Assembly (NCBI GenBank): GCA_021798115.1
Contig: JAJZYM010000001.1
Location: 170,421 to 234,420 of the forward strand
Source of the DNA: Pseudomonadota bacterium
GTDB taxonomy: Bacteria; Pseudomonadota; Gammaproteobacteria; JAKAQQ01
DNA: 64,000 bases
Direction of reading: 5' to 3'
The notes under the pieces are model-generated. The model saw nothing but the letters and a program-made list of their open reading frames with translations. It had not been told where the DNA came from and made no database searches. Both the position numbers and the translations under genes were made by a program. Of this stretch, positions 1-64,000 are shown in pieces; position 1 is the first letter of the stretch; each line of letters opens with the position of its first letter.

Positions 1-31
1 GCTGCGGCACACGGGAGAAAACGGCAACACC

Positions 32-40
32 TGCTAGAAT
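32..40 (+). promoter_or_regulatory. possible extended -10 promoter of mdh
   Basis: TGCTAGAAT matches an extended -10 element (TGn followed by TAnnnT). No good -35 hexamer lies 17 bases upstream, which an extended -10 can tolerate. A GAGG Shine-Dalgarno follows just before the mdh ATG. This is inference from sequence match only. Confidence 0.3.
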
Positions 41-66
41 TTCACCAGCCCCACGAGGATCACTCC

Positions 67-1050
67 ATGACCAAACCCGTCCGCATCGCCGTCACTGGCG
101 CCGCCGGCAACATCGGCTACGCCCTCGTCTTCCGTCTCGCGGCGGGAGATCTCCTCGGACCGGATCAGCCCGTTGTCCTGCAACTTCTCGAAATCCCCCA
201 GGCGGCCCAAGCTCTCGCGGGCGTCGTCATGGAGCTGGAGGACGGAGCGTTCCCTCTCCTCCACGATGTCGTGGCCAGCGATCGGGCGGAGGTAGCGTTC
301 CGCGACGCCGACCTGGCGTTCCTCGTCGGCTCCCGCCCGCGTACCGCCGGCATGGAACGCAAGGATCTTCTCCGCGTGAACGCGGAGATCTTTGCCCACC
401 AGGGACGCGCACTCGATCGGCACGCCGCCCGTGATGTGCGTGTTCTCGTCGTCGGCAACCCGGCCAACACCAACGCCCTGATTGCCGCGAGCAACGCCCC
501 TTCGCTCTCTGCCCATCAGTTCAGCTCGATGATGCGCCTCGACCACAACCGTGCGGTCTCCGCGCTGGCCCGCAAGGCGGGGACCATGACCCGCGACGTC
601 GATGGAATCGTCGTTTTCGGCAACCACTCGAGCACACAGTTCCCCTGCCTCGACCACGCGACGGTGCGGGGTCGAGCGGCGCTAGAGCTCGTCGAGCGAA
701 GCTGGTACGAGAAGGAATTCATCCCCACCATCCAGCAACGCGGAGCCGCAGTCATCAAGACGAGGGGCGCCTCCTCGGCGGCTTCGGCAGCCTCCGCCGC
801 ACTCGACCATATGCGGACCTGGATCCGGGGCACGGAGGGGTCCTCCTGGACCAGCATGGGGGTCGCGGCCGATGGGAGCTACGGTGTGGCCCCCGGCATT
901 TTCTTCGGCTACCCCGTACGGACATCCGAGGGGGCCTACCGAGTGAACCAGGATCTCAAGCTCGATGAGTTTCAGAGGGCTCGGATCGCCGCCAGCGAAA
1001 AGGAGCTTCGTGAGGAACGCGAGGGGATCACCGATCTTCTTCCCCGTTAG
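67..1050 (+). CDS. mdh: malate dehydrogenase
   Basis: NAD-dependent malate dehydrogenase, interconverting malate and oxaloacetate in the cytoplasmic TCA cycle. The 327-residue protein has the family's usual length. Its N-terminal Rossmann motif is GAAGNIG near residue 11, followed by the NPANTN segment of the NAD site and the LDHNRA segment carrying the substrate arginine. A GNHSSTQ segment supplies the catalytic histidine. These features place it in the group-2 malate dehydrogenases that resemble eukaryotic cytosolic enzymes rather than the E. coli type. The ATG is preceded by a GAGG ribosome site. It stands alone, with a 326-bp gap to the next gene on the same strand. Confidence 0.95.
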
Positions 1051-1069
1051 AGCCTGGCCGACACGAAAA

Positions 1070-1092
1070 CAGCCTCCAGCCAAGGAAGGCTG
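1070..1092 (+). terminator. weak hairpin after mdh
   Basis: CAGCCT pairs with AGGCTG, with two further GC pairs inside after a bulged A. It lies 20 bases after the mdh stop. No T tract follows, so intrinsic termination is doubtful. Confidence 0.25.
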
Positions 1093-1280
1093 AGGCAACA
1101 TCTTCATGATCCGGAGCTCTTGAGTCACCCGGACACTACTCCCTAGCCCAAGAGAACAGCCCCCGGTTCTGCGACCAAGCGTCCATCAATTTCTATTTCC
1201 AGAAACTCACACGACGGACCTTGGCCCCCTCTGCGTAATCACCAGGGCCTGTACCCAAAACGTCCCCCGGTTGATTCGAT

Positions 1281-1309
1281 TTGACAAAGGGTAAAATAGG
1301 TGTTATAGT
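1281..1309 (+). promoter_or_regulatory. sigma70-type promoter of the GntR-ABC operon
   Basis: A perfect -35 hexamer TTGACA (1281-1286) and a -10 hexamer TATAGT (1304-1309) are separated by exactly 17 bases in an AT-rich stretch. It is the clearest housekeeping promoter in the window and points into the GntR gene at 1377. Confidence 0.75.
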
Positions 1310-1310
1310 T

Positions 1311-1336
1311 TAGTATATATCTACATGACATATATT
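1311..1336. promoter_or_regulatory. AT-rich dyad, probable GntR operator
   Basis: Immediately downstream of the -10, near-symmetrical ATATAT arms flank a central CTACATGAC. Small YtrA-type GntR regulators usually repress their own operon by binding palindromes overlapping the promoter. Assigning this dyad as the operator is inference. Confidence 0.35.
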
Positions 1337-1376
1337 TAACATTATATTTTCATTAAGTTTTATTGGATATCCCGCT

Positions 1377-1745
1377 TTGGCAGACTGGCTCCCCGATTCC
1401 CCGATCTACCTTCAAGTCCGCGAACGGCTTGCCGACATGATCCTTGACAGTCCTCTCCACGACGGCGACCCTCTCCCTTCGGTCCGCACGATCGCGAGCG
1501 ACTATCGGCTCAACCCACTGACCGTCCTCAGAGCCTTCCAGATGCTCGAGGATGAAGGGGTCATCGAAAAAAGACGCGGTATCGGCATGTTCGTCCGGCA
1601 GGGCGGCCGCGAGCGGCTTCTCGCCCTTGAGCGTGAAGTGTTCCGCACGCGTCACTGGCCCAAGATTCGCCGCACGATCAGCCGCCTCGGCCTCGATCCC
1701 GCAACACTGCTCAACTCTCCTCCGAATAAGGACCAGACACCATGA
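1377..1745 (+). CDS. GntR family transcriptional regulator, YtrA-like
   Basis: A small 122-residue DNA-binding regulator. A winged helix-turn-helix occupies about residues 8-76, with the GntR hallmark GDPLPSVRTIA followed by LNPLTVLRAFQMLEDEG and a GIGMFV wing. The short tail of about 45 residues is typical of the YtrA subfamily, which lacks a large effector domain and usually controls an adjacent ABC transporter. The start is TTG, since no better codon is in frame. Its stop overlaps the ABC ATPase start by four bases, indicating translational coupling. The effector is unknown. Confidence 0.85.
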   Translation: MADWLPDSPIYLQVRERLADMILDSPLHDGDPLPSVRTIASDYRLNPLTVLRAFQMLEDEGVIEKRRGIGMFVRQGGRERLLALEREVFRTRHWPKIRRTISRLGLDPATLLNSPPNKDQTP

Positions 1746-2614
1746 ACGATCCCATTGACGCCACAGGCCTTCGCAAAAACTACGGGGGGATTCGCGCTCT
1801 CGACGGAATCGATTTCCACGTTCCCCAAGGGGCTTTTGTGCTGCTTGTGGGACGCAACGGAGCCGGAAAGAGCACGTTACTCCGGGCACTTTCCGGCCAA
1901 ACCTTCGCGGAGGGCACCCTCCTCGTCCTCGGCTCGGATCCACGACGGCATCCGGGGCACCCCAACGCTCGCCTGGCGTACAGGGGGGAACGCCCCACCC
2001 TGCCCGCCCGCTTCCGCATCCGCGACATTCTCGATCTCTACAGCCGCGTCCATCCCCGCTTCGATCGGCGATGTGCCGAGCAGCACCTCACACGGGCCGA
2101 CGTCCGAAATCTTGACCTTCGCCTGGACGCGCTTTCGCAAGGGACTCTGGCCAGAGTCGAAGCGGCGTTTCTTCTCGCCTCGGACGCTGAATTGGTCCTC
2201 CTCGACGAGCCTCTCGCCGGCCTCGATCCGCTCTACCGCGACCTTTTCTGGCGCGAGTTCCTTGCCGAGTATGTCGAAGGCCGGACGGTGGTGCTCGTGA
2301 CCCACCGCCCCGAGGACGTGGCCCAACTCTTCACCCATCTCGGTGTCCTCGACTCCGGCCGCCTGACGCTCTTCGAGGAGGCCGAGCATCTGCGTCGGCG
2401 CTATCGGGCGATTCTCGTCTCTGCGGAGCACAAGGCCGAGGCCGCCGCGCTTCACCCTCTCTCCGTTCGTCCACATTGGGGGCGCGACATTTACCTCTTC
2501 CGTGATCTCCCCGAGGATCTTCCATCACGTCTGGGCGAAGAGATCTCGCTAGAAATCCCTGAGCTCGTCCAAGCCCTCATGACACCGTCTTCATCAGCTG
2601 GAGTCCAACCATGA
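1742..2614 (+). CDS. ABC transporter ATP-binding protein
   Basis: Nucleotide-binding subunit of an ABC transporter. Walker A GRNGAGKST is at residues 38-46, Walker B LVLLDEP at 151-157, a GLDP D-loop follows, and the H-loop histidine is near 188. The signature motif is LSQGT (131-135), a departure from the usual LSGGQ, as often seen in YtrB/CcmA-like exporters. About 80 residues follow the nucleotide-binding domain. The gene overlaps the GntR gene before it and the permease after it by four bases each, so the three form one translation-coupled unit. The substrate cannot be read from sequence; transport of a lipid, peptide or antibiotic is possible. Confidence 0.88.
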   Translation: MNDPIDATGLRKNYGGIRALDGIDFHVPQGAFVLLVGRNGAGKSTLLRALSGQTFAEGTLLVLGSDPRRHPGHPNARLAYRGERPTLPARFRIRDILDLYSRVHPRFDRRCAEQHLTRADVRNLDLRLDALSQGTLARVEAAFLLASDAELVLLDEPLAGLDPLYRDLFWREFLAEYVEGRTVVLVTHRPEDVAQLFTHLGVLDSGRLTLFEEAEHLRRRYRAILVSAEHKAEAAALHPLSVRPHWGRDIYLFRDLPEDLPSRLGEEISLEIPELVQALMTPSSSAGVQP

Positions 2615-3468
2615 ACCCTGCCCACATCGAATCGGTTCTTCTCAAAGAGCTCGCCGCGAGACGCCGCAAGTTCTGGACCGTTCCCGTGAAGCTCGCCTTG
2701 CTCCCGGCCATGCTTGTGGCGTTCCTGTCCGTGGTTGGGGCGCTCGTCAACGCGGTGGGGATCCCGCTCCACGGGATCCCCGTACTCGGCACCATCCATT
2801 ATCTCCCGATCAATTTTCACCGTCTTGACGCCATCGCGGGCGTGAGCGGGAGTGCATTCAACATCGCGCTACAGATCGTCGTCGTCGTTTACCTCTGCCG
2901 GTCGCTCCACGACAGGGAGGGGCGTGACGAGGCCCTCTTCTGGAAGGGAATCGGGCTCACACCGGGTGAGGTGATCACGGTCCGTGTGCTTCTGTGCACC
3001 GTTGTCCTCCCACTCCTGGCCGCGGTCTTGACGGCGCTGGTCCCGACGAGCCTCGGTCTCGTCGATCTGATCGGGCAGTTCGTGACGGGAGGGCCCGCCC
3101 TTGCGAGCGCCGCCAGTCTCCTCGTCGAAACCCCAACTCTCGTACTCCTCGTCTTCACGGCGTTTATCGCCCAGGCTCTTTGGCTTTTCCCGTTCTACAG
3201 TTATCTGCTCGTCGTCTCGGGGGCGAGCAAGGGGCGAGGGCATCCGGTTGGCTTCGCCCTGTTGGGAGGGATCGCTCTCATGATCGTGGGTGATTTTGTG
3301 CCTCCCCTCGGTCACTGGCTTTCGCTCCTCGTGCGGGAAGACCCGTTCACATCTGTGCTCCGTTTCAAACCACACGAGGTCCACATCCCGCTGCTCTTCT
3401 TCAACACGGCGCTGGGGCTTGTGCTCCTCCCCTTGGCCACGCGGCTCTACGCGCGTCTGGAACACTGA
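2611..3468 (+). CDS. ABC transporter permease, six-helix membrane protein
   Basis: An integral inner-membrane protein of 285 residues. About six hydrophobic segments are visible, near residues 27-50, 80-98, 125-150, 170-205, 213-232 and 255-275. It begins inside the stop of the ATPase gene (ATGA overlap), so it is the obvious membrane partner of that subunit. I do not recognise a specific permease family. The layout resembles the ytr operon of Firmicutes, where a GntR regulator governs ABC-2-type permeases. Confidence 0.75.
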   Translation: MNPAHIESVLLKELAARRRKFWTVPVKLALLPAMLVAFLSVVGALVNAVGIPLHGIPVLGTIHYLPINFHRLDAIAGVSGSAFNIALQIVVVVYLCRSLHDREGRDEALFWKGIGLTPGEVITVRVLLCTVVLPLLAAVLTALVPTSLGLVDLIGQFVTGGPALASAASLLVETPTLVLLVFTAFIAQALWLFPFYSYLLVVSGASKGRGHPVGFALLGGIALMIVGDFVPPLGHWLSLLVREDPFTSVLRFKPHEVHIPLLFFNTALGLVLLPLATRLYARLEH

Positions 3469-3496
3469 TCTTCTGCATCACCCGGAGTCCTTGCCC

Positions 3497-4516
3497 ATGT
3501 CCACTCGCCGCCCTTCTTCTTCCGTGCTGCCACCCGTGATTGCCCGTCGCGTTTTCGTGGCCCTCGCTCTGTTTGGCATCCTCGCCCTCGAAGCCTCAGC
3601 CGTCGCGGGCGTCATCCTCAAGCAGCCGATCCCCGCAACCGGTATCGACCGTCTCGTCCTGCGCAACCGCGTCGGAAGGATCCGGATCACACCGACCACG
3701 ACGACAACCGCCCCCGCCGTGAAGGTCCGCGTCCGCTGCCGGAACGGATCATCCGGCTTCAGCCTCTTTGGTCTCTTCCGTTGGGGGGCAAGATCGTGCA
3801 CCCAAGTTCCTCACGGACTCAAGGTTGTCGCGATACGGCAAGGGAGCAGCCTGCACCTCGGTCTCGTGAACGCCGACGGTGTGACCCCCCGTCATGTCCG
3901 TGCGGACTGGACGCTGGTCCTTCCACCGCGCTTTGAGGCCCGCATCCACGATGGCGTCGGAAATGTGCAAATTACGGGCCTGAGAGGAGGGATTGTTCTC
4001 CACGTGGGCGTGGGTGCGGTCACGCTCAAGCGTGACCGCACCCGGCTTCTCAAGGTGCACGACGGCGTCGGCACGATCGATGTTGACCACTTTGAACTAC
4101 CGGCTGTCGCGGGGCTTGTACACCTCCACAGCGGGGTGGGCAATGTTGTGCTTCGTCTGGCCCCGGTCTCGTTTCTACCGCACGGCCGGATCGACGTGCA
4201 GACCGGCGTGGGACACATCGCGGTTCAGGGACTCCCCTGCCGACTCGCCCGATTGAGGGCTCGTGCGGGTGTGGGCCACGTCAAGACTTCCGTACTCCCC
4301 GCAGGGTTTCATCTCCCATTCGCGTACGGTCCTGGCCATGCTCCCCCCACAGGGTTTCATCTCCATGGCGGGATGGTGGGAGAAACCCTATCCGGCGGAG
4401 GCGGCCCAGGACTCGACGTTCGACTCGCCAGCGGGACAGGCTCGATCAGCATTGGGTTCAACTGCACCAAACGAGAAGCTCCGGCCACGATCGCCCCTCA
4501 CGCCTCTCGTCACTGA
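3497..4516 (+). CDS. DUF4097-like exported repeat protein
   Basis: A 339-residue protein with an N-terminal hydrophobic segment (about residues 18-38) ending AVAG, consistent with a signal peptide or anchor. The second half is a ladder of glycine turns followed by short beta strands. GVG occurs at about residues 153, 171, 190, 213, 237 and 258, with a GTG variant near 313. This is the pattern of the DUF4097 putative-adhesin right-handed beta fold. The chosen ATG avoids running back into the permease gene. It lies 28 bases after the permease and is probably the last gene of the GntR-ABC operon, perhaps as its extracytoplasmic component. The exact role is unknown. Confidence 0.65.
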   Translation: MSTRRPSSSVLPPVIARRVFVALALFGILALEASAVAGVILKQPIPATGIDRLVLRNRVGRIRITPTTTTTAPAVKVRVRCRNGSSGFSLFGLFRWGARSCTQVPHGLKVVAIRQGSSLHLGLVNADGVTPRHVRADWTLVLPPRFEARIHDGVGNVQITGLRGGIVLHVGVGAVTLKRDRTRLLKVHDGVGTIDVDHFELPAVAGLVHLHSGVGNVVLRLAPVSFLPHGRIDVQTGVGHIAVQGLPCRLARLRARAGVGHVKTSVLPAGFHLPFAYGPGHAPPTGFHLHGGMVGETLSGGGGPGLDVRLASGTGSISIGFNCTKREAPATIAPHASRH

Positions 4517-4804
4517 GAGAGGAGACCGGACGCGTACCGTCGACCGAGGGATCCCGGACTGGCAAACCGGATGAGGGTGGTGCGAACCCGGGGGGGGGCC
4601 GATCGTCACGGCCTTGTGCAAGAGGGGGGTCGACGTTCTGAGCTCACGGAACCCCCTCCTGTCGGGCTGAATCACGAACGCGCCACCATCGGCCCCACCC
4701 CTTTGCCGAATCTGAGGAATCCAGCCCGATCGTACATCGTCCCCGAGGAAAACCGGCGCGAACTCGCAAATCCGCGAAGGTCAGCCGCGAGTGCGTACAG
4801 GGCC

Positions 4805-4820
4805 CCTCCGCGCACGGAGG
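4805..4820. terminator. hairpin in the convergent gap
   Basis: CCTCCG and CGGAGG form a perfect six-pair GC stem around a four-base loop. It is symmetrical and could work for both converging transcripts. There is no adjacent T tract. Confidence 0.35.
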
Positions 4821-4831
4821 CGGCACAACGG

Positions 4832-4851
4832 CGCGCAGCGCGTTTTGTTTT
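4832..4851 (+). terminator. intrinsic terminator candidate for the GntR-ABC operon
   Basis: A short CGCG-CAG-CGCG hairpin is followed directly by TTTTGTTTT. The stem is only four pairs, but the T tract is good. It would end transcripts of the plus-strand operon before they enter the permease gene antisense. Confidence 0.4.
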
Positions 4852-4896
4852 CGCTCTTCGCCGTCCTCTCAGCCGTTCTCGGCGATGCGGTCGACC

Positions 4897-6330
4897 TCAG
4901 GACGACTCCGAGCGAACCGGCGCCCCCGCCGCAAGATGGCTGTGGTGCACAGAGTAGCTCGCGTAGATGCCGAGGCCGACCGCGAGCCAGATAAAGAAGG
5001 CGTGCCACGTCAGCGCCGGGAGATTCAGCATGAGATAGAAGCAGATCAAGGCCCCCAACGCGGGGAAGAGGGGTGAAAACGGCGTACGGAAGGGCCGCTC
5101 GAGCTCCGGTCGATTGGCGCGCAACCAAATCACGCCGAGGCAGACGACCGTGAAAGCGGCGAGCGTTCCCATGTTCACAAGCTTGGCAAGATCCGTGATT
5201 GGGGTGAAGCCGGCCACGACAGCCATGAGAACACCGAGGCCCAGAATCACGGGCACCGGCGTTCCGGTCTTCGGATGCACACGGCCAAAGACCGGGGGCA
5301 AAAGCCCGTCCCGCCCCATCGACATCAGAATGCGCGAGAGACCGAAATAGAGAACGAGCATCACCGTCGTGAGTCCGGCAATCGCTCCGACGGCGACCGC
5401 CGCCGCCCCCCAGTGATAGCCGATGTGGATCAAAGCCGAGGCCACAGGGGAAGGGACGTTGAGTGTCTGGTAGGGCACGATGCCCGTAAGAAGAGCAGCG
5501 ACGACCATATAAAGGAGCGTGCAGATGAAGAGCGAAGCCAAGATGCCGATCGGGGCATCCCGCTGCGGGTTCCTCGTTTCTTCAACCGCTGTCGAAACGG
5601 CGTCGAACCCGATGTAGGCAAAAAAGATCAGTGAGGCTCCCTCGACCACGCCCTGCCAGCCAAAGTGGTGATTTGTACGCGGAGGAACGAAGGGATGCCA
5701 GAGATGAACATTAAAGTGCGGCAGCGCCAGAACAATGAAGAGCCCGAGCGCGAGAAGTTTGACCACAACCATGACCGCGTTGAATCGCGCGCTCAGCTTG
5801 GCGCCGAGCGCGAGGAGAAGCGCAAGAACCAGAATGATGCCGGCCGCAAGGACGTTGAAGTCGCCGTGGCCCGCGTGGTGCGGAAGGGCCTGGAAAGGCC
5901 CGGCCGTGAGGACCGCCGGGAGACGCACACCCACGGCGCTCAGCGCATTCGTGACGTAGCCCGACCAGCCGACGGCCACGGTGCAGACCCCGACCCCATA
6001 CTCCAGGATGAGATCCCAGCCGATGATCCAGGCGACGATTTCCCCCAGCGTGGCGTAACCGTAACTGTACGCACTGCCTGCCCCGCCGATGGTCGAGGCG
6101 AGCTCGGCATAGGAGAGCGCCGTGAAGGCGCAGGCCACGCCCGCAAGCACGAAAGAAAGGACGATCGCCGGGCCCGCCGAAGTCGCTGCGGCCACACCGG
6201 TGAGCACAAAGATGCCCGCCCCCACAATGCAACCGATGCCCATGAGCGTGAGATCGACCGGCCCGAGAACCTTCTTCAGGGAAGATGGTGGGGCCACCTC
6301 CGCGATGTCTTTACGGCGAAAGAGATTCAT
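4897..6330 (-). CDS. APC family amino-acid permease
   Basis: Inner-membrane amino-acid transporter of the APC superfamily, 477 residues with about twelve hydrophobic segments. The first helix has the family signature GIGCIVGAGIFVLTG, and the next has the YAELAS pattern of cationic amino-acid or YfnA-like permeases. The start chosen is the ATG encoding MNLFRRKD, with a GGAG ribosome site seven bases upstream; a longer frame to 6405 lacks such support. Substrate is likely an amino acid, but which one cannot be said. It is monocistronic and divergent from the hydrolase gene. Confidence 0.88.
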   Translation of the reverse strand: MNLFRRKDIAEVAPPSSLKKVLGPVDLTLMGIGCIVGAGIFVLTGVAAATSAGPAIVLSFVLAGVACAFTALSYAELASTIGGAGSAYSYGYATLGEIVAWIIGWDLILEYGVGVCTVAVGWSGYVTNALSAVGVRLPAVLTAGPFQALPHHAGHGDFNVLAAGIILVLALLLALGAKLSARFNAVMVVVKLLALGLFIVLALPHFNVHLWHPFVPPRTNHHFGWQGVVEGASLIFFAYIGFDAVSTAVEETRNPQRDAPIGILASLFICTLLYMVVAALLTGIVPYQTLNVPSPVASALIHIGYHWGAAAVAVGAIAGLTTVMLVLYFGLSRILMSMGRDGLLPPVFGRVHPKTGTPVPVILGLGVLMAVVAGFTPITDLAKLVNMGTLAAFTVVCLGVIWLRANRPELERPFRTPFSPLFPALGALICFYLMLNLPALTWHAFFIWLAVGLGIYASYSVHHSHLAAGAPVRSESS

Positions 6331-6466
6331 GTAGGGACTCCAAAGCCGGGGGTCCGGCGCGACGCGTGACCCGGGCATCCTAACTGATGCCGCGCTGGCT
6401 GACAAGCCCGGGGGCTGGATCCACGCGTCGACTTACAATGAGCGAGACCCGTTGGGGCTGTCCGCC

Positions 6467-7126
6467 ATGATCCGCACCGAACCCATCGTCCTCGAGGGAC
6501 CCGCGGGGCGCCTTGAAGCCGCCGTTTCGACCCCCCCCGACCCCGTCGCCAAGGCCCTCCTTCTCCACCCTCATCCCCTTTATCAGGGCACGATGAACAA
6601 CAAGGTCGTGACCACCCTCGCTCGGGCGGCGGGCCGCCTGGGCGCCTTGAGCCTGCGCTTCAATTTCCGCGGCGTCGGCACAAGCGCGGGGCACTACGAC
6701 GGCGGGCGCGGAGAAAAAGATGACGCGCGGGCTGCAGCGTCCTGGCTTCAGGCCCGCTACCCGAGCCTGCCCCTCTGGATCATGGGGTTTTCTTTCGGTG
6801 CCGCTCTCGCTTTCGACCTCGCGACTGAGCTCCGAAGCGTTTTTCTGGTCACGGTCGCTCCTCCCGTTGCCATGATCACCAACCCCACCGCGCCACCCTG
6901 CCCCTGGCTCCTCATCCAGGGGGACGCCGACGAGGTCGTCGATCCCCAAGCCGTGCGTGCCTGGGTGGCGTCGATCTCTCCCCCGCCAGATCTCGTCTCC
7001 GTCCCCGGAGCCAGCCATTTCTTCCACGGTCGCCTCGAAGAGATTATTGCGGCCGTCGTCGAGACAGCCCGGCATCACGGTCTCGGCCACGCGCCCCCGA
7101 GGTCTGAGGGGTGGTCCACCGTATAA
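6467..7126 (+). CDS. alpha/beta hydrolase, COG2945 type
   Basis: A cytoplasmic serine hydrolase-like protein of 219 residues. The segments HPHPLYQGTMNNKVV and RFNFRGVGTSAG are typical of the COG2945 group. The nucleophile serine lies in GFSFG (about residue 109), a candidate acid in QGDADEVVD (about 155) and the histidine in GASHFF (about 184). The start is the ATG encoding MIRTEP; the upstream TTG has less support. It precedes the yibN-grxC-secB-gpsA group by a short gap. The substrate is unknown. Confidence 0.8.
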   Translation: MIRTEPIVLEGPAGRLEAAVSTPPDPVAKALLLHPHPLYQGTMNNKVVTTLARAAGRLGALSLRFNFRGVGTSAGHYDGGRGEKDDARAAASWLQARYPSLPLWIMGFSFGAALAFDLATELRSVFLVTVAPPVAMITNPTAPPCPWLLIQGDADEVVDPQAVRAWVASISPPPDLVSVPGASHFFHGRLEEIIAAVVETARHHGLGHAPPRSEGWSTV

Positions 7127-7163
7127 TTCCAGGCCACTCCAGTTCCGCTCCAATTCCTTAAAC

Positions 7164-7592
7164 GTGTCTCGTCTCAGCCTGTTTGCCCGCGCCCACCCTT
7201 GGCTGCTCGCCGCCCTTGGGGTCGTTCTGGTTCTTCTCGCCGCAGACGAGATCGACCGCCGCCGCCGCGGCTTCCAGCCGCTCGATCCTCACGAGACCGT
7301 AAGGCGCATCAACGCCGGAGCACTCGTCCTCGACTTACGTTCGCGCTCGGCCTACGAATCCGGGCACATCGCCCACGCTCTTCACATCCCGTCCTCCGAA
7401 CTCGACGACCGGCTGCCCGGACTGCTCAAAAAATCCCCACCGGGCCTCGTTCTTTACGGGCCGGACGCCACGCGGATCGCACGACGGCTGCGCGCCCGTC
7501 ATCCCGAACTCACCCTCGGCGTCCTCGTCCATGAACTTGCGGAGTGGAAGGCCGAGCATCTGCCTCTCGTCCGTGGGAAAGATCCGCTTTGA
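7164..7592 (+). CDS. yibN: YibN-like membrane-anchored rhodanese domain protein
   Basis: A 142-residue protein with one N-terminal transmembrane helix (about residues 9-27) and a cytoplasmic rhodanese fold (VLDLRS, then GHIAHALHIP). The usual catalytic-loop cysteine is absent: the sequence there reads VLYGPDA. E. coli YibN is also atypical at this point, and the ending LPLVRGK matches it. The order yibN-grxC-secB-gpsA is conserved with E. coli and supports the name. E. coli YibN has been linked to the YidC insertase. The GTG start is inferred; no clear ribosome site is visible. Confidence 0.82.
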   Translation: MSRLSLFARAHPWLLAALGVVLVLLAADEIDRRRRGFQPLDPHETVRRINAGALVLDLRSRSAYESGHIAHALHIPSSELDDRLPGLLKKSPPGLVLYGPDATRIARRLRARHPELTLGVLVHELAEWKAEHLPLVRGKDPL

Positions 7593-7597
7593 ACACC

Positions 7598-7861
7598 GTG
7601 ACCGCCCGCTTCACCCTCTACACCACCGTCTCCTGCCCCTACTGCCTACGGGCGAAGGCTCTGCTTGACCGGCGCGGCTGGGCTTACGAGGAAATCGACC
7701 TCACCCGCAACGCCGAGGCGCGCGCGGCTCTTGTGGCCCGCACCGGTATGCGAACCGTGCCCCAGATCTTTCTCGATGGAACGCTCATCGGCGGCTACGA
7801 CGAGCTACACGAGCTCGATCATTCGGGGGAACTCGCACGGCGCTTCGATGACCCCTCCTGA
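7598..7861 (+). CDS. grxC: glutaredoxin 3
   Basis: Small thiol-disulfide oxidoreductase that uses glutathione to reduce protein disulfides. The CPYC active site is at residues 13-16, followed by the TVPQIFLDG cis-proline segment and the GGYDEL glutathione-binding turn. At 87 residues it has the normal class I length. The GTG start gives the standard N-terminus; a TTG at 7589 overlapping the yibN stop is an alternative. It sits between yibN and secB as in E. coli. Confidence 0.92.
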   Translation: MTARFTLYTTVSCPYCLRAKALLDRRGWAYEEIDLTRNAEARAALVARTGMRTVPQIFLDGTLIGGYDELHELDHSGELARRFDDPS

Positions 7862-7887
7862 TTCTCCCTGACCACCTGGACCGACGC

Positions 7888-8367
7888 ATGAGCACAGCCA
7901 ACCCCACCCCGTCCGCCAACGGCGATCTACCCGAGCGTCTGTTCGGTCTGGAGAGGATCTATCTCAAGGATTGCTCCTTCGAATCGCCCCGAGCTCCGGC
8001 CTCCCTGGCCAGCCCCCCGCCGTCGGTGGAACTCAATATCCAGAACACCGTCAATATCGTGCCGGGCAGTGAAGACCTACGCGAGGTCGTCCTCACCCTG
8101 ACCCTGACCGGTAAGGACGCCGAGGCCATCGTCTTCGTGGCCGAAGTCCAGCAGGCCGGACTTTTCCTGGTGCGCGGTTTCCCCCAGGAAGAGCTTGAGG
8201 CCATCCTCAACATCTACGCTCCCGGGCAGCTTTACCCCTACGCGCGCGAGAGCATTTCGAACCTCGTTCTGCACGGAGGCTTCCCACCTTTTGTCCTCCA
8301 GCCCATCAATTTCGAAGACGTCTACCGCCATCGACAAGGCGCTCCCGCCAGCCCCCCCCCACTCTGA
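7888..8367 (+). CDS. secB: protein-export chaperone SecB
   Basis: Tetrameric cytoplasmic chaperone that keeps preproteins unfolded and hands them to SecA. The 159 residues match the family. The diagnostic segments are LNIQNTVNI near the middle, VFVAEVQQAGLF, and the C-terminal GGFPPFVLQPINF with YPYARESI before it. Its presence supports a proteobacterial origin. It lies directly upstream of gpsA, whose ribosome site overlaps the secB stop. Confidence 0.96.
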   Translation: MSTANPTPSANGDLPERLFGLERIYLKDCSFESPRAPASLASPPPSVELNIQNTVNIVPGSEDLREVVLTLTLTGKDAEAIVFVAEVQQAGLFLVRGFPQEELEAILNIYAPGQLYPYARESISNLVLHGGFPPFVLQPINFEDVYRHRQGAPASPPPL

Positions 8368-8374
8368 GGCGATT

Positions 8375-9373
8375 GTGCGATCACCGCGCAGAATGGCTGT
8401 TCTGGGCGCCGGTTCCTGGGGAACAGCTCTTGCGGTGCATCTGGCCTCGGGTGGACACACCACCCGTCTGTGGACCCGCCGCGGAGAGCACGCGCGACTC
8501 TGTCACGAGCGCGGTGAAAATTCGCGTTATCTACCTGGAATTCCTTGGCCTTCGGGGCTCACAATCGGAACGGATCTTGCGGAAATCGTCACCGGAGCGA
8601 ACACGATCGTACTCGCTGTTCCTTCCTCCGCGCTGCGCACCACGCTCACCAGCATCGTGCGCGAGCTTCGACCCGAGGTCCCCGTACTTCTCGCCTGCAA
8701 GGGAATCGAGTGGCCGGGAGGAGCGTTGCCGCACGAGATCGCCGCCGAAGTCCTCGGCGATTCGCACCCACTGGCTGTATTGGCCGGACCGAGCTTTGCA
8801 CGCGAAATGGCGCGCGGCGACCCGACCGCGGTCGTCGTGGCTTCCCGCGACGGGACCCGACGCACCTTCCAGAAGATCTTGCACCGCGGAACGCTCCGTG
8901 TCTACGTATCTGGGGACGTTGTCGGGGCCGAAATCGGCGGTGCGGTCAAGAACGTCGTGGCCATCGGCGCCGGGCTCGGCGACGGCCTCGGCATGGGGGC
9001 CAACGCCCGCGCCGCGCTGATCACCCGCGGACTGGCCGAGATCATCCGCCTCGGGACGGCGCTCGGGGGGCGGCGCGCCACCTTCATGGGGCTTTCGGGT
9101 CTGGGCGATCTCGTTCTCACCGCCACCGACGACACCTCACGCAACCACCGGCTGGGCCGTCTTCTGGCCGGCGGGAAGTCTTTGACCGCGGCTCAGGCCG
9201 AGATCGGGCAGACGGCCGAGGGAGTGCTGAGCAGTCGGGCCGTGAGCAAGCGGGCCGCACAGATCGGTGTGGAGATGCCGATCTGCAGCGTCGTCAACCG
9301 CATCCTGCACGAAGGGCTCGATCCCCAGCATGCGGTACAACTGTTGCTCGGACGGGAGGCAAGGCACGAGTGA
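8375..9373 (+). CDS. gpsA: glycerol-3-phosphate dehydrogenase [NAD(P)+]
   Basis: Makes sn-glycerol-3-phosphate from dihydroxyacetone phosphate for phospholipid synthesis. The N-terminal Rossmann motif GAGSWG is at residues 11-16. VLAGPSFA, GGAVKNVVAIGAG with the catalytic lysine, and MGLSGLGDL are all present. The GTG at 8375 is chosen because GAGG stands five bases upstream; the ATG six codons later would remove nothing essential. Length is 332 residues. The stop overlaps the next start (GTGA). Confidence 0.95.
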   Translation: MRSPRRMAVLGAGSWGTALAVHLASGGHTTRLWTRRGEHARLCHERGENSRYLPGIPWPSGLTIGTDLAEIVTGANTIVLAVPSSALRTTLTSIVRELRPEVPVLLACKGIEWPGGALPHEIAAEVLGDSHPLAVLAGPSFAREMARGDPTAVVVASRDGTRRTFQKILHRGTLRVYVSGDVVGAEIGGAVKNVVAIGAGLGDGLGMGANARAALITRGLAEIIRLGTALGGRRATFMGLSGLGDLVLTATDDTSRNHRLGRLLAGGKSLTAAQAEIGQTAEGVLSSRAVSKRAAQIGVEMPICSVVNRILHEGLDPQHAVQLLLGREARHE

Positions 9374-10335
9374 CGAACCCCGACCCCCGCCTCGCTGTCG
9401 CGTTCTGCGGTCTACGCCTGAGCTCCCCCGTTGTGCTTCTTTCGGGCTGTGTGGGGTTTGGGCACGAGTACACGCGGGTCGAGGGCTTTTCCTACCGTGA
9501 AATCGGTGCCGTCGTCCTCAAGGGCACCACCCTCGCCCCCCGCACGGGCAATCCGCCGCACCGTCTCTGCGAGACCCCGGCGGGGATGCTCAACGCCATC
9601 GGTCTTCAAAACCCCGGGGTCGAACACGTCGTCCGCGAAATTCTCCCGACGCTGAATTTTAACGACACGCGGTTCATCGCCAACGTCTCGGGATCGACCA
9701 TCGAAGAATACGTCGCCGTCACACGCCGCTTCGACGACAGTCCAATCGACGCCCTTGAACTCAACATCTCCTGCCCCAACGTCCGGGCCGGCGGAATCCA
9801 ATTCGGTAACGACCCGGACATGTCCGCCCGTGTGGTGGAGGCCTGTCGGTCGGCGACCGCAAAGCCCCTCATCGCGAAACTTTCCCCCAACCAGACCGAC
9901 ATCCGTGAGAACGCGCGCCGCCTGCTCGAGGCTGGGGTGGACGCGTTCGCGGCAGTGAACACCTTTACCGGGATGGAGATCGATGTCGAGACAAGACGCC
10001 CCCGCCTCGCCTACGGACGGGGCGGGCTTTCCGGACCGGCCATTCGCCCTCTCGCCCTCCTCCGCGTCCGAGAGGTCTACGAAGTCGCCCATCCCCACGG
10101 CGTGCCCATCATCGGTCAAGGAGGCATCACCACGGCCGAGGATGCTCTCGCCTTTCTCATCGCCGGCGCCCGCGCCATCGGGCTGGGCACCGCCCTTTTC
10201 TACGACCCTCTCGCCGCCGGGAAGATCAACGCCGGCATCCTCGATTACCTCACGCGTCACGGGCTCGATCTCGAGAGACTCACGGGAAGCCTCGAGTCGC
10301 CGCCCGCTCCCGAAGCCTGCACCGACGGGGGATAG
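9370..10335 (+). CDS. pyrD: dihydroorotate dehydrogenase, class 1 (1B-like)
   Basis: FMN-dependent oxidation of dihydroorotate to orotate in pyrimidine synthesis. The 321-residue barrel has the class 1 active-site cysteine in NISCPN (about residue 135), NAIGLQNPG near residue 75, and the C-terminal phosphate site GQGGITTAEDALAFLIAGA. The overall pattern fits the soluble class 1B catalytic subunit rather than the quinone-linked class 2 enzyme usual in gammaproteobacteria. Class 1B enzymes usually pair with PyrK, but no pyrK adjoins it here. It is translation-coupled to gpsA. Confidence 0.85.
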   Translation: MTNPDPRLAVAFCGLRLSSPVVLLSGCVGFGHEYTRVEGFSYREIGAVVLKGTTLAPRTGNPPHRLCETPAGMLNAIGLQNPGVEHVVREILPTLNFNDTRFIANVSGSTIEEYVAVTRRFDDSPIDALELNISCPNVRAGGIQFGNDPDMSARVVEACRSATAKPLIAKLSPNQTDIRENARRLLEAGVDAFAAVNTFTGMEIDVETRRPRLAYGRGGLSGPAIRPLALLRVREVYEVAHPHGVPIIGQGGITTAEDALAFLIAGARAIGLGTALFYDPLAAGKINAGILDYLTRHGLDLERLTGSLESPPAPEACTDGG

Positions 10336-10396
10336 CCGGGGCGCCAAGGCCGGGAGGAACCCGCACGCGAGCAACCTACGATAGGTCTCCCTCTAA

Positions 10397-10418
10397 GATA
10401 TGCTTGGGATATGCTTGG
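10397..10418. repeat. tandem 11-bp repeat upstream of mshI
   Basis: The unit GATATGCTTGG occurs twice head to tail in an AT-richer pocket 73 bases upstream of the mshI start. Its spacing of one DNA turn would suit a regulator bound on one face. No function is known to me. Confidence 0.6.
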
Positions 10419-10490
10419 CGAACATATCCTCTTCGAGCGCCCGACCTTCAAGGCCGCAAACGGATCCACAGCACAAAAAGTGATGACGAA

Positions 10491-11411
10491 GTGAAGAAGC
10501 CTGTTTTTCACCGCCGTGGGGGCGCCCGCCGCATCGCTCGGGCCTGGACAGGGGACCGGATCGTGACCGCCGTCGCCTCCCCTGCCTTCCGGGCTCCATT
10601 GACACTCGAAGGCTGGAGCTCCCTCGAGACGGCGGACGCGGACGGCGCAGTCCGTGCGCTCCGGAGCCAAGGCTCACGCCGCGACCGTCTCCATGTCGTT
10701 CTGCCCTGGGATACTTTCAGCCTTTTCCTTCTCGAGCGCCCCGAAGTCCCGCCAGCCGAAATCAGGGGGGCCCTGCGCTGGAAAATCCGCGAACTCATCG
10801 ATTATCACCCGGACGATGCCACCCTTGACGCCTTCGAAGTTCCGGTCGAAACACGCCCCGGAAGTCCGCGGATGATCTACGTCGCCGCCGCGCCCACCGC
10901 CCGGCTACGCGCCGTGATCGAAGACGTGGCGGCCTCACCGGCCGCGCTCTCGGTGATCGACATTCCCGAACTATGCCTGCGCAATCTCGTGACCACACAC
11001 CCGGCGGAGGCCGACGGTGTCGTCGCGGTCTACTGCGAGGCCCGCCAGGGCTGCCTTCTGATCAGCCGTGGACACACCGTCTACCTGGCCCGCCGTCTGG
11101 ACTTCGGTCAACCCGCTGATACGGCGGATCGCGAAACTTTTTGCGAAAGAGTCGCGCTCGAGATCCAACGCTCGCTCGACTACGTCGATCGGCACTACCG
11201 TCTTCCCCTTCCGAAAAGCGTCGTGTTTCTCCCTCTACCCACACCCGACCCCGCTCTCCCGGACGCGGTCGGAGCACGTCTCGGACTGGCGTGCACTACC
11301 TTTTCTTTGATCGGCGCGCTCGGGGGGGTGCAGCCTCCTGTTCGCCCGGAGGACGAAAATAGTCTCTGTCTTGCCGTAGGCGCGCTTCTCCGTGACGAGG
11401 ACGGGACGTGA
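10491..11411 (+). CDS. mshI: MSHA biogenesis protein MshI (PilM-like)
   Basis: Cytoplasmic actin-like platform protein of the MSHA type IV pilus, counterpart of PilM. The 306 residues include the pattern LPWDTFSLFLLERPEVPPAEIRGALRWKIRELIDY typical of MshI/PilM N-terminal domains, quoted here only as a landmark near residues 65-100, and a second half with VVAVYCEARQGCLLI resembling an ATPase-fold strand-turn-strand. It is the first gene of a long run in the canonical order of the msh cluster. The GTG start is inferred, since upstream codons in frame lack support. It overlaps the next gene by four bases. Confidence 0.82.
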   Translation: MKKPVFHRRGGARRIARAWTGDRIVTAVASPAFRAPLTLEGWSSLETADADGAVRALRSQGSRRDRLHVVLPWDTFSLFLLERPEVPPAEIRGALRWKIRELIDYHPDDATLDAFEVPVETRPGSPRMIYVAAAPTARLRAVIEDVAASPAALSVIDIPELCLRNLVTTHPAEADGVVAVYCEARQGCLLISRGHTVYLARRLDFGQPADTADRETFCERVALEIQRSLDYVDRHYRLPLPKSVVFLPLPTPDPALPDAVGARLGLACTTFSLIGALGGVQPPVRPEDENSLCLAVGALLRDEDGT

Positions 11412-12034
11412 TTCAGAACGTCAATCTCTATCAGCCTCTCCTGCGAACGGCTTCGATACCTCTCGGCCCGCGCACGATCGTCCGTCTCTGGCTCCTCTTC
11501 GTGCTCGCCCTCGCCGCCGTCTACGGCGCCGGATGGTGGGCCGAAGCGCAGACGTCGGCCGAGCTCCACCGACTCACGATCGACACTCGGATCGTCGGTC
11601 GTCACCTCCGCGCGCTCGAGGCTCGGGTGCGCGCCCACCGGCCGAGCCCCCTCTTGCTTTCGGAAATCGCCCGCGCCCACGCGCGACTCACCGCCCGCCG
11701 GGCGGCGCTCGCCGTGCTCGCCAACCACCGTTACGGGAATCGCCACGGATTCTCCCCGGTTCTCGTCGCGCTCGGCCGCGCAGTCGTTCCGGGACTCTGG
11801 CTGACACGCATTGCCATCCGCCGCGGCGGGGAACGCGTGCTTCTCGCCGGGCGAGCCGTCCGCGCCGAGGCCGTTCCCGCGTACGTCGCCCGCCTGCTCC
11901 TGCTCCTGCACCGTGCGGGCGATCCCGTCCCGCGCTTTCATGTTCTCTTCCTCCGACGGATGAAGAAGACGCCTGGCCTTTTCCGCTTCCTGGTCTCCAG
12001 TGTGGCTCCGCCCAAGGCCCACGTCCGACCATGA
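11408..12034 (+). CDS. MSHA biogenesis PilN-like protein
   Basis: A bitopic inner-membrane protein of 208 residues: short cytoplasmic tail beginning IQNVNLYQP, one helix at about residues 27-46, then a periplasmic coiled-coil and a small alpha/beta domain. The NLYQP tail is the PilM-binding motif seen in PilN proteins (there usually NLLPWR or NLYQ). In Vibrio the matching gene is called mshI2. It overlaps mshI and mshJ by four bases each. Confidence 0.78.
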   Translation: MIQNVNLYQPLLRTASIPLGPRTIVRLWLLFVLALAAVYGAGWWAEAQTSAELHRLTIDTRIVGRHLRALEARVRAHRPSPLLLSEIARAHARLTARRAALAVLANHRYGNRHGFSPVLVALGRAVVPGLWLTRIAIRRGGERVLLAGRAVRAEAVPAYVARLLLLLHRAGDPVPRFHVLFLRRMKKTPGLFRFLVSSVAPPKAHVRP

Positions 12035-12699
12035 CCATACGCTTCTCACGAGTGACCTCCGCCCTCGAACGTTTGAACGCCCGAGAGCGGGTGTTGCTCC
12101 TCCTCACCTTGCTCGCGATCACCTACGCCCTCGCCCAGGTCCTCCTCCTCGGTCCGCTCGCCCGTCACGAACACCACCTCGGCCTCGAGGTCACCCACAC
12201 CCGTCAAGAACTTGCGCATCTCGACCACGCCGTCTCGCTCCTCGCCCGCTCGGCGCTCCTGCACCCCAACGTCCGGCTGCGCCTTGAACTTGCGCGTCTC
12301 AGGACCGAGCGTCGCAACGTTGACCGCCAGCTGGACGCACGCACAAGTGGCTTGATTCCGGCCCGCCTCATGCCACGTGTTCTCGAACGGATTCTGTCCA
12401 CCGAGACGTCCCTCTCCGTGGTCGCCTTGAAGACGCCACCCGTTCGGCCACTCGTGACACAGGGGGAAGCCACACCTCGCAGCCCCGCGCCCCTCCACGA
12501 GGTCCTCTACGTCCACACCCTCGCTCTTGTCTTCCGGGGGCGGTACGGAGCCACGCTGCGCTACTTGAGAGCGATCGAACATCTGCCCTGGCGGTTTTAC
12601 TGGGATCGCCTGAGCCTGCATATGCGCCGTTACCCCGCCGCCCGGGTCCGACTCGTCGTCCATACCTTGGGGCTTCGCCGTGTCCTGTTCGCACCCTGA
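12031..12699 (+). CDS. mshJ: MSHA biogenesis protein MshJ (PilO-like)
   Basis: A 222-residue bitopic inner-membrane protein. A helix at about residues 20-40 is followed by a predicted coiled-coil (HTRQELAHLDHAVSLL onward) and a C-terminal domain, the PilO arrangement. With the PilN-like protein it should form the periplasmic alignment complex joining the inner-membrane motor to the secretin. Identification rests on topology and on position between the PilN-like gene and mshK. The start overlaps the previous stop (ATGA). Confidence 0.75.
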   Translation: MTIRFSRVTSALERLNARERVLLLLTLLAITYALAQVLLLGPLARHEHHLGLEVTHTRQELAHLDHAVSLLARSALLHPNVRLRLELARLRTERRNVDRQLDARTSGLIPARLMPRVLERILSTETSLSVVALKTPPVRPLVTQGEATPRSPAPLHEVLYVHTLALVFRGRYGATLRYLRAIEHLPWRFYWDRLSLHMRRYPAARVRLVVHTLGLRRVLFAP

Positions 12700-13042
12700 C
12701 CTCCTCCGCACCGTCGCTTTGCCCCTCCTCGGCCTTCTGCTCGCCGTCGGGGCCTCGGCGGGTGTCCCCAACCCGATGCGCCCACCCGAGGCCGCTTCGT
12801 CGAAATCCCCCGGGGCGCCGATCTGGAAACTCGAGGCCATCCTGCACAGCCGCAGCCGTCGCCTCGCCGTGATCGACGGGCACCTGCTGCGCATGGGTGG
12901 TGTCCTCCACGGCGCCCAAATCCTGCGGATCGGCCGCTCGTCCGTGACCTTGCGCCAAGGACGACGGGTCTTCGTTCTCCACATCCTCCCGGCGGCAACC
13001 GCCGCTTTTCGCCCGCTCGCTCCTGGAGCCCTTGTCCGATGA
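12680..13042 (+). CDS. mshK: MSHA biogenesis protein MshK (PilP-like)
   Basis: A small 120-residue exported protein with an N-terminal signal-like segment (about residues 10-27) followed by a domain with LEAILHSRSRRLAVIDG, a pattern shared by PilP, GspC and MshK proteins that contact the secretin. The GTG start overlaps the end of mshJ by 20 bases. The stop overlaps the mshL start. Family assignment relies largely on position and this short motif. Confidence 0.7.
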   Translation: MSCSHPDLLRTVALPLLGLLLAVGASAGVPNPMRPPEAASSKSPGAPIWKLEAILHSRSRRLAVIDGHLLRMGGVLHGAQILRIGRSSVTLRQGRRVFVLHILPAATAAFRPLAPGALVR

Positions 13043-14790
13043 GCCGCACGCGCCTGCTTGTTCTCCTTCTCGTCCCCGCTCCTCTCGTCCTGGCGGGGTG
13101 CGCCACCACCCCTCCGCGTCCCGCCGCACCGATCCGGCTCACGTCGACGGCACGCAAGACAGCCCCCGCACGGGCGGCTGTTCCTGCCCCGGTGCGTGCC
13201 GCGCTCCTCCCCCACCTTCAGGCGCCCCGACCGCGACGTTTCGACATTGTCGTGCACGACATCCCGGCACGAACCTTTTTTTCCACCCTCGTCCGCAACA
13301 CCCCCTACAACGTGGTTCTCGCCCCCGGCATCCGCGGGCGTCTCACGTTGCGCCTCGACCATGTGACGGTGCCGGAGGTCCTGGCTCTCGTCCGCCGCGC
13401 CTACGGATACCGCATCGTGCGCACGAACGCCGGCTACATCGTCTTCCCCAAGGGGCTCGAAACCCGTGTCTTTCACATCAACTACATCGACGTCACCCGC
13501 AAAGGTCTCTCGCGCACGATCGTGACATCCGGCGAGAGCACCGAAGTTCCCCAGGAGAACAACGGCCTCTACGGCTACGGTGGTATGTACGGGGGCTACG
13601 GCGGATACACCGGGGGCGTGGGCGGGGCGGGAATGGCCAACACGTCAAACACGCTGATCCTGCCGTCAGGGCAGGAAGCCAGCAGCGACATCACCACCAA
13701 GTTCAACTCCGAATTCTGGAAGCACCTGACAGCGGCGTTGCGCTTCCTGATCGGCAGCGGCCACGGTCAAAGCCTTGTCCTGAGCCCGGCGACGGGCGTC
13801 GTCGTGGTTCACGCCAAGCCGCGAGCGGTCGACGCCGTGCGCCGCTACCTCCAAACCATCCAGCGCAGCCTCAACCGCGAGGTGATCATCGAGGCCAAGA
13901 TCCTCGAGGTCACGCTCAACCGCCAGTTCCAAAGCGGCATCAACTGGGCGGCCCTGGCCCACGCCGGAACAGGGAACAGCGTCCTTGGCGGCGAGGTCGG
14001 GGGCGCCAACCTCTTCAACACAGGGACCTCTTCCCTCGCCAACCAGTCGGTCACCCTGACTCCGGGGACGCTCCCCGTTTCGAGTCTGCCGACATCCGCG
14101 TTCGGGGGCACGTTTGCGCTGGCTCTCAACGCCGGGAATTTCAGCAGTTTCATCGAACTCTTGAGCACTCAGGGGAACGTCAACGTGCTCTCAAGCCCGC
14201 GCATCGCCACGGTCAATAACCAGCAGGCGATTATCAAGGTCGGCAACGACGAGTACTTTGTGACCGGCATCAACAGCAATGTTGTCACCTCGACCGCGGT
14301 GGCCACGGCCAACAACGTCCAGCTCACCCCTTTCTTCTCGGGGATCTCCCTCGACGTCACCCCCGAGATCTCGGGCCGTGGCGCTGTCGTTCTCGAAATC
14401 CACCCGACGGTCAGCAAGGTCACCACCCAGATCAGCACCTTCACCGTCTCGGGGCAGACGAGCACCATCCCGCTCGCCTTCAGCCAGATCCGCGAGTCCG
14501 ACACCGTCGTCCGCGCGCTGAGCGGTCAGGTCGTCGTGATCGGGGGGCTCATGAAGACCGAAACTTCCAACACGGTCTACCGTGTGCCGCTCCTCGGTCA
14601 CATCCCGTTTCTCGGCCAGCTCTTCACCGAGCACCAACGGATCCGCAAAAAGACGGAGCTCGTCATTCTCCTCCGCCCGGTGGTGGTGGGTGCGCACCGC
14701 ACCTGGTCGCGCTACCTCGCCCATCTCCTGACCCACGCCCGGAGTCTGCGGCGGACCATGAGCGCACACGGCGACCTCCCGCAAGACTGA
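13039..14790 (+). CDS. mshL: MSHA secretin MshL
   Basis: Outer-membrane secretin through which the pilus exits. The 583-residue lipoprotein has a lipobox LAGC with the acylated cysteine at residue 21. N-terminal secretin-associated domains follow (residues about 65-300), then the beta-barrel core with VLSSPRIATVNNQQA and the closing pattern VVIGGLMKTE and VPLLGHIPFLGQLF. A tyrosine- and glycine-rich linker sits at about residues 178-202. The ATG overlaps the mshK stop. Confidence in the secretin call is very high. Confidence 0.95.
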   Translation: MSRTRLLVLLLVPAPLVLAGCATTPPRPAAPIRLTSTARKTAPARAAVPAPVRAALLPHLQAPRPRRFDIVVHDIPARTFFSTLVRNTPYNVVLAPGIRGRLTLRLDHVTVPEVLALVRRAYGYRIVRTNAGYIVFPKGLETRVFHINYIDVTRKGLSRTIVTSGESTEVPQENNGLYGYGGMYGGYGGYTGGVGGAGMANTSNTLILPSGQEASSDITTKFNSEFWKHLTAALRFLIGSGHGQSLVLSPATGVVVVHAKPRAVDAVRRYLQTIQRSLNREVIIEAKILEVTLNRQFQSGINWAALAHAGTGNSVLGGEVGGANLFNTGTSSLANQSVTLTPGTLPVSSLPTSAFGGTFALALNAGNFSSFIELLSTQGNVNVLSSPRIATVNNQQAIIKVGNDEYFVTGINSNVVTSTAVATANNVQLTPFFSGISLDVTPEISGRGAVVLEIHPTVSKVTTQISTFTVSGQTSTIPLAFSQIRESDTVVRALSGQVVVIGGLMKTETSNTVYRVPLLGHIPFLGQLFTEHQRIRKKTELVILLRPVVVGAHRTWSRYLAHLLTHARSLRRTMSAHGDLPQD

Positions 14791-14802
14791 GGACCGATTT
14801 TC

Positions 14803-15648
14803 GTGGACCATCTGCGCCACTTCGATCTCCATCGGGAACCCTTCGGCCTCACGCCGGACACCGCGTGTTTTTTCGCCACGCCCACGCATCAGGAGGCCCT
14901 GAACGTCGTTCTTCTGGGCCTCCGTCTCGGGTCGGGATTCATCAAGATCACGGGGGAAATCGGCCTCGGGAAGACGTTGCTCTGCCGGCGCCTCCTGAAC
15001 GCTCTCGGCCCGGACTATGTCACCGCCTACCTCCCCCATCCCGAGATCAGCCCGGCCGAGCTGCGCCGCAGCCTGGCCCGTGAGCTCGGCGCCCCGGAGC
15101 GTCTTGTCGGGCGCACGGACACGGCCGCCCTTCAGAACCTCCTCCTCCATCACGCACGGCAGGGACGAAGCGCCGTCCTGTTCGTCGACGAGGCCCAGCG
15201 TGCCCCGCGCGAGACCTTCGAATACATTCGCCTCCTGACCAACCTCGAAACGGAGACGACCAAACTTCTCCAGGTCGTTCTCTTCGGTCAACCCGAACTC
15301 GACCGTCGCCTGCGGCGAGCGGATCTTCGTCAGCTGGCCCAGAGAGTCATTCACGCCTACCGCCTGCGGCCGCTTCATCACGCCGAGGCCGAAGCTTACC
15401 TCGTTCACCGCCTCGCTCAGGCCGGCGGCGACGAGCGACTCTTCCCGCCCGCCGCGCGGCACGCGGTGGCCGTTTCCGCACGCGGTGTCCCCCGGCTGAT
15501 CAATGTGTGCGCACACAAGACCCTGCTTGCCGCCTACGGTGCCGGGGCGCGGCGCGTTTCGCTCTCTCACGTGCGCGCTGCCGTCCACGACACCGAAACC
15601 CTGAGCCCGCCGGGCTGGTGGGCCCGTTGGCGGGGCGTGTGGTCATGA
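14803..15648 (+). CDS. mshM: MSHA biogenesis ATPase MshM (ExeA-like)
   Basis: An AAA-type ATPase of 281 residues related to ExeA/GspA, which help build or place the secretin. The N-terminal FDLHREPFGLTPD is the ExeA-family signature. Walker A GEIGLGKT is at residues 51-58, and Walker B LFVDEAQ follows near residue 128. It starts at GTG twelve bases after mshL, and its stop overlaps mshN. Confidence 0.9.
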   Translation: MDHLRHFDLHREPFGLTPDTACFFATPTHQEALNVVLLGLRLGSGFIKITGEIGLGKTLLCRRLLNALGPDYVTAYLPHPEISPAELRRSLARELGAPERLVGRTDTAALQNLLLHHARQGRSAVLFVDEAQRAPRETFEYIRLLTNLETETTKLLQVVLFGQPELDRRLRRADLRQLAQRVIHAYRLRPLHHAEAEAYLVHRLAQAGGDERLFPPAARHAVAVSARGVPRLINVCAHKTLLAAYGAGARRVSLSHVRAAVHDTETLSPPGWWARWRGVWS

Positions 15649-16495
15649 GCCTCCTCAACGACGTCTTGCGGGATCTCGCTGCGCGGAACGTTCCCGAAAC
15701 GGTTCCCGCCGTTCGCCCGGTGGGACGGCTCACCGCTTCCCGCCGCCCTCGCTGGCTCCTCCCCGCGGGACTCGGGATCATCCTGGCGCTTGCCGGAGGA
15801 TGGCTCGTGCAGCGCTTCGTTTTGCGGCACGCACCACACCATCCGCGGATCGTGATCACGCCCGCCGTCCGACCCGAAGCGCCCCCCAGACCGGTGATCG
15901 ACTCCCGTCACCCGGCGTTGACCGCTTCCGAGCCTTCGCGCCCACGGGACACCCGCCTCACGTCGGCGCGAACGGTTGCCCACGTTTCGACCCGCACGCT
16001 TACTGCGAGACCCAAAGCGATGCCACGCTTGGAAGATGCTGAAAAGCACGGCGCCACCACCCCGGCACCGGCCGCGGTGCGCCCCGCAAAAACCGAGGGG
16101 TCGATACAGCCTTCCGTCTCCTCGGACTTGCGGGTGGAACAGAGAATCCTCCAGTGGATCCATGCCGGAGAGCCTGCACAAGCTTGGTCGCTCGCCCAAA
16201 GCGCCGCTCCCGCACACCCGGCGCGTCACCTGCGCTACCTCCGGCTCTACGCCGCCGTCGCCGCCGCCACCGCGCATTGGCACTCGGCCGTCCGACTCTA
16301 CAGACGACTCTGTCGCCTGACCCCGAGCTCGGCAAACGCCTGGAGCGGCTGGAGTGTGAGTCTGCTTGCCGCCGGCCACCGTCGGCGGGCCCGCGTCGCC
16401 ATCCGTCACGCCCTTGCTCTCGGCGTGTCCAACCCCACCCTCCGCCGCTATCTCCGGCGCGAACAACGCCGCCTTCGCACCCTGAGCCCGAGCCG

Positions 16496-16499
<4 letters not shown>
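15645..16499 (+). CDS. mshN: MSHA biogenesis protein MshN
   Basis: A 284-residue protein starting MSLLNDVLRDLAAR, the characteristic MshN opening. A single transmembrane helix lies at about residues 42-58, followed by a proline- and alanine-rich linker and C-terminal helical repeats (TPR-like, about residues 165-275). It lies between mshM and mshE as in Vibrio, overlapping both by four bases. It probably bridges the membrane platform to the periplasm; its exact role is unclear in the family. Confidence 0.8.
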
Positions 16500-18226
<1,727 letters not shown>

Positions 18227-18234
18227 GACCCCCC

Positions 18235-19455
18235 GTGCCCCGCTACGACTTTCGAGGGCGAGATCGACGAGGGGGGCTCGTGCGCGGTGTGCGCGAAGCC
18301 GAAAGCGCCGAAGTGGTGGCCGCCGAGCTCATGGCGGTCGACATCATCCCGGTCACCATCACGCCCGAACAGGCGCGGACGGATTGGTCGCGTCTTTTTG
18401 CCGCCCTGCGCGGTCGTCGCTTCACCACCGATCAGCTCATCCTCTTCAGTCGGCAGATGCACGGACTCACCCGCGCCGGGGTGCCGCTCAGCCGCGGACT
18501 CGAATGCCTCCTCGAATCGCTCCCCCTCGGCCGCTTCCGCGAAGCCCTCGCGGAAATCCAAACGGCTCTTGAAGAAGGACGCGATCTTGCCGGTGCGATG
18601 GCGCGCCGGCCCGATGTCTTCCCACCCCTCTACGTGAGCATCGTTCGTGTGGGCGAACAGCTCGGCAAGCTTGACGAGGCTTTCGCGCGCCTTCATACCT
18701 ATCTCGAGCGCGACAAAACCACCCGCCAGCAGATCGTGACCGCGCTCCGTTACCCCACCATCGTGCTCGTTGCCATCGCCGTCGCCGTCTGGATCATCAC
18801 CGTCAAGGTCATCCCGGTCTTCGCCCACGTCTACGCGCATTTCCGTGCCCGTCTTCCCTGGGCCACGCGCCTCATTCTGGCTGTCTCCGATTTTGCCTCC
18901 CACTATTGGCTCGTGGTGACCCTTCTCGTCGTCGTCGCGATCGTGGCGACCCGTCTCTACCTCCGCACCCCACGCGGGCGCTACCTTTGGGACCGCACCA
19001 AACTCCGCTTCCCGGTGGTGGGTGGCATCGCCCTCAAGGGGTCTCTCGCCCGCTTCGCCCGCGCATTTGCGATGAGCTACCGTGCGGGCCTGCCCATCGT
19101 TCAGGCCCTCGGCCTGATCGCCCGCGGCGTCGGCAACGAGTTCGTCGCTGAACGTATCCTCGCCATGCGTGGAGGGATCGAGCGGGGGGAGAGCATCTCG
19201 CGCACCGCCCGTGCCGTCGGACTCTTCACCCCGGTCGTGCTCCAGATGCTGCGGATCGGCGACGAGACCGGCGCCATCGACGACATGATGGACGAGGCCG
19301 CCACGTTCTACGAGGACGAAGTCGCCTACGAGGTGCGCAACCTGAGCACCCTGATCGAGCCCTTCCTCATCGTCGCCCTGGGCGTGATGGTCCTCATCCT
19401 GGCGCTCGGTGTCTTCCTGCCGATGTGGGACCTCATCCAGGTCGTGCAGCACTGA
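18235..19455 (+). CDS. mshG: MSHA inner-membrane platform protein MshG (PilC/GspF-like)
   Basis: Polytopic platform protein on which the pilus is assembled; 406 residues. Two copies of the T2SS-F domain are visible, at about residues 70-195 and 270-395. Each starts with an FSRQMHGLTRAGVPL-like or FARAFAMSYRAGLPI-like stretch, and three membrane helices lie near 172-192, 220-240 and 375-400. The GTG start eight bases after mshE is chosen because it restores the usual N-terminus. Confidence 0.93.
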   Translation: MPRYDFRGRDRRGGLVRGVREAESAEVVAAELMAVDIIPVTITPEQARTDWSRLFAALRGRRFTTDQLILFSRQMHGLTRAGVPLSRGLECLLESLPLGRFREALAEIQTALEEGRDLAGAMARRPDVFPPLYVSIVRVGEQLGKLDEAFARLHTYLERDKTTRQQIVTALRYPTIVLVAIAVAVWIITVKVIPVFAHVYAHFRARLPWATRLILAVSDFASHYWLVVTLLVVVAIVATRLYLRTPRGRYLWDRTKLRFPVVGGIALKGSLARFARAFAMSYRAGLPIVQALGLIARGVGNEFVAERILAMRGGIERGESISRTARAVGLFTPVVLQMLRIGDETGAIDDMMDEAATFYEDEVAYEVRNLSTLIEPFLIVALGVMVLILALGVFLPMWDLIQVVQH

Positions 19456-19459
19456 TCCC

Positions 19460-20041
19460 GTGCCCCGCCGAGGCCTTCGCACCCTCCCCGCCCGCTCGTC
19501 GACACCCCCGGTTGCGCTTGTCTGGCTCCGCCGTCTCGAGAATGTGATCGTCGTGGCCCTCGTGGTCATCCTGATCGCGACGGTCGCCGATCGTGTGGAG
19601 CGGCTGCGTGTCGCCGCCGAGGCCGTCGCCGTCGCCCGTGTAACCTCGGCCGTGCGGGCCGGACTCGCGAACGCCCTCTTCCGCGCGGCCGTCCGCGGAG
19701 GGCCTGCCCGGTGGCGGCATCTTCTCGCACGCAACCCCATGGGCTTCCTCGCCCTCCCCCCAGCGCGCTACGCGGGGGCTTTTCTCCACCTGCCACCCCA
19801 TCTTCGCCCCGGCTGGTGGTACTACGACCAAACGCATCGGCTCCTCATCTATGCCGTCCTTGCGCGCCATCATTTTGTCACCTCACTCCCTCCCCCCCCG
19901 CGCATCGAATGGCGCCTCGCACCCGTCTACGACACCAGAACCCACACCCCCTCCAACATCGTCGGAGTGGTGTTGCGCAGCGTTGCTCCCTACCACTGGA
20001 CAGGCGTGGCCCGCCGGGTGGCCGGAATCCACGGAAGGTGA
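19460..20041 (+). CDS. mshF: MSHA biogenesis protein MshF-like
   Basis: A 193-residue protein with one N-terminal membrane helix (about residues 28-45) and a periplasmic domain containing a WWYYDQTHRLLIY stretch. Position directly after mshG and this overall shape match MshF. Sequence signature is weak, so the name depends mainly on gene order. It starts at GTG five bases after the mshG stop. Confidence 0.65.
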   Translation: MPRRGLRTLPARSSTPPVALVWLRRLENVIVVALVVILIATVADRVERLRVAAEAVAVARVTSAVRAGLANALFRAAVRGGPARWRHLLARNPMGFLALPPARYAGAFLHLPPHLRPGWWYYDQTHRLLIYAVLARHHFVTSLPPPPRIEWRLAPVYDTRTHTPSNIVGVVLRSVAPYHWTGVARRVAGIHGR

Positions 20042-20097
20042 TAGATTTGGGACAACGGTCACACCTGCTCGAGGAGCCCAGGCTCCAGGAGGTTGAC

Positions 20098-20643
20098 GTG
20101 AACCGTTCTGTCCCCATCTTCCTCGCCCTCGTCGTTCTTGGAGGCTGTGCCCCCCACCCCCAGGCGTTGCTCCCTGCCACCTTTCTCGCCCGAGCACGAC
20201 GTCAAGACGCTCCCGTCGTGATCTACAGACTTGACGTCCCCGGAGTCCACACTCCGGCTGGGGGCGGGGTCGTCAGCCCGGTCGACGTCGATTTCCTCGT
20301 CACCGCCCACCGACCCCTCCGCCGGCTCCGTCTCGTGCTCCAGGGCTACGACGGTCTCGGGCTGCCTGTCGTCCATCGGCCGGGGCATCCGCTCGCTCTC
20401 GTGCTGACGCTCCCCGGCCCGTTTCTTCCCGGTGACAACTACGAGGCGACCTCGAGTCCCCAGGGTTTCCCCGGAGCGGGGGTAAGCTGCGTGCGCCTCG
20501 TACGTCTCGTCGCCTGGGGAGCAAGCCACCGCCCACGGCGCTGGCAGGAGCGAACCGTCTCGGGGCTTCTGGCTCCCGTTGTTCTTCGCCGCTGCCCCGA
20601 CCTGGGGCCAACGGTCATGATTTACGGGACCTCTCACCCCTAA
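20098..20643 (+). CDS. unrecognised lipoprotein at the end of the msh operon
   Basis: A 181-residue predicted lipoprotein. The signal peptide ends in LGGC, placing the acylated cysteine at about residue 17. The mature part looks beta-rich, with a segment PVVIYRLDVPG and a valine-rich middle. The start is GTG with a perfect AGGAGG ribosome site five bases upstream, the best in the neighbourhood. It follows mshF by 56 bases on the same strand and ends before a strong hairpin, so it is likely the last gene of the msh assembly operon. I recognise no family and no equivalent in the Vibrio msh cluster. Confidence 0.7.
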   Translation: MNRSVPIFLALVVLGGCAPHPQALLPATFLARARRQDAPVVIYRLDVPGVHTPAGGGVVSPVDVDFLVTAHRPLRRLRLVLQGYDGLGLPVVHRPGHPLALVLTLPGPFLPGDNYEATSSPQGFPGAGVSCVRLVRLVAWGASHRPRRWQERTVSGLLAPVVLRRCPDLGPTVMIYGTSHP

Positions 20644-20649
20644 GTGGCA

Positions 20650-20682
20650 GCCCGCGGGCAGGCCCCCCTCCTCACCGCGGGC
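20650..20682. terminator. hairpin between the msh operon and the skp-like gene
   Basis: GCCCGCGG and CCGCGGGC form a perfect eight-pair stem around a 17-base loop just after the lipoprotein stop. It sits between converging genes and could stop both. No T tract follows. Confidence 0.45.
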
Positions 20683-20774
20683 GGGGTTCTGCCACCTCGG
20701 GCCATGGGGTGGCGGTCATGTCCTCGCCCCCCGCGAAGAGCCCCGTGGGGGTTCAGACGCGTCCGGGGAACGTG

Positions 20775-21329
20775 TCAGCCCTTGGCGGCGGGCGCTTCGT
20801 TCATCGCCGCAAGGATTTTGTCCGTCAGGTCGTAGCCCCCGCTCGCCACGACGGCTCCGGCCTGAGAGCCATCGAGGATGAGCCCATAGCCGTGGGTCTT
20901 GGCGTAGTTTTGGATCACCCCGAGAAGCTGCTTTTCGACCGGCTGGAAGAGCGTGCTGTGTTTTGCGTAAAGTGCGGCACGGATCTTCACGAACTTCTTG
21001 CGCAGCATTTTTTCCCCGTTCGTGAAGGCCTGGATGTCGCGCGCACGGGCCTTTTGGCTTTCTTTCGGGAGCCGCGCGCGAAGGACCTTTTGTTCCTGCG
21101 CGAGCCGTGACTCCTGGATGCGGAACCTCTTCTCAAGACGGGCACGATAAGCCTCGAAACTCTTCTCGGCCGCCAAGCCCGCCTTGCTGTGGGCCAGGAT
21201 ATAGCGGAGGTGAACGATGCCGATCTTGCCCTGGGCGTGGGCACGAGGGGCCACGAGAACACAAACGAGCGCGGCCGCGAGAGCGAAGGCGGTGAAGGAG
21301 ACGAGTCGGGCGACCGGATTCCGGTTCAT
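20775..21329 (-). CDS. OmpH/Skp family periplasmic chaperone
   Basis: A 184-residue exported protein. The signal peptide (about residues 9-32) ends AHAQ. The mature start KIGIVHL and a central charged coiled-coil (about residues 55-115) are the OmpH/Skp pattern. Skp trimers hold unfolded outer-membrane proteins in the periplasm. The usual neighbours bamA and lpxD are absent, so this may be a second or relocated copy. It is transcribed away from xth. Confidence 0.8.
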   Translation of the reverse strand: MNRNPVARLVSFTAFALAAALVCVLVAPRAHAQGKIGIVHLRYILAHSKAGLAAEKSFEAYRARLEKRFRIQESRLAQEQKVLRARLPKESQKARARDIQAFTNGEKMLRKKFVKIRAALYAKHSTLFQPVEKQLLGVIQNYAKTHGYGLILDGSQAGAVVASGGYDLTDKILAAMNEAPAAKG

Positions 21330-21394
21330 GGGAAGTCCTCATTGCAAGGCTGTGATCGAACGTGCGTTGGCGCACTGTCCTAGCATATACCATC

Positions 21395-22231
21395 ATGAAC
21401 CATCCCTTTCTTGAGAGGGCTCCAAAGGGGACCATCACCCCACGTCCCGTGCTCCGAATCGCCACCTGGAACGTCAACTCGCTGCGTGTACGCCTTCCCA
21501 CCCTTCTCGGGTGGCTCGAGGAAGCCCGACCCGACGTCCTGGCGCTCCAGGAGACGAAAGTCACCGATGCCCTCTTTCCCGCCGGCCCCCTGGCCACGGC
21601 CGGCTACGGTGAGCTTCTCCGACGCGGCGAACGAGCCTACAACGGCGTGGCCCTGCTGGCCCGTGACAAACCCTTCCATGGTGCCTCCTTCCGCCTCGAT
21701 GGCGAAGCGGAGGAGGAGACCCGGTTCCTCGCCGCTACGCTGCCGGACGGACTTCGTGTGATCACGGTCTACGTCCCCAACGGACGAACCGTCGACTCCC
21801 CGCATTTCGCACGCAAGGCGGCCTGGCTCAAGACACTTCGCGAACGTCTCGCCCGGGAGCTCGACCGCTATCCACGCCTTGTGGTCCTCGGCGACTTCAA
21901 CATCGCGCCCGAGGAGCGCGATGTCGCCCGCCCATCCGACTGGGAGGACTCTGTCCTCACACACGAAGAGGTCCGTCGCGCGTGGCGCACGTTCCTCGAC
22001 CTCGGGCTTCACGACGCCTACCGGCACCGGCATCCCGAAGGGCGGGACTATACTTGGTGGGATTACCGCCGAGGGGCGTTCGCCCGCGACGATGGCCTGC
22101 GCATCGACCACATCCTCCTCAGCACGACGCTCGCCGAACACCTGGTCGAGGCCCGGGTGGCGCGCACGCTTCGCGCCGGGCCACGACCCTCAGACCACGC
22201 GCCCCTCGTCGTCGATCTGCGCTGGGACTGA
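21395..22231 (+). CDS. xth: exodeoxyribonuclease III
   Basis: AP endonuclease and 3'-5' exonuclease of base-excision repair. The family motifs are clear: ATWNVNSLRVRLP at the N-terminus, LQETKV with the metal-binding glutamate, GDFNIAPEE, and the ending RIDHILLS and SDHAPLVVDL with the catalytic histidine. With the ATG at 21395 the protein has 278 residues. A GTG at 21449 would give the tighter family N-terminus (260 residues). Neither has a convincing ribosome site. Confidence 0.93.
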   Translation: MNHPFLERAPKGTITPRPVLRIATWNVNSLRVRLPTLLGWLEEARPDVLALQETKVTDALFPAGPLATAGYGELLRRGERAYNGVALLARDKPFHGASFRLDGEAEEETRFLAATLPDGLRVITVYVPNGRTVDSPHFARKAAWLKTLRERLARELDRYPRLVVLGDFNIAPEERDVARPSDWEDSVLTHEEVRRAWRTFLDLGLHDAYRHRHPEGRDYTWWDYRRGAFARDDGLRIDHILLSTTLAEHLVEARVARTLRAGPRPSDHAPLVVDLRWD

Positions 22232-22237
22232 ACACCC

Positions 22238-22588
22238 GTGCGTCTCGTGAGTGTGCGCCTGCGCGCTTGCGGGCGCCGTCTTGCACTACATTTCGACGAC
22301 GGCTCGAAGCCGGAACTCGAAGCGGCCTACCTCAGGGTGTTCTCGCCGTCCGCGGAGGGCGGCAGCGGGCCCGCACGGCTTCTCCCCACAGGCAAGGACG
22401 AGGTCCGCATCCTGCGCATCGAGAATGTGGGCCGTTACGCCCTCCGCCTGATCTTTGACGACGGCCACGACAGTGGGCTTTACACGCACGAGACGCTTCA
22501 CCGTCTTGCGATCGAGGCCCCCGAGCGCTGGGCGGCCTACCGCGCGCGCCAAGCGCGGGCGGGTGGCGCGCAGAAGGATCACCCATGA
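22238..22588 (+). CDS. DUF971 domain protein
   Basis: A 116-residue cytoplasmic protein with the DUF971 pattern: LHFDDG near the start, a central segment, then RIENVGRYALRLIFDDGHDSGLYTHETL. DUF971 also forms the N-terminal domain of gamma-butyrobetaine hydroxylase-like proteins. It often stands next to ubiE or hslU in proteobacteria, as here. The function of the stand-alone form is unknown. GTG start, with the stop overlapping ubiE. Confidence 0.85.
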   Translation: MRLVSVRLRACGRRLALHFDDGSKPELEAAYLRVFSPSAEGGSGPARLLPTGKDEVRILRIENVGRYALRLIFDDGHDSGLYTHETLHRLAIEAPERWAAYRARQARAGGAQKDHP

Positions 22589-23337
22589 CCGACGACCCAG
22601 AACGCACGGACGTCGATTTCGGCTTTGCCCGTGTCTCCGCGGAAGAAAAGACGCGTCGCGTCCAAGCCGTCTTCACCTCGGTCGCGTCGCGCTACGATCT
22701 CATGAACGACCTCATGTCGGGCGGACTCCACCGTCTGTGGAAGCGCTTCGCCATCGCCGCGCTGGCCCTTCCCCCCCACGCGCGCGTGCTCGATCTCGCC
22801 TGCGGGACCGGCGACCTCACCCTCCGCCTGGCCCGCCGACAGGAGACCGCACGCCTCGTCGCCTGCGACCGCAACCCGGACATGCTCCGTTTGGCCCGGG
22901 CGAAACTCGAGGACGACGGCCACCTGGGGGTCCGGCCCGTCTGCGCCGATGCTGAAGCCCTCCCCTTCCCGGACGCGAGTTTCGACGCGGTGATCATCGG
23001 TTTCGGCCTGCGCAACGTCACCCACCCCGAACAGGCGTTGGCCGAGATGCACCGTGTGCTCGCTCCGTCCGGCCGAGCCGTTGTTCTCGAGTTCTCCCGT
23101 CTTCGCCCCCGCATGCTGGTCCCGCTCTACGATTTCTATTCGTTTCGTGTCCTTCCCCGCCTCGGGGCCGTCGTGGCGGGGGACGCCGCCAGTTACCGTT
23201 ACCTTGCCGAATCGATCCGCCGCCATCCCGATCAGGAGACACTGGCCGCACGGATGCGCGCAAGCGGATTCGCCGATGTCCGCTACTACGATCTCCACGG
23301 GGGTCTCGTCGCGGTCCACCGGGGGGTTCGCCCGTGA
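22585..23337 (+). CDS. ubiE: ubiquinone/menaquinone C-methyltransferase UbiE
   Basis: SAM-dependent C-methyltransferase of quinone synthesis, 250 residues. FGFARVSAEEKTRRVQAVF and SRYDLMNDLMSGGLHRLWK are the UbiE signature. The SAM-binding motif LDLACGTGDLTL is near residue 70, and FGLRNVTH follows. It begins the ubiE-ubiJ-ubiB group, all joined by four-base overlaps. Confidence 0.96.
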   Translation: MTDDPERTDVDFGFARVSAEEKTRRVQAVFTSVASRYDLMNDLMSGGLHRLWKRFAIAALALPPHARVLDLACGTGDLTLRLARRQETARLVACDRNPDMLRLARAKLEDDGHLGVRPVCADAEALPFPDASFDAVIIGFGLRNVTHPEQALAEMHRVLAPSGRAVVLEFSRLRPRMLVPLYDFYSFRVLPRLGAVVAGDAASYRYLAESIRRHPDQETLAARMRASGFADVRYYDLHGGLVAVHRGVRP

Positions 23338-23897
23338 AGGAAGACGTCCGTCGGGTCCCCGGGTTCCTCGCCGTTCTTCTCCGCCGTCTTGGCGAGGAGC
23401 ATGGCGAGCTCGGCGCGCTTTCGGCTCCACTCGCGGGACGCCGTCTCGCCCTCGAAGGTCTTCTGCCCCACGGACGGAGACTCGTCGTGACCTGGGGGCC
23501 CGACGGCCCGTCGGTGACGACGGGGGGAGACGACCCGGCCGATCTCACCCTGAGCGGGCCGCCGGGAGCCTTTCTCGATCTCCTCCTCCGTGGGGCGAGC
23601 CGGCGCCTGAGTCTCCGCGGGCGGCTTGATCTGGCACACGATCTCAGCCGTTACCTGAACGAGCTCATCGCCACCCGGCGCGAGGCCGTCGCGGTCGTCT
23701 TGGGCGATCCGCTTCTCGGTCTCTGCGAACGGGGCGCGGAGCGCCTGGGCACTTTTCTCGTGGCGTCCATCCGCCAGGGACATGGCCCCGCCAAGCTTCT
23801 CGTGACCCGCGATCAATGGACGGATCTCGCCGAGGCCGTCCGTGAGCTCCGCACCCGTCTCGAAGCTCTCGTCTCCCATCCATTCCTGCGCCCGTGA
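23334..23897 (+). CDS. ubiJ: ubiquinone biosynthesis accessory factor UbiJ
   Basis: A 187-residue protein with an N-terminal SCP2 lipid-binding fold (DPADLTLSGPPGAFLDLL around residues 63-80) and a C-terminal helical part. UbiJ is needed for aerobic ubiquinone synthesis as a component of the Ubi complex. The position between ubiE and ubiB with coupled translation is the gammaproteobacterial arrangement and supports the call beyond the modest motif. Confidence 0.88.
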   Translation: MKEDVRRVPGFLAVLLRRLGEEHGELGALSAPLAGRRLALEGLLPHGRRLVVTWGPDGPSVTTGGDDPADLTLSGPPGAFLDLLLRGASRRLSLRGRLDLAHDLSRYLNELIATRREAVAVVLGDPLLGLCERGAERLGTFLVASIRQGHGPAKLLVTRDQWTDLAEAVRELRTRLEALVSHPFLRP

Positions 23898-25486
23898 GCC
23901 GTCTGCGTTCAGCCCTCCGGCTTGCCCGTATCCAGTGGATCCTCGTGCGCCACGGACTCGACGAGCTCGTCGTCCTCACCCCGTTTTTCCGTCCTCTCCG
24001 GGGGCTCATCCCCCTCCTCCCCTGGCACTGGATTCGCCGCGAGACACCGCTCCCGGTGCGACTGCGTCTCGCCCTTGAAGCCCTCGGGCCGATTTACATC
24101 AAATTCGGCCAGACTCTCTCGACCCGCCGTGATCTTCTGCCGGAAGCGTATGCCGAGGAGCTCGCGCGGCTTCAGGACCGTGTTCCGCCCTTCCCCGGAG
24201 AGCAAGCTCGGAGGATCGTTGCCGCCGAGCTCGGGCGACCGCCCGAAGCCCTTTTCGCCCGCTTCGAGGACCGCCCGCTGGCCTCGGCCTCCCTCGCCCA
24301 AGTGCACGCCGCGCGTCTGCCCGGAGGCGAAGACGTGGTCGTCAAAATCCTCCGCCCCGGCATCGAAAAGGCGATCCGACGAGATCTCGATCTCCTGGCC
24401 CTTCTCGCCGGACTCGTCGAACGCTACCACCCGTACGGACGACGTTTGCGGCCACGGGAGATCGTCGCCGAATTCGACCGCACGCTCAGCCGTGAGCTTG
24501 ACCTCACGCTCGAAGCGGCAAACGCCGTAGTCCTGCGCCGCAACGCCCGACCCGAACTCCGTCTTCATGTGCCCCGCGTCTTTTGGGAGTACACCCGTAC
24601 GCGGGTTCTGGTCCTCGAACGGGTCGGGGGGATCCCGATCGGGGATCAGGGCCGACTGCGCGCGCTTGGCGTCAACCGGCGGGCGCTCGCCGCACTTGGC
24701 GTGCGCATCTTCTTCACGCAAGTCTTCGTGGACAACTTCTTCCACGCGGACATGCATCCGGGGAACCTCTTCGTCGACGCCCGCGACCCCCATCGACCCG
24801 CCCTCGCCGTGGTCGACTTCGGCATCGTCGGAACGCTGAGCGCCGAAGACCGCTATTACCTCGCCGCCAATGTCCACGCCTTCTTCAACCGCGACTTTCG
24901 GCGGATCGCCGACCTCCACATCCGTTCAGGCTGGGTTCCGCCGGGGACTTCCCCGGAGGAGCTCGAAAGCGCTGTCCGTTCGGTCTGTGAACCCATTTTT
25001 GGCCGCCCCCTCCACGAGATCTCGCTCGGGCTTGTCCTGACACGACTCCTCTCGATTGCGCGCCGCTTTGACGTCACGATCAAACCCGAGCTTCTCCTTC
25101 TCCAGAAAACACTCATCGCCGTCGAGGGTCTTGGGCGCGAGCTCGATCCCGACCTCGACCTCTGGCGCACGGCCAAGCCTCTCATCACCCGCTGGATGCG
25201 CCGCAACGTCTGGCCGACACCGGAACTTCGCCGTCTGGTCCGCGAGCTGCCCACGCTCGTCGAACGGCTCCCCGCTCTCCTCCGCCGTCTCGAAGAGACG
25301 CCCGTCACGAATCTTCCAGCCCCTCGCCGTTTTCCCTGGCTCGAGACCGCCGCCGCCCTGACCGCCGGTGGGGCGCTCGCTCTCCTTGCCGTCGGCTCCG
25401 CGCACCGCACTCTCGATCTCGGCCTGGCATTCCTTGGGCTCGGCGTCCTTTTCATTCGCGCCCTTCGTCCGCCGCCCTCCCCGTGA
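23894..25486 (+). CDS. ubiB: ubiquinone biosynthesis kinase-like protein UbiB
   Basis: Membrane-associated ABC1/ADCK atypical kinase-like ATPase needed for ubiquinone synthesis; 530 residues. The family signature IKFGQTLSTRRDLLP is near residue 72 and carries the KxGQ motif. An alanine-rich loop SASLAQVHAA, VVKILRPG with the ATP-site lysine, and HADMHPGNLF and VDFGIVG follow. Hydrophobic segments at the C-terminus (about residues 485-520) anchor it. GTG start overlapping ubiJ. Confidence 0.96.
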   Translation: MSRLRSALRLARIQWILVRHGLDELVVLTPFFRPLRGLIPLLPWHWIRRETPLPVRLRLALEALGPIYIKFGQTLSTRRDLLPEAYAEELARLQDRVPPFPGEQARRIVAAELGRPPEALFARFEDRPLASASLAQVHAARLPGGEDVVVKILRPGIEKAIRRDLDLLALLAGLVERYHPYGRRLRPREIVAEFDRTLSRELDLTLEAANAVVLRRNARPELRLHVPRVFWEYTRTRVLVLERVGGIPIGDQGRLRALGVNRRALAALGVRIFFTQVFVDNFFHADMHPGNLFVDARDPHRPALAVVDFGIVGTLSAEDRYYLAANVHAFFNRDFRRIADLHIRSGWVPPGTSPEELESAVRSVCEPIFGRPLHEISLGLVLTRLLSIARRFDVTIKPELLLLQKTLIAVEGLGRELDPDLDLWRTAKPLITRWMRRNVWPTPELRRLVRELPTLVERLPALLRRLEETPVTNLPAPRRFPWLETAAALTAGGALALLAVGSAHRTLDLGLAFLGLGVLFIRALRPPPSP

Positions 25487-26661
25487 GGCATCTCTCGTGG
25501 CAAGCCGAGGAGGGGCCGTTGTTCGTTCCGGCCGAGCTCCCGCCGCTGACCCCTGATGAGTCCGCACGGGTCACGGCCATGCGCCGACATCTGCACACAC
25601 TCGTGCAAGCGTCGGGGGGGCTTCTTCCTTTCGCGCGTTTCATGGAAGAAGCCCTCTACGCTCCCGGTCTCGGTTACTACGCCGCCGGCCGGCGCGTCTT
25701 CGGACCCGGAGGCGACTACACGACGGCGAGCAGCGAAAGTGACGCTTACGCTGCCCTCTTCGCGCACAAGGTGGCGGGGCTCATGCACGCGGGTCTGCCA
25801 CCCGAGGTTCTCGAGATCGGACCGGGGACGGGCCGTTTTGCCGCCGATTTCGTGCGCGAGCTTCACCGGCGGGGCGTCGCTCTCAAGGCCTACCATCTCC
25901 TCGAACCGCACCTTCCGCAAGAGCAAGAACAGCGTTCGCGACTCGACAACGGCAGTGAACAGGCATTTCACTGGTGCCGCCGTGCGCCCGCAGGCTTCCG
26001 CGGTCTCGTCCTCGCGCACGAGGTCTTCGACGCTCAGCCATGCGCGCGCTTTACGTGGGACGGCCGTCGCCACCACGGTTGGGGACTGGTGACGGAGGGC
26101 GACCGCCTCGGCTGGCGCCTGGGGCCCCCGACGCCCGATCTCGCCGCGGAAATCGCCGTAATCAGAGCCGAGCTCAACGCACCGCTGCCTGTTCCCTATG
26201 TCTCGGAGGCCGCCGCGGACTACGGCCGCATCTTCGCCCTCCTCGAGGAGATTCCCGAAGCTCTTTTTCTCATCGTCGATTACGGCCACCCCCGTCGGGA
26301 GTTTTACCACCACGATCGGTGCTCGGGGACCCTTCGCTGCCACTACCGTCAGCGGGTGCACGACGACCCGCTCCACGCCCCCGGAGTGGAAGACATCACG
26401 GCACATGTCGATTTCAGCCGTCTCGCCTGTCTCGCAAACACGGCGGGTTGGACGGTCGAAGGATTCACCTCTCTCGCCGGCTTTGCGGTGGCTCAGGGGA
26501 GCCTTGAGGCTGTGGCGATCTCGCAGGAGCGGCGGCGTGCGCTCGCCCGTCTCGTCGATCCCTCGGTGATGGGAGAAGTCTTCAAAGTCCTCGTCCTCGT
26601 GCGCGGGGAAAGCCTCCCCTTTCCTGACCTCGAGAGAAGCGATCGCCTCGCAAGCCTCTGA
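25483..26661 (+). CDS. MidA/NDUFAF7-like SAM-dependent methyltransferase
   Basis: A 392-residue COG1565 protein. The N-terminal LPFARFMEEALYAPGLGYYAAG, the GDYTTASS segment and the SAM motif VLEIGPGTGRFA are hallmarks. The eukaryotic member methylates an arginine of a complex I subunit; bacterial substrates are not known. It is coupled to ubiB by a GTGA overlap, linking it with respiratory-quinone genes. It converges with the SPOR gene. Confidence 0.85.
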   Translation: MRHLSWQAEEGPLFVPAELPPLTPDESARVTAMRRHLHTLVQASGGLLPFARFMEEALYAPGLGYYAAGRRVFGPGGDYTTASSESDAYAALFAHKVAGLMHAGLPPEVLEIGPGTGRFAADFVRELHRRGVALKAYHLLEPHLPQEQEQRSRLDNGSEQAFHWCRRAPAGFRGLVLAHEVFDAQPCARFTWDGRRHHGWGLVTEGDRLGWRLGPPTPDLAAEIAVIRAELNAPLPVPYVSEAAADYGRIFALLEEIPEALFLIVDYGHPRREFYHHDRCSGTLRCHYRQRVHDDPLHAPGVEDITAHVDFSRLACLANTAGWTVEGFTSLAGFAVAQGSLEAVAISQERRRALARLVDPSVMGEVFKVLVLVRGESLPFPDLERSDRLASL

Positions 26662-26671
26662 GGGGGTCGGT

Positions 26672-27289
26672 TCAGGGCGGCAGGGATCGGACCATGAGAA
26701 GCGGTCGGTAGCGGTGCTCGGCCAGGATGCGGCGGATCTGGTTGAGACGCGCGAGATCGGTGATGGGCCCGATGCGCACGCGGTGCCAAACCGCCCCGTT
26801 CGGAAGTTGGGCGCGGTCGATGCGGGCGCCGAGCCCGAGGAGAGCAAGTTTGGCGACGACCTTCTTCGCGCGCGCACGACGCCGGAACGATGCGACCTGA
26901 AGAATATAGCGTCCCGGGCGCAGTACGGGACGGCGATCGCGATCAAGAGTGACGTGCCGATCGCGGGTGGTGTTGATCACCTCCGGATGACGGAGACGCG
27001 CGCCCCCGACCTCGCGAAGAACATCATAGAAGGTGAAGGTATGGGCCTCCCGAAGCACCTTCGGAGGAACGGGTTGGGGACGGGAGACGGGCGGCACCGG
27101 CGGGGGGGGAGGGGCGCTCGCCACCCGCGCGACGCGGCGCACCGCCCAGACGGCAGCCCCCACGAGGAGGATGAGGAGAGCGGCGTAAGCGAGAGTGTGT
27201 GATCTCCCCTTCCTGGAGGAGGGAGGAGGGCGACGGCGTGGACGCGGAGAGGGGCGTCGCCGCACGGTGGAAGGCGAACGCCGCTTCAC
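26672..27289 (-). CDS. SPOR domain protein, FtsN-like
   Basis: A 205-residue bitopic protein: arginine-rich cytoplasmic tail, one helix at about residues 34-50, proline-rich linker and a C-terminal SPOR domain (RYILQVASFRRRARA, then RVRIGPITDLARL) that binds denuded glycan at the septum. Its place after argS and priA is that of ftsN-like genes in many gammaproteobacteria. It starts at a GTG overlapping the argS stop by four bases. Confidence 0.85.
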   Translation of the reverse strand: MKRRSPSTVRRRPSPRPRRRPPPSSRKGRSHTLAYAALLILLVGAAVWAVRRVARVASAPPPPPVPPVSRPQPVPPKVLREAHTFTFYDVLREVGGARLRHPEVINTTRDRHVTLDRDRRPVLRPGRYILQVASFRRRARAKKVVAKLALLGLGARIDRAQLPNGAVWHRVRIGPITDLARLNQIRRILAEHRYRPLLMVRSLPP

Positions 27290-28998
27290 ATCCGCTCCGG
27301 AGCCGAGACGCCGATCAGGGCGAGCCCGTGGCGGAGCACCGTCCCGACCCCCGCGGCCAACGCGAGCCTTGGGACGCGCAGCCCATCTTCGGCGTCAAGC
27401 ACCGGGGTGTGGGCGTACCAATTGTGGAACTCCCCGGCCAGATCGCGCAGGTACTGGGCGAGGATGTGCGGGGCGCGCTGGGCCGCGGCCTCGTGAAGCG
27501 TTTCCGCGTACGCGGCCAGACGCACGAGGAGACGCCTTTCGGCATCTTCCGTAAGGCGTTCCAGTCCCTGAACCTCGAGGGTGTCCACTCCGGCCTTGCG
27601 CAGAAGACCGCACACGCGGGTGTGGGCGTACTGAACGTAGTACACAGGATTGTCCGGGCTCTGACGGACGGCAAGGTCGAGATCGAAGTCGAGCGGCTGC
27701 GGGTGCGAACGCAGCACGTAAAAGAAGCGGGCGGCATCGCGACCGACTTCCTCGCGAAGCTGGCGCAACGTGACGAAATCGCCCGCGCGCGTCGACATGC
27801 GCGCCCGTTCTCCCCCACGCCAGAGGGTGACGAACTGAACGAGGACGACCTCGAGCCGCTCGGGTGGCTCGATCCCGAGCGCCTGAAGCCCTGCGTGAAG
27901 GCGTGGCGCGTAGCCGTGGTGATCGGCCCCAAAGACGTCGATGAAACGGTCGTAGCCGCGATCCGCCTTCTCGACGTGATAGGCCAGATCGGGCGTGAAG
28001 TACGTGTACGTCCCCGCGGAACGGACGAGGACACGGTCCTTCTCGTCCCCGTACGCGGTGGCCTGAAGCCAGAGCGCTCCCTCATTTTCGTAAACCGCGT
28101 GCCGCGCACGCAGCCGGTCGAGGAGGGACTCGATCACGCCCGCCGAACGAAGCTCACGCTCCGAGGTCCAGCGATCGAAGCGGACTCCAAAGGACGCCAG
28201 ATCCTCGCTGATCTCTTCCCGCATGGCCTCGAGAGCCTCGTCGAACACCTTCCGGTAGTCCTTTTCACCGAGGGCCGCGCGGGCCGCAGCCACCCAGGCG
28301 TCGACCTGGCGGTCGGGATCGCTTTCCTCTCCGACCTCCGGAAGAGGGCGGGAAAAGCGCCGTCCGTGCCGGCCGACAAGCCCACGCGCGAGATCGCCCA
28401 CGTAGTCGCCCCGGTACGCAGACTGCGGAAGCACGATCCTGACTCCCAGCTCTTCGAGATAGCGCAGCCAAACACTCAGCGTCAGAATGTCCATCTGCCG
28501 GCCGGCGTCGTTGAGGTAGTACTCGCGCTCAACGTGATGGCCAACAGCGGCGAGAAGCGCGGCCAGACTGTCACCGTAGGCGGCTCCGCGTCCGTGCCCG
28601 ACGTGCAGAGGGCCGTTGGGATTGGCCGAAACGAACTCAACGAGAATCCGCTCGGGATGGGCCACGGGAGAAACCGCACAGCCTTTGGGATCGGCGAGAA
28701 GCGCCCGAAGCTGTCCGGCAAGAAGCGTGGGGGAGAGGCGGAAATTGAGAAACCCCGGTCCGGCGACCTCGGCTGTGATCTCCCCGAGCGGCAACTCGAG
28801 GGCGGCGAGGATCCGCTCGGCGAGCCCCCGCGGAGGAAGTCCCGCGGTGCGCGCAAGACGAAGCGCAGCCGAGCTCGCGTACTCCCCGTGCACGGGATCG
28901 GCGGGACGCTCGAGCACGGGACCCCCGGGATCGACCGCTCCGAGCACCCGTTCGAGGGCGGCGCGAATCCGCTGTTCAAGGCGATGTTTGATGAGCAT
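27286..28998 (-). CDS. argS: arginyl-tRNA synthetase
   Basis: Charges tRNA-Arg; class I synthetase of 570 residues. The HIGH-box equivalent is HVGHGRG, preceded by SANPNGPLHV, and the KMSKS-equivalent region reads RMSTRAG. The C-terminal anticodon-binding domain ends in GVSAPERM. The start chosen is the ATG giving MLIKHRLEQRI, which fits the family; the longer frame would add 39 unrelated residues. Confidence 0.96.
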   Translation of the reverse strand: MLIKHRLEQRIRAALERVLGAVDPGGPVLERPADPVHGEYASSAALRLARTAGLPPRGLAERILAALELPLGEITAEVAGPGFLNFRLSPTLLAGQLRALLADPKGCAVSPVAHPERILVEFVSANPNGPLHVGHGRGAAYGDSLAALLAAVGHHVEREYYLNDAGRQMDILTLSVWLRYLEELGVRIVLPQSAYRGDYVGDLARGLVGRHGRRFSRPLPEVGEESDPDRQVDAWVAAARAALGEKDYRKVFDEALEAMREEISEDLASFGVRFDRWTSERELRSAGVIESLLDRLRARHAVYENEGALWLQATAYGDEKDRVLVRSAGTYTYFTPDLAYHVEKADRGYDRFIDVFGADHHGYAPRLHAGLQALGIEPPERLEVVLVQFVTLWRGGERARMSTRAGDFVTLRQLREEVGRDAARFFYVLRSHPQPLDFDLDLAVRQSPDNPVYYVQYAHTRVCGLLRKAGVDTLEVQGLERLTEDAERRLLVRLAAYAETLHEAAAQRAPHILAQYLRDLAGEFHNWYAHTPVLDAEDGLRVPRLALAAGVGTVLRHGLALIGVSAPERM

Positions 28999-29078
28999 GG
29001 GAAGGTCCCGGCAAGATTCGGCAATTCTAGCGCCGCCCCGCCTTCTGCCTCTTCCCCTCAGCGATTCCAACCACGGCG

Positions 29079-31124
29079 TCAGAGAAGCGTCTCGGGGTCC
29101 ATGAGTGCGCGCCAAGGTTGCCGGCGCCTCGCCTCTTCCCCTCCGAAACTTTCCTCCAGAGCCGCGATGACACGCCGCAACGTCTTGCGTCCGTCGGCCT
29201 GAAGAAGGAGGCGCGCGCGGGCACGCGCGCGACCCCGGGCGAACAGCGGGAGAGGACCGTACGCCGCAAGCGAGCCCTTCCCGTGCTTCTCCGCCTCGAC
29301 GCGGAGACGCTCGAGCGTCTCCCGAAGCGCCTCCCCGTCCGCACCGCTCGCTTCGATCAGCGCCCAGGCGGCGTAGGGCGGAAGCCGAGCCCGGCGGCGG
29401 AAGAGATCTTCAAAACGGGCATAGGCCGCGTAGGACCCCGTCAGAAGAACCCCCAGCGCTTCCTCGTCGACCCCCCGCGACTGCAGAAGAACCTCCGGGG
29501 CGAGCCCCCCCGTTCCCACAAGCCCGGCGGTCAGCACGTGGAGAGCCTGGGCGAAACGTTCACGGGCACGAAACTCCGGATTGGCGAGCGCCGCATCGGC
29601 ATCGGCCACCAGGAGGAGACTCGCGGGTGATGAGGCGAGAGCGTGCTGTAGGCGACGGGCTCCCACGAGGATCGAAGCTCCGTCGGGCCCCACGCCCCGG
29701 CGTCCCGCCTCAAACGAGCAAACGGTCTCCTCGGGAAATCGCAGACGAAGGACATGCGTCAGACGTTCGATCCCTCCTCCGCGCGCGCGCAAGGGGCCCG
29801 CGCAGGACGGGCACAGCGACGGAAGACTTTCGCGCCACCCGCAATGCGGGCAGAGGAGAGCGTCCAGGCTGAGATGAACCGCCGCATCCGCCCCGCAGCG
29901 GAGGCAGCGCGCGGTCCAGCCGCAGGCCGGACAGACGAGAGAACGCGCGTAGCCCCGCCTGTTGAGATAGACGGCTACCCGTCCGCCCGCCTCGAGATGG
30001 CGGGCCACCGCGTCCAAGGCCGCCGCGCTCAGGCCGCCCACGGTTCCGGGTCGCCGCGGGTCGACCCTCCGGAACACCGGACGAGACCGCGGAAGTGGAC
30101 TCGCCCGGCGCACCAGACGGGCGTAGCGCCGAAGACGGAGGTTCCTCACCGTCTCGAGCGAAGGCGTCGTTGAGGCCAAGACCACCCGGGCGTTGGCGAA
30201 TCGGGCCCGAACGACGGCGAGGTCGCGGGCGTGGTAGGGAACTTGCCCTTCCTGACGGTAGGCGCTCTCGTGCTCTTCATCCACGACGAAAAGCCCGAGA
30301 TCGACTCGTGGAAGGAAGACCGCCGAGCGTAGACCCACCAAAGCGGGACAAAGTCCCCGGGCCGCGTCCTGCCAAAGACGCGCCTTGTCGCGCTCGGGAA
30401 GATCCCCATGGTAGAAGAGGGCGGGAAGCCCGTCCGCCCGCAGCGCCGCCAGGATCTCCTCAGCACGCACCGCATCGGGGGCGAGGACGAGAACGCTTCG
30501 CCCGCGGCGGAGGGTGGCAGCACCGGCCTCCCGGTAAAACGCGAGCCGTTCCTGTCTGCCCTCGTCAAGGAAGACCGGCAAGCCCGGACGCTCTTCCTGG
30601 AGCGAAGCGAGAAATCTCTCGGCCGTCAGGGCGTGTGGCCCCAAGCGTTCTTCATCCTTCGCATCTCCCTCCGCCTGGCACGAAGCAGGCCTACCCTCGC
30701 GCGGGGCCACACGGAAGGACTGCCCCTCCTCCCCGGTCCCACGCGGTACACCCCGACCCAAACGTCGCAGCCCCGGAGGAAGAGCGAGACGAACGAAATC
30801 GCCTGGTGGAACGCGGTAATAGTCGGCAGCCCAGAGAACGAGGCGGAGGACCTCGGGGCTCCAGAGGGGGACTCCGTCGAGCGCCCGGACCACGGGCCTC
30901 AGACGCCCGGGCGGGGGATCCCGATCCCCTCCTCCAACCGAAAGAACCACCCCAACCCGCCTCGAGCGGCCGAGTGGGACCTCGACGCGCAGGCCGGGGA
31001 CAGCAACACCCAGCGTCTCCTCTGGCCAAAGATAAGTCAGGGGGCCCGATATACCCCACGGCAGGAGAACCCGCACCGGGTAGGCCACGGGTGCGGCCCC
31101 GGAGGGGGATGTGTCAACCGTCAC
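29079..31124 (-). CDS. priA: PriA-like primosomal protein with degenerate helicase motifs
   Basis: Replication-restart protein PriA, 681 residues in one uninterrupted frame. The N-terminal 3'-DNA-binding domain, the DEEH box (VVDEEHESAYRQE, residues 282-285), YHARDLA, and eight zinc-binding cysteines in four CxxC pairs (about residues 398-441) are retained. The Walker A site (normally GVTGSGKT) is replaced near residues 184-196 by DEGRQERLAF. Motif V (normally GTQMLAKG) reads GARRLQHA (about 488-495), and motif VI lacks the arginine-rich QVAGRAGR. ATP-driven unwinding is therefore unlikely, while DNA and DnaB-loader interactions may remain. It is separated from argS by 80 bases. Confidence 0.9.
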   Translation of the reverse strand: MTVDTSPSGAAPVAYPVRVLLPWGISGPLTYLWPEETLGVAVPGLRVEVPLGRSRRVGVVLSVGGGDRDPPPGRLRPVVRALDGVPLWSPEVLRLVLWAADYYRVPPGDFVRLALPPGLRRLGRGVPRGTGEEGQSFRVAPREGRPASCQAEGDAKDEERLGPHALTAERFLASLQEERPGLPVFLDEGRQERLAFYREAGAATLRRGRSVLVLAPDAVRAEEILAALRADGLPALFYHGDLPERDKARLWQDAARGLCPALVGLRSAVFLPRVDLGLFVVDEEHESAYRQEGQVPYHARDLAVVRARFANARVVLASTTPSLETVRNLRLRRYARLVRRASPLPRSRPVFRRVDPRRPGTVGGLSAAALDAVARHLEAGGRVAVYLNRRGYARSLVCPACGWTARCLRCGADAAVHLSLDALLCPHCGWRESLPSLCPSCAGPLRARGGGIERLTHVLRLRFPEETVCSFEAGRRGVGPDGASILVGARRLQHALASSPASLLLVADADAALANPEFRARERFAQALHVLTAGLVGTGGLAPEVLLQSRGVDEEALGVLLTGSYAAYARFEDLFRRRARLPPYAAWALIEASGADGEALRETLERLRVEAEKHGKGSLAAYGPLPLFARGRARARARLLLQADGRKTLRRVIAALEESFGGEEARRRQPWRALMDPETLL

Positions 31125-31186
31125 GGGCCAAGCGCGTTATGCTTGATGGTGGATCCTCTCGTGACCGCTCGCCGAGTACATCGTCC

Positions 31187-31792
31187 ATGATACCTTCCGT
31201 CGACGTCGCTTCCCCCGGCTTTGCCTGGAAAAGGCGGGATGCCCTTTCCCGCCGCCGACTCCGCGAGGATCTCGAGGCTTTTTTCCGCAACCACGAAAAA
31301 AAGGCTCTTCGCCTCGCCCGTTTCACGCTCGGTGAACGTGAGGATGCGCTCGACGCGGTCCAGGAAGCGATGACCCGCCTCGTGCGCTCCTACGCCGAAC
31401 GCCCCCAGGAAGAGTGGGCACCGCTTTTCTATCGGATCCTGCACAACACTGTCCACGACATCCTTCGCCGGCGACAGCGTCGGCGGACCCTGCCGCTCGC
31501 GTTCCTCGCCGGCGAACAGGAGGGCCAGGAAGCGCCCGCCGAGATCGCCGATCCCGCGGCCATCGACCCTCTCGACGCCTGCGTGCGCGAAGAATTGGCC
31601 ACCCGCCTCTCGGCCGCCCTCGTCCGGCTGCCGCGTCGCCAGCGCGAAGCCTTTGCACTGCGCATTCTGGGCGAGGCCGACGTCGCCACGACCGCCCGCA
31701 GCATGGGCTGTTCGGCAGGGAGCGTTAAAACCCACCTTTCCCGGGCGATGGACGCTCTTCGTCGCGATCTCCGAAGCGATGGCGCATCCTGA
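31187..31792 (+). CDS. ECF-type RNA polymerase sigma factor
   Basis: A 201-residue sigma70-family factor. Region 2 is LARFTLGEREDALDAVQEAMTRLVRSYA (landmark near residues 45-72), followed by a linker, and region 4 reads LPRRQREAFALR and SAGSVKTHLSRAMDALRR. The ATG at 31187 is chosen over an upstream one because the added residues look unrelated. It overlaps the next small membrane-protein gene by 14 bases. Targets are unknown; genes in this position in other proteobacteria accompany a DUF3106 protein, as here. Confidence 0.85.
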   Translation: MIPSVDVASPGFAWKRRDALSRRRLREDLEAFFRNHEKKALRLARFTLGEREDALDAVQEAMTRLVRSYAERPQEEWAPLFYRILHNTVHDILRRRQRRRTLPLAFLAGEQEGQEAPAEIADPAAIDPLDACVREELATRLSAALVRLPRRQREAFALRILGEADVATTARSMGCSAGSVKTHLSRAMDALRRDLRSDGAS

Positions 31793-32111
31793 ACGTCCCG
31801 CTCCGGACGAGGATCCCCGGCTCCCTGCCGACGACGGGGACGACGAGCGTGAACTCACCCGCCGGCGTGCACAGGCCCTGGCCGTCCTCGATGAGCGGAA
31901 AGTTCGCCGCTTCTGGCCCCCGCTCGTCCCGATCCTGGTGATTCTCGCGATCTGGCTGGCGCTGGAAGGAACGCAACCCGTTCATCCCCATGTCCGAATC
32001 ATTCCTCTCCACGGGTACGAGGTTGTCTTGACCGGCCCGTCCTCGCCCGCGTTCTACCGCCGGCTGCGTTTCTACCGGTGGCTCGCCCGTGACGAGAAAC
32101 CGCGTTCATGA
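31779..32111 (+). CDS. small single-pass membrane protein next to the sigma factor
   Basis: A 110-residue protein with an acidic N-terminus, one helix at about residues 47-63 and a short C-terminal part on the other side. Its start lies within the end of the sigma gene and its end overlaps the DUF3106 gene, so the three are coupled. It may act as an anti-sigma-like membrane partner; that is inferred from context only. I recognise no zinc-binding motif of classical anti-sigma factors. Confidence 0.6.
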   Translation: MAHPERPAPDEDPRLPADDGDDERELTRRRAQALAVLDERKVRRFWPPLVPILVILAIWLALEGTQPVHPHVRIIPLHGYEVVLTGPSSPAFYRRLRFYRWLARDEKPRS

Positions 32112-32664
32112 GACGGGCGATTCGCACTCGCCCCTGAAGAGATCGCGGAAACCCTGTTTCCGACGCTCCCGACTCCTCGGCGTCGGCCTGAGCCTTGTTC
32201 TCCTCACCGCTCCTACCGCTTTCGCCCGACCGGGAGCTCCCCTCCGCTGGAGGAATCTTCCTCCTCGGGCCCGTCGGGTCCTGCACCCTTTTGCCCCGCG
32301 CTGGCGTCACCTCCCACCCGCGCGGCGGCGGCGGCTACTGCGCGCAGCCCGTCGCTGGCTCAGATTTCCGCCCGCACGAAGAAAAGAGATGATGAAGCGC
32401 CTGCGTGCCTGGCGTCGTCTTCCGCCCCGCCTGCGTCGGCGACTGTGGAATCGCTACCGCACTTTCCGCCGTCTCCCACCCGCCGAAAGGCAGCGTATCC
32501 TGCACGCCTACCGCCTCTTCCGCCGCCTCCCACCTTGGAAACGGCGCGCGCTCCTGAGACGCTGGAAGCACCGCCACCGCCGAGGGGGGCCGGGGCGGGA
32601 TCAAAGTCTCGTCCGATATCTTCCCGTCCTGCGCATCCGCTCGCGAGCCCCGGGATCGTCTTGA
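32089..32664 (+). CDS. DUF3106-like arginine-rich repeat protein
   Basis: A 191-residue exported protein with an N-terminal hydrophobic segment (about residues 29-46) ending AFA. Residues 54-161 are six consecutive 18-residue repeats of the form W/F-R-x-L-P-P-x-x-R-R-x-L-x-x-x-x-x-x, with an aromatic first residue and a near-invariant LPP or FPP. This is the DUF3106 pattern, but far richer in arginine than usual. The start is a GTG overlapping the previous gene. With the sigma factor and the small membrane protein it forms a probable envelope-stress unit; its function is unknown. Confidence 0.7.
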   Translation: MTRNRVHETGDSHSPLKRSRKPCFRRSRLLGVGLSLVLLTAPTAFARPGAPLRWRNLPPRARRVLHPFAPRWRHLPPARRRRLLRAARRWLRFPPARRKEMMKRLRAWRRLPPRLRRRLWNRYRTFRRLPPAERQRILHAYRLFRRLPPWKRRALLRRWKHRHRRGGPGRDQSLVRYLPVLRIRSRAPGSS

Positions 32665-32685
32665 GGCCCGTGCTAGGCTGAGGGC

Positions 32686-33870
32686 ATGAAACGCACGTCC
32701 CGGCCAAGATTTCCACTGCAGGCCGGCTTGGCCCTGGGAATGGTCTTGGTTCTGGCCGCACCCGCTCTTGCGAGCCCGCCGGCCGCAGCGCGTCTCTCCC
32801 ACCTCGAAAGGCGCATGGGTGTTCTCCGCCGCACGCTTGCACGCGAGAGGAAGACACGGGCGCAGATCCGGATGCTCCTTGTCCGGACGCGGCGCGAAAT
32901 CCGCGGGGTGCGGGCCGCCCTCTCCCGCCTGGAGGCGCAGGAGACGACTCTCTCCCGCCGTACGCGGACCCTCGAACGGCAGCAATCGGCCGCGCGGGCC
33001 GCTCTTGCGGCCCGCCGCGGTGATTTCGCCCTCCTCGCCCGCACGCGTTACGTGCTTGGCCCAGAGGCACGCCTGCATCTTCTCCTCGACACTCTTCGCC
33101 ATCCCGGGCGTGACACACGCCTCCTTGCCGACTTTGGAATTCTTGCAGCACGCGAGGAACGACGCCTCGCGATTCTCCGTGCGTCCGTCACACGCCTCGT
33201 CCTTCTGCTCGGCCGGCTGAGGGCACGCGAGCTCGAACTCGCCTCAGTCCGAGCGCGCAAAACGACCCAACTCCTCCACCTCGCGGCCGTGCATGCGCAA
33301 CGACACGCGCTGCTCGCCGCCCTGCAAGGGAAAATCACGCGCCACGGCGCGCTTCTCAACCTCCTCCTCGCGCGCGCGCGAGTGCTTTCGGGTCTCCTCG
33401 GCCGCCTCGACCACGCCCTGCAAACGATTCCCTGGGCGTCGGGTGTCCCTCTCGCGTTCCCGCGCCTCCGCGGGGCTCTCCCCTGGCCAGCCCAGGGGCG
33501 ACTGGTCCGTGTCTTCGGCCAACCCCACGCCTCGGGCGTGGGCGTCTGGCACGGTGTTCTGATCGCCGCCCCACGCGGGACCCCCGTCTATGCGGTCGCA
33601 CACGGGCGCGTCGTGTTCGCCGGATGGATGCCCTACTTTGGCCTTCTCCTCGTGGTCTACCAAGGGCGGGGCTATTACACGATCTACGCTCACGAATCGG
33701 TGGTCTACCGCCGGGTTGGGGACTGGGTGAACACGGGCGCGCTTCTGGGCAGCGTCGGTCGAAGCGGAGGGGCACGGCGCCCCGCGCTTTATTTCGCCAT
33801 CCGCCGTGGAGGCCGAGTCCTCGACCCCCTGCACTGGCTCACGCCCGCGCTCCCGTCAACGAACGGCTAG
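32686..33870 (+). CDS. envC: murein hydrolase activator EnvC
   Basis: A 394-residue periplasmic protein. The signal peptide ends ALAS (about residue 29), followed by a long coiled-coil (about residues 35-260) and a C-terminal LytM domain. The LytM zinc ligands are not conserved, as in E. coli EnvC: it activates amidases at the septum instead of cutting peptidoglycan itself. RPALYFAIRRGG near the end matches the EnvC family ending. It is 21 bases after the DUF3106-like gene. Confidence 0.9.
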   Translation: MKRTSRPRFPLQAGLALGMVLVLAAPALASPPAAARLSHLERRMGVLRRTLARERKTRAQIRMLLVRTRREIRGVRAALSRLEAQETTLSRRTRTLERQQSAARAALAARRGDFALLARTRYVLGPEARLHLLLDTLRHPGRDTRLLADFGILAAREERRLAILRASVTRLVLLLGRLRARELELASVRARKTTQLLHLAAVHAQRHALLAALQGKITRHGALLNLLLARARVLSGLLGRLDHALQTIPWASGVPLAFPRLRGALPWPAQGRLVRVFGQPHASGVGVWHGVLIAAPRGTPVYAVAHGRVVFAGWMPYFGLLLVVYQGRGYYTIYAHESVVYRRVGDWVNTGALLGSVGRSGGARRPALYFAIRRGGRVLDPLHWLTPALPSTNG

Positions 33871-33880
33871 ACTGAGCGCC

Positions 33881-34636
33881 ATGACCTCCGCCCCTGCGTC
33901 CGACGAGACTCCTGTTGCTCTTGTCACCGGGAGCGCTCGCCGCCTTGGTGCGAGCATCGTCCGCGCACTCCATGCACGGGGGTTCCGGGTCGCCATCCAC
34001 CACAGGTCCTCGTCGAATGACGCCCGCCGGCTGGCCGAAGAGCTCGACCGATCACGAGCGGGAAGCGCCGCCGTTTTCCGTGCCGATCTTCTTGATTTGA
34101 CGGCCGTCCGTGCGCTGCCCGAGGAGATTCTCGAGCGGTGGGGACGACTCGACGTTCTGGTCAACAACGCGTCGAGTTTCTACCCCACCCCTCTCGGGAG
34201 CATCGACGAGCAGACGTGGAACGATCTCATCGGAACGAATCTCAAGGCGCCCGTCTTCCTCGCACAGTCGGCGCGGGAAGCTTTGGCACGGGACGGCGGG
34301 TCGATTGTCAATCTCATCGACATCCACGCCCGTCGGCCGCTTCGGGAGCACATCGTCTACGGTGTTGCCAAGGCCGGCCTCGAAATGCTCACCCGTACGC
34401 TGGCCCGTGAACTCGCCCCCCGGATCCGGGTCAACGGCGTGGCCCCGGGCGCCATCCTCTGGCAAGAAGGGCTCAAGGATGAAAGCATCAAACGGCAGGT
34501 GCTGCGCCAGATTCCCCTCGGACGACTCGGGACCGCCGAAGACGTGGCAGCGGCTGTCGTCTTTCTCGTCTGCGACGCACCGTACGTGACGGGGCACATC
34601 CTCACCGTCGACGGCGGCCGCAGCATCGGCTGGTGA
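33881..34636 (+). CDS. folM: pteridine reductase / FolM-like short-chain dehydrogenase
   Basis: A 251-residue short-chain dehydrogenase. The cofactor motif TGSARRLG, with arginine in place of the usual glycine, marks the pteridine-reductase and FolM group that reduces dihydrofolate or dihydromonapterin using NADPH. The NNAS motif and the catalytic YGVAK are present. It converges with folB, another pterin gene, which supports the role. Confidence 0.85.
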   Translation: MTSAPASDETPVALVTGSARRLGASIVRALHARGFRVAIHHRSSSNDARRLAEELDRSRAGSAAVFRADLLDLTAVRALPEEILERWGRLDVLVNNASSFYPTPLGSIDEQTWNDLIGTNLKAPVFLAQSAREALARDGGSIVNLIDIHARRPLREHIVYGVAKAGLEMLTRTLARELAPRIRVNGVAPGAILWQEGLKDESIKRQVLRQIPLGRLGTAEDVAAAVVFLVCDAPYVTGHILTVDGGRSIGW

Positions 34637-34658
34637 GCCCCCACCCGTCTCCGGGCTC
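34635..34658. terminator. short hairpin between folM and folB
   Basis: GAGCCC and GGGCTC pair around a 12-base loop in the 23-base gap between the converging stops. It lacks a T tract. Confidence 0.3.
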
Positions 34659-34659
34659 C

Positions 34660-35022
34660 TCAGCCGGTGCGGCGCCGTTCGAGCACGACCCCGACCGTGC
34701 GGGCGTGGCGGACGGCGCCGGGCTTCTCGAGCACGATGCGGACGGCGCGCACCGCCGGTTCCTCGAGGACGAGCCGTGCCGTCTCCTCGGCTACCCGTTC
34801 GATGAGCCCGTAGCTTTCGCTTTCGATTCGATTCTGGATCCGTTCGCAAAGCGCACGGTAATCGACGGTGTCCTGCAGCTCATCGCTTGCCGCCGCGGGG
34901 GCGAGATCGACTTCGAACTCGAGATCGAGCACGAGGGTCTGGCGGATCGGGCGCTCGTAATCGTGGACGCCGATCACGGTGCGGACGAGGAGGCCGCGGA
35001 CGAAGATCCGGTCAGGCGGCAC
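34660..35022 (-). CDS. folB: dihydroneopterin aldolase
   Basis: Cleaves or epimerises dihydroneopterin in folate synthesis. DRIFVRGLLVRTVIGVHDYER and the later TVDYRALCERI are the FolB signature; the last part VRIVLEKPGAV is also typical. The GTG at 35022 is chosen since GAGG lies five bases upstream, giving 120 residues, the usual length. It then overlaps the tsaD stop by 11 bases, the common tsaD-folB arrangement. Confidence 0.92.
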   Translation of the reverse strand: MPPDRIFVRGLLVRTVIGVHDYERPIRQTLVLDLEFEVDLAPAAASDELQDTVDYRALCERIQNRIESESYGLIERVAEETARLVLEEPAVRAVRIVLEKPGAVRHARTVGVVLERRRTG

Positions 35023-36064
35023 GAAGACCTCGCAGGGCGGGAGGGCCAAGCTCGACAAGGGGCCAGCGCGCCCGTGCCCAGGGATGCGCTGATTCGGACG
35101 GACGACGCGCATCGTTGCAACGCAGGGACGCGAGAGCGGCGATCATTGCGGCGTTGTCGGTCGAGAGCTGAGGCGGGGGCACGTGGAGAGACACTCCATC
35201 GGTCTTCGCGGCCCGGGCGAGAGACGCACGCAGGCGCCGGTTGGCGCTCACTCCGCCCACGAGGACCACGCGGTCAAGGCGACGGGAGCGCCAGGCCCGC
35301 CGGGTTTTTGCCACGAGGACGTCGACCACCGCTTCCTCGAACGCGAGGGCGGCGTCGGCACGATCCTCCGCCGCGATCTCCGGACGGGTCTCAAGCCAGC
35401 GCCGTACCGCGGTCTTGAGCCCGCTGAAACTCAGAGCGTAGCCTGCGGCATGAAGAAGAGGCCTCGGAAAGACGACCCTTCCGGGCCGTCCGCTCTCGGC
35501 GAGGCGGGAGACGGCCGGCCCACCCGGATAACCGAGCCCGAGGAGCTGGGCAACTTTGTCAAACGCCTCCCCCGCGGCGTCGTCACGCGTCGCACCGAGA
35601 ACCTCGTAGCGGCCGAGGCCGTGCACGTGGACGAGGAGACTGTGTCCACCCGAGACCACGAGACCAAGAAACGGGCAATGGGCGGGCAGGCTCCCCGGCC
35701 GGTCGAGGAACGCCGAGACGAGGTGCCCTTCGATGTGATGGACCCCGAGGAGCGTCTTGCGCCAGCCGTAGGCCAGACCGTGCGCCAGCGCGGCGCCGGT
35801 GAGCAGCGCTCCGACGAGCCCCGGCCCGCGGGTGTAGGCGACGAGCCCGAGGGCTGAAGGATCGGTTTCCGTGTCGGTGAGGAGAGTGTCGACGAGCGTC
35901 AGGAGTCTCCGGGCATGATCGCGCGAGGCCAGCTCCGGGACCACCCCTCCGTGAGGAGCGTGAAGAAGCGTCTGCGAGTGGCGCCGCTCGGCGACGACCC
36001 CGCCCTCCCCGTGGAGAGCCACAGCCGTGTCGTCACAGGAGGATTCGATCGCGAGCACAAGCAT
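35012..36064 (-). CDS. tsaD: tRNA N6-threonylcarbamoyladenosine synthase subunit TsaD
   Basis: Transfers the threonylcarbamoyl group to A37 of ANN-decoding tRNAs. The start MLVLAIESSCDDTAVAL, the iron-binding motif HIEGH near residue 110, SGGHSLLV and the GGVSANRRLR segment are family landmarks. Length 350 matches. It is followed by folB and is divergent from mshA across a 474-bp gap. Confidence 0.96.
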   Translation of the reverse strand: MLVLAIESSCDDTAVALHGEGGVVAERRHSQTLLHAPHGGVVPELASRDHARRLLTLVDTLLTDTETDPSALGLVAYTRGPGLVGALLTGAALAHGLAYGWRKTLLGVHHIEGHLVSAFLDRPGSLPAHCPFLGLVVSGGHSLLVHVHGLGRYEVLGATRDDAAGEAFDKVAQLLGLGYPGGPAVSRLAESGRPGRVVFPRPLLHAAGYALSFSGLKTAVRRWLETRPEIAAEDRADAALAFEEAVVDVLVAKTRRAWRSRRLDRVVLVGGVSANRRLRASLARAAKTDGVSLHVPPPQLSTDNAAMIAALASLRCNDARRPSESAHPWARARWPLVELGPPALRGLRAA

Positions 36065-36538
36065 GGGGACTCCGAGACAGGGCCCCGTGGTTCACCCCGC
36101 GGACAACCAACACGTCCGGGGCAAGACCGAAACAGGGAAGCGGCCAACCGCGCGTCAAGACGTTACGTATATTAGATCAAGGCTTCGAGAACATCCCGAC
36201 AGGGGTCGGGAATTCGACGCTCTCACCCCCAGGGAGGAGGGACGGATCGTCGGCAGGATCAACATCACCAAGGGGCGGCAGCATCGGATAGGGATCCCCG
36301 TCGTGAGCTCTGGGGAAGTCTTAAAGTGCGTCTGGCGGGAACACTCCCTGGTCGGACAGAAGCTTGTCGCGTCGGAGGAGTGGGAACCCCATCGCGGACC
36401 GGCGATCCGGGTCACGGAGTCGACGGAAGGCCGTTTTTTCGCGATGAGCGGTATCCGGATGAGGCCAACACTCGGGAATCGCAAGGGAATCTGCCCTATA
36501 CTAACAGTCCCTTACAGTCATCTCCCAGGGGGGTAACC
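36065..36538. other. divergent intergenic region upstream of mshA, 474 bp
   Basis: Open frames here lack ribosome sites and protein-like composition. Near mshA there is a -10-like TATACT (36497-36502) without a recognisable -35, and a G-rich ribosome site at about 36527-36533. I saw no tRNA, no sigma54 element and no repeat. The length is notable in so compact a chromosome and leaves room for regulator binding. Confidence 0.4.
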
Positions 36539-36949
36539 ATGCATTCCAGCAACCGCAACGCGAGCGGATTTACGCTCATCGAACTCGTGATGGTCATCGT
36601 CATCCTCGGGATTCTCGCCGCCATCGCGATCCCGAAGTTCATTGATCTCAGCACCCAGGCCAATGCCGCCGCGCTTCAGGGTGTCGTGGGCGCGGTCGAA
36701 TCCGCGAGCGCCATCAACTACGCGGCCGCCGATGCCGGTAGCCCGAGCGCCACCTCGACGGCCGGAGCCACGTGCTCGAATCTCCTCGAGGGGACTCCGA
36801 GCATTCTCCAGCAGCCTCTCGACTCCACGAAGTACACCGTCACCGGCACGGTCTCGAGCACCGTGGGAACCAACAGCCCCTGCACCATCACCCAAACCGC
36901 GAGCGGAAACTCCACGAGCGCGTACGTCATTGCCGTCGACGTCCCCTGA
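36539..36949 (+). CDS. mshA: MSHA major pilin-like type IV prepilin
   Basis: A 136-residue type IVa prepilin. The ten-residue leader ends in glycine, cleavage precedes phenylalanine 11, and glutamate 15 gives the Glu5 of the mature chain (G/FTLIE). The hydrophobic helix runs to about residue 32, and IPKFIDLSTQAN follows as in MshA. A cysteine pair at 79 and 115 probably forms the D-region disulfide. It opens the pilin block, with its own long upstream region. Confidence 0.88.
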   Translation: MHSSNRNASGFTLIELVMVIVILGILAAIAIPKFIDLSTQANAAALQGVVGAVESASAINYAAADAGSPSATSTAGATCSNLLEGTPSILQQPLDSTKYTVTGTVSSTVGTNSPCTITQTASGNSTSAYVIAVDVP

Positions 36950-37074
36950 CCCTCGCCGCGGACGATGCGCCGCGGGCAGTCTCGGGATCAAGCCCGTGCG
37001 GGGGAGCTCCTTGCCAGGAACCTCCTGCACGGGCCAGGCGATCAGGGAACGGTGATCGGCGGGCGGCTGATCCC

Positions 37075-37563
37075 ATGGGACAGGCCCGAAGAGGGGAGGG
37101 GAAGCAGCGCGAAGCGGGTGTGACGCTCATCGAGCTCGTCCTTGTGATCCTCCTGATCGGCATCCTCTCGGTTGTGGTGCTCCCCCGCCTCTTCGATCTT
37201 GGAACCTTCACGGCCCACGGCACTTTCGATACCGTCGAGGCCGCACTCCGATACGCACGCAAGGAAGCCTATGCGAGTGAATGCCCGGTCACCGTCACAC
37301 TCTCGCGCGGGGCTCTCACGCTCACCCAGAACCAGAAGTGCACGTCGGGACCGAAGATCCCCGTCCCGGCGCCGTCCGGAGGGGCTGCCTACAGCGTCTC
37401 CATCCCCTCCGGGACGAATGTGGTTTTTCAACCCGCGGGGCCGATTGTCTTCGACGCCCTCGGCGGGGTCGGCACTGCGGTCACGGTGGACGTGAGCGGG
37501 GGGGGATTCAGCGGGACCCTCACCGTGAACGCTCCGAGTGGTTTTGTGAGCGGCTCCCCATGA
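37075..37563 (+). CDS. mshC: MSHA minor pilin MshC-like
   Basis: A 162-residue prepilin with a 15-residue leader and a cleavage site G/VTLIE. The helix is followed by a small beta domain with a cysteine pair. Position after the major pilin and before mshD matches MshC. The gap of 125 bases from mshA is the largest in this block and may allow differential expression. The ATG is a reasonable start; the stop overlaps mshD. Confidence 0.78.
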   Translation: MGQARRGEGKQREAGVTLIELVLVILLIGILSVVVLPRLFDLGTFTAHGTFDTVEAALRYARKEAYASECPVTVTLSRGALTLTQNQKCTSGPKIPVPAPSGGAAYSVSIPSGTNVVFQPAGPIVFDALGGVGTAVTVDVSGGGFSGTLTVNAPSGFVSGSP

Positions 37564-38009
37564 CACGGCCGTTTTCCTCCCGTACCCGGGGCTTCAGCCT
37601 GATCGAGCTCGTCATCACGATCGTCGTCCTCGCGATTGCACTCACGGTGATCTTCCTCGCCCTCGATACCTCCATCTCCCACAGCGCCGATCCGATGATC
37701 GAAAGTCAGGCGGTGGCGGTCGGCCAGGCCTATCTTGGGGAGATCCTGAACAAGTCCTACGCCGATCTCCCGTGCCCGACGCCCTGCACACGCGCGAACT
37801 ACAACGACATCGACGATTACAACGGCCTCGTCAACGATGGGGCCGAGAACCAGTTCGGACAGCCCGTGCCGGGACTCGGTGCCTACGACGTCACGGTCTC
37901 TGTCACCTCCACCACCCTCTCGGGTGTCCCCGCCAAACTCGTCACCGTCCGTGTGACCCACGACCCGGACGTCGACCTCACACTCTCGGCGTACGCCACG
38001 GGCTACTGA
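37560..38009 (+). CDS. mshD: MSHA minor pilin MshD-like
   Basis: A 149-residue prepilin, leader of 11 residues, cleavage at G/FSLIE. The segment SQAVAVGQAYLGEILNKSYAD after the helix resembles MshD, and a CPTPC motif follows. It starts inside the mshC stop. Minor pilins of this class likely prime pilus assembly. Confidence 0.78.
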   Translation: MTRPFSSRTRGFSLIELVITIVVLAIALTVIFLALDTSISHSADPMIESQAVAVGQAYLGEILNKSYADLPCPTPCTRANYNDIDDYNGLVNDGAENQFGQPVPGLGAYDVTVSVTSTTLSGVPAKLVTVRVTHDPDVDLTLSAYATGY

Positions 38010-38010
38010 G

Positions 38011-38862
38011 GTGACTCACTTTCCCCGGCGTTCTGGATTTACCCTGATCGAGCTCGTCCTGACGCTCACGATCGTCGCCATCCTGGCGGTGATCCTGGGC
38101 GAAATCCTCTATGCACCCGTCGCGGGCTATTTTGCCGCCACCCGCCGTGCCCGTCTCGTCGGCGACGCCGGTATGGCGCTCAGCCTCATGACGCGCGATG
38201 TCCACGCGGCGCTTCCGAACTCGGTGCGCACGACCTCCCAAGGTGGGGTCGAGGCGCTCGAGATTCTCTTCACGCTCGACGGTGCCCGCTACCGCGACGG
38301 ACCGGGAGGGGCCTACACCAGTCCCTCCGACATCCTGACCTTCAACACCCCGAGCTCGGGGTTCAACATCCTCGGAACGTTCCAGAACCTCGCCCTCCCC
38401 CTCACGTCGACGAGTGACGCTCTCGTGATCTACAACACAGGGCAACCCGGCGCCGACGCCTACGACGATACGGCCGGTCCCCCGAACGTGATCACCCCGC
38501 CGGGGGCGACCATCACGATCACGGCGGGCACCCCCGAGGACCATGTCGCCATCAATCCGGCCTTCCGTTTTGCCTACCCTTCCCCCGACGACCGCGTCTA
38601 TCTCGTCTCGGGTCCGGTCTCCTGGTTCTGCGATCCCGCGCTTGGGACCCTGCGGCGGGACTCGGGCTACCCGATCCAGGCAACGGAACCGGTGAGCAGC
38701 AGCGCGGGCACACTCGAGGCGGACCACGTGAGCGCGTGCAGTTTCGACTACGACCCCGGAACTGCCCAGAGGAACGGCCTCCTCACCGTGACCCTGAGCC
38801 TGAGCAAGAACGGGGAGACCATCACACTCGTGCGCGAGATGCAGGTGCTCAATGCGTCCTAA
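38011..38862 (+). CDS. mshO: MSHA minor pilin MshO-like
   Basis: A 283-residue prepilin with a nine-residue leader and G/FTLIE site. After the helix the segment EILYAPVAGYFAATRRARLVGDAG (landmark only) is characteristic of MshO. It begins at a GTG one base after the mshD stop codon. The 3' end overlaps mshP by 11 bases. Confidence 0.82.
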   Translation: MTHFPRRSGFTLIELVLTLTIVAILAVILGEILYAPVAGYFAATRRARLVGDAGMALSLMTRDVHAALPNSVRTTSQGGVEALEILFTLDGARYRDGPGGAYTSPSDILTFNTPSSGFNILGTFQNLALPLTSTSDALVIYNTGQPGADAYDDTAGPPNVITPPGATITITAGTPEDHVAINPAFRFAYPSPDDRVYLVSGPVSWFCDPALGTLRRDSGYPIQATEPVSSSAGTLEADHVSACSFDYDPGTAQRNGLLTVTLSLSKNGETITLVREMQVLNAS

Positions 38863-39295
38863 GGGAGCTCCTCTATCCCCCTCACAGCCCCGGGCGGGCG
38901 GCTTCAGCATCCTCGTCGCCCTCTTCATCATCGTGGTGCTCGCGGCTCTCGCGGTCTTTCTCACCGGCGTCACGGCCGTCTCCTCGGCCACACCGACCCT
39001 CACACTTCTCGAGGCGCGGGCGCTCGACGCCGCCCGGAGCGGGTTTTCCTGGGGGGCCGCCCAAGCGCTCGCGGCCAACGCCTGCCCACCGCAGACAACC
39101 CTCAACTTCACTGCACCGGGTCTCGAGAATTTTGCGGCCACCGTCACCTGCACCGAAACCACCCACATCGAGAACGGCGCGACCATCGACGTCTTCGCCC
39201 TCGTCTCGACCGCCGGGACCGGCACGTACGGCGAGACCCTCACCTATGTCAGCCGCACCGTCCGGGGCACCGTGAGTGATGTCCCGCCCGCCTGA
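38852..39295 (+). CDS. mshP: MSHA minor pilin MshP-like
   Basis: A 147-residue prepilin-like protein with a 17-residue leader and site G/FSILV. It lacks the usual glutamate at mature position 5, as do PilX- and GspK-like tip pilins. The helix FSILVALFIIVVLAALAV is followed by a small domain with two cysteines. Position between mshO and mshQ fixes the name. Confidence 0.78.
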   Translation: MRPKGAPLSPSQPRAGGFSILVALFIIVVLAALAVFLTGVTAVSSATPTLTLLEARALDAARSGFSWGAAQALAANACPPQTTLNFTAPGLENFAATVTCTETTHIENGATIDVFALVSTAGTGTYGETLTYVSRTVRGTVSDVPPA

Positions 39296-39305
39296 ACCTC
39301 CGAAG

Positions 39306-42107
39306 ATGCGCAAGGGCATCCTCTTGTCCTCAGTCGCCCTCGTTGTTGCGTTTGCGGGGATCGTCAACGCACAACCGGCGCCGCCTCCATCCTCGATCAC
39401 CATTCTGGGCAACGGGCAAAGCTCACCTCTGACCGTCACCCCGGGGACGACTGTGACTTTCACTGTCACGGTCACGGGCTGCCCACCACAGCCCGCTGAT
39501 ATCGGCTGGTTCGATGTCTGGAATCTCGGATCCTCACTCACCGCCCAGCCGCAGGACCCACCGAACGAGTGGCTCACCGCGAACAACGGCTGGCTCTTTA
39601 CCAACAACGCGAAGCGTTACAACAAGGGAAATCTCAAGGGCGCCCTTGACGGGTTCGATCTTGGGGGGACCTCTCCCTGCCAGACCCCGACATCTCCGGT
39701 GACCTACACGTTCAATACTCCGGGCGTCTATACCGTCTGGTATGGGTACAGCGCGTATGACAGCGACCAATATTTCCCCTGTCCCAATCACCCCACGGCC
39801 CAAAACTGTCCTTTCGAATCCATAGGAGTCTACGACTACTATCTCTACTACTACGGAACCGGTGACGACACAACGATCCTCGACACGAATCAGGCCTCGT
39901 TCACGGTGATCGTTTCGAATACGGGAGGCCTCGCGGGATTTTCCGTGCAGCCCGCAACCACAGCGGCGAGCACCTGTGTCGCGGACGACATCACCGTGAC
40001 GGCCCTCGATGCGGCCGGAAACACGCTGACGACCTACGGCGGAACCATCACCCTCACGACTTCAAGCGGACACGGCAACTGGGCCCTCGTGAAAGGACAG
40101 GGAACATTCACCCCCGGCGCTCCGGACAGCGGCACGGCCACCTATTCCTTTTCGCCCCTGGATCAAGGCCAAGCCGTCTTCGCTCTCTCCGACACTCACG
40201 CCGATGACCTGACGGCCACAGCAACCGACACCGTGACCGCGATTTCGGGCACGAGCCCGACGATCGAATACCGCGACAACGTCTTCCTTCTCACGCCGGT
40301 GAACCCGCCAGCCGACGGACCGCTCGTCGTCGTCGCCGGGCGCCCCGAGACCTTCCAGGCCGAGATGATCGACAGCGACCCGGTCACGGGGAGCTGCGGT
40401 CCCGCGCCCGGATACGACGCAACTTCGCTCAAGGCCTGGGTTGCACGCACCACCCAGGATCCCGGCGGCGCCGCCCCGACGGCCAACGGCGTCGCTCTCC
40501 CCAACGCCGCACCACCGCAAAACAATCTCCCGATCACCTTCACGAACGGGGTGGCCACCTTCACGCTCCAGACGAGCGACGTCGGTCAGTGGAGTGTCAA
40601 TCTTGAGGACAACACGAGCGGCTATGCGCTCAATCTCGCCGACCAGGCGCGGACGATCACGGGAGCAAGCGGGGTCCTCACCGTCCGTCCCTTCGGCTTC
40701 GCCTGGAGTGCCATCACCGCGGGCAGGACCGCAAATCCCGGGGCCACGACGCCCACCGGCGGGATCTTCACCCAGGCCGGAAGCCCCTTCTCGGCGACCG
40801 TGACGGCCGTTCTCTGGGCCCAAGGCGATCCTGCCGACGGTGTCCCTTCCGGCCCGATCGACCTTGCGACACACACGGCGGCTCCGAGCTACGCCTGGAC
40901 CACGGACCTTGCTTCCGCCGGACCCTCCACCCCGAGCCAAGGCGTCCTCGGAACGCTCAGCGGGGGGCCTCTCGCCCAGGCAGGCTTCGGGGGCGGTTCG
41001 GCCACCGCCAACAACCTCGCCTATTCGGAAGTGGGAAGCGTGAGCCTCGACGCCCAAGCAAGCGACTATCTTGACGCCTCCCAGTACGGTGCCACCCCCG
41101 TCGTTGAGGGGCTCAGTTCTCCGGTCGGGCGCTTCACTCCCTACGCCTTCACCGTGAGCGTGAACAACCCCACGTTCGATTCCGGTTGCGGCGCCAACTT
41201 CACTTACCTCGGCGAGCCCATGAACTACGCCACACCCCCGGTCGTCACCATCACCGCGGTGAATGCCCAGGGACAGACGACACAGAACTACAGCGACTAC
41301 GGGACGGGCAACGACTGGTGGAAACTCCCCGAGATCACCCCGACCTACAGCGACCCAAACGCTCCCGCCAACCTCGGGGTCACCGTCGATTCCGCCGCCG
41401 CCTCCTTCGCGCCCGGAACCGAGACAAACACCGCCCCGGGGTCGGTGACCGCCACCTTCTCGGGTCCTCTCGCCTACACGATGCCCGACAACGGGACGAA
41501 ACCCGCCCCCGACGTCTCTCCTTTCACCTCCGACATCCACGTGAGTTTCCCCGTGACCGACACGGACGGCATCGCCTATCCGGCGAACCCTTTCACCTTC
41601 ACAATCGGGTTCGCTCCCGGGGATTCCGCCACCATCGAGCAGGGGCGACTCTTCCTCGGCGACGCCTACGGATCCGAACTCCTCGATCTCAACCCCACCA
41701 TGGAGACCCAGGTCTACGCGGGGTCGAGCACAGGCTGGGTGGCGTCGACTGAGGACAGCTGCACCACCGGGGTGAGCCTCGCCCTTGAGAATCCCAACCC
41801 CTCCCAAGCCCTCACCCCCCAAGACACCTGCGTCTGGGAGAGCAGCGGGAATCTGAGCGGGCTTTCCTGCGGGAGCGGGAAGACGGGAGAGGATTTCGAG
41901 GAACCCCCCGCCAGCGGCAGTTTCAATCTCTGGTTCAAGGCCCCGGACGTCCCGGGCGTCCTCACGCTCACGACCCAGACGATCCCCGCGTGGCTTGAGT
42001 ACGACTGGTCCGGCAGCGGACAGGACAATCAACCCCCGACGGCCTTACTCAACTTCGGGCTCTACAGCGGGAACCCTCACCTGATCTATCTTCGTTTCAT
42101 CCACTGA
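39306..42107 (+). CDS. mshQ: MSHA biogenesis protein MshQ
   Basis: A large exported protein of 933 residues. A signal peptide ends NAQ at about residue 23. The N-terminal half has Ig-like beta segments, including SVQPATTAASTCVADDITVTA (landmark near residue 215). The C-terminal part from about residue 605 is the DUF6701 domain of MshQ: GRFTPYAF, FTYLGEPM, NAQGQTTQNY and GRLFLGDAYGSELLDL. It probably sits at the pilus tip or the cell surface. The ATG at 39306 is preferred because it places the signal peptide at the very start; a GTG at 39276 is possible. Confidence 0.88.
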   Translation: MRKGILLSSVALVVAFAGIVNAQPAPPPSSITILGNGQSSPLTVTPGTTVTFTVTVTGCPPQPADIGWFDVWNLGSSLTAQPQDPPNEWLTANNGWLFTNNAKRYNKGNLKGALDGFDLGGTSPCQTPTSPVTYTFNTPGVYTVWYGYSAYDSDQYFPCPNHPTAQNCPFESIGVYDYYLYYYGTGDDTTILDTNQASFTVIVSNTGGLAGFSVQPATTAASTCVADDITVTALDAAGNTLTTYGGTITLTTSSGHGNWALVKGQGTFTPGAPDSGTATYSFSPLDQGQAVFALSDTHADDLTATATDTVTAISGTSPTIEYRDNVFLLTPVNPPADGPLVVVAGRPETFQAEMIDSDPVTGSCGPAPGYDATSLKAWVARTTQDPGGAAPTANGVALPNAAPPQNNLPITFTNGVATFTLQTSDVGQWSVNLEDNTSGYALNLADQARTITGASGVLTVRPFGFAWSAITAGRTANPGATTPTGGIFTQAGSPFSATVTAVLWAQGDPADGVPSGPIDLATHTAAPSYAWTTDLASAGPSTPSQGVLGTLSGGPLAQAGFGGGSATANNLAYSEVGSVSLDAQASDYLDASQYGATPVVEGLSSPVGRFTPYAFTVSVNNPTFDSGCGANFTYLGEPMNYATPPVVTITAVNAQGQTTQNYSDYGTGNDWWKLPEITPTYSDPNAPANLGVTVDSAAASFAPGTETNTAPGSVTATFSGPLAYTMPDNGTKPAPDVSPFTSDIHVSFPVTDTDGIAYPANPFTFTIGFAPGDSATIEQGRLFLGDAYGSELLDLNPTMETQVYAGSSTGWVASTEDSCTTGVSLALENPNPSQALTPQDTCVWESSGNLSGLSCGSGKTGEDFEEPPASGSFNLWFKAPDVPGVLTLTTQTIPAWLEYDWSGSGQDNQPPTALLNFGLYSGNPHLIYLRFIH

Positions 42108-42135
42108 CATCCAATCTCTCGCTCGGAGGATCCTC

Positions 42136-42741
42136 ATGGTCCGCCATTCCCCGCTGATCCTCATAGTCGCAGCCTTACTCTTCTCCTCGACGTGTCTCGC
42201 CGGGAGCGCTCCGTCAGCCACCCCCCCTTCACCCCAAGCGCTCTGGCAACGGATCGCGCACCTCATGCATGAGCCCCGCTCGATCCTCCCGGGGAGCCGT
42301 ATCGACCAGCCAGGCTCGCGGCCCGTCGATGCCTACACGATCGACCGGGCCGACCCGGCCAGCCGACGGGCGATCCTGCACGCGGGCGGGATTGCCCGCC
42401 TCCACCGTTACCCCCCGGGGGCACTTCTCATTAAGGAAAACTTCTCGCGCCCGGGGCGGATGACGGGGGTGACGGCGATCCTCAAGATCCCGGGCTACGA
42501 CGCCTCGGACCGCAACTGGCTCATGGCGTCCTACGCCCCGAACGGACGCGTCCTCGCCTACGGCAAGGTCGCAACCTGCATCGGCTGCCACACCCTGGTG
42601 CGTCGTCAAGATTTCGTCTACGCGCCTCCTCCCACCCAACTTCTTCCTGTCGCTTTCATCGAGGCGTTCTTCCCGGGACAGAAGGTCACGGCCATTTATC
42701 GAAAGCTCATCGCCACACACCCGGCGAACGTCGTCCACTGA
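42136..42741 (+). CDS. secreted cytochrome P460-like monohaem protein
   Basis: A 201-residue protein with a signal peptide (about residues 1-22). One haem-binding motif CIGCH lies at residues 148-152, after the segments YPPGALLIKENF and WLMASYAPNGRVLAYGK. This resembles the cytochrome P460 / cytochrome c'-beta fold, whose members bind NO or oxidise hydroxylamine. Which activity, if any, applies here is unknown. It follows mshQ by 28 bases, with a strong GGAGG ribosome site, and is probably the last gene of the pilin operon. I know of no such gene in standard msh clusters. Confidence 0.75.
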   Translation: MVRHSPLILIVAALLFSSTCLAGSAPSATPPSPQALWQRIAHLMHEPRSILPGSRIDQPGSRPVDAYTIDRADPASRRAILHAGGIARLHRYPPGALLIKENFSRPGRMTGVTAILKIPGYDASDRNWLMASYAPNGRVLAYGKVATCIGCHTLVRRQDFVYAPPPTQLLPVAFIEAFFPGQKVTAIYRKLIATHPANVVH

Positions 42742-42754
42742 GGACGCGACGCTC

Positions 42755-43498
42755 TCAGGTCTCGTCGAGGGACCCGAGGAAGTCGTCGATGAGTCGCAGC
42801 GTTCGCAGCGGGACTTCGGCGAGAGGAAAGTGTCCGCATTCGTCGAGAAGGACGCACCGCGCGCGGGGAGTCCAGGGGAGAATTTCCCGTGCTGCGAGTT
42901 CGGATGTGATCGCCCGGTCGTAACGGCCGAGAAGAAGAAGCACGGGAACGTCCCAGGGCTGCACGAACCCGCCTTCTGCCGTCGGCCGCACCCAACCTTC
43001 CAGATAGGCCGCAAGCACCTCCGGGGACGCCCTTCGGCGCGCGTCCTTCACGACGCTTTCCACCCAGCGTGACGGCAGCCGCTTCGCCGTGAGATAGTCC
43101 ACCACCTTCCCGAGGAGAACCGGATCGCCCGCCGCGCCCGCAAAAAGATCTCGGGCCCGTGCCTCGAGGAACACCCCCGAAGGCGGCACAGGGGCCAGAA
43201 GAACAAGGCCCCGCGGTCTCTGGTGGGACTCAAGACCACCGCGGACGGCGATCAGCCCGCCCATCGAGTGCCCGACAAGAACCGCATCCGGCTGTTGTTT
43301 CAGGGCCTCCCCGACGGCCTTGATGGCCACCTCCACGCCCATCTCGCCGGAGTGCCCGCCCGCCGCGTAGCCGGGCAGAGTCAGCGAAATGACGTTTCTT
43401 CCGAGCCCGCGGAGAGCCCGGGCACCCCCGCCATCGCCGAGCCATCCGTGGATCCAGATCAACGGCGGGCAGGCTCGCGGGCCCCTCGTCCGTATCAC
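42755..43498 (-). CDS. alpha/beta hydrolase
   Basis: A 247-residue hydrolase: HGWLGDGGG oxyanion region, nucleophile elbow GHSMGG (about residue 76-81), acid in LLGRYDRAI and histidine in DECGHFP. The shape recalls BioH and similar esterases, but biotin genes are not nearby. It overlaps the ntrC stop by four bases (GTGA) and is probably cotranscribed with ntrBC. The substrate is unknown. Confidence 0.82.
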   Translation of the reverse strand: MIRTRGPRACPPLIWIHGWLGDGGGARALRGLGRNVISLTLPGYAAGGHSGEMGVEVAIKAVGEALKQQPDAVLVGHSMGGLIAVRGGLESHQRPRGLVLLAPVPPSGVFLEARARDLFAGAAGDPVLLGKVVDYLTAKRLPSRWVESVVKDARRRASPEVLAAYLEGWVRPTAEGGFVQPWDVPVLLLLGRYDRAITSELAAREILPWTPRARCVLLDECGHFPLAEVPLRTLRLIDDFLGSLDET

Positions 43499-44904
43499 GA
43501 GGATCCTCCGCGTCCGCGGCGACGAAGCCTGCGGTAGAGGGTGTTGCGTCCGATACCGAGCAGACGCGCTGCGGCCTCGCGCCGCCCACCGCTACGACGA
43601 AGAGCTTCCTCGAGAGCGAGCTCTTCCAGACGGCGGAGCGTGGCGGTAAAGTCCGCTTCCGGACACGAACCCAGCCAACCGCGAAGTGCCTTCTCCCAGG
43701 ACACGCCGCGGCTTTCCACAAGCGGCGTGGCGCTTCGGATCGAGGTTGACGCGCGCATTTCTTCCGGAAGATCCGCTACCGTGATTTCGAGGCCCGCGAC
43801 TTCGAGCGTCAGACGTCGGCAGAGATTCTGGAGTTCGCGCACGTTCCCCGGCCAGGGCCATGCGACGAGGCGCTCGAGAGCTTCGGTAACCAGGACTTTG
43901 GGAGCGTGACCAAACCGAAAGGCGGCGTCCTCGAGGTAATGGCGGAGAAGAACCGGAATGTCGCCCGGACGTTCGCGCAGAGGAGGAACACGGATGGCCA
44001 CGACGTTCAGGCGGTGGTAAAGATCCTCACGGAACCGACCCTCGCGCACCAGAGCCGCAAGGTCACGGTGGGTTGCGGCCAAAATGCGCGCCTCGACGGC
44101 GATCGGGCTCCGTCCGCCGAGACGATAGAACTCGCGTTCCGCCAGGACCCGGAGAAGCCGGGCCTGAAGCGAGAGTGGCATATCGCCAATCTCGTCAAGG
44201 AAGAGCGTCCCGCCCCGCGCCTGCTCGAAACGCCCGACGTGCTGGCCAACGGCCCCGGTGAACGCGCCTCGCTCGTGGCCGAAGAGCTCCGATTCGAGGA
44301 GATCCTCGGGAATCGCCGCCGCGTTGACCGCGACGAACGGCCCCGACGGTCGTGGACCATGGACGTGGAGGGTGCGGGCGACGAGCTCTTTGCCCGTTCC
44401 TGTTTCCCCGAGTATGAGAACATCGCTCTCCCGCCGCGCCAGTCGCCCCAGAATCCGGAACAGGCGCTGCATCGCCGGGGCTTCGCCCAGCAGTGTCTCG
44501 GCCGGGGGGCGAGAGGATCGAGGAAGCGGAGGCTCGGCCGGCGGGCGCGCCCGAAGGGCGCGGTCGAGGACGGCTGCGAGCTCGTCGAGATCGATCGGCT
44601 TCGGAAGATACTCGAAGGCTCCTCCGCCGTAGGCTGCGAGCGCATTCGGAAGATCGGTGTGCGCTGTCACGACAATGACCGGAAGATCCGGCCGGCTCTG
44701 GCGAAGCTCTTCGAGAAGGGTGAGACCGTCACGTCCGGGAAGACGGATATCGCTGATGAGGACGTCCGGTGCTTGCTCGGCGAGCCGCACCAGGACCTCC
44801 TCCGCCGCGGCAAAACCCACGACCCTGTAGCCCTCGGCCTCGAGCGCTCGTCCGAGGACCCAGCGAAGATTGGCCTCGTCGTCGACGATCCAGATTTCGG
44901 GCAT
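43495..44904 (-). CDS. glnG: nitrogen regulation response regulator NtrC
   Basis: Sigma54-dependent activator of nitrogen-assimilation genes; 469 residues. The receiver domain has the phospho-acceptor Asp52 in SDIRLPG. The AAA+ domain has Walker A GETGTGKE (166-173) and the sigma54-contacting GAFTGA loop (213-218). A Fis-type helix-turn-helix ends the protein (AARLLGIGRNTLYRRL). Its start overlaps the ntrB stop by one base. A sigma54 promoter stands upstream of glnA in the same cluster. Confidence 0.95.
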   Translation of the reverse strand: MPEIWIVDDEANLRWVLGRALEAEGYRVVGFAAAEEVLVRLAEQAPDVLISDIRLPGRDGLTLLEELRQSRPDLPVIVVTAHTDLPNALAAYGGGAFEYLPKPIDLDELAAVLDRALRARPPAEPPLPRSSRPPAETLLGEAPAMQRLFRILGRLARRESDVLILGETGTGKELVARTLHVHGPRPSGPFVAVNAAAIPEDLLESELFGHERGAFTGAVGQHVGRFEQARGGTLFLDEIGDMPLSLQARLLRVLAEREFYRLGGRSPIAVEARILAATHRDLAALVREGRFREDLYHRLNVVAIRVPPLRERPGDIPVLLRHYLEDAAFRFGHAPKVLVTEALERLVAWPWPGNVRELQNLCRRLTLEVAGLEITVADLPEEMRASTSIRSATPLVESRGVSWEKALRGWLGSCPEADFTATLRRLEELALEEALRRSGGRREAAARLLGIGRNTLYRRLRRRGRGGSS

Positions 44905-45932
44905 CAGGGCGCCACCCCTTCAACCGGAAGAAGGACCGAGAAAATGGTTTCTCCCGGGCGACTCCGCCACTCGATGAGACCGCCGTGCCGCTGAACGAGA
45001 TCCTGCGCGATGGCGAGCCCCAGGCCCGCTCCCCGTGTGCTTCCGCTCACCAAGGGAAGAAAAAGTTTCTCGCCCAACCCCACGGGCACGCCCGGCCCGT
45101 TGTCGGCCACGTCGATGCGAACCACGAGGGGGTAACGCCGGCCCTGGATGGTGTACTGACGCTCGATGCGGGTGCGAAGAAGGAGTGTCCCTCGGTCATC
45201 CATCGCCTCACGGGCGTTGCGCACGAGATTGAGAAGGACCTGCACGATCTGTTCAGGATCGGCCTGGAGCGTAGGAAGACTCGGGTCGTAATCACGAACA
45301 AGACGAAGATCCCTTGGACCCTCGCTGCCGGTGAGACGGGCCACGCGTTCGACCGGTTCGTGGATATTGATCGTTCTCCGCTCCGGGGGACGGCGCGGGC
45401 CCAAGAGGCGTTCGACGAGCCTCGAAAGGCGATCGACTTCCTGAATGATGATCTCCGTGCAGGCGTGCCCCTCGGTATCGTCGGGGTGGCGCCGCGCAAG
45501 AAGCTGGGCGGCGCCGCGAATCCCGGCAAGAGGATTGCGGACCTCATGCGCCAGGGCGCGGACAAGATGGCGCGCGGCTTGATGCCGCGCGTTGAGCGCA
45601 TCTTCTCCACTGATGAGAAGATGCCGGTCGAGCGGCGTCAATTCCACCAGGAGGAGGTTCTCGGCGTAGGGGGCCACCACACAGTCGACGGTCAGTTGGC
45701 GTCCGGCGACCTCAAGGTGGTGTTCGCGGTAGGTGCGCATCTCCCAACGCTTGAGCAGGCGACGAAAATCGTCGGAGAGAGGAAGAAGGCCGCGCGCCAC
45801 CTCGTGCCGACCGCCCCGAGCCAGACCGAGAAGCTCCTGCGCCGCGGGATTGGCGTGATGCACGGCGAGATCCGCATCGACGCAGAGCACGGCGACGGTG
45901 AGACGCTCGAGAAGCGCCGCCGGTTCCGTCAT
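44904..45932 (-). CDS. glnL: nitrogen regulation sensor kinase NtrB
   Basis: Cytoplasmic histidine kinase that phosphorylates NtrC under nitrogen limitation and is controlled by PII. The N-terminal PAS domain spans about residues 5-110, the H-box ALAHEVRNPLAGIRGAAQLL carries His129, and the N and G boxes (NLVRNAREAM, DNGPGVP, GAGLGLAIAQDLV) follow. The ATG encoding MTEP is chosen for the GGAGG seven bases upstream; it gives 342 residues, close to the E. coli protein. Confidence 0.94.
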   Translation of the reverse strand: MTEPAALLERLTVAVLCVDADLAVHHANPAAQELLGLARGGRHEVARGLLPLSDDFRRLLKRWEMRTYREHHLEVAGRQLTVDCVVAPYAENLLLVELTPLDRHLLISGEDALNARHQAARHLVRALAHEVRNPLAGIRGAAQLLARRHPDDTEGHACTEIIIQEVDRLSRLVERLLGPRRPPERRTINIHEPVERVARLTGSEGPRDLRLVRDYDPSLPTLQADPEQIVQVLLNLVRNAREAMDDRGTLLLRTRIERQYTIQGRRYPLVVRIDVADNGPGVPVGLGEKLFLPLVSGSTRGAGLGLAIAQDLVQRHGGLIEWRSRPGETIFSVLLPVEGVAP

Positions 45933-45994
45933 CGCTTCGCCTCCACTCCGCAGCACGCGACCCTCATCCTTCGGACCGACGGCCGCCTCCGCGT

Positions 45995-46570
45995 TCAACG
46001 GCGCACATTTATCCGCGTTCCCGCCACCGGCGCGAGGGGATGCGGATGCATCAATACCGAATGTTGATGAACGTAAAAGACAGAGACGGCACGGGCAAGG
46101 ACTTGCCCAGCAGGACTCACGAGAAGAACCCTGAGTTTGTGGGTGCCCCGCCAGACGTGCTCAAGAGTGACACTCGAAGCGCTGGTGGGGCCCGCGACTC
46201 TTTTCCCGTCGAGCTCATAGACAAACTCTTCCCCGGCAAGATAACCACGCGCGGCAACAGTTGCGGAGGTGACCCCTCCGATGTTGAAGAGGCTGGCGCC
46301 GTTGGCGGGGTCCAGGATACGCAGAGTGGGCTTCCGCACGGGCGGGGGGGTCTTCTTGACAGGACCCGGGAACGCGCCCGTCGCAGGAACGGGCGGAGCC
46401 TCAAGGTCAAAACCCTGTCCACCGCCAAGATCGACGCGCCGTGCCCCCGGGTGCGGATGATCGGCGTAATGCACCGTTCCGCGGGGCCCCACCCAGGTAT
46501 AGACCGGCTGGGCGCAGAGTGCCAGAGGAAACAAGGCGAGGACAAGTGGCCACAAGTGCTTCAGGCTCAT
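45995..46570 (-). CDS. DUF4124-domain exported protein
   Basis: A 191-residue secreted protein. A signal peptide (about residues 1-22) ends LCAQ. The DUF4124 motif VYTWVGPRGTVHYADHPHPGA follows, then a proline-rich linker and a C-terminal Ig-like domain with KLRVLLVSPAGQVL. DUF4124 proteins are common between glnA and ntrB in gammaproteobacteria, but their role is unknown. The ATG MSLKHL is chosen because it places the signal peptide at the start. Confidence 0.8.
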   Translation of the reverse strand: MSLKHLWPLVLALFPLALCAQPVYTWVGPRGTVHYADHPHPGARRVDLGGGQGFDLEAPPVPATGAFPGPVKKTPPPVRKPTLRILDPANGASLFNIGGVTSATVAARGYLAGEEFVYELDGKRVAGPTSASSVTLEHVWRGTHKLRVLLVSPAGQVLARAVSVFYVHQHSVLMHPHPLAPVAGTRINVRR

Positions 46571-46642
46571 GGCCACAAGCTTAGCCCGCCCGCTCCCGAG
46601 CTGCAAGCCGCGGTCGTCCCGACCGCCCGATCCGAGTTCCTT

Positions 46643-48052
46643 TCAGAGGGAATAGTAAAGCTCGAATTCGATAGGCACAGTGCAGATACGGACCCGGCTG
46701 ATTTCCTCGCGTTTGATCGCGATGTACGCGTCGATGGCGTCGTCGGTAAATACGCCTCCGCTGGTGAGAAATGCCCGGTCACGGTCCAGAGCGTCGAGGG
46801 CCTCCTCGAGACTGTAGGCGACCTGCGGGATCTTCCGGTCCTCGTCCGGGGGGAGATCATAGAGGTCACGATCCGCGGCCGGACCGGGATCGAGCTTGCG
46901 GGCCACACCGTCGAGCCCCGCCAGAAGAAGGGCGGAGAAGCCGAGGTAGGGATTTGCGAGACCATCCGGGAACCGGATTTCGAGGCGCCGCCCTTTTTCG
47001 GATGTGGCGTAGGGAATCCGGATCGAGGCCGAGCGGTTGCGGGCGGAGTAGGCCAGTTTGACCGGGGCTTCAAAACCCGGCACGAGGCGGCGGTAGCTGT
47101 TCGTCGTCGGATTGAGCAGCGCGTTCAGGGCCTTCGCGTGGTGGATGATGCCACCGATGTAATGGAGAGCCAGCGGACTCAGGCCCCCGTATTCCTTCCC
47201 GGCGAAGAGGTTCTTGCCGCCCTTGACGAGAGACGTGTGGATGTGCATCCCGCTGCCGTTGTCTCCCACAAGGGGTTTCGGCATAAACGTGGCCGTCAGC
47301 CCCATGCGCGCCGCCACGTTGAACACAACGTACTTGAGGATCTGCGTTTCGTCGGCTTTGCGCACGAGGGTGCTGAAAGCCAGGCCAACTTCGCACTGGC
47401 CTCCGCTCGCAACCTCGTGATGGTGGACCTCTGCCCGCAGTCCGAGATCGAGGAGTTCGCGGACAACCGCGTTACGAAACTCCTGCAGGGAATCGACCGG
47501 AGGCGTCGGCATGTACCCAGCCTTGCTCCGTGGTCGGTGCCCGCGGTTCCCCTCGGGATACTCGCGCCCGCTGTTCCAGATGCCTTCGCGCGAATCGATG
47601 CTGTAGAACGCTTGTTGCGGCTCGACCGACCAACGGACATCGTCAAAGACGAAGAACTCGTGTTCGGGGCCAAAGTAGGCGGCATCGGCGAGCCCACTTT
47701 GGCGCAAATATTCCTCGGCCCGTCGGGCAATGGATCGCGGGTCGCGTGTGTAGGGTGCGAGCGTCAGAGGATCGTGCACGTCGCACCAGAGGACGAGGGT
47801 CTTCTCCGTCGCAAACGGATCGACGACGGCTGTCCCGGGATCGGGTTTGAGGATCATGTCCGAATCCTCAATGTGCCGCCAGCCGACGAGCGAGGATCCA
47901 TCGAACATTTTGCCTTCGCTGAGAAAAGACTCGTCCACAAGCGAGGCGGAGACGGTGACATGCTGCTCCTTGCCAAGGGTGTCGGTAAAGCGCAGATCGA
48001 CAAAACGTACGCCTGTTCCGGCGATGAGAGCAACGATTTCTTTGGGATGCAT
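46643..48052 (-). CDS. glnA: glutamine synthetase type I
   Basis: ATP-dependent condensation of glutamate and ammonia; dodecameric enzyme. The second in-frame ATG gives 469 residues, exactly the E. coli length. Landmarks are [30 protein letters not shown], the [14 protein letters not shown] metal and substrate segment, and [10 protein letters not shown]. The adenylylation tyrosine occurs in [10 protein letters not shown], so GlnE-type control is expected. It is led by a sigma54 promoter and is followed by the DUF4124 gene and ntrBC. Confidence 0.97.
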
Positions 48053-48097
48053 GGGAAAAACCATTCACAGCGGTGGCTAAAGACACCAAGATGACGT

Positions 48098-48113
48098 TGC
48101 AAGAGCCATGCCA
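48098..48113 (-). promoter_or_regulatory. sigma54 promoter of glnA
   Basis: On the minus strand the sequence is TGGCAT, five bases, then TTGCA, which matches the sigma54 consensus TGGCAC-N5-TTGCA with one difference. Transcription would start near 48086, about 35 bases before the glnA start. NtrC encoded nearby is the natural activator. Confidence 0.8.
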
Positions 48114-48189
48114 AAGAGGCTCCGACCCGTTGTTGCTCGTGCGGGCTTCCTTCGCCGCTGGGCGCAGTTCCTGATGAGAAGATCGCCCG

Positions 48190-48227
48190 GCATCCCATTT
48201 TGGAACTGTTGACCCGGAATGGGATGC
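48190..48227. repeat. perfect 10-bp inverted repeat upstream of glnA and glyQ
   Basis: GCATCCCATT (48190-48199) and AATGGGATGC (48218-48227) are exact inverse complements around an 18-base spacer. It lies about 80-115 bases upstream of the sigma54 promoter, where NtrC enhancers usually sit. The left arm plus TTGGAAC is loosely similar to an NtrC half site. An NtrC or other regulator site is possible; a terminator is less likely, as it is upstream of both genes. Confidence 0.5.
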
Positions 48228-48251
48228 AGAAACAGGTCCAGGGTCGGCCGC

Positions 48252-48257
48252 TATACT
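48252..48257 (+). promoter_or_regulatory. -10-like element before glyQ
   Basis: TATACT stands 48 bases before the glyQ start. The hexamer 17 bases upstream (GAAACA) matches the -35 consensus only in its second half. It is a weak promoter candidate. Confidence 0.3.
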
Positions 48258-48305
48258 GATGATCCTAGCTACGCCCCCGCGTGCCTGCCGGTCCGAGGAC
48301 GCATC

Positions 48306-49169
48306 GTGAATCCGGGTTTTGCCGACGTCGTCCAGTCTCTTCAGGGATACTGGGCCGAGCACGATTGCGCCTGGATTCCGCCCTACGACCTTCCCATGGG
48401 TGCGGCGACCTTCCACCCTCAGACCTTTCTCCGTGCTCTCGGTCCAGAACCCTGGAGAGCCGCCTTCTTCCAGCCCTGCCGCCGCCCTCAGGACGGGCGG
48501 TACGGCGAAAACCCCAACAGAAGCCAGCTCTACTATCAGTTTCAGGTGCTTCTCAAGCCTCCCCCTTACGACTTTCAAGATCTCTTCCTCACTTCCCTGA
48601 GCGCGCTCGGGATCGATCTCACCACCGACGACGTCAGGTTCGTCGAAGACAACTGGGAATCGCCCACACTTGGCGCCTGGGGCCTCGGGTGGGAAGTCTG
48701 GCTCAACGGGATGGAGATTGCCCAGTTCACTTACTTCCAGCAAATCGGTGGTCAGGAATGCCGTCCCGTCACGGGGGAAATCACCTACGGCCTTGAGCGT
48801 CTTACCATGTACCTCAACGGCTGTGACGACATGTTCGCTCTCCCGTGGTCGAAAACTGGGGAGCTCAGCTACGGTGATCTCTACAGGCGCTACGAACGTG
48901 AGATGTCCCGATACAATTTCGAGGAGGCCGATACCGACATACTCCGCGGGCGCTTCGAGGCACACGTCCACGACGCCCTGAGGCTCCTCGAGTCCGGGCT
49001 TGTCCTTCCCGCCTACGAAGAAGTGATCCAAGCCTCGCACTCTTTCAATCTCCTCGACGCCCGGCACGCGCTGAGTGTGCGGAGCCGTCAGGACCATATC
49101 CTGCGCATCCGCCGGCTGGCCCAGGCGGTTGCGCAACAATACCTCGGCGTGAAACAACCGGCCCCGTGA
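48306..49169 (+). CDS. glyQ: glycyl-tRNA synthetase alpha subunit
   Basis: Catalytic subunit of the tetrameric bacterial GlyRS, 287 residues. [17 protein letters not shown] opens the protein, and [24 protein letters not shown], the QQIGG segment and [10 protein letters not shown] are characteristic. The GTG start has GAGG seven bases upstream. glyS follows with a four-base overlap. Confidence 0.97.
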
Positions 49170-51283
49170 GCACCGACGATTTCCGTCCTCTCCTCTGCGA
49201 GATCGGCTGTGAGGAACTCCCCCCGCCCTCACAACCCGAACTCGCGCTGAGTCTCTGCGAAGCCCTCCAGAAATTTTTCGAACGCACAGACCTCCTCGGT
49301 CCAGGCGAGCCGCAGGTTTGGTGGACACCACGTCGTCTCGCGGTCCTTTTCCCGGCCGTTCGCCGACATTCCCCCCCTTACCACCAACGGGTTTCAGGCC
49401 CGCTTCTCGCACGCGCCTACGACTCTACCGGCCGCCCGACTCCTGCACTCATCGGCTTCGCCCGAGCTCAGGGCGTTGATCCCGATCGGCTCGAGCGGGA
49501 TGGCGCACGCATCGTCGCCGTGCGGCTGGTGGACGGAGCGGATCTGGCCGTTGCCCTTGAAGGCGAACTCCCCACCCTTCTTTCGGGGCTTGCCTGTCGC
49601 CGCCGGATGGTCTGGAGCGAAGATCTTCCACCTTTCACGCGGCCCATTCGCCGCTTGACCCTTCTTCACGGCGACGAAATCCTCCCGGTACACTTGGGGA
49701 CTCTCCGTGCCGGTGGCGACACGTCCGGACATCGTATCCATCACCCTGATCCCGTCCGTATTCCATCCGCCCTCGACTATCCCCAAGCGCTCCTCACCGC
49801 CTCGGTCGTCCCCGTCTCCCTGAATGGACGTGAGGCGGCACGTGAACATCTGCAGAGAATTCTCACCACCGCGGCCTCCACGCTTGCGAGCGAACTCCCC
49901 TCCCACCCACCGCCGTGGCGCCTCGAGTTCGATCCTGAACTCCTTGACGAGAATCTCGGTCTTCTCGAACATCCCGCCGCTGTGGCCGGCACTTTCGATA
50001 CCGCATATCTCGAGCTCCCCGAAGAAGTGATCCGTGTTGTTCTTCGCGTCAAGCAAAGAGCTTTCGTTCTGCGCGACTCCCGTGGAACCCTGATCCCCTC
50101 ATTTGTGGCTCCGGTCAATCTCGAGAGTCGTGATCCGCACCGTCTTCGCCGTGGATTCGAACGGGTCGTCCGCCCACGTCTGGCCGACGCCCTTTTCTTT
50201 TTTCGCCAGGACCGCGAGCATCCCCTCGAGGAGCGTCTTCGCGGCCTCTCGGAGGTTGCGCTTGAACACGGACTTGGAAGCCTGGCGGATCGAACGCAAC
50301 GCCTCGTCGAGCTCACTGAGCGGCTCGCGCCGATCCTCGGCGTGCCACGCACAGCGGCTCTTCGGGCGGCGCAGCTCTCTCAATGTGATCTCCTGACGGC
50401 CCTCGTGGGCGAATACCCCGAGCTCGAGGGGACAGCGGGTGGTTTCTACGCCCGCTTGGACGGAGAAGAAGAATCCGTGTCCACTGCACTCGCCGAACAC
50501 GTTCTCCCCAGAAGGCCCGGAGATCCACTACCCCAAAGCCCGACAGGGGCGTTACTGGCTCTTGCGCTACGCCTCGAAATCCTCTGCGGCTCCTTTGCCC
50601 GCGGGGTGCAACCGAGCGGCCAGTCGGATCCCATGGGGTTACGCCGAGCCGCAGGGGGATTACTTCAGATTCTCCTTGCCGGAATTCTCGAGGGCAACCT
50701 TTTTGCCCTCTTTAAAGAAGGGCTTGCAGTCCATCGGGTCGACGGACCGACCTCAGACGAACTCGTCGAGCGGCTTTACACCTTCCATCTCGAGCGCCTG
50801 TCCTCGATTTTTGCAGCGCGCACCGATCTCTTCCAAGCCGTTGCTGCCGTACGTCCAACTTCCCCCATGGATTTTCGCGACCGCCTGCTTGCCCTCCGGT
50901 CCGCGCTCGATCGTGACGACGCCACGAGGCTTGTCGCTTTCAACAAGCGCATTCAAAACATCTTACGACGTGTGGAAGACAGTGAGCCTCCTCCGGGGCG
51001 TCCACCGGACGGCGAACCCCCCGCCAGTCAGGCTCTTGACGGCCTTGTTACCGCCCTTGAGTGCGAGATCCCCGAACGGCTCGCGCAACGTGATTTCGTC
51101 ACCGTTCTCGAGCGCCTGCTCGATACCGGATATAAGCTCGAGCGTTTTTTCGCCGAGGTTCTCGTGATGGACCCCGATACTCAAAGGCGCCTCTACCGCA
51201 TTGCCCTTCTCAAGCGGCTCGATCGGATCATGCACGCCGTCGCCGCCTTGGAGAAGATCCACGTACCGGGTTCCACTTCGTGA
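49166..51283 (+). CDS. glyS: glycyl-tRNA synthetase beta subunit
   Basis: tRNA-recognition subunit of the alpha2beta2 GlyRS, 705 residues. The start [15 protein letters not shown], the [24 protein letters not shown] region and the C-terminal anticodon domain ending [10 protein letters not shown] are all typical. The HD-like domain motif is visible around [14 protein letters not shown]. It overlaps gmhB by four bases, and glyQ-glyS-gmhB-plsC appear to be a single operon. Confidence 0.97.
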
Positions 51284-51846
51284 ATCCGCATTTCGGACAA
51301 CCCCGCCTCATCATCCTTGATCGCGACGGTGTCCTGAACGAGAACCGACCGGATTACGTCCTTCGTCCGGAAGACTGGATCCCCATTCCGGGGAGTCTTG
51401 AGGCGGTTGCCCGCCTGCAGGCACACGGGCACACCGTCGTTGTTGCCACCAACCAGTCCGCGGTCGGTCGTGGTCTTCTTGCGCCAAGCGCTCTCGAGAC
51501 TGTCCACGCGCGAATGCGTGCGCTTCTGGAAAGCGTCGGCGGATCAGCCGTGGATGTCTATATCTGCCCGCACGGGCCGTCGGACGGCTGCGACTGCCGC
51601 AAACCCGCACCCGGACTCTACCGTCGCATCCTTGCGGAACACCCTCATACGCTCGAGCGAGTCGACGTGATCGGCGACGCGCGTCGCGACCTCGTTCCTG
51701 CCTGGACTCTCGGCCTCAGCGCTCATCTCGTGCGCAGCGGACTTGGTCGCTTGGCGGAAAACGAATTGAGCGACAACGAGCGGCACAGAACCACGGTCCA
51801 CAATAGTTTGGCCGATTACGCACTGAGAGTGACTGAGCCCCTGTGA
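51280..51846 (+). CDS. gmhB: D-glycero-beta-D-manno-heptose-1,7-bisphosphate 7-phosphatase
   Basis: HAD-family phosphatase in synthesis of the LPS inner-core heptose. The catalytic motif LDRDGVLNEN is near residue 14, TNQS is motif II, and a zinc site CPHGPSDGCDCRKP lies near residue 95-108, followed by IGDARRDL. Length 188 fits the family. It implies a heptose-containing lipopolysaccharide. Confidence 0.94.
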   Translation: MNPHFGQPRLIILDRDGVLNENRPDYVLRPEDWIPIPGSLEAVARLQAHGHTVVVATNQSAVGRGLLAPSALETVHARMRALLESVGGSAVDVYICPHGPSDGCDCRKPAPGLYRRILAEHPHTLERVDVIGDARRDLVPAWTLGLSAHLVRSGLGRLAENELSDNERHRTTVHNSLADYALRVTEPL

Positions 51847-52595
51847 CAGTCACACGTTTTTTGCTATTCTTCCGCTCGCTGATGCTTTTCGTGGGCATGA
51901 TCACGCTCGTTCTTTTGTTCGCCGTGCTGGTCATCGTGAACGTCGGCACGCGCAACGCACCACGACGGAGACGCCGGCTCGCCGCAATCGGCGGGCGCCT
52001 GTGTCTCCGTTGGTTTGCCTGCTCGGCAGGTCTCGACTATTCCATCGAAGGGTCGGAACGGTTACCCGTCATGGGGGATGTTCCCACCATTCTCTTCTGG
52101 AGACACGAGTCGGCATGGGAGACTTTTCTTTCGCTCACACTCTCCACCGACCCGACATGGGTGCTCAAACGCGAGTTGCTCTGGCTTCCCATCGTGGGAT
52201 GGGGCATCTTTCTCCTCGACCCCATCGCCATCGACCGTGCCTCGGGTCGGACCGCCGTGATACGCGTTCTCAAGGTCGGTCGTCGGCAGCTCCTCGCCGG
52301 CCGGGTGCTCAATCTTTTCCCTGAAGGGACACGTCTGGCACCACAAGCCAGGCGCCGCTACGGTATGAGCGGGGCTCTGCTCGCCTCAGAGTTGGGCGCA
52401 CGCGTCATACCGATCGCACACGACGCAGGAACGTATTGGCCACGCCGCGCATTCTTCAAGCGCCCAGGATGTATTCGTGTCCTGGTGGGTCCCCCTATCG
52501 ACGTTTCTGTAGGGGACGCTCCCGAGGCCATCAACGCTCGCGCCACCGCCTGGATGGAGCAAGCCCTCGCCTCACTCCGACCGGGGGAGCGTTAG
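51843..52595 (+). CDS. plsC: 1-acyl-sn-glycerol-3-phosphate acyltransferase
   Basis: Makes phosphatidic acid from lysophosphatidic acid at the inner membrane. A helix at about residues 8-30 precedes the acyltransferase motif RHESAWETF, an H-x4-E form of the usual H-x4-D that is common in this PlsC branch. The FPEGTR motif and a later VIPIAHDAG are present. Length is 250 residues. It overlaps the gmhB stop (GTGA). Confidence 0.93.
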   Translation: MTVTRFLLFFRSLMLFVGMITLVLLFAVLVIVNVGTRNAPRRRRRLAAIGGRLCLRWFACSAGLDYSIEGSERLPVMGDVPTILFWRHESAWETFLSLTLSTDPTWVLKRELLWLPIVGWGIFLLDPIAIDRASGRTAVIRVLKVGRRQLLAGRVLNLFPEGTRLAPQARRRYGMSGALLASELGARVIPIAHDAGTYWPRRAFFKRPGCIRVLVGPPIDVSVGDAPEAINARATAWMEQALASLRPGER

Positions 52596-52614
52596 CTATC
52601 ACGGATCTTCGTGC

Positions 52615-55234
<2,620 letters not shown>

Positions 55235-56281
55235 CTAAGCGATGTTCCACGTGGAACATGTCCCCAGATCACCCTTGTCTACAAGACAGCTTTCCTGTGA
55301 GGCAAGAATCAATTGGTGCTTCCCCCCTGTAATGAAACCAAAAACATCTTTCCTCGATATAGGATCAAGGTCCGATGGAAAATCATCAAAAAGGACGTGC
55401 ACATCCTTTCCTGTTACATTCGAAACAGCATCCATTGCCGCCCACATTATTCCAACTGCGAGCCTCTTTTGCTGACCCCTTGAGAGATGACCTCGTATGT
55501 CCGATGTGCCATCGACACGGATCGTAAAGGTAGAAAGCAGAGGGCTGGAAAATAGCCTTGCACCTTTGAGAATCGTCTCGCGAATTTTTTTGTAGTCGAT
55601 CTTCGGATCGAAGCCTGCTGAGTAGGAGAAGACAATACTTCGGCCCGGAAGAAGTTTTATGACATTCTGATCGAGCATCGGTACGAGGCTTGCGTAAGCC
55701 TTACTTCGGCTGGTCTCAATGACCTCAGCAGTATTTGCCGCCTGCCTCCACCAAGATTCTTCCCCTGGCATGGACATTCTCACACACTCTCTCCATTGGA
55801 TGTAAGCCTTTCTGAAGTTCCTAAGATTGGTGACGTGATCGTGTTCCACGTGGAACGCAACCCAATCCAAAACGCCTCTTTTTCTTGCAGGCTCCCCTGA
55901 GACGATATCCACAAGATCTCGATTCACATAAACAAATGGAAAACGGTTCGAAATATCAGAATGTGTAATGGTTGTCCCATTCATTTCGAGCTCGGCCTTT
56001 CTCCTCGTACCGTCGAAGCGAAAGCTGATATTGGCATGCTGCTCGTTCTTCAGGGAAAAATCTATTCTTGATTCGAATGATTTTTTACCATCAGAAATCA
56101 TCCTATTCAGGTCTCCCGTGCGAAAGGAGCGCCCTCTCATCGTGGTATAGATTGCCTCTAGGAAAGTGGTCTTCCCTGATCCGTTTGGCCCCTGTATGAG
56201 AAGATCTCTCTGAATCAGATTGGTGATCACGGGTTCGCGAAAGCAGCGGATCCCCTCCACTGCGACCCGGATGAGTGCCAT
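55235..56281 (-). CDS. recF: DNA replication and repair protein RecF
   Basis: SMC-like ATPase that loads RecA at gaps. Walker A GPNGSGKT is at residues 31-38, the signature LSRGQQKRLAVG occurs late, and Walker B is VLFDDFPSDLD. Length 348 is normal. Base and codon use are distinctly AT-richer than in most of the window (many AAA, ATT and AGA codons). Two parS-like palindromes are embedded: one encodes FHVEH in mid-gene, the other the last residues CSTWN. The start overlaps the dnaN stop. Confidence 0.95.
   Translation of the reverse strand: MALIRVAVEGIRCFREPVITNLIQRDLLIQGPNGSGKTTFLEAIYTTMRGRSFRTGDLNRMISDGKKSFESRIDFSLKNEQHANISFRFDGTRRKAELEMNGTTITHSDISNRFPFVYVNRDLVDIVSGEPARKRGVLDWVAFHVEHDHVTNLRNFRKAYIQWRECVRMSMPGEESWWRQAANTAEVIETSRSKAYASLVPMLDQNVIKLLPGRSIVFSYSAGFDPKIDYKKIRETILKGARLFSSPLLSTFTIRVDGTSDIRGHLSRGQQKRLAVGIMWAAMDAVSNVTGKDVHVLFDDFPSDLDPISRKDVFGFITGGKHQLILASQESCLVDKGDLGTCSTWNIA
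55243..55258. other. parS-like centromere site 1, at the recF 3' end
   Basis: TGTTCCACGTGGAACA is a perfect 16-bp palindrome and matches the ParB-binding parS consensus found near the origin in many bacteria, including Pseudomonas. It lies within the final codons of recF. Confidence 0.85.
55842..55857. other. parS-like centromere site 2, inside recF
   Basis: The 14-bp palindrome GTTCCACGTGGAAC (55843-55856) is identical to the core of the first site 600 bases away. The outer base pair is not symmetrical. It lies in the coding frame of recF. Confidence 0.8.
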
Positions 56282-57396
56282 CAGATGCGAAGGGGCATAA
56301 TCACACTCTTTTGCTCTCCCTTGCCTGTGCCCGGCTCGAGAATGCTGCTTGCCGCTGCCGTTGTCATTCGAAAAACCCCTCTCTCATCTCTTATGCTGGA
56401 CAATGCCTCGAGTATGTAGTCTGCATTGAAGGAAATCTCGATGTCTTCTCCCTGTTGCTCTACGTCGACTGTCTCCTCCGATATATCGCTTTGTTTGTTC
56501 TTGGCCAACACGCGCAACACACTGCTGGAAAGAAGGAAGTTGACAGCACCATATTTTTCTCCGACGAGAGCGCGCGCATGCTTGACTGATTCCCTTAAGT
56601 CATTAATATTGAAATAAAAACACTTGTCTGGCGCGACGGGAATCACTCTTTCGTAATCCGGGTAATCCTTGCCAGGCATGATGCGACTGGAGAGTCTCAG
56701 GTCTCTTGTCAGAAACCTGATGGTATTTTCACTGAGAGCGATTGTGACCGTAGTGTCAGTTAGTGTTGCCAGAATTTTTTCCATTTCCAGGACGGCCTTG
56801 CGTGGAAGTATGAGATTGGCGCTCTCTCCCGTACTTTTGACTTCGGCTTCATCCATCGAGAGTCTATGTCCGTCCGTCGCAACCGCACGCAATCTTCCAT
56901 CTCGCAGGACGAGGAGCATACCGTTGAGATAGTGCCTCGAGTCGTTCTGTGCCATGGCATACGAGGTGGCACGAAAGAGGGAAAGAAGTCGCTCTGATGA
57001 AATTTCGAGCGTGCCCCTTGCCTCCTCCGCCTTCATGACAGGGAAGTCTTCTGCTGGAAGAGTCGCGATAACGAAACGGCTCTTGCCACTGCTCATCTGG
57101 ATGCGGTCCTGGCCCTGATCCTGTCGAAGTTCAAAGACGGCTTCTTCAGGGAAACTTCTCAGGATTTCGTAAAACTTCCTTCCTTGGACGAGGACTCGGA
57201 AATCCTCCCCCGTGACATCGAGAGACTGCTGCGCTTCCAGCTCAACCTCGCTGTCTGTTGCACAGGCCTTGAGATGAGATCCCCTTTTGTAGAGAAGAAC
57301 ATGGCTCAGTACGGGAAGTGGTGCCCGAGTATCAACGACACCAAGGACATGTTGAAGAATTCGGCTGATCTGAGAGTTGACAATATTCATCTGCAT
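56281..57396 (-). CDS. dnaN: DNA polymerase III beta sliding clamp
   Basis: Ring-shaped processivity clamp, 371 residues with three repeats of the clamp fold. LPVLSHVLL, the GHRLS segment (VATDGHRLSM) and the closing VIMPLRI are the usual landmarks. The start ATG has GAGG eight bases upstream. The order dnaA-dnaN-recF-gyrB is the standard origin arrangement. Composition is AT-richer than most of the window. Confidence 0.96.
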   Translation of the reverse strand: MQMNIVNSQISRILQHVLGVVDTRAPLPVLSHVLLYKRGSHLKACATDSEVELEAQQSLDVTGEDFRVLVQGRKFYEILRSFPEEAVFELRQDQGQDRIQMSSGKSRFVIATLPAEDFPVMKAEEARGTLEISSERLLSLFRATSYAMAQNDSRHYLNGMLLVLRDGRLRAVATDGHRLSMDEAEVKSTGESANLILPRKAVLEMEKILATLTDTTVTIALSENTIRFLTRDLRLSSRIMPGKDYPDYERVIPVAPDKCFYFNINDLRESVKHARALVGEKYGAVNFLLSSSVLRVLAKNKQSDISEETVDVEQQGEDIEISFNADYILEALSSIRDERGVFRMTTAAASSILEPGTGKGEQKSVIMPLRI

Positions 57397-57420
57397 GGAG
57401 AGAACCTCATCAGAATGTAA

Positions 57421-57606
57421 CGGGTATCAGTAAAGATTCACTTATAGAAACGTCAGCTGTAGTGGAATCTGTGGACAAGTTAGGAGGCAATGTAGAGGAT
57501 CTGCTGTTTGTATGGTTGTGTTCGACATGATGGATGTGGAAGATCTGTGAATATCCTGAAGGGTAATGGCGCCAGACGACATGGGAAAAAACTTATTCAC
57601 AGCTTG
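57421..57606. other. DnaA-box cluster between dnaA and dnaN (candidate oriC part)
   Basis: Three DnaA-box-like 9-mers occur in 190 bases: TTATTCACA (57593-57601, exact to TTATnCACA), and on the other strand TTGTCCACA (57470-57478) and ATATTCACA (57546-57554), each one base off. They could serve initiation or autoregulation of dnaA-dnaN. Whether this is the unwinding site itself cannot be decided from sequence. Confidence 0.55.
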
Positions 57607-58944
57607 TCAACCCGTGATTATACGGAGCAGATTTTGATAATCTTCCTGGACCTTGGGGTCTGATTTACGTAATTCTTTGATCTTCTTGGAGGCATGAAGG
57701 ACGGTGGTGTGATCGCGGCCGCCAAAAGCGTCACCGATTTCCGGCAGGCTGTGGTGCGTGAGCTCTTTTGCGAGAGCCATCGCCATCTGCCGTGGTCGAG
57801 CCACAGAGCGGCTTCGGTTCTTCGAGTTGATGTCCGAGATTCGTATGCGATAGTAATTGGCGACAGTCTTCTGTATGTTGTCGAGGCTGATGAGCCTTTG
57901 CTGCAAGGAAAGCAGATCGTGAAGAGCCAGTTTGGTCGTTTCGATATCGATGGGCTTGGAGGTGAACCGGGCGTGGGCAATCACGCGGTGGAGTGCCCCC
58001 TCCAGTTCGCGTACGTTTGAGCGAATCCTCTCTGAAATAAAAAAAGCGACCTCGTGCGGCAGGCACAGACCGAGTCGTTCAGCCTTGGTCGTGAGAATCG
58101 CAACACAAGTCTCGATCTCAGGGGGTTCGATGGCGACAGTCAGTCCCCAGCCAAAGCGGGATTTGAGGCGTTCCTCGAGGCCGTCAACCTCTTTCGGATA
58201 GCGATCGCAGCTGAGGACTACCTGCTGACGGGCCTCGAGAAGGGTATTGAAGGTGTGAAAAAACTCTTCCTGCGTTCTCTCTTTTCCCGAGAAGAACTGA
58301 ATATCGTCAATGAGGAGCATGTCGAGGGAGCGGTAACGTCGCTTGAATTCCCCCATCGTGTTGCTTTGCAGCGCCACAACCATATCGCCCACAAAGCGTT
58401 CCGAATGAACATAGGCCACGCGACGGTTGGAATCCTTGCCGAGAAAATGTTGGCCAATCGCGTGCATGAGATGCGTTTTGCCCAGACCGACACCGCCATA
58501 GACAAACAGGGGGTTGTAAGCCTTGCCCGGGTTGTCGGCAACGGTGTGAGCGGCCGCACGTGCAATCCTGTTGCACCCACCTTCGACGAAGTTGGCAAAG
58601 ATGTAATCGCCATTAAGCGGACTTCCTGGGATCGGGAACGCTGCAGGCTCGTCACCCCTTCGAGCGACTTGACCACGCACGCGGGTTGGGGGTTTCTCGT
58701 TCGAGCCGACGACAACGGAGACGTCGAGAGTTTGACCCGCGACGTGGGAAATGACCGTGTGCAGGCGTGGAAGGTAGTTCTCGCGGACACGGTCCGCGAC
58801 CAAGGCGTTGGGCGCCTGCAGAGAAAAAGTTCCATCGGAAAGGCGGGCCTGGAGCGGTCGCAGCCAAAGTGTGATTTCCCGCTCCCCGACATCCCGTTCG
58901 AGGATGCGGAGACATTCGTTCCAGAGCACGCGGGAATCGGTCAC
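57607..58944 (-). CDS. dnaA: chromosomal replication initiator DnaA
   Basis: AAA+ initiator that opens oriC. The GTG at 58944 gives 445 residues and the usual N-terminal domain ([26 protein letters not shown] as landmark). Walker A GGVGLGKT is at 150-157, Walker [10 protein letters not shown] follows, and the C-terminal DNA-binding signature is [15 protein letters not shown]. The open frame continues upstream to 59328, but that part lacks family similarity. Confidence 0.96.
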
Positions 58945-59250
58945 AGGGCTTGGCGGGACAGGTCGGGGTGGAGAAGTGTAGACCCTTGCCCGATGGCGGG
59001 CAAGTCGGAACCAAGCGTGCTTGGATATCTCGAAGCTAAGACACGAAGGATCCTTGTGAAAGCGTGAGGAGAGCGAAGGTGAGCCTTTGGCACGGAGGGC
59101 GGCCACAACACGCGCAGCGGCGCGTTCGACAGTGGCACGTTGGTTAATCATGATGTAAAATGCGCGTCCCGTGGAATAGTTTTCCGGTACCCACACAAAG
59201 AAACGTGGGGGATGCCTCTGGCGGGGAGTCGAGTTATTGAGGATGTGGAC
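58945..59250. other. divergent region between dnaA and rpmH
   Basis: About 306 bases. I found no clear DnaA box here with one mismatch or fewer. A TAAAAT (-10-like) near 59155 faces rpmH, without a good -35. I see no gene and no repeat. Confidence 0.4.
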
Positions 59251-59385
59251 ATGAAACGCACCTACCAGCCCAGTCGGTTGCATCGAGCCCGCACGCACGG
59301 ATTCCGTGCGCGCATGGCGACTCGGCAAGGACGTGCTGTCCTTAGTGCCCGGCGGAGCAAGGGACGCAAACGTCTCATTCCCTGA
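59251..59385 (+). CDS. rpmH: 50S ribosomal protein L34
   Basis: A 44-residue, very basic ribosomal protein. [22 protein letters not shown] and the ending GRKRLIP are the L34 signature. A GAGGA ribosome site precedes the ATG. It is divergent from dnaA and heads the rnpA-yidD-yidC-mnmE-mnmG run. Confidence 0.97.
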
Positions 59386-59405
59386 CCGACAACGGCCCTT
59401 ACACC

Positions 59406-59777
59406 GTGGTCGGATCCTTGCGGAAGACGTGGAAGAGTCTGCGGGGAAAGAAAGAGTTCGATAGCGTTTTCGACGCCGGCAACCGGCAGACGGGGCGCTA
59501 CTTCACGCTGTTCCTGGTTGCTGGGACGGGCGGGGGGCCGAGGCTCGGCCTGATCGTTTCGAAGAAAGTGGCGCGTGCCGCCACGAGGAGAAACATGATC
59601 AAGCGCATCGTCCGGGAGAGTTTCCGGCACGCCGATCTGGCCCACTGCCACGGATTCGACCTCGTCGTTCTGGCGCGCCCGTCGCTGTCCGGTGCACGGC
59701 GTGAGGAGATTCGGGCGAGCATCGATCGACAAATCGCTCAGGCCGCCGCAAGGATTTACCCGGGAAAACAGACGTGA
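59406..59777 (+). CDS. rnpA: ribonuclease P protein component
   Basis: Protein subunit of RNase P, which trims tRNA 5' ends. The 123 residues hold [13 protein letters not shown] and the basic RNR-type stretch [16 protein letters not shown]. The GTG start at 59406 is a choice; a TTG four codons later is also possible. The stop overlaps yidD by one base. Confidence 0.94.
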
Positions 59778-60025
59778 TGCGTCGTCTGCTCCTGAGCCTT
59801 ATCGCTTTTTACCGACGTTGGATTTCTCCAGCAACCGGGACGCGTTGCCGCTTCGAGCCCACCTGCGCGCGCTACGCGGAAGAAGCGATCGCCCTACACG
59901 GCGTGACTGTGGGCTCACTCCTCACTGCCGCACGACTCCTGCGCTGCCACCCGTTCTGTCGCGGCGGGCACGATCCCGTGCCTGAGGAAAGGTTCGTCTG
60001 GCCCGGGAGACGAACCGGTGGATAA
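59777..60025 (+). CDS. yidD: membrane protein insertion efficiency factor YidD
   Basis: A small 82-residue protein. The pattern LIAFYRRWISPATGTRCRFEPTCARYAEEAI with its three conserved cysteines and the later CHPFCRGGHDPVP is diagnostic. It assists YidC-dependent insertion and overlaps the yidC start by eight bases. Confidence 0.95.
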   Translation: MRRLLLSLIAFYRRWISPATGTRCRFEPTCARYAEEAIALHGVTVGSLLTAARLLRCHPFCRGGHDPVPEERFVWPGRRTGG

Positions 60026-61688
60026 CCGAAGGCTTTTGCTCCTCTTTGCGCTCGTCGCGGTCCTCTATCTACTCTGGAACGCATGGGAAAACCAGTTCCA
60101 TCCGGTTCTGCCTCCGCTGCAAGCCCGAGCCGTTGCATCCCGGACGCGTCCCGCGTCCGCTCTTCCCTCTTTACCGCCGCCACCCGAAAGCTCCGTTGCA
60201 AGCGGGTTGCCCGTGCAGCGGACGCCTATCGTGCGTTCCCATACAGGTTACGTGCGGGTGCGTACACGTGTTCTTCGTGTCCGCATTGCGCTGAGGGGCG
60301 GCGGGCTCGAGCGAGTTGCGCTCCTTGCCTACCGTCAAGGGCTTTCCCACCACAGTCCGCCGGTCACGCTTCTTGGCAACCACGGCCATGGGTGGATGGT
60401 CCTCACGAGCGGTCTTGAAGCAAACAGTCCGTCCCCTGCCCCCGGGAGCGATGCGGTTTACGCCGCGCCTTTCCATCACGCCCACTGCCTCAAGGGTTGC
60501 CGGCGTCTTGTCGTTCCCCTCGTCTGGCGTGGACCGAAAGGGCTGCGCGTCGTCAAGGAGTACATCTTCCGCCCCGGCGGATACGTCTTACGTATTCGTT
60601 ACATCGTCCGCAACGGAGGGGGGCACAACTGGCGGGCGGCGCCCTATGTTGTCCTCCGGCGCGCTCATGTGCGCCACAACTACTCCTTTTTTAATCCACG
60701 CCACCTTGTCTATAGCGGGCTCGGGTACGACGCGCGGGGGACGTACCACAAAATCTCCTACGATCACCTGCACCACCATCCCTTCGAAAAGACACTCCGC
60801 TCGGGCTGGATCACTTACGTCGACAACTACTTCTTGGCCACACTGATTCCTCCCCGCGGGGAACCGTGGCGGTACTTCGCCCGAGCTCTGCGACGGGGGA
60901 TCTACGAGGCTGGGGTGGTGGGGCCGATCCTTACGGTGCCTGCGCACGCCACGGACCGCTTTGGTCTTCGTCTCTACCTCGGACCCAAGCTTCAACGACA
61001 TCTCGCTGCCGTGGCTCCGGCTCTGCGTCAGACGGTCGACTACGGGTATATGACCATCCTGGCTGAGCCTCTTTACGATCTTCTGGCCTTTATCGAGCGG
61101 ATCGTCGGCAACTGGGGATGGGCCATCGTTCTTTTGACCCTGCTCATCAAGGGACTTTTCTTCCCCCTGCAGAGGATGAGCGGGACGTCGATGGCACGGA
61201 TGCGTGCGCTTCAGCCGAGGATGCGTGCACTTCAGGAGCGATACGCCGAAGACAAGACACGTTTGACGCAGGCCATGATGGAGCTCTACAAAAAGGAGAA
61301 AGTCAATCCGGCGAGCGGCTGTTTACCAATGCTGGTCCAGTTTCCAATCTACATCGCTCTCTACTGGGTGCTTCTCTTCAGCGTCGAGCTGCGTCACGCC
61401 CCCTTCATTCTTTGGATCCGTGACCTGTCGGCACCCGACCCGTATTACATCCTGCCCGTGCTTTACGCCGTGACGCTGGCGGCGTATCAGAGACTCGTCC
61501 CACAGATGACGACCGATCGCCTGCAGGCACGGCTGATGACGATCGTCGTCCCCATCGCTGTGGCCGGGATTTCTCTCCTCATGCCGGCCGGTCTCGTCGT
61601 CTATTGGTTTGTCGGGGGTGTATTCAACATCCTCCAGCAATGGCACATCAATCGGCTCGTGGGCGCGACGAGAGCGCGGCACACGTGA
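60018..61688 (+). CDS. yidC: membrane protein insertase YidC
   Basis: Inner-membrane insertase of the Oxa1 family, 556 residues. A first helix at about residues 4-21 is followed by the large periplasmic domain of Gram-negative YidC (about 60-350) and the five-helix insertase core. NWGWAIVLLTLLIKGLFFPL opens the core, and the conserved MARMRALQPRM cytoplasmic loop follows. GTG start. The stop overlaps mnmE (GTGA). Confidence 0.96.
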   Translation: MDNRRLLLLFALVAVLYLLWNAWENQFHPVLPPLQARAVASRTRPASALPSLPPPPESSVASGLPVQRTPIVRSHTGYVRVRTRVLRVRIALRGGGLERVALLAYRQGLSHHSPPVTLLGNHGHGWMVLTSGLEANSPSPAPGSDAVYAAPFHHAHCLKGCRRLVVPLVWRGPKGLRVVKEYIFRPGGYVLRIRYIVRNGGGHNWRAAPYVVLRRAHVRHNYSFFNPRHLVYSGLGYDARGTYHKISYDHLHHHPFEKTLRSGWITYVDNYFLATLIPPRGEPWRYFARALRRGIYEAGVVGPILTVPAHATDRFGLRLYLGPKLQRHLAAVAPALRQTVDYGYMTILAEPLYDLLAFIERIVGNWGWAIVLLTLLIKGLFFPLQRMSGTSMARMRALQPRMRALQERYAEDKTRLTQAMMELYKKEKVNPASGCLPMLVQFPIYIALYWVLLFSVELRHAPFILWIRDLSAPDPYYILPVLYAVTLAAYQRLVPQMTTDRLQARLMTIVVPIAVAGISLLMPAGLVVYWFVGGVFNILQQWHINRLVGATRARHT

Positions 61689-63034
61689 GATCAGGGCGGG
61701 CGACCATCGTCGCCCAATCGACTCCCGTTGGGGTGGGGGCGATCGGCATTGTGCGCCTGAGCGGGCCGGAAGCACAGAACCTGGCGGCACGGCTGGTTTC
61801 GCCGCTTCCTCCTCCCGGGCGTGCGGAATTGCGCCTCGTACGGGACGAGGACGGCCAGCCCATCGACCGTGGCTTGGTGATGGTTTTTTGTGCGCCACGC
61901 TCGTATACGGGTGAAGATCTCGTCGAGTTCCATCTCCACGGCAATCCGCTCCTTCTTGCACGTCTTCTCGAAGCGCTCGTGACTCTCGGGTCTCGGCCCG
62001 CAGAGCCGGGCGAGTTCACCCGACGGGCGTTTATCAACGGCAAGCTGGATCTTGCACAGGCCGAAGCCGTCGCCGATCTCATCGAAGCGCGTGACCGCGC
62101 CGCGGCCCGGGCGGCCCTTCGGTCACTCGAGGGGGATTTCTCTCGTTGCGTGCGCGATCTTGACGCGCTTCTGCGTGAAGGACGCGTCTACGCCGAAGCG
62201 GAGCTGGATTTTTCGGACCAGGACGTCGATGAGGGTCTCGCCACGGAACTGGAGCGGACCCTGACCGCAGCGCAGGCTCAGCTTGAGCATTTGTGTCGCA
62301 ACGGACGCCGGGGGGAAAGCCTGAGAACCGAACCACGCGTCCTTCTTCTCGGGCGGCCGAACGTGGGGAAATCGAGCCTTTTTAACCGTCTTGTGGGTCG
62401 GGAACAAGCCATCGTCACCCCCGTAGCGGGCACGACGCGCGACCTTCTTGAAGCGGAGGTTCTCTGGGGGGAGTTTCGCGTTTGCCTCTGCGATGGCGCG
62501 GGACTTCGCACGACCAATGAGCCGATTGAGCGCGAGGGGGTGGCCCGTGTCTGGCGTGAGGTCGATCGTGCCGATCTCCTTGTCTACGTTCTTGATGCCA
62601 GCGTCGGCTGGACCGAAGAGGACCGTGAGCAATACGAGCGGCTCGAGCGTACGCGCCGGCTCGCGGTCGCGAACAAATCCGATCTCGGAGGAACGATCGG
62701 CGAAGGGGGGGATGGCTCTGTCCTTGCCGTTTCAGCGCTCCGTGGAGAAGGCCTCGAGACGTTGGTGGTTACGCTGCGTGCCCGCTTGGCTCGTGATCCG
62801 TTGGTGGCCGGGGAGGAGGGAGTCTATCTCGCCCGACGGCGTCATCTGACTGCGCTTGACGAAGCTGCCGAACATCTCGCGAAAGCCTGTGCTCTGCTCA
62901 AAAAGGAGGGGGAGGCGGATCTCCTCGCCGAGGAGATCCGATGGGCGCAGAAAGCCTTGGGTCAGATTCTCGGGGACGACGCCGATCATCGGCTCCTCGA
63001 CGACGTCTTCCGCCGTTTTTGTATCGGCAAATAA
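61685..63034 (+). CDS. mnmE: tRNA modification GTPase MnmE
   Basis: With MnmG it makes the carboxymethylaminomethyl group on wobble U34 of tRNA. The N-terminal folate-binding domain has PVGVGAIGIVRLSG and YTGEDLVEFHLHG. The G domain has G1 GRPNVGKS (about 223-230), TTRD, a DGAGLR-type G3 and NKSD. The C-terminal CIGK carries the conserved cysteine. The GTG overlapping the yidC stop is the natural start, giving 449 residues. Confidence 0.96.
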   Translation: MRSGRATIVAQSTPVGVGAIGIVRLSGPEAQNLAARLVSPLPPPGRAELRLVRDEDGQPIDRGLVMVFCAPRSYTGEDLVEFHLHGNPLLLARLLEALVTLGSRPAEPGEFTRRAFINGKLDLAQAEAVADLIEARDRAAARAALRSLEGDFSRCVRDLDALLREGRVYAEAELDFSDQDVDEGLATELERTLTAAQAQLEHLCRNGRRGESLRTEPRVLLLGRPNVGKSSLFNRLVGREQAIVTPVAGTTRDLLEAEVLWGEFRVCLCDGAGLRTTNEPIEREGVARVWREVDRADLLVYVLDASVGWTEEDREQYERLERTRRLAVANKSDLGGTIGEGGDGSVLAVSALRGEGLETLVVTLRARLARDPLVAGEEGVYLARRRHLTALDEAAEHLAKACALLKKEGEADLLAEEIRWAQKALGQILGDDADHRLLDDVFRRFCIGK

Positions 63035-63105
63035 GCGCACTCAACCGTCCGGGGGAGAGGGAGGCCGTACAATGATTTGTCATGAGGCACGCGGGGTAGA
63101 TCGAG

Positions 63106-64000
63106 TTGCCGGAGGAAGCTGACGTCATCATCGTGGGAGGCGGCCACGCGGGGACGGAAGCCGCTTCGGCTGCCGCTCGCCTGGGCTTGCGGACCGTGCT
63201 CGTCACGCAAAGTCTCGACACCCTCGGTCAAATGAGTTGCAACCCTGCGGTCGGGGGAATCGGCAAGGGTCATTTGGTGCGCGAGATCGACGCGCTCGGT
63301 GGGGTGATGGGCTGGGCGGCCGACCGTGCCTGTATCCACGGGCGGGTTCTCAACACCCGCAAGGGCCCAGCCGTCCAGGCGACACGCCTTCAATGTGATC
63401 GGGTCCTCTACCGGATTCTTGTGCGCGCTCGGCTGGAATCTCATTCTGAGCTGCGTCTCGTCCAGCAGGGCGTAACCGATCTTCTCCTGGAAGGCGAACG
63501 CTGTACGGGTGTGGTCACCGGCCTTGGTGTTCGGATGAGAGCGCGCGCGGTGGTGCTGACCACCGGAACGTTCCTTTTGGGCCGACTTCACGTCGGTCCG
63601 TGGCAGGGCGAAGGCGGACGGGCCGGCGATCCCCCGGCGGAGCCCCTTGCACGGCGCCTGCGGGAATTGCCTCTGCGGGTGGGTCGGCTGAAGACAGGCA
63701 CCCCGCCACGTTTGGACGGGCGGACCATCGATTTTTCGGGCCTCGAGGTCCAACCTGGCGATGAGCCACCGCCGTGGTTCTCGTTCGACGGACCGCCGGG
63801 CAAGCGCCCACACCAGGTGGCTTGCCATCTGACCCGAACCCGGACCGAGACGCACGAGATCATCCGTGCCGCCTTGGATCAATCCCCGGTCTACGCGGGT
63901 CGGATTGAGGGGGCCGGCCCACGATACTGTCCGTCGATCGAAGACAAAGTCGTGCGTTTCGCCGATAAGACAAGCCACCAGATTTTTCTTGAGCCCGAAG
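63106..64000 (+). CDS. mnmG: tRNA uridine 5-carboxymethylaminomethyl modification enzyme MnmG, partial
   Basis: FAD-binding partner of MnmE, cut off by the window end after about 298 codons. The FAD motif [15 protein letters not shown] and [28 protein letters not shown] are unmistakable, as are the later [11 protein letters not shown] and RYCPSIEDK. The only start compatible with a TAG three codons upstream is the TTG at 63106, giving the short leader LPEEA. Confidence 0.95.

Follow-up and report, generated by a model that had tools for sequence, protein, structure and literature searches.

What does a replication restart protein do once its motor has been taken away? The helicase motifs of PriA are almost universally conserved, yet the helicase activity is dispensable in laboratory Escherichia coli, and the purpose of the motor is an old question. 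A first-pass annotation of a 64,000-nucleotide stretch of a proteobacterial genome (here called the window) had singled out a priA gene in one clean reading frame, with Walker A, motif V and motif VI erased, and had read it as a likely pseudohelicase that arose by independent loss and relied for restart on PriB/PriC, RecG or another helicase. We examined this gene in the window's own genome (G000), in two further genomes of the same genus, one of uncultured proteobacteria (G007 and G008), and in six genomes from two sister genera of the same family.

The gene product is a genuine PriA

The gene and its neighbors are as follows:

29079..31124, minus strand: priA, 681 aa from a GTG start, encoding a PriA stripped of ATP motifs (open frame, TIGR00595, Foldseek)
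31187..31792, plus strand: ECF-type sigma factor gene, divergent neighbor of priA (PRK09047 [NCBIfam], 188.8 bits; synteny with sister genera)
27286..29055, minus strand: argS, downstream of priA (TIGR00456, 419 bits; synteny with sister genera)
26672..27289, minus strand: SPOR/FtsN-like gene (TIGR02223, E 4.7e-9, below cut-off; synteny with sister genera)

The priA frame is indeed clean, with 681 codons open from end to end at 29079-31124 on the minus strand. Its product passes the NCBIfam priA model TIGR00595 (256.5 bits against a cut-off of 230.35), and both Pfam PriA domains, PF17764 and PF18074, lie above their gathering scores. The long PRK05580 subtype models score it under their own cut-offs, and the scores of 383 bits for PRK05580 and 132 bits for PRK14873 assign it to the canonical type rather than to the actinobacterial type (PRK14873), which, according to its database annotation, has lost the helicase motifs. 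The solved structures related to it by sequence are PriA chains only, and its AlphaFold model (pLDDT 77, pTM 0.78) finds E. coli PriA (8fak_H) as the top Foldseek match, with an E value of 5e-51 and a TM score of 0.74. The gene order sigma factor-priA-argS-SPOR is common to the genus and its sister genera. By family cut-offs, fold and gene order, the 681-aa product is a genuine PriA.

Elsewhere in the window, a gyrB-recF-dnaN-dnaA cluster occupies 52615-59328 on the minus strand, with the recF P-loop (GPNGSGKT) intact, indicating that the window adjoins a probable replication origin. The plus strand at 32089-32664 encodes a short protein rich in Arg, Pro and Leu that contains tandem R-LPP-type repeats (RWRNLPPRARRVLHPFAPRWRHLPPARRRRLL...); in G007 a similar protein adjoins the EnvC-like gene.

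Missing ATP motifs and winged helix

Residues were compared with 33 other PriAs, with positions given in E. coli PriA numbering. The following elements are degenerate or replaced:

30534..30566, minus strand: degenerate Walker A, residues 187-197, DEGRQ-ERLAFY against the consensus GVTGSGKTEVY (alignment)
30459..30482, minus strand: degenerate motif Ia, APDAVRAE against the consensus VPEIxLTP (alignment, residue map)
29631..29666, minus strand: degenerate motif V, VGARRLQHALAS (alignment, residue map)
29505..29537, minus strand: degenerate motif VI, VLTAGLVGTGG against the consensus QVAGRAGRG, both arginine fingers gone
30639..30770, minus strand: short disordered linker in the winged-helix position, residues 119-162 (alignment gap and model)

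In Walker A, K230 and T231 of the E. coli protein are replaced by Arg193 and Leu194, and S228 is deleted, leaving the P-loop one residue short. Motif V reads GARRLQHALAS where E. coli has GTQMLAKGHHF; the E. coli counterpart of motif VI is QVAGRAGRA. The Q-motif glutamine (Q203) is absent as well. Seven residues invariant in the 33 panel proteins (K230, T231, K544, G545, Q580, R584 and R587) are all changed in each of the three genus genomes. Of 111 columns that are near-invariant, 40 differ in every genus member, and these losses concentrate in the ATP motifs (19 of 29 columns there and 21 of 82 outside them; Fisher P = 1.7e-4). The Walker A GxTGSGKT, motif V and motif VI arginine fingers that an active PriA helicase requires are thus missing, and we infer from these replacements that the ATPase activity was lost.

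The alignment with E. coli PriA therefore confirms the loss of Walker A, motif V and motif VI reported by the first-pass annotation, at matching coordinates for motifs V and VI. That list was incomplete, since the protein has lost motifs Q and Ia as well, together with its winged-helix domain, and the word "erased" is slightly strong, since G007 retains a recognizable P-loop relic (DGAAG-GRLALY). A shifted but intact Walker A would have spoken against the loss; none exists anywhere in the protein, and the other reading frames near 30534-30566 show none either, the one-residue deletion and the K-to-R replacement being common to the three genomes. The agreement of three separate genomes also excludes an assembly error behind the motif loss.

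The winged-helix domain of E. coli and Klebsiella PriA, which we did not treat as a requirement for family membership, is replaced by an unstructured linker at residues 121-162, with a model pLDDT of 23 to 32 across residues 121-160. Asp17 of E. coli PriA, described as crucial to 3' end recognition (PMC4129139), is Thr30 here. This replacement is weakened as a decisive sign by the panel, in which 27 of 33 proteins have Asp and six do not, two of them carrying Thr.

Parts that are retained

The remaining architecture is largely that of PriA:

30777..31073, minus strand: 3'-DNA-binding domain, residues 18-116 (PF17764, E 3.8e-19, above cut-off)
30270..30281, minus strand: motif II/Walker B DEEH, residues 282-285, intact (alignment)
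30216..30236, minus strand: YHARDLA, end of the aromatic-rich loop, intact (alignment)
30150..30176, minus strand: motif III, ASTTPSLET, mostly intact (alignment, residue map)
29943..29963, minus strand: motif IV, NRRGYAR, intact (alignment)
29802..29933, minus strand: cysteine-rich region with eight Zn-binding cysteines, residues 398-441 (alignment)
29124..29378, minus strand: PriA C-terminal domain (PF18074, 30.8 bits, cut-off 26.9), with the SSB-tail arginine at R646

The retention of DEEH, YHARDLA and the eight cysteines, noticed at first pass, holds in the alignment, with all eight cysteines in each of the three genus genomes. DEEH is likewise intact in all three, so the Walker B departure of the Deinococcus type is not found. 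The Trp and Tyr at E. coli positions 83 and 87 are preserved. R646 aligns with the arginine numbered R697 in Klebsiella and R698 in E. coli, a one-residue offset taken from our own alignment of both numberings; in Klebsiella PriA, R697 binds the SSB tail (PMC4129139). The SSB of the window genome terminates in DDIPF.

Decay in place under purifying selection

The ATP motifs are lost in all three genus genomes, whereas all six sister-genus genomes encode an intact PriA of 744 to 767 aa. In the PriA tree the genus is monophyletic (100/100) on a long stem (length 3.76) and groups with the sister genera (80/83). Since the sister genera have their PriA intact with the gene order unchanged, the loss happened in place and once, and the ancestral priA decayed where it stands. 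Together with the fit to PRK05580 and not PRK14873, this intact PriA at the same locus in the sister genera favors the independent loss proposed at first. Besides its relic P-loop, G007 still has the GT of motif V. The K-to-R and T-to-L replacements and the deletion thus seem to have preceded the wider erosion in G000 and G008.

Is the gene still under selection? Its frame stays open in three species whose proteins are as little as 72% identical (one copy was assembled across two contigs). Its dN/dS is 0.22 for the pair G000 and G008 and 0.20 for G000 and G007, compared to 0.19 and 0.18 in two sister-genus pairs with intact PriAs, which speaks against a pseudogene. The ratio falls to 0.04-0.10 in the zinc region and to ~0.09 over residues 485-545, the stretch that replaces motifs V-VI; this stretch is conserved within the genus and is itself constrained. 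A general acceleration of PriA is modest only: its arm ratio of 2.59 is the highest among nine genes, with controls at 0.85-2.50. The reading of the gene as a probable pseudohelicase is thus supported, with its function maintained by selection.

Rarity of the loss

We scored 370 genomes of the class and a phylum sample of 398 genomes with the priA model. In the class survey, by far the weakest full-length PriA is that of the two genus members included (E ~1e-76). The other weak scorers of the class that were located and read are split genes, fragments or a divergent PriA whose Walker A is intact: in G218, G268 and G308 priA is divided between contigs or truncated where a contig ends, whereas G237 holds a C-terminal fragment only. 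The divergent case, a 658-aa PriA in G014 (L062, G014:C14), adjoins argS and has an altered motif VI (QLGGRSTRH); its motor may perhaps have been weakened along a route of its own.

The window genome again stands out as a low scorer in the phylum sample, where further cases may exist among a handful of genomes with low or missing scores that were not located. Five high-completeness genomes (G732, G546, G643, G400 and G457) have unusually low PriA scores, with E values of 1e-100 to 1e-123, which could reflect split genes or further motif losses. In the class survey, all three sampled members of one genus (G098, G204 and G289; 99% completeness) and about 15 other near-complete genomes are without a PriA-level match, their best priA-model E values being about 1e-12 to 1e-20, or none. 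Complete loss of PriA is possible in these genomes.

Restart partners

With which partners could such a protein restart replication? No second priA, which would have undercut the pseudohelicase reading, was found in the near-complete assembly of the window genome. PriC was undetected in all nine genomes of the order; matches to the PriB model were weak and below cut-off, falling in the SSB gene in the window genome and likewise reading as SSB in the sister genera. The suggested reliance on PriB/PriC is therefore not supported. A search with the IstB/DnaC model identified no DnaC-like gene in the window genome, its matches being DnaA (about 58.2-58.5 kb of the window) and two weak, below-cut-off matches in larger frames; the match in G008 is a fragment.

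Pfam DciA was found in five of the six sister genomes and in none of the three genus genomes. Loss of DciA along with the helicase, as this search would have it, was rejected: between lpxC and secA in G000 and G008, a convergent ORF occupies the DciA position and is conserved in G007 too.

L115, about 2008..2433 (G000:C26), minus strand: diverged DciA candidate between lpxC and secA (synteny, weak similarity)

The candidate aligns weakly with sister DciAs (E 0.046) and has no Pfam match; by synteny, a diverged DciA appears to be present in the genus. DciA evolves fast in the sister genera too (arm ratio 1.31), so no co-divergence of PriA and DciA is claimed. The recG gene, which the first-pass annotation had suggested searching for, is present; RecG and one UvrD-type helicase are encoded intact, and either could possibly act as a helper helicase in restart.

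A probable passive platform for restart

Since the ATP motifs are lost while the gene remains under selection, this PriA is probably a passive landing platform and not a DNA-unwinding machine. We consider it quite probable that the only PriA detected in the genus is an ATP-independent pseudohelicase, decayed in place and held by purifying selection, that binds forks and SSB and helps to recruit DnaB, the replicative helicase, DciA being the likeliest partner. The protein would bind abandoned forks and SSB without ATP and serve as a platform for DnaB, whose handover would most likely involve the loader DciA, here the putative diverged orthologue between lpxC and secA. Any clearing of the lagging strand would come from spontaneous fraying or from another helicase, RecG or UvrD.

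Several precedents bear on this scheme. The K-to-R replacement at Walker A alone abolishes the ATPase and helicase of E. coli PriA, and the PriA of Deinococcus radiodurans with the same replacement neither hydrolyzes ATP nor unwinds DNA but does bind single-stranded DNA and forks, with evidence that it contacts DnaB physically (PMC4504706). In E. coli, the PriA motor is dispensable for the PriA/PriB route and needed for the PriA/PriC route, and a PriA with a dead helicase has severe defects when PriB is missing (PMC9713433); because the genus seems to be without PriB, this precedent is not directly transferable. The priA300 allele removes unwanted D-loop unwinding in the absence of RecG (PMC4752480). 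For bacteria that have no DnaC, a joint action of DciA and PriA has been proposed (PMC9825169). Further points count against the platform reading: the preserved DEEH and motifs III and IV make a noncanonical nucleotide site possible, DciA is assigned by position and weak similarity, and Asp17, which reads the 3' end, is also lost. A more far-reaching version, which we regard as speculative and rather doubtful, is a minimal ATP-free PriA-DciA loading pathway without PriB, PriC or DnaC, in which PriA would have shed its motor, the duplex-binding winged helix and Asp17, and the former motif V/VI surface would now dock DnaB or DciA.

Could the protein have left replication restart altogether, for instance as an SSB-associated structural or regulatory protein? 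The loss of the ATPase motifs, winged helix and Asp17, the undetected PriB/PriC partners and the newly conserved stretch in place of motifs V-VI would all fit such a change. We nevertheless find it unlikely, since the gene is the single-copy orthologue in the ancestral locus, keeps the 3'-DNA-binding domain, the C-terminal domain and the SSB-contact arginine, and sits in a near-complete genome without another PriA for restart. We see slightly less room still for a weak motor that binds or hydrolyzes ATP through a remodeled site, with Arg for the Walker A Lys and DEEH kept. DEEH, motif III and motif IV are preserved, and the model still predicts the strand-loop-helix of the P-loop; however, E. 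coli PriA is inactivated by K to R at the equivalent position (PMC4504706), and the loss of the Thr, motif Ia, the motif V Lys-Gly and both arginine fingers leaves no complete nucleotide pocket or finger.

A dying pseudogene, its function wholly lost and its persistence due only to genome kinship, is very improbable. The long stem branch of the genus, the highest arm ratio among the nine genes and a P-loop that is more decayed in G000 and G008 than in G007 are what such a gene might show, but the frame open across three species, the eight preserved cysteines and the low dN/dS, both overall and in the zinc and motif V-VI stretches, argue against it. Horizontal acquisition of a pseudohelicase of the Deinococcus or actinobacterial type, a source suggested by the divergent PriAs of Deinococcus (PMC4504706) and actinobacteria (PMC1193525), has hardly any likelihood, because the PRK05580 score far exceeds that of PRK14873, the protein clusters with its own sister genera, and the gene order is the same as theirs. 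The ATP-independent platform is the reading that we retain. The loss at genus level beside intact sisters, with no detectable PriB/PriC, offers a natural experiment on which parts of PriA selection keeps without the motor, and points to the proposed PriA-DciA partnership.

Comparison with known PriA proteins

The PriA of the window shares with those of E. coli and Klebsiella the 3'-DNA-binding domain, two helicase lobes, the cysteine-rich region, the C-terminal domain and the fold, at 31% overall identity to E. coli PriA. It differs from them in being without the ATP-binding and arginine-finger residues and the winged helix, in the replacement of Asp17, and in length (681 versus 732 aa). The E. 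coli allele priA300 (PriA K230R) carries K to R at the same residue; it is, however, a laboratory point mutant, intact in the rest of the protein, that leans on PriB (PMC9713433), which was not found in the genus. Actinobacterial PriA is smaller and very divergent (PMC1193525), and the PriA studied here is also shortened and divergent.

The PriA of D. radiodurans was shown biochemically to be a pseudohelicase (Lopper et al. 2015, PMC4504706). As in that protein, the Walker A Lys is replaced by Arg and the fork-binding domains are kept; the Deinococcus pattern of a replaced Walker A Lys in a PriA-like protein under selection is found here (K to R, dN/dS about 0.2). The PriAs of Deinococcus-Thermus depart from the consensus at both Walker A and Walker B, whereas the present one keeps DEEH; it has lost motifs Q, Ia, V and VI and the winged helix, and belongs to a different phylum with intact sister genera. 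PriA pseudohelicases are thus already known as a kind, and this genus is an independent and differently stripped case, proteobacterial and without detected PriB or PriC.
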